Notes under the pieces: model-generated | Databases searched by the model: none | The model's input: only the letters and a program-made list of their open reading frames with translations | Told to the model about the DNA's origin: nothing | Made by a program: the position numbers and the translations under genes | Assembly (NCBI GenBank): GCA_022710245.1 | Contig: JAKLHH010000453.1 | Coordinates: forward strand, 1 to 6,443 | DNA from: Myxococcota bacterium | Lineage (GTDB): Bacteria; Myxococcota; Polyangia; GCA-2747355; JAKLHH01 | Reading direction: 5' to 3' | DNA: 6,443 nucleotides | Part shown: one piece after another, positions 1 to 6,443 of the stretch | Layout of the letters: every line of letters starts with the position of its first letter | Position numbering within the stretch: the stretch's first letter is position 1

Positions 1-1
1 C

Positions 2-160
2 ACCACCGAGAAGCCGCAGCGCGCGGCGGTCCTCTACAACCTGGGCCGCATCGCCGAAGCCAGGAAGGACAGCGCGGCGGCGCGCACCTACTACCAGCAA
101 TCGCTGGCCGCCCGCCCCAGCAAGGCGGTGCAGCGCCGCCTGCAGAGCCTGCCGAAGTAG
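2..160 (+). CDS. C-terminal end of a TPR-like repeat protein (partial)
   Basis: An open frame enters from the left edge and ends at TAG 158-160. It gives 52 residues that read as two helical segments (AVLYNLGRIAEARKD, then ARTYYQQSLAARPS). The Y-N-L-G...A...G/D-x-x-x-A-x-x-x-Y-x-x-S-L-x-x-x-P pattern is that of a tetratricopeptide repeat, followed by a short basic tail ending QSLPK. TPRs are protein-protein interaction scaffolds. The rest of the protein, including any signal peptide or other domain, lies outside the window, so no specific function can be given. The gene converges on the J-domain gene to its right, about 120 bases away. Confidence 0.7.
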   Translation, partial: TTEKPQRAAVLYNLGRIAEARKDSAAARTYYQQSLAARPSKAVQRRLQSLPK

Positions 161-280
161 CGTCGGTCTCCGTCTGGCCCGCCGTTCGCTCCTCGGCGCG
201 GCGTGGTCCGAGCCGAGCCATGCCGCCATGAGCCTCCGACCGGCTGGCCTCGAGGGCCCGAGCGGCTGCCTCCCACCCGC

Positions 281-889
281 TCAGCGGTCGAGGTAGCTGC
301 GCGCGAGGAGCCAGAGCAGCGTGTCGAGCGCGGCCTCGGGATCGTCGCCCCGCACCGCCGCGCCGGGCGACTCGGCGCTGAACGCCTCGCGAGCGAAGGG
401 CTCGCCGCCGCGCGGCGGGACCAGCGGCTCCGCCTCGACGCGGGCGGCAGAGCGAGGCGGCGCGGAGCGGCCCGCGGCAGAGCCAGGCGGGCCGGAGCGA
501 GGCGGCGCGGAGCGAGGCGGCGCGGAGCGGGCTGTCCGGATCTCGCGACGCATGGCAGCGTCGGCAGCGGCCGGGCGCGCGGGTGCCGAGCGGGCATGGT
601 GTGAGGCTCGCGCGGGACGCCGCGGCTGCGCCATCGGCTCCGCGGGCGGCCGCGCGCGCGGCGGCGCCTCGTCGGCGCGCACCTGCTCGCGATCGTGCGC
701 GGCGCGGCTGGCCGGGTCGCGGAGCGTCTCGTACGCCTCGGTCAGGCGCTGGAAGTCGGCGGCGGTCTCCGGCCGGCCCGAGGCGTCCGGGTGGAGCTGC
801 CGCGCGCGGCTGCGGTACGCGGAGCGGATCTCCTCGGCGGCCGCGCTGCGCGGCACGCCGAGCACCTGATAGGGATCCTGCTTCTTCAT
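281..889 (-). CDS. J-domain (DnaJ-like) protein with Ala/Pro/Arg-rich tail
   Basis: This is a 202-residue protein. Residues 5-68 form a J domain: the D-P-Y-x-V-L-G-V start, helix II with I-R-x-A-Y-R-x-R-A, the HPD motif at 33-35, and an F-x-x-L-T-E-A-Y-x-T-L-R-D-P helix III followed by R-A-x-H-D. J domains stimulate the ATPase of Hsp70/DnaK through HPD. There is no Gly/Phe region, zinc finger or C-terminal substrate domain, so it is a minimal J protein and not DnaJ itself. Residues 70-180 are low complexity, with pentapeptide repeats of the RSAPP type at 121-149. The last 21 residues (DDPEAALDTLLWLLARSYLDR) look like a conserved amphipathic helix, possibly a partner-binding tail. The ATG start is supported by the J domain beginning at once and by a weak AGG about 10 bases upstream. 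No signal peptide is seen, so it is likely cytoplasmic. It lies on the same strand as selD, 306 bases downstream of it. Confidence 0.85.
   Translation of the reverse strand: MKKQDPYQVLGVPRSAAAEEIRSAYRSRARQLHPDASGRPETAADFQRLTEAYETLRDPASRAAHDREQVRADEAPPRARPPAEPMAQPRRPARASHHARSAPARPAAADAAMRREIRTARSAPPRSAPPRSGPPGSAAGRSAPPRSAARVEAEPLVPPRGGEPFAREAFSAESPGAAVRGDDPEAALDTLLWLLARSYLDR
451..525. repeat. 15-bp tandem repeat inside the J-domain gene
   Basis: There are five consecutive 15-base units. Those at 451-465, 496-510 and 511-525 are identical (AGCGAGGCGGCGCGG on the plus strand); those at 466-480 and 481-495 are diverged. The length keeps frame and encodes RSAPP-type pentapeptides in the linker of the J-domain protein. 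This looks like slippage-driven low complexity. Confidence 0.8.
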
Positions 890-941
890 GCCAGCGTTAC
901 CTGCGTGGCCCGGTCGAGTTGAACGTCGAGGACCAGAGATC

Positions 942-947
942 AGTATA
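942..947 (-). promoter_or_regulatory. candidate -10 box (TATACT) for the J-domain gene
   Basis: On the minus strand TATACT, one mismatch from TATAAT, stands out in GC-rich surroundings. It would place a transcription start about 45 bases before the ATG at 889. The -35 position with a 17-base spacer reads GTAGCA, a poor match, so the promoter is tentative. If real, the J-domain gene need not depend on readthrough from selD. Confidence 0.35.
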
Positions 948-1042
948 CCCCGGGCGCCGCGGGCTGCTACGGGCTGCCCGCCCCACGGCCGACGGGCAAG
1001 CGCGGGTCGGCGAGCTCGAGGAGACGAGCATGGGTCCCGCTG

Positions 1043-1195
1043 CTACGGGCTCTTGCAGTTGGCGCCGAGGCAGTAGAGCTTGGCGCCGAGGCAGCAGAGC
1101 TTGCCGCCGACGTCGCAGCACTTGCTGGCCGGTCCGCCGCAAGAATGCGGAGGCGACTGTGTAACCCGAGTCGAGGCGATTCGAGGAGCGGGCGC
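1043..1195 (-). other. Cys-rich reading frame directly downstream of and in frame with the selD stop
   Basis: Beyond the selD TGA (1196-1198) the same frame stays open for 50 codons to TAG at 1043-1045. It has seven Cys at positions 19, 26, 27, 34, 35, 42 and 47 after the TGA, spaced by the 21-bp repeat. It contains no ATG, GTG, TTG or CTG codon, so independent initiation is not supported. It would be made only by UGA readthrough or Sec insertion, frameshifting, or a rare start such as ATC. SelD already has normal family length without it, so the TGA is most simply a true stop and this frame may be chance or a relic. It is described here, not claimed as a gene. Confidence 0.25.
1061..1123. 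repeat. 21-bp tandem repeat, three copies
   Basis: Units lie at 1061-1081, 1082-1102 and 1103-1123. The first two differ at one base; the third differs from the second at six of 21. The unit length keeps frame, and on the minus strand it encodes the heptapeptides KCCDVGG, KLCCLGA and KLYCLGA. Confidence 0.75.
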
Positions 1196-2245
1196 TCAGC
1201 GCACCGCGATGCGCCCCGGCGGCGCCGCGACCACCTCGCCGATCACGCTCGCCGCCGCGACCCCCGCCGCGCGCAGTCGCGCGACCACCGCATCGGCCTC
1301 CGCGCCCGGCACCGCCGCGAGGAGCCCGCCCGAGGTCTGCGGATCGTAGAGGAGCGCGAGGAGCGCCGGGGCCAGGCCCTCTGCCGCATCGACCTGCGGC
1401 TCGCGGTAGGCGCGGTTCCGCTTCAGCCCGCCCGGGGTCAGGCCGCGCTCGGCGCAGGCGAGCGCGCCCTCCAGGAGCGGCACGCTGCCCGCGTCGAGCA
1501 CGTAGCCGACCGCCGCGCCCTCGAGCATCTCGCAGGCGTGGCCGAGCAGCCCGAAGCCGGTCACGTCGGTGCAGGCGTGGACCTCGGCCTCGAGGAGCAC
1601 CTCCATCGCCCGCCGGTTCAGCGTGGCCATCGACGCGACCATCGCCTCCACCGCCGCCGGGCTCGCCGCCTCGCGCTTGAGCGCCGTGGAGAGGACGCCG
1701 GTGCCGAGCGGCTTGGTGAGGAGCAGCCGGTCGCCGGGGCGCGCGCCGCCCTTCTTCCAGATCTGCGCCGGGTGGATGGTGCCGGTCACCGAGAGCCCGA
1801 ACTTGAGCTCCGGGTCGTCGACGCTGTGGCCGCCGGCCAGCACCACCTCCGCCTCGCGCAGCTTGTCGAGCGCGCCGCGCAGGATCTCGCGCAGCACCTC
1901 GATCGGCAGCGTCTTGACCGGGAAGCAGACGAGGTTCATCGCGCAGATCGGCTTGCCGCCCATGGCGTAGACGTCCGAGAGCGCGTTCGCCGTGGCGACC
2001 TGCCCGAAGGTGTAGGGGTCGTCGACGATGGGCGTGAAGAAGTCCACCGTCTGCACCAGCGCGAGCTCGTCCGTCAGCTGATACACGCCGGCGTCATCGG
2101 CCCGCTCGAGGCCGACGAGGAGCGCCGGGTGGCTGATCAGCTCCAGCCCGCAGAGCGCCCGGGCCAGGTCCCCTGGCCCCAGCTTGGAGGCTCAGCCCGC
2201 GCCGCTGACGGTGCGCGTGAGCCCGACGATGGCTTCCTTGCTCAT
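1196..2245 (-). CDS. selD: selenophosphate synthetase, itself a selenoprotein (Sec at residue 18)
   Basis: SelD makes selenophosphate from selenide and ATP, releasing AMP and phosphate. Selenophosphate is the selenium donor for Sec-tRNA(Sec) synthesis by SelA and for SelU tRNA modification. The full frame has 349 residues, close to E. coli SelD, if UGA 2192-2194 is read as selenocysteine. The N-terminus reads MSKEAIVGLTRTVSGAG, then U18, then ASKLGPGDLARAL. This aligns with the GAGC-x-x-K active site of SelD, with U18 at the catalytic Cys and K21 at the catalytic Lys. Further family motifs are DDAGVY (50-55), VDFFTPIVDDP (67-77), SDVYAMGGKP (90-99), GGHSVDDP (138-145), DVTGFGLLGH (227-236) and DPQTSGG (301-307). 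The ATG at 2243-2245 has GGAG five bases upstream. A start at the GTG 2084-2086, which a normal caller would choose, loses the active site and the first metal-binding Asp. A SECIS-like hairpin follows the UGA. The gene lies downstream of a radical SAM gene on the same strand. Confidence 0.93.
2161..2179 (-). promoter_or_regulatory. bacterial SECIS-like hairpin in selD
   Basis: On the selD mRNA a perfect 8-bp stem (GGGCCAGG pairing with CCTGGCCC) encloses a three-base GGA loop. The stem starts 13 nt after the UGA and the loop G-G lies at 21-22 nt. Known bacterial SECIS elements have a small apical loop with G among its first two bases, roughly 16-37 nt after the UGA, and are bound by SelB carrying Sec-tRNA. 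The element lies wholly within coding sequence (codons for LGPGDLA). Confidence 0.8.
2192..2194 (-). other. UGA codon read as selenocysteine in selD
   Basis: The TGA is codon 18 of selD, placed exactly where the family has catalytic Cys or Sec. The frame is SelD-like on both sides, with no frameshift or other lesion, so this is recoding and not a nonsense mutation. Confidence 0.9.
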
Positions 2246-2250
2246 GCTCG

Positions 2251-2254
2251 CTCC
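2251..2254 (-). promoter_or_regulatory. ribosome binding site fixing the selD start
   Basis: GGAG on the minus strand ends five bases before the ATG at 2243-2245. It supports translation from this ATG, upstream of the in-frame UGA, in preference to the internal GTG at 2084-2086. Confidence 0.6.
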
Positions 2255-2294
2255 ACTCGATCCGGGGAGGAGCATAGTGCGCCGCGCCGCTCGC

Positions 2295-2441
2295 GTCGAG
2301 GGTGGCGTGAGGGTGGCGTCTGTCGAAGAGCGTGGCGTCCGTCGAGGGTGACGTGAGGGTGGCGTCTGTCGAAACGGATGGCGTCCGTCGAGGGTGACGT
2401 GAGGGTGGCGTCTGTCGAAACGGATGGCGTCCGTCGAGGGT
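2295..2441. repeat. 46-bp tandem repeat between the radical SAM gene and selD
   Basis: Three full 46-base units lie at 2295-2340, 2341-2386 and 2387-2432, followed by nine bases of a fourth. Units two and three are identical; unit one differs at position 11 and in a short block near positions 34-39. Each unit begins GTCGAGGGT and ends GGCGTCC, and contains two related halves that both begin GTCGA or GTCGAG and end in GGCGTC. There are no unique spacers between copies, so it is not a CRISPR array. It fills most of the 212-base gap and would be transcribed if the two genes share a message. Confidence 0.9.
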
Positions 2442-2457
2442 AGCGGTAGAGGCGAGC

Positions 2458-3969
2458 TCAGCGCCGCTTGCCGGCGCGGGCGGCGGCCTGGGGCAGCGTC
2501 AGCTCGGGGTGGGCGCCGCCGAGCGCCTCGCGGCGCTGGCGCTCGGCGCCGTCGACGCTCATCGAGTAGAAGTGGGTGTTCGCGTTGACGCGGCCGAGGA
2601 ACGGCACCACCACCGAGTCGCCGCCGCGGTACTCCGGACCGGCCCAGACCTCGTCGGCGATCTTGCCCCACTCGCGCGCGTAGGCGTCCAGGTGAGCGCG
2701 CACCGCGCCGTCCTCGACGATCGTCTCGGCGCCCTCGTAGGAGGGCTTGGCGCCGCACTCGGCCACCACCTCGCGCAGCACCTCGGGGTTGTCGATGATC
2801 TTGCAGGGGCGCAGGAGGTTGCGGTTGTAGGGCTGGTGGCCGCGGATGGCGCGGAAGAACTTCGAGCGGAAGGCGTCCTTCAGCGTGCACTCGTGGAGGT
2901 CGTGCGTGTAGAAGTGCACGAAGGTGCAGGGCTGGATCTTGCCCTCCGGCGTGATGTAGCAGTAGCGCGTCCCCGAGAGGCAGCCGCCCACGCAGGCGCC
3001 GTCGTTCCAGAAGTCGCCGATGAAGATCGGCCTGCGCGCCTGCCACTCGCGGGTCTTGCGCCGCAGCGTCTCGCGCTGCGCGGGCGTCGACATCAGCGAG
3101 AGGTCGGGGTCCTTGCCGAGCGGCAGGTACTGGAACATCCAGCCGAAGAGCACGCCCTTGTCGAGGTAGTACTCGATGAACTCGTCGGAGCAGATGACGT
3201 CGCTGTTGTGCCGCGTCGGCGTCGCCGAGAAGCCGAACATCACCCCGCGCTCGCGCAGCAGGCTCATCGCGCGCAGCACCTTGTCGTGCACGCCGGGGCC
3301 GCGGCGGCGGTCCGTCTCCTCGCCGAAGCCCTCGACGCTGATCGCCGGCATCAGGTTGCCCGCGGCCGCGATGCGATCGGCCATCGCCTCGTCGATCAGC
3401 GTCGCGTTCGTGTACGACATGAACTGCAGGTCGGAGAACTCCTCCAGCATGCGGTAGAGGTGGCGATAGATGAGGGGCTCGCCGCCGCTGACGGTGATGA
3501 AGCGCGTGCCCATCTCGCGGCACTCGCGCAGCAGCCGCGAGAGCAGCGCGTAGTCCATCCCCTTGCGGGGCATCTTGTACGAGTAGCAGCCCTGGCACTG
3601 GAGGTTGCAGGCCATGGTCGGGTTGATGACCACGGTGACCGGCGGCTCGAAGCCCTCGCGCGCGAGGAACTCCTTGCGGACCCGCTGCCCCGCCACCATC
3701 TCGCCCACGATCATGTTCTGGAAGAACGCGCGGAGCGGCTTCTCACCCAGGCGCTCCGCGATCCTGAGCAGCCACTCGAGGAAGGCCGGGTTGGCGTCGA
3801 GGTTCTTGAGCAGGCCGGAGGTGAGGCAGGGCGAGCTGCCACCGGGAGCTCCACGGTAGAGCTGGAACAGGAGAGAGATCCGGTCCTCGGGCAGCTGGCT
3901 GATTCGCGTCCAGGCCTTGGCGACACCAGGATTCTTCCCGAGTGCTGCAAGCAGATTGAGTCCCATCAT
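2458..3969 (-). CDS. radical SAM protein with C-terminal SPASM-like cysteines
   Basis: This 503-residue protein is intact. Residues 1-110 form a mostly helical N-terminal region. The radical SAM core follows, with C-x3-C-x2-C at C121, C125 and C128 (CNLQCQGCY), which ligates the [4Fe-4S] cluster that cleaves S-adenosylmethionine, and SGGEP (161-165), the SAM-contacting motif. Residues 326-389 carry C326, C330, C337, C348, C361 and C389, with the sequence YITPEGKIQPC, typical of SPASM/twitch regions that bind extra Fe-S clusters. The exact SPASM spacing is not a textbook match. Proteins of this kind often modify peptides, but no RRE domain or convincing precursor is seen and the substrate is unknown. 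A tandem ATG starts the gene; GAGGT lies six bases before the first. No signal peptide is visible, so it is likely cytoplasmic. It lies upstream of selD on the same strand and diverges from the FG-GAP lipoprotein gene. Confidence 0.9.
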   Translation of the reverse strand: MMGLNLLAALGKNPGVAKAWTRISQLPEDRISLLFQLYRGAPGGSSPCLTSGLLKNLDANPAFLEWLLRIAERLGEKPLRAFFQNMIVGEMVAGQRVRKEFLAREGFEPPVTVVINPTMACNLQCQGCYSYKMPRKGMDYALLSRLLRECREMGTRFITVSGGEPLIYRHLYRMLEEFSDLQFMSYTNATLIDEAMADRIAAAGNLMPAISVEGFGEETDRRRGPGVHDKVLRAMSLLRERGVMFGFSATPTRHNSDVICSDEFIEYYLDKGVLFGWMFQYLPLGKDPDLSLMSTPAQRETLRRKTREWQARRPIFIGDFWNDGACVGGCLSGTRYCYITPEGKIQPCTFVHFYTHDLHECTLKDAFRSKFFRAIRGHQPYNRNLLRPCKIIDNPEVLREVVAECGAKPSYEGAETIVEDGAVRAHLDAYAREWGKIADEVWAGPEYRGGDSVVVPFLGRVNANTHFYSMSVDGAERQRREALGGAHPELTLPQAAARAGKRR

Positions 3970-3975
3970 GGGCGG

Positions 3976-3980
3976 ACCTC
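3976..3980 (-). promoter_or_regulatory. ribosome binding site of the radical SAM gene
   Basis: GAGGT on the minus strand lies six bases before the first of two adjacent ATG codons (3969-3967 and 3966-3964). Spacing suits either. Confidence 0.6.
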
Positions 3981-4119
3981 ATCGGGCGCTGGCCGGCCTG
4001 GGCCTTGGCAAGACGTATACCGAAATGCCCCCATACTCCACGGATTTCGCTAACCGGGCGTCAAGGTTTGTGTAACAGCCCCTGTGTGGCGAGGGCGTAC
4101 CTGGTAGCCAGTTGCCCAC

Positions 4120-4137
4120 CTGCACGTGGATGTGCAG
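4120..4137. promoter_or_regulatory. palindrome 1, possible operator (CTGCAC-N6-GTGCAG)
   Basis: A perfect inverted repeat with six-base arms and a six-base centre (GTGGAT). It shares the core TGCAC-N6-GTGCA with the palindrome at 4199-4218, and the centres are 80 bp apart. It resembles a dimeric regulator site. A role as an RNA hairpin is possible but less likely, since it lies upstream of the candidate promoter at 4261. Confidence 0.4.
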
Positions 4138-4198
4138 CGCACCATGGTCGGCGCAGGGGTCGCCCTCCAGATTCCGAAGAGAAGTTCTCCCATTTCGG

Positions 4199-4218
4199 GA
4201 TGCACGGAGATGTGCATC
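4199..4218. promoter_or_regulatory. palindrome 2, possible operator (GATGCAC-N6-GTGCATC)
   Basis: A perfect inverted repeat with seven-base arms and a six-base centre (GGAGAT). It has the same core and centre length as the palindrome at 4120-4137. Its centre lies about 67 bases before the start expected from the -10 at 4264-4269, a position typical of an activator site. Confidence 0.45.
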
Positions 4219-4260
4219 GGGCGCGGTGGGGTGGGCCCCTGGATCACGCGACCGAGCTTC

Positions 4261-4269
4261 TGTTAGATT
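4261..4269 (+). promoter_or_regulatory. candidate extended -10 (TGTTAGATT) for the lipoprotein gene
   Basis: TG-N-TAGATT matches an extended -10 (TGn plus four of six bases of TATAAT). It would give a leader of about 70 bases. The -35 position (around GGATCA) is poor, which could fit an activated promoter using the upstream palindromes. Confidence 0.3.
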
Positions 4270-4332
4270 GAGGACTTCCACGCGAGAGAGCCCCGACGAG
4301 CCAGGCGAGGTCCTGCGCGCGGGTGGAGTCAC

Positions 4333-4337
4333 GAGGT
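4333..4337 (+). promoter_or_regulatory. ribosome binding site choosing ATG 4345 over GTG 4342
   Basis: GAGGT is four bases from GTG 4342 but seven from ATG 4345. The usual spacing favours the ATG. Confidence 0.6.
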
Positions 4338-4344
4338 AAAAGTG

Positions 4345-6321
4345 ATGCAATCTCGACGTCGCGAGCCGGTCCGAGAGGTGTGCCGGATCGTTGTGCTTGG
4401 CGCCACACTGGCGGGTTGTAGCAGCTCTCCCACGGTAGGGTCCGATCTCGGCCTCGAGCTCGGGGCGAAGGAGGCCGCGGCGGCCGATGCCCTGCCGCCG
4501 CGCGTCTGCCGCACGCCGTCGGCCCTCGGGGGCGGCCCCTACTTCAAGGACGCCACGGCGGCCTGGGGCCTTTACCCGGCCAGCCTCGCGGTGGCGGGGC
4601 TGCGCCTGGCGAGCGCGGACCTCGACGGCGACGGCTACCCCGACCTCGTCGTCCACGACCTCGGCACCAACAACCGGGACGACCTCACCGCCTCGCCGCC
4701 CAAGCGCTACAAGAAGCTGCTCCTCAACCGCCCGGCCCCCGGCGGCGGGCGGCGCTTCGAGGACGTGACCGACGCCAGCGGGCTCTTCGTCCTCCGCGAC
4801 GGCGGCGGCCTCGGGCGCGCCACCCACTTCGCCGTCTTCGGCGACGTCAACAACGACGGGAACCTCGACGTCTTCACCGGGACCTACGTCAACGCCGACC
4901 CCGGCGTGACGCCGAAGGACCCCGGCGATCGCAACGAGCTCCTCCTCGGCGACGGCAAGGGCGGCTTCAAGCTGGCGCCCAAGAGCGCGCTCTGGCACAA
5001 GGAGATGTACTCGACGACGAGCGCCGCCTTCGTCGACTTCGATCGCGACGGCAAGCTCGACCTCTTCGTCGGCTACTTCTACGAGATCTACGGGCTGCTC
5101 CCCGCCAACCAGGACCGCCTCTACCGCGGCAACGGCGACGGCACCTTCACCGAGGTGACGGACGCGGTGGGCCTGACGACGCTGCGCGCGAGCGGCTTCG
5201 CCGAGGGCAAGAACAGCCGCCCCACCTACGGCGTCACCGCCTGCGACGTCGACGGCGACGGCGATCAGGACCTGCTGGTGAGCGCCTACGGGCGCCAGTG
5301 GAACATGCTCTGGCGCAACGACGGCGGCACCTTCGTCGAGGTGGGGCGCCCGAGCGGCTTCGCCGCCGACGAGCTCCTCGACTACAGCGACAACGAGTTC
5401 TATCGCTGCACCTGCCAGCAGAGCGGGAGCTGCAGCGGCGTGCCGGCGCCGGTGATCGACTGCAAGGGCGCGTCGTGGACGCCCGGCGCCGACGACCAGC
5501 CCTGGCGCCTCGGCGGCAACACCTTCACCACGCTCTGCGCCGACGTCGACAACGACGGCGACCTCGACCTCTTCAACGCCGCCATCCGGCACTGGCACAT
5601 CGGCAAGTCCTCCGACCCGAGCCAGCTCCTGCGCAACACCGGCGAGACGCCGCTCCGCTTCGAGCGCCCGGGTAACGACGCGCTCGGCCTCACGCGCAAG
5701 CACACCGTCTCCGACTGGAACGAGGGCGACATCTCCGCCGCCTTCTTCGACTTCGACGGCGACGGCCTGCAGGACCTGCTCCTGATGGACTCCGACTACC
5801 CCGACACGCACACCTGGCTCTTCCGCCAGAGGCCCGACCACACCTTCGAGGAGATCTCGCAGACGGCCGGGATCGACCACGACCGCGGCCAGGAGCTCAC
5901 CGTCGCCGACTTCGACGGCGACGGCGACCTCGACGTGATCATGGGGACCAGCTCGGCGCGCGGCGGGCCCGCGGTGCCGCAGGTCTATTTCTACGAGAAC
6001 CAGGTCGGCGCGCGCGGGAACTGGCTCAAGGTGCGGCTCCGCGGCACCGGCGCCGGCGGCGCCTCCGCCTCGGCCATCGGCGCGCGGGTGATCGTCGAGG
6101 CGGGCGGCGTCAAGCAGCTCCGCGACGTCGACGGCGGCCACGGGCACTTCGGGCTGCAGAACGACCTCGTCCTCCACTTCGGGCTCGGCGCCGCCTGCGA
6201 CGTCGACAAGCTCGAGGTGATCTGGCCTGACCATAAGGGCACCCGCAGCACCTTCACCGGCGTCCGCGCCAACTACGCGGTGGAGGTGAGGCAGGACGGT
6301 GCGCTCCGCTACGTGCGCTAG
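4345..6321 (+). CDS. FG-GAP/VCBS repeat lipoprotein with C-terminal UnbV/ASPIC domain
   Basis: This 658-residue protein is predicted to be exported. The N-terminus is Arg-rich, then hydrophobic (IVVLGATLAGC), and ends in the lipobox LAGC with lipidated C25 followed by Ser, suggesting an outer-membrane lipoprotein. Seven D-x-D/N-x-D-G-x-x-D calcium motifs lie at residues 92-100, 167-175, 231-239, 301-309, 400-408, 469-477 and 522-530, each followed by a hydrophobic strand. This is the pattern of FG-GAP/VCBS blades, so a seven-bladed propeller is likely. Residues 559-633 form a UnbV/ASPIC-type domain (NWLKVRLRGT, AIGARV, HFGLG, VIWPDHKG). A Cys cluster at about 355-373 (C355, C357, C363, C373) lies in an insertion between blades four and five and may form disulfides. 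Such proteins are mostly uncharacterised surface or secreted binding proteins; no catalytic domain is seen. A GTG start at 4342 would add one residue. It is transcribed away from the radical SAM gene. Confidence 0.9.
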   Translation: MQSRRREPVREVCRIVVLGATLAGCSSSPTVGSDLGLELGAKEAAAADALPPRVCRTPSALGGGPYFKDATAAWGLYPASLAVAGLRLASADLDGDGYPDLVVHDLGTNNRDDLTASPPKRYKKLLLNRPAPGGGRRFEDVTDASGLFVLRDGGGLGRATHFAVFGDVNNDGNLDVFTGTYVNADPGVTPKDPGDRNELLLGDGKGGFKLAPKSALWHKEMYSTTSAAFVDFDRDGKLDLFVGYFYEIYGLLPANQDRLYRGNGDGTFTEVTDAVGLTTLRASGFAEGKNSRPTYGVTACDVDGDGDQDLLVSAYGRQWNMLWRNDGGTFVEVGRPSGFAADELLDYSDNEFYRCTCQQSGSCSGVPAPVIDCKGASWTPGADDQPWRLGGNTFTTLCADVDNDGDLDLFNAAIRHWHIGKSSDPSQLLRNTGETPLRFERPGNDALGLTRKHTVSDWNEGDISAAFFDFDGDGLQDLLLMDSDYPDTHTWLFRQRPDHTFEEISQTAGIDHDRGQELTVADFDGDGDLDVIMGTSSARGGPAVPQVYFYENQVGARGNWLKVRLRGTGAGGASASAIGARVIVEAGGVKQLRDVDGGHGHFGLQNDLVLHFGLGAACDVDKLEVIWPDHKGTRSTFTGVRANYAVEVRQDGALRYVR

Positions 6322-6325
6322 CTAG

Positions 6326-6348
6326 TTTCCGTCCGGAAAGTCATTTTT
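6326..6348 (+). terminator. weak terminator-like hairpin after the lipoprotein gene
   Basis: TTTCC (6326-6330) pairs with GGAAA (6335-6339) around a GTCC loop, with five T bases at 6344-6348. The stem is short and the T-run starts four bases after it, so this is a weak intrinsic terminator at best, but it lies four bases past the stop codon. Confidence 0.35.
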
Positions 6349-6365
6349 CCGTCGGAGAGCAATGA

Positions 6366-6431
6366 ATCGGAGGTGCTCTGAATTCGTCGAGGTGTTGTCT
6401 AGGCATCTCGCGAAGAAAGAGCACCTCCGAT
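6366..6431 (+). repeat. 66-base imperfect hairpin at the right edge
   Basis: A perfect 14-bp outer stem pairs 6366-6379 (ATCGGAGGTGCTCT) with 6418-6431. Inside are a symmetric GAA/GAA internal loop, then a second stem pairing TTCG-CGAG (6383-6391, with bulged T6387) with CTCGCGAA (6407-6414), and a 15-base loop. Two nested stems exceed what chance would give. The right arm overlaps a possible start codon at 6430. It could be the end of a mobile element of the IS200/IS605 or REP type, or a translational control hairpin. The type is inferred, not shown. Confidence 0.6.
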
Positions 6432-6443
6432 GCGGCGAAGCAT
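6430..6443 (+). CDS. possible start of a further gene (partial, four codons)
   Basis: ATG at 6430-6432 followed by codons for R-R-S runs off the window. GAAAGAG lies eight bases upstream as a possible ribosome site. An M-R-R-S start beside a complex hairpin would fit a REP-associated or IS200-like transposase, but four codons cannot prove it. Confidence 0.18.

What the first reader, a model, noticed from the sequence alone, without database searches (positions are those of the whole stretch)
2161..2245. selD is a selenoprotein gene that conventional calling would truncate
Seen: ATG, 17 codons, TGA, then an unbroken SelD frame, with the TGA exactly at the active-site Cys/Sec of GAG-U-xxK. Known: several SelD proteins use Sec here. 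Inferred: a caller treating UGA as stop starts at GTG 2084-2086 and loses the catalytic residues, and the enzyme must be partly self-sustaining because it supplies the selenium for its own Sec. The genome should hold selA, selB, selC and other selenoproteins.
Basis: partly seen in the sequence, partly recalled or inferred. Interest (0 to 1): 0.75.

Follow-up and report, generated by a model that had tools for sequence, protein, structure and literature searches.

The report
Ordinary bacterial selenocysteine-containing SelD gene

Summary
On the minus strand, ATG 2245-2243 opens a frame with one in-frame TGA (2194-2192, codon 18) that runs to TGA 1198-1196: 349 residues. The product is SelD (TIGR00476, 390 bits); U18 aligns with Cys17 of solved SelD 3u0o. 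An error is very unlikely: of 79 readable relatives, 71 have TGA at this codon and 8 have TGC or TGT. A SECIS-like hairpin follows; its five inner pairs all form in 50 of 72 TGA genes and 0 of 8 Cys genes, but in the window alone it is not significant. The nearest relative's genome has selA, selB and tRNA-Sec; the window's own genome is not held. The truncation is real: the database entry has 296 residues, and 117 of 120 listed relatives lack residue 18. All of this is known: Sec-SelD is among the commonest bacterial selenoproteins, and such mis-calling is in print. Verdict: a true, well-read, ordinary member of a known kind. A radical SAM neighbour probably shows local linkage to selD.

The parts
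1196..2245 (-). selD, selenide, water dikinase, 349 aa with Sec at residue 18
2192..2194 (-). in-frame TGA, codon 18, read as selenocysteine (inferred)
   Evidence: TGA in 71 of 79 relatives, TGC in 6, TGT in 2
2183..2185 (-). codon of Lys21, aligned with residue 20 (Lys) of chain 3u0o
2161..2179 (-). SECIS-like hairpin: 8-bp stem, loop GGA; optional outer pairs reach 2157-2183
   Evidence: weak in the window alone
1196..2086 (-). truncated gene as standard calling reports it (GTG start, 296 aa), without U18 and K21

Best explanation
The gene encodes selenophosphate synthetase (selenide, water dikinase, SelD) with selenocysteine at the active site. The ribosome reads UGA codon 18 as Sec because SelB, carrying Sec-tRNA-Sec, binds the hairpin directly downstream of the UGA. 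The enzyme then makes selenophosphate from selenide and ATP, which feeds SelA and so also the Sec of SelD itself. Shown here: the frame, the conserved TGA/Cys position, the SelD family, the hairpin in TGA relatives, the machinery in the nearest relative. Inferred: decoding in this organism, enzyme activity and the self-feeding loop.
For: 349-aa frame; TIGR00476 390 bits against cut-off 125; U18 on residue Cys17 and K21 on Lys20 of 3u0o; TGA in 71 of 79 relatives, Cys codons in 8; window sits with L001 (98/95) inside a set of 32 rows all with TGA; hairpin in 50 of 72 TGA genes against 0 of 8 Cys genes; selA, selB and tRNA-Sec in G001, the genome of L001; no other in-frame TGA in three neighbouring genes.
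Against: The window's own genome is not held, so its Sec machinery is unseen. No Rfam family matches up to E 1. The hairpin of the window alone is not significant (z -1.47). Covariation is modest: pairs with a double change do not exceed the shuffles (5 against 5.2), and one slid version (+2) has more double-change cells (34 against 26). 3 of 22 TGA genomes lack selA and 3 of 22 lack selB over cut-off.
Confidence: 0.96

Rival explanations
1. The TGA is a sequencing or assembly error for TGC or TGT, and the gene is an ordinary Cys-SelD.
For: Cys occurs here in 8 of 79 relatives; reads were not available.
Against: TGA in 71 of 79 relatives, including L001-L035, and in all of the 32-row set that holds the window; hairpin kept.
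Confidence: 0.01
2. The TGA is a real stop: the gene is dead, or a shortened protein from GTG 2086-2084 is the product.
For: The UGA could only be decoded if the Sec machinery exists, which was not seen for this genome. The 296-aa product keeps the AIRS domains (P0002).
Against: The 17 codons before the TGA keep SelD sequence and coding-like third positions; the frame is otherwise intact over 349 codons; the shortened protein loses residues 18 and 21.
Confidence: 0.02
3. UGA is reassigned throughout this genome (for example to Trp or Gly).
For: One in-frame TGA exists.
Against: No in-frame TGA among the 503 radical SAM, 659 FG-GAP and 202 DnaJ codons, which use TGG 7, 11 and 1 times; the radical SAM, DnaJ and SelD frames end in TGA. 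Relatives have TGA or a Cys codon here.
Confidence: 0.005

Closest known systems
Sec-containing bacterial SelD (TIGR00476); nearest in named genomes L001, an Acidobacteriota MAG
   Same: Same length, same TGA codon, same GSG/GAG-U-ASK motif, same hairpin loop; 64% identity.
   Different: Nothing of mechanism. Different neighbours: L001 lies by a cysteine-desulfurase-like frame (identified by eye), the window by a radical SAM gene.
Solved Cys-form SelD 3u0o (E. coli enzyme, organism recalled)
   Same: Aligned over query 6-348; the active-site Lys is kept.
   Different: Cys17 in place of Sec.

Membership tests
SelD (selenide, water dikinase) | Match above the curated equivalog cut-off | tested here: met
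   TIGR00476 390 bits against 125; PRK00943 338.8 against 299
SelD (selenide, water dikinase) | Active-site Cys/Sec and Lys | tested here: met
   U18 and K21 on Cys17 and Lys20 of 3u0o (catalytic roles recalled)
SelD (selenide, water dikinase) | Selenophosphate synthesis | not testable with these tools
   Needs an assay
Bacterial selenoprotein gene | In-frame TGA that aligns with Cys or Sec in relatives | tested here: met
   TGA 71, TGC 6, TGT 2 of 79
Bacterial selenoprotein gene | SECIS hairpin directly downstream with G in a small loop | tested here: met
   8-bp stem, GGA loop; supported by comparison, not significant in the window alone; no Rfam match
Bacterial selenoprotein gene | selA, selB and tRNA-Sec in the same genome | tested here: inconclusive
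   Own genome not held; all three present in G001, the genome of L001
Bacterial selenoprotein gene | Sec present in the protein | not testable with these tools
   Needs 75Se labelling or mass spectrometry

The most novel reading that the evidence does not exclude
In one uncultured lineage, Sec-SelD forms a conserved unit with a radical SAM/SPASM protein, and the Cys-rich coding stretch right after the selD stop (in frame with SelD beyond its UGA stop) is what remains of, or is, a peptide substrate or a read-through SelD tail: a selenium-linked peptide-modification system.
Probability: 0.03. Interest if true: 0.55.

Novelty: new member of a known kind. Interest (0 to 1): 0.12.

Why it matters
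It shows how standard gene calling removes the catalytic residue of a common enzyme: 117 of the 120 listed database relatives lack it. That is a known annotation problem rather than new biology. The radical SAM-selD linkage is the only lead here for which I saw no paper, and only one search touched it (five terms together, no paper).

Tried and rejected
Second recoding at the selD stop: reading on past TGA 1198-1196 gives 50 residues with a Cys-rich end. Codons at 1049-1141 (31) are coding-like (GC3 0.97), the 18 before them are not (0.50). By reading the codons I find no ATG, GTG or TTG start in it. No relative was found in the protein collection (no candidate shares three words, so a weak test) and no hit at E up to 1e-3 in the loci then held, L001-L082. 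L001 ends its SelD at the same place with TAG. Rejected as part of SelD; more likely a gene remnant.

Radical SAM as a selenium gene: its listed relatives share contig lengths with listed SelD relatives (5 contigs besides the window's own; shifting the lengths by 1 to 10 gives 0-2). Equal length is indirect evidence; adjacency was not seen. In 149 genomes of G001's phylum 10 carry a relative at E up to 1e-60, 39-52% identical; 3 of these 10 have a SelD match at E up to 1e-30; no SelD hit fell in their 10 short loci L083-L092. So a general role in selenium metabolism is unsupported.

Rfam scan of the window found nothing up to E 1. Whole-genome search for the window was impossible. Paper searches were seen as listings only. 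I did not predict a structure, since solved homologues exist.

Full report
Observation. The window is 6443 bases, and no whole genome is held for it. On the minus strand ATG 2245-2243 is followed in frame by TGA at 2194-2192 (codon 18) and then by an open frame to TGA 1198-1196. With the TGA read as a residue the product has 349 residues. The mechanical start after the TGA is GTG 2086-2084, 296 aa, and the protein collection holds a 296-aa product, 100% identical, as the entry of a 6443-base contig (P0002).

What it is. The recoded protein matches TIGR00476 (SelD) with 390 bits against a cut-off of 125, and PRK00943 with 338.8 against 299; Pfam finds AIRS and AIRS_C. In the alignment to the solved SelD 3u0o, query residue 18 falls on Cys17 and K21 on Lys20 (that these are catalytic, and that 3u0o is the E. 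coli enzyme, is recalled).

Is the TGA real? It is TGA in 71, TGC in 6 and TGT in 2. L001 to L035 all have TGA. In a tree of 80 rows, made from the part after the codon, the window pairs with L001 (support 98/95) inside a set of 32 rows that all have TGA; the Sec/Cys label needs 3 changes. A sequencing error is therefore very unlikely. A changed genetic code is made unlikely by the other genes: no in-frame TGA in the radical SAM, FG-GAP and DnaJ frames, two of which end in TGA.

Hairpin. Directly after the UGA the RNA folds into an 8-bp stem with a GGA loop. For the window alone this is weak: z -1.47, 11 of 200 shuffles as stable; 637 of 20000 random synonymous versions form all 8 pairs, and 257 of 3000 fold as well. 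Comparison is better. Over all 72 TGA sequences (window included), placed without gaps, the five inner pairs are all formed in 50, against 0 of 8 Cys genes. Of inner pairs 88.1% are formed, against a mean of 85.8% and a maximum of 87.5% in 1000 shuffles that keep every residue; for all eight pairs 77.3% against a mean of 72.6% and a maximum of 75.0%. On 46 of these 72, chosen by me because they fold alike (a biased choice), 80.8% of cells pair against 17-49% when slid, and the covariation score is 0.263 against a shuffled mean of 0.179 (0 of 500 as high). Against this, the number of pairs with a double change is not above the shuffles (5 against 5.2), nor are the further pair types (14 against 14.4), and the version slid by +2 has more double-change cells (34 against 26). 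Several Bacillota sequences fold in another register. Rfam lists no family here up to E 1.

Machinery. I searched the genomes of 30 of the 80 loci (22 with TGA, 8 with Cys). selA passes its cut-off in 19 of 22 TGA genomes and 3 of 8 Cys genomes, selB likewise in 19 of 22 and 3 of 8. tRNA-Sec scores 68 bits or more in 13 of 22 and 1 of 8; matches of 47-55 bits in further genomes are doubtful, since 5 of 14 control genomes also pass the gathering score, and at most 98 candidates per genome were scored, so absence is weak evidence. G001, the genome of the nearest relative L001, has selA 548.5, selB 337.8 (model positions 2-345 of 581) and tRNA-Sec 72.7 bits. G004 (1.0 Mb) has neither selA nor selB over cut-off. 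The window's own machinery could not be tested.

Truncation. Of 120 listed relatives (of 7996 scored; P0002 itself counted), 117 do not reach residue 18, and the 3 that do show C there (whether a source letter U would be shown as C was not checked).

Known or new. PMC4561486 (section 4 read): 19% of SelD genes in its reference set encode Sec, always at the same position. [quoted passage not shown] PMC1088965 (passages): 28 selenophosphate synthetase genes among Sargasso Sea selenoproteins; bacterial SECIS lies directly after the UGA, with a guanosine in a small apical loop. The self-supply idea is the title question of Guimaraes 1996, seen only as a reference entry in PMC8659212; that paper is not held. 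So the case is ordinary.

Surroundings. Upstream on the same strand lies a 503-aa radical SAM/SPASM protein. Its 120 listed relatives and the 120 listed SelD relatives share five contig lengths besides the window's (3268, 11103, 12684, 14500, 29252); shifting the lengths by 1 to 10 leaves 0-2, so the two genes are probably linked in this lineage. Adjacency was not seen directly. In G001's phylum a relative occurs in 10 of 149 genomes searched, and 3 of these 10 have a SelD match, so it is no general selenium marker. After the selD stop, in the same frame, lies a Cys-rich stretch with coding-like codons but no start and no relatives found. I read it as a remnant. With the radical SAM linkage it carries the small probability given to the novel case.

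Noticed in passing
window 1046-1195, minus strand: Cys-rich stretch (CGGPASKCCDVGGKLCCLGAKLYCLGANCKSP) in frame after the selD stop, with 21-base repeats, coding-like codons at 1049-1141, no start codon and no relatives found.
   Followed up: partly
window 2458-3969, minus strand: 503-aa radical SAM/SPASM protein upstream of selD; its relatives and SelD relatives share five contig lengths besides the window's, so the linkage is probably conserved in this lineage.
   Followed up: partly
window 2294-2441: Tandem array of a 46-base unit, 3.2 copies, 95% matches, between the radical SAM gene and selD.
   Followed up: no
window 6366-6431: Inverted repeat, 21-nt arms, 86% complementary, 24 nt apart, at the contig end.
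   Followed up: no
L036:5695-7449, L066:644-1876, L080:3426-4631, L051:5118-6215: Cys-SelD of Armatimonadetes and Aminicenantes with an N-terminal Cys-rich extension (CxC...CPC...CxCAGER in three; in L051 an unreadable codon lies just upstream and only the CxCAGER end is seen) that has no Pfam match; by eye it recalls ferredoxin-thioredoxin reductase motifs. L036 also has a C-terminal carboxymuconolactone decarboxylase domain. The four form one clade; three of the four genomes have selA and selB over cut-off.
   Followed up: partly
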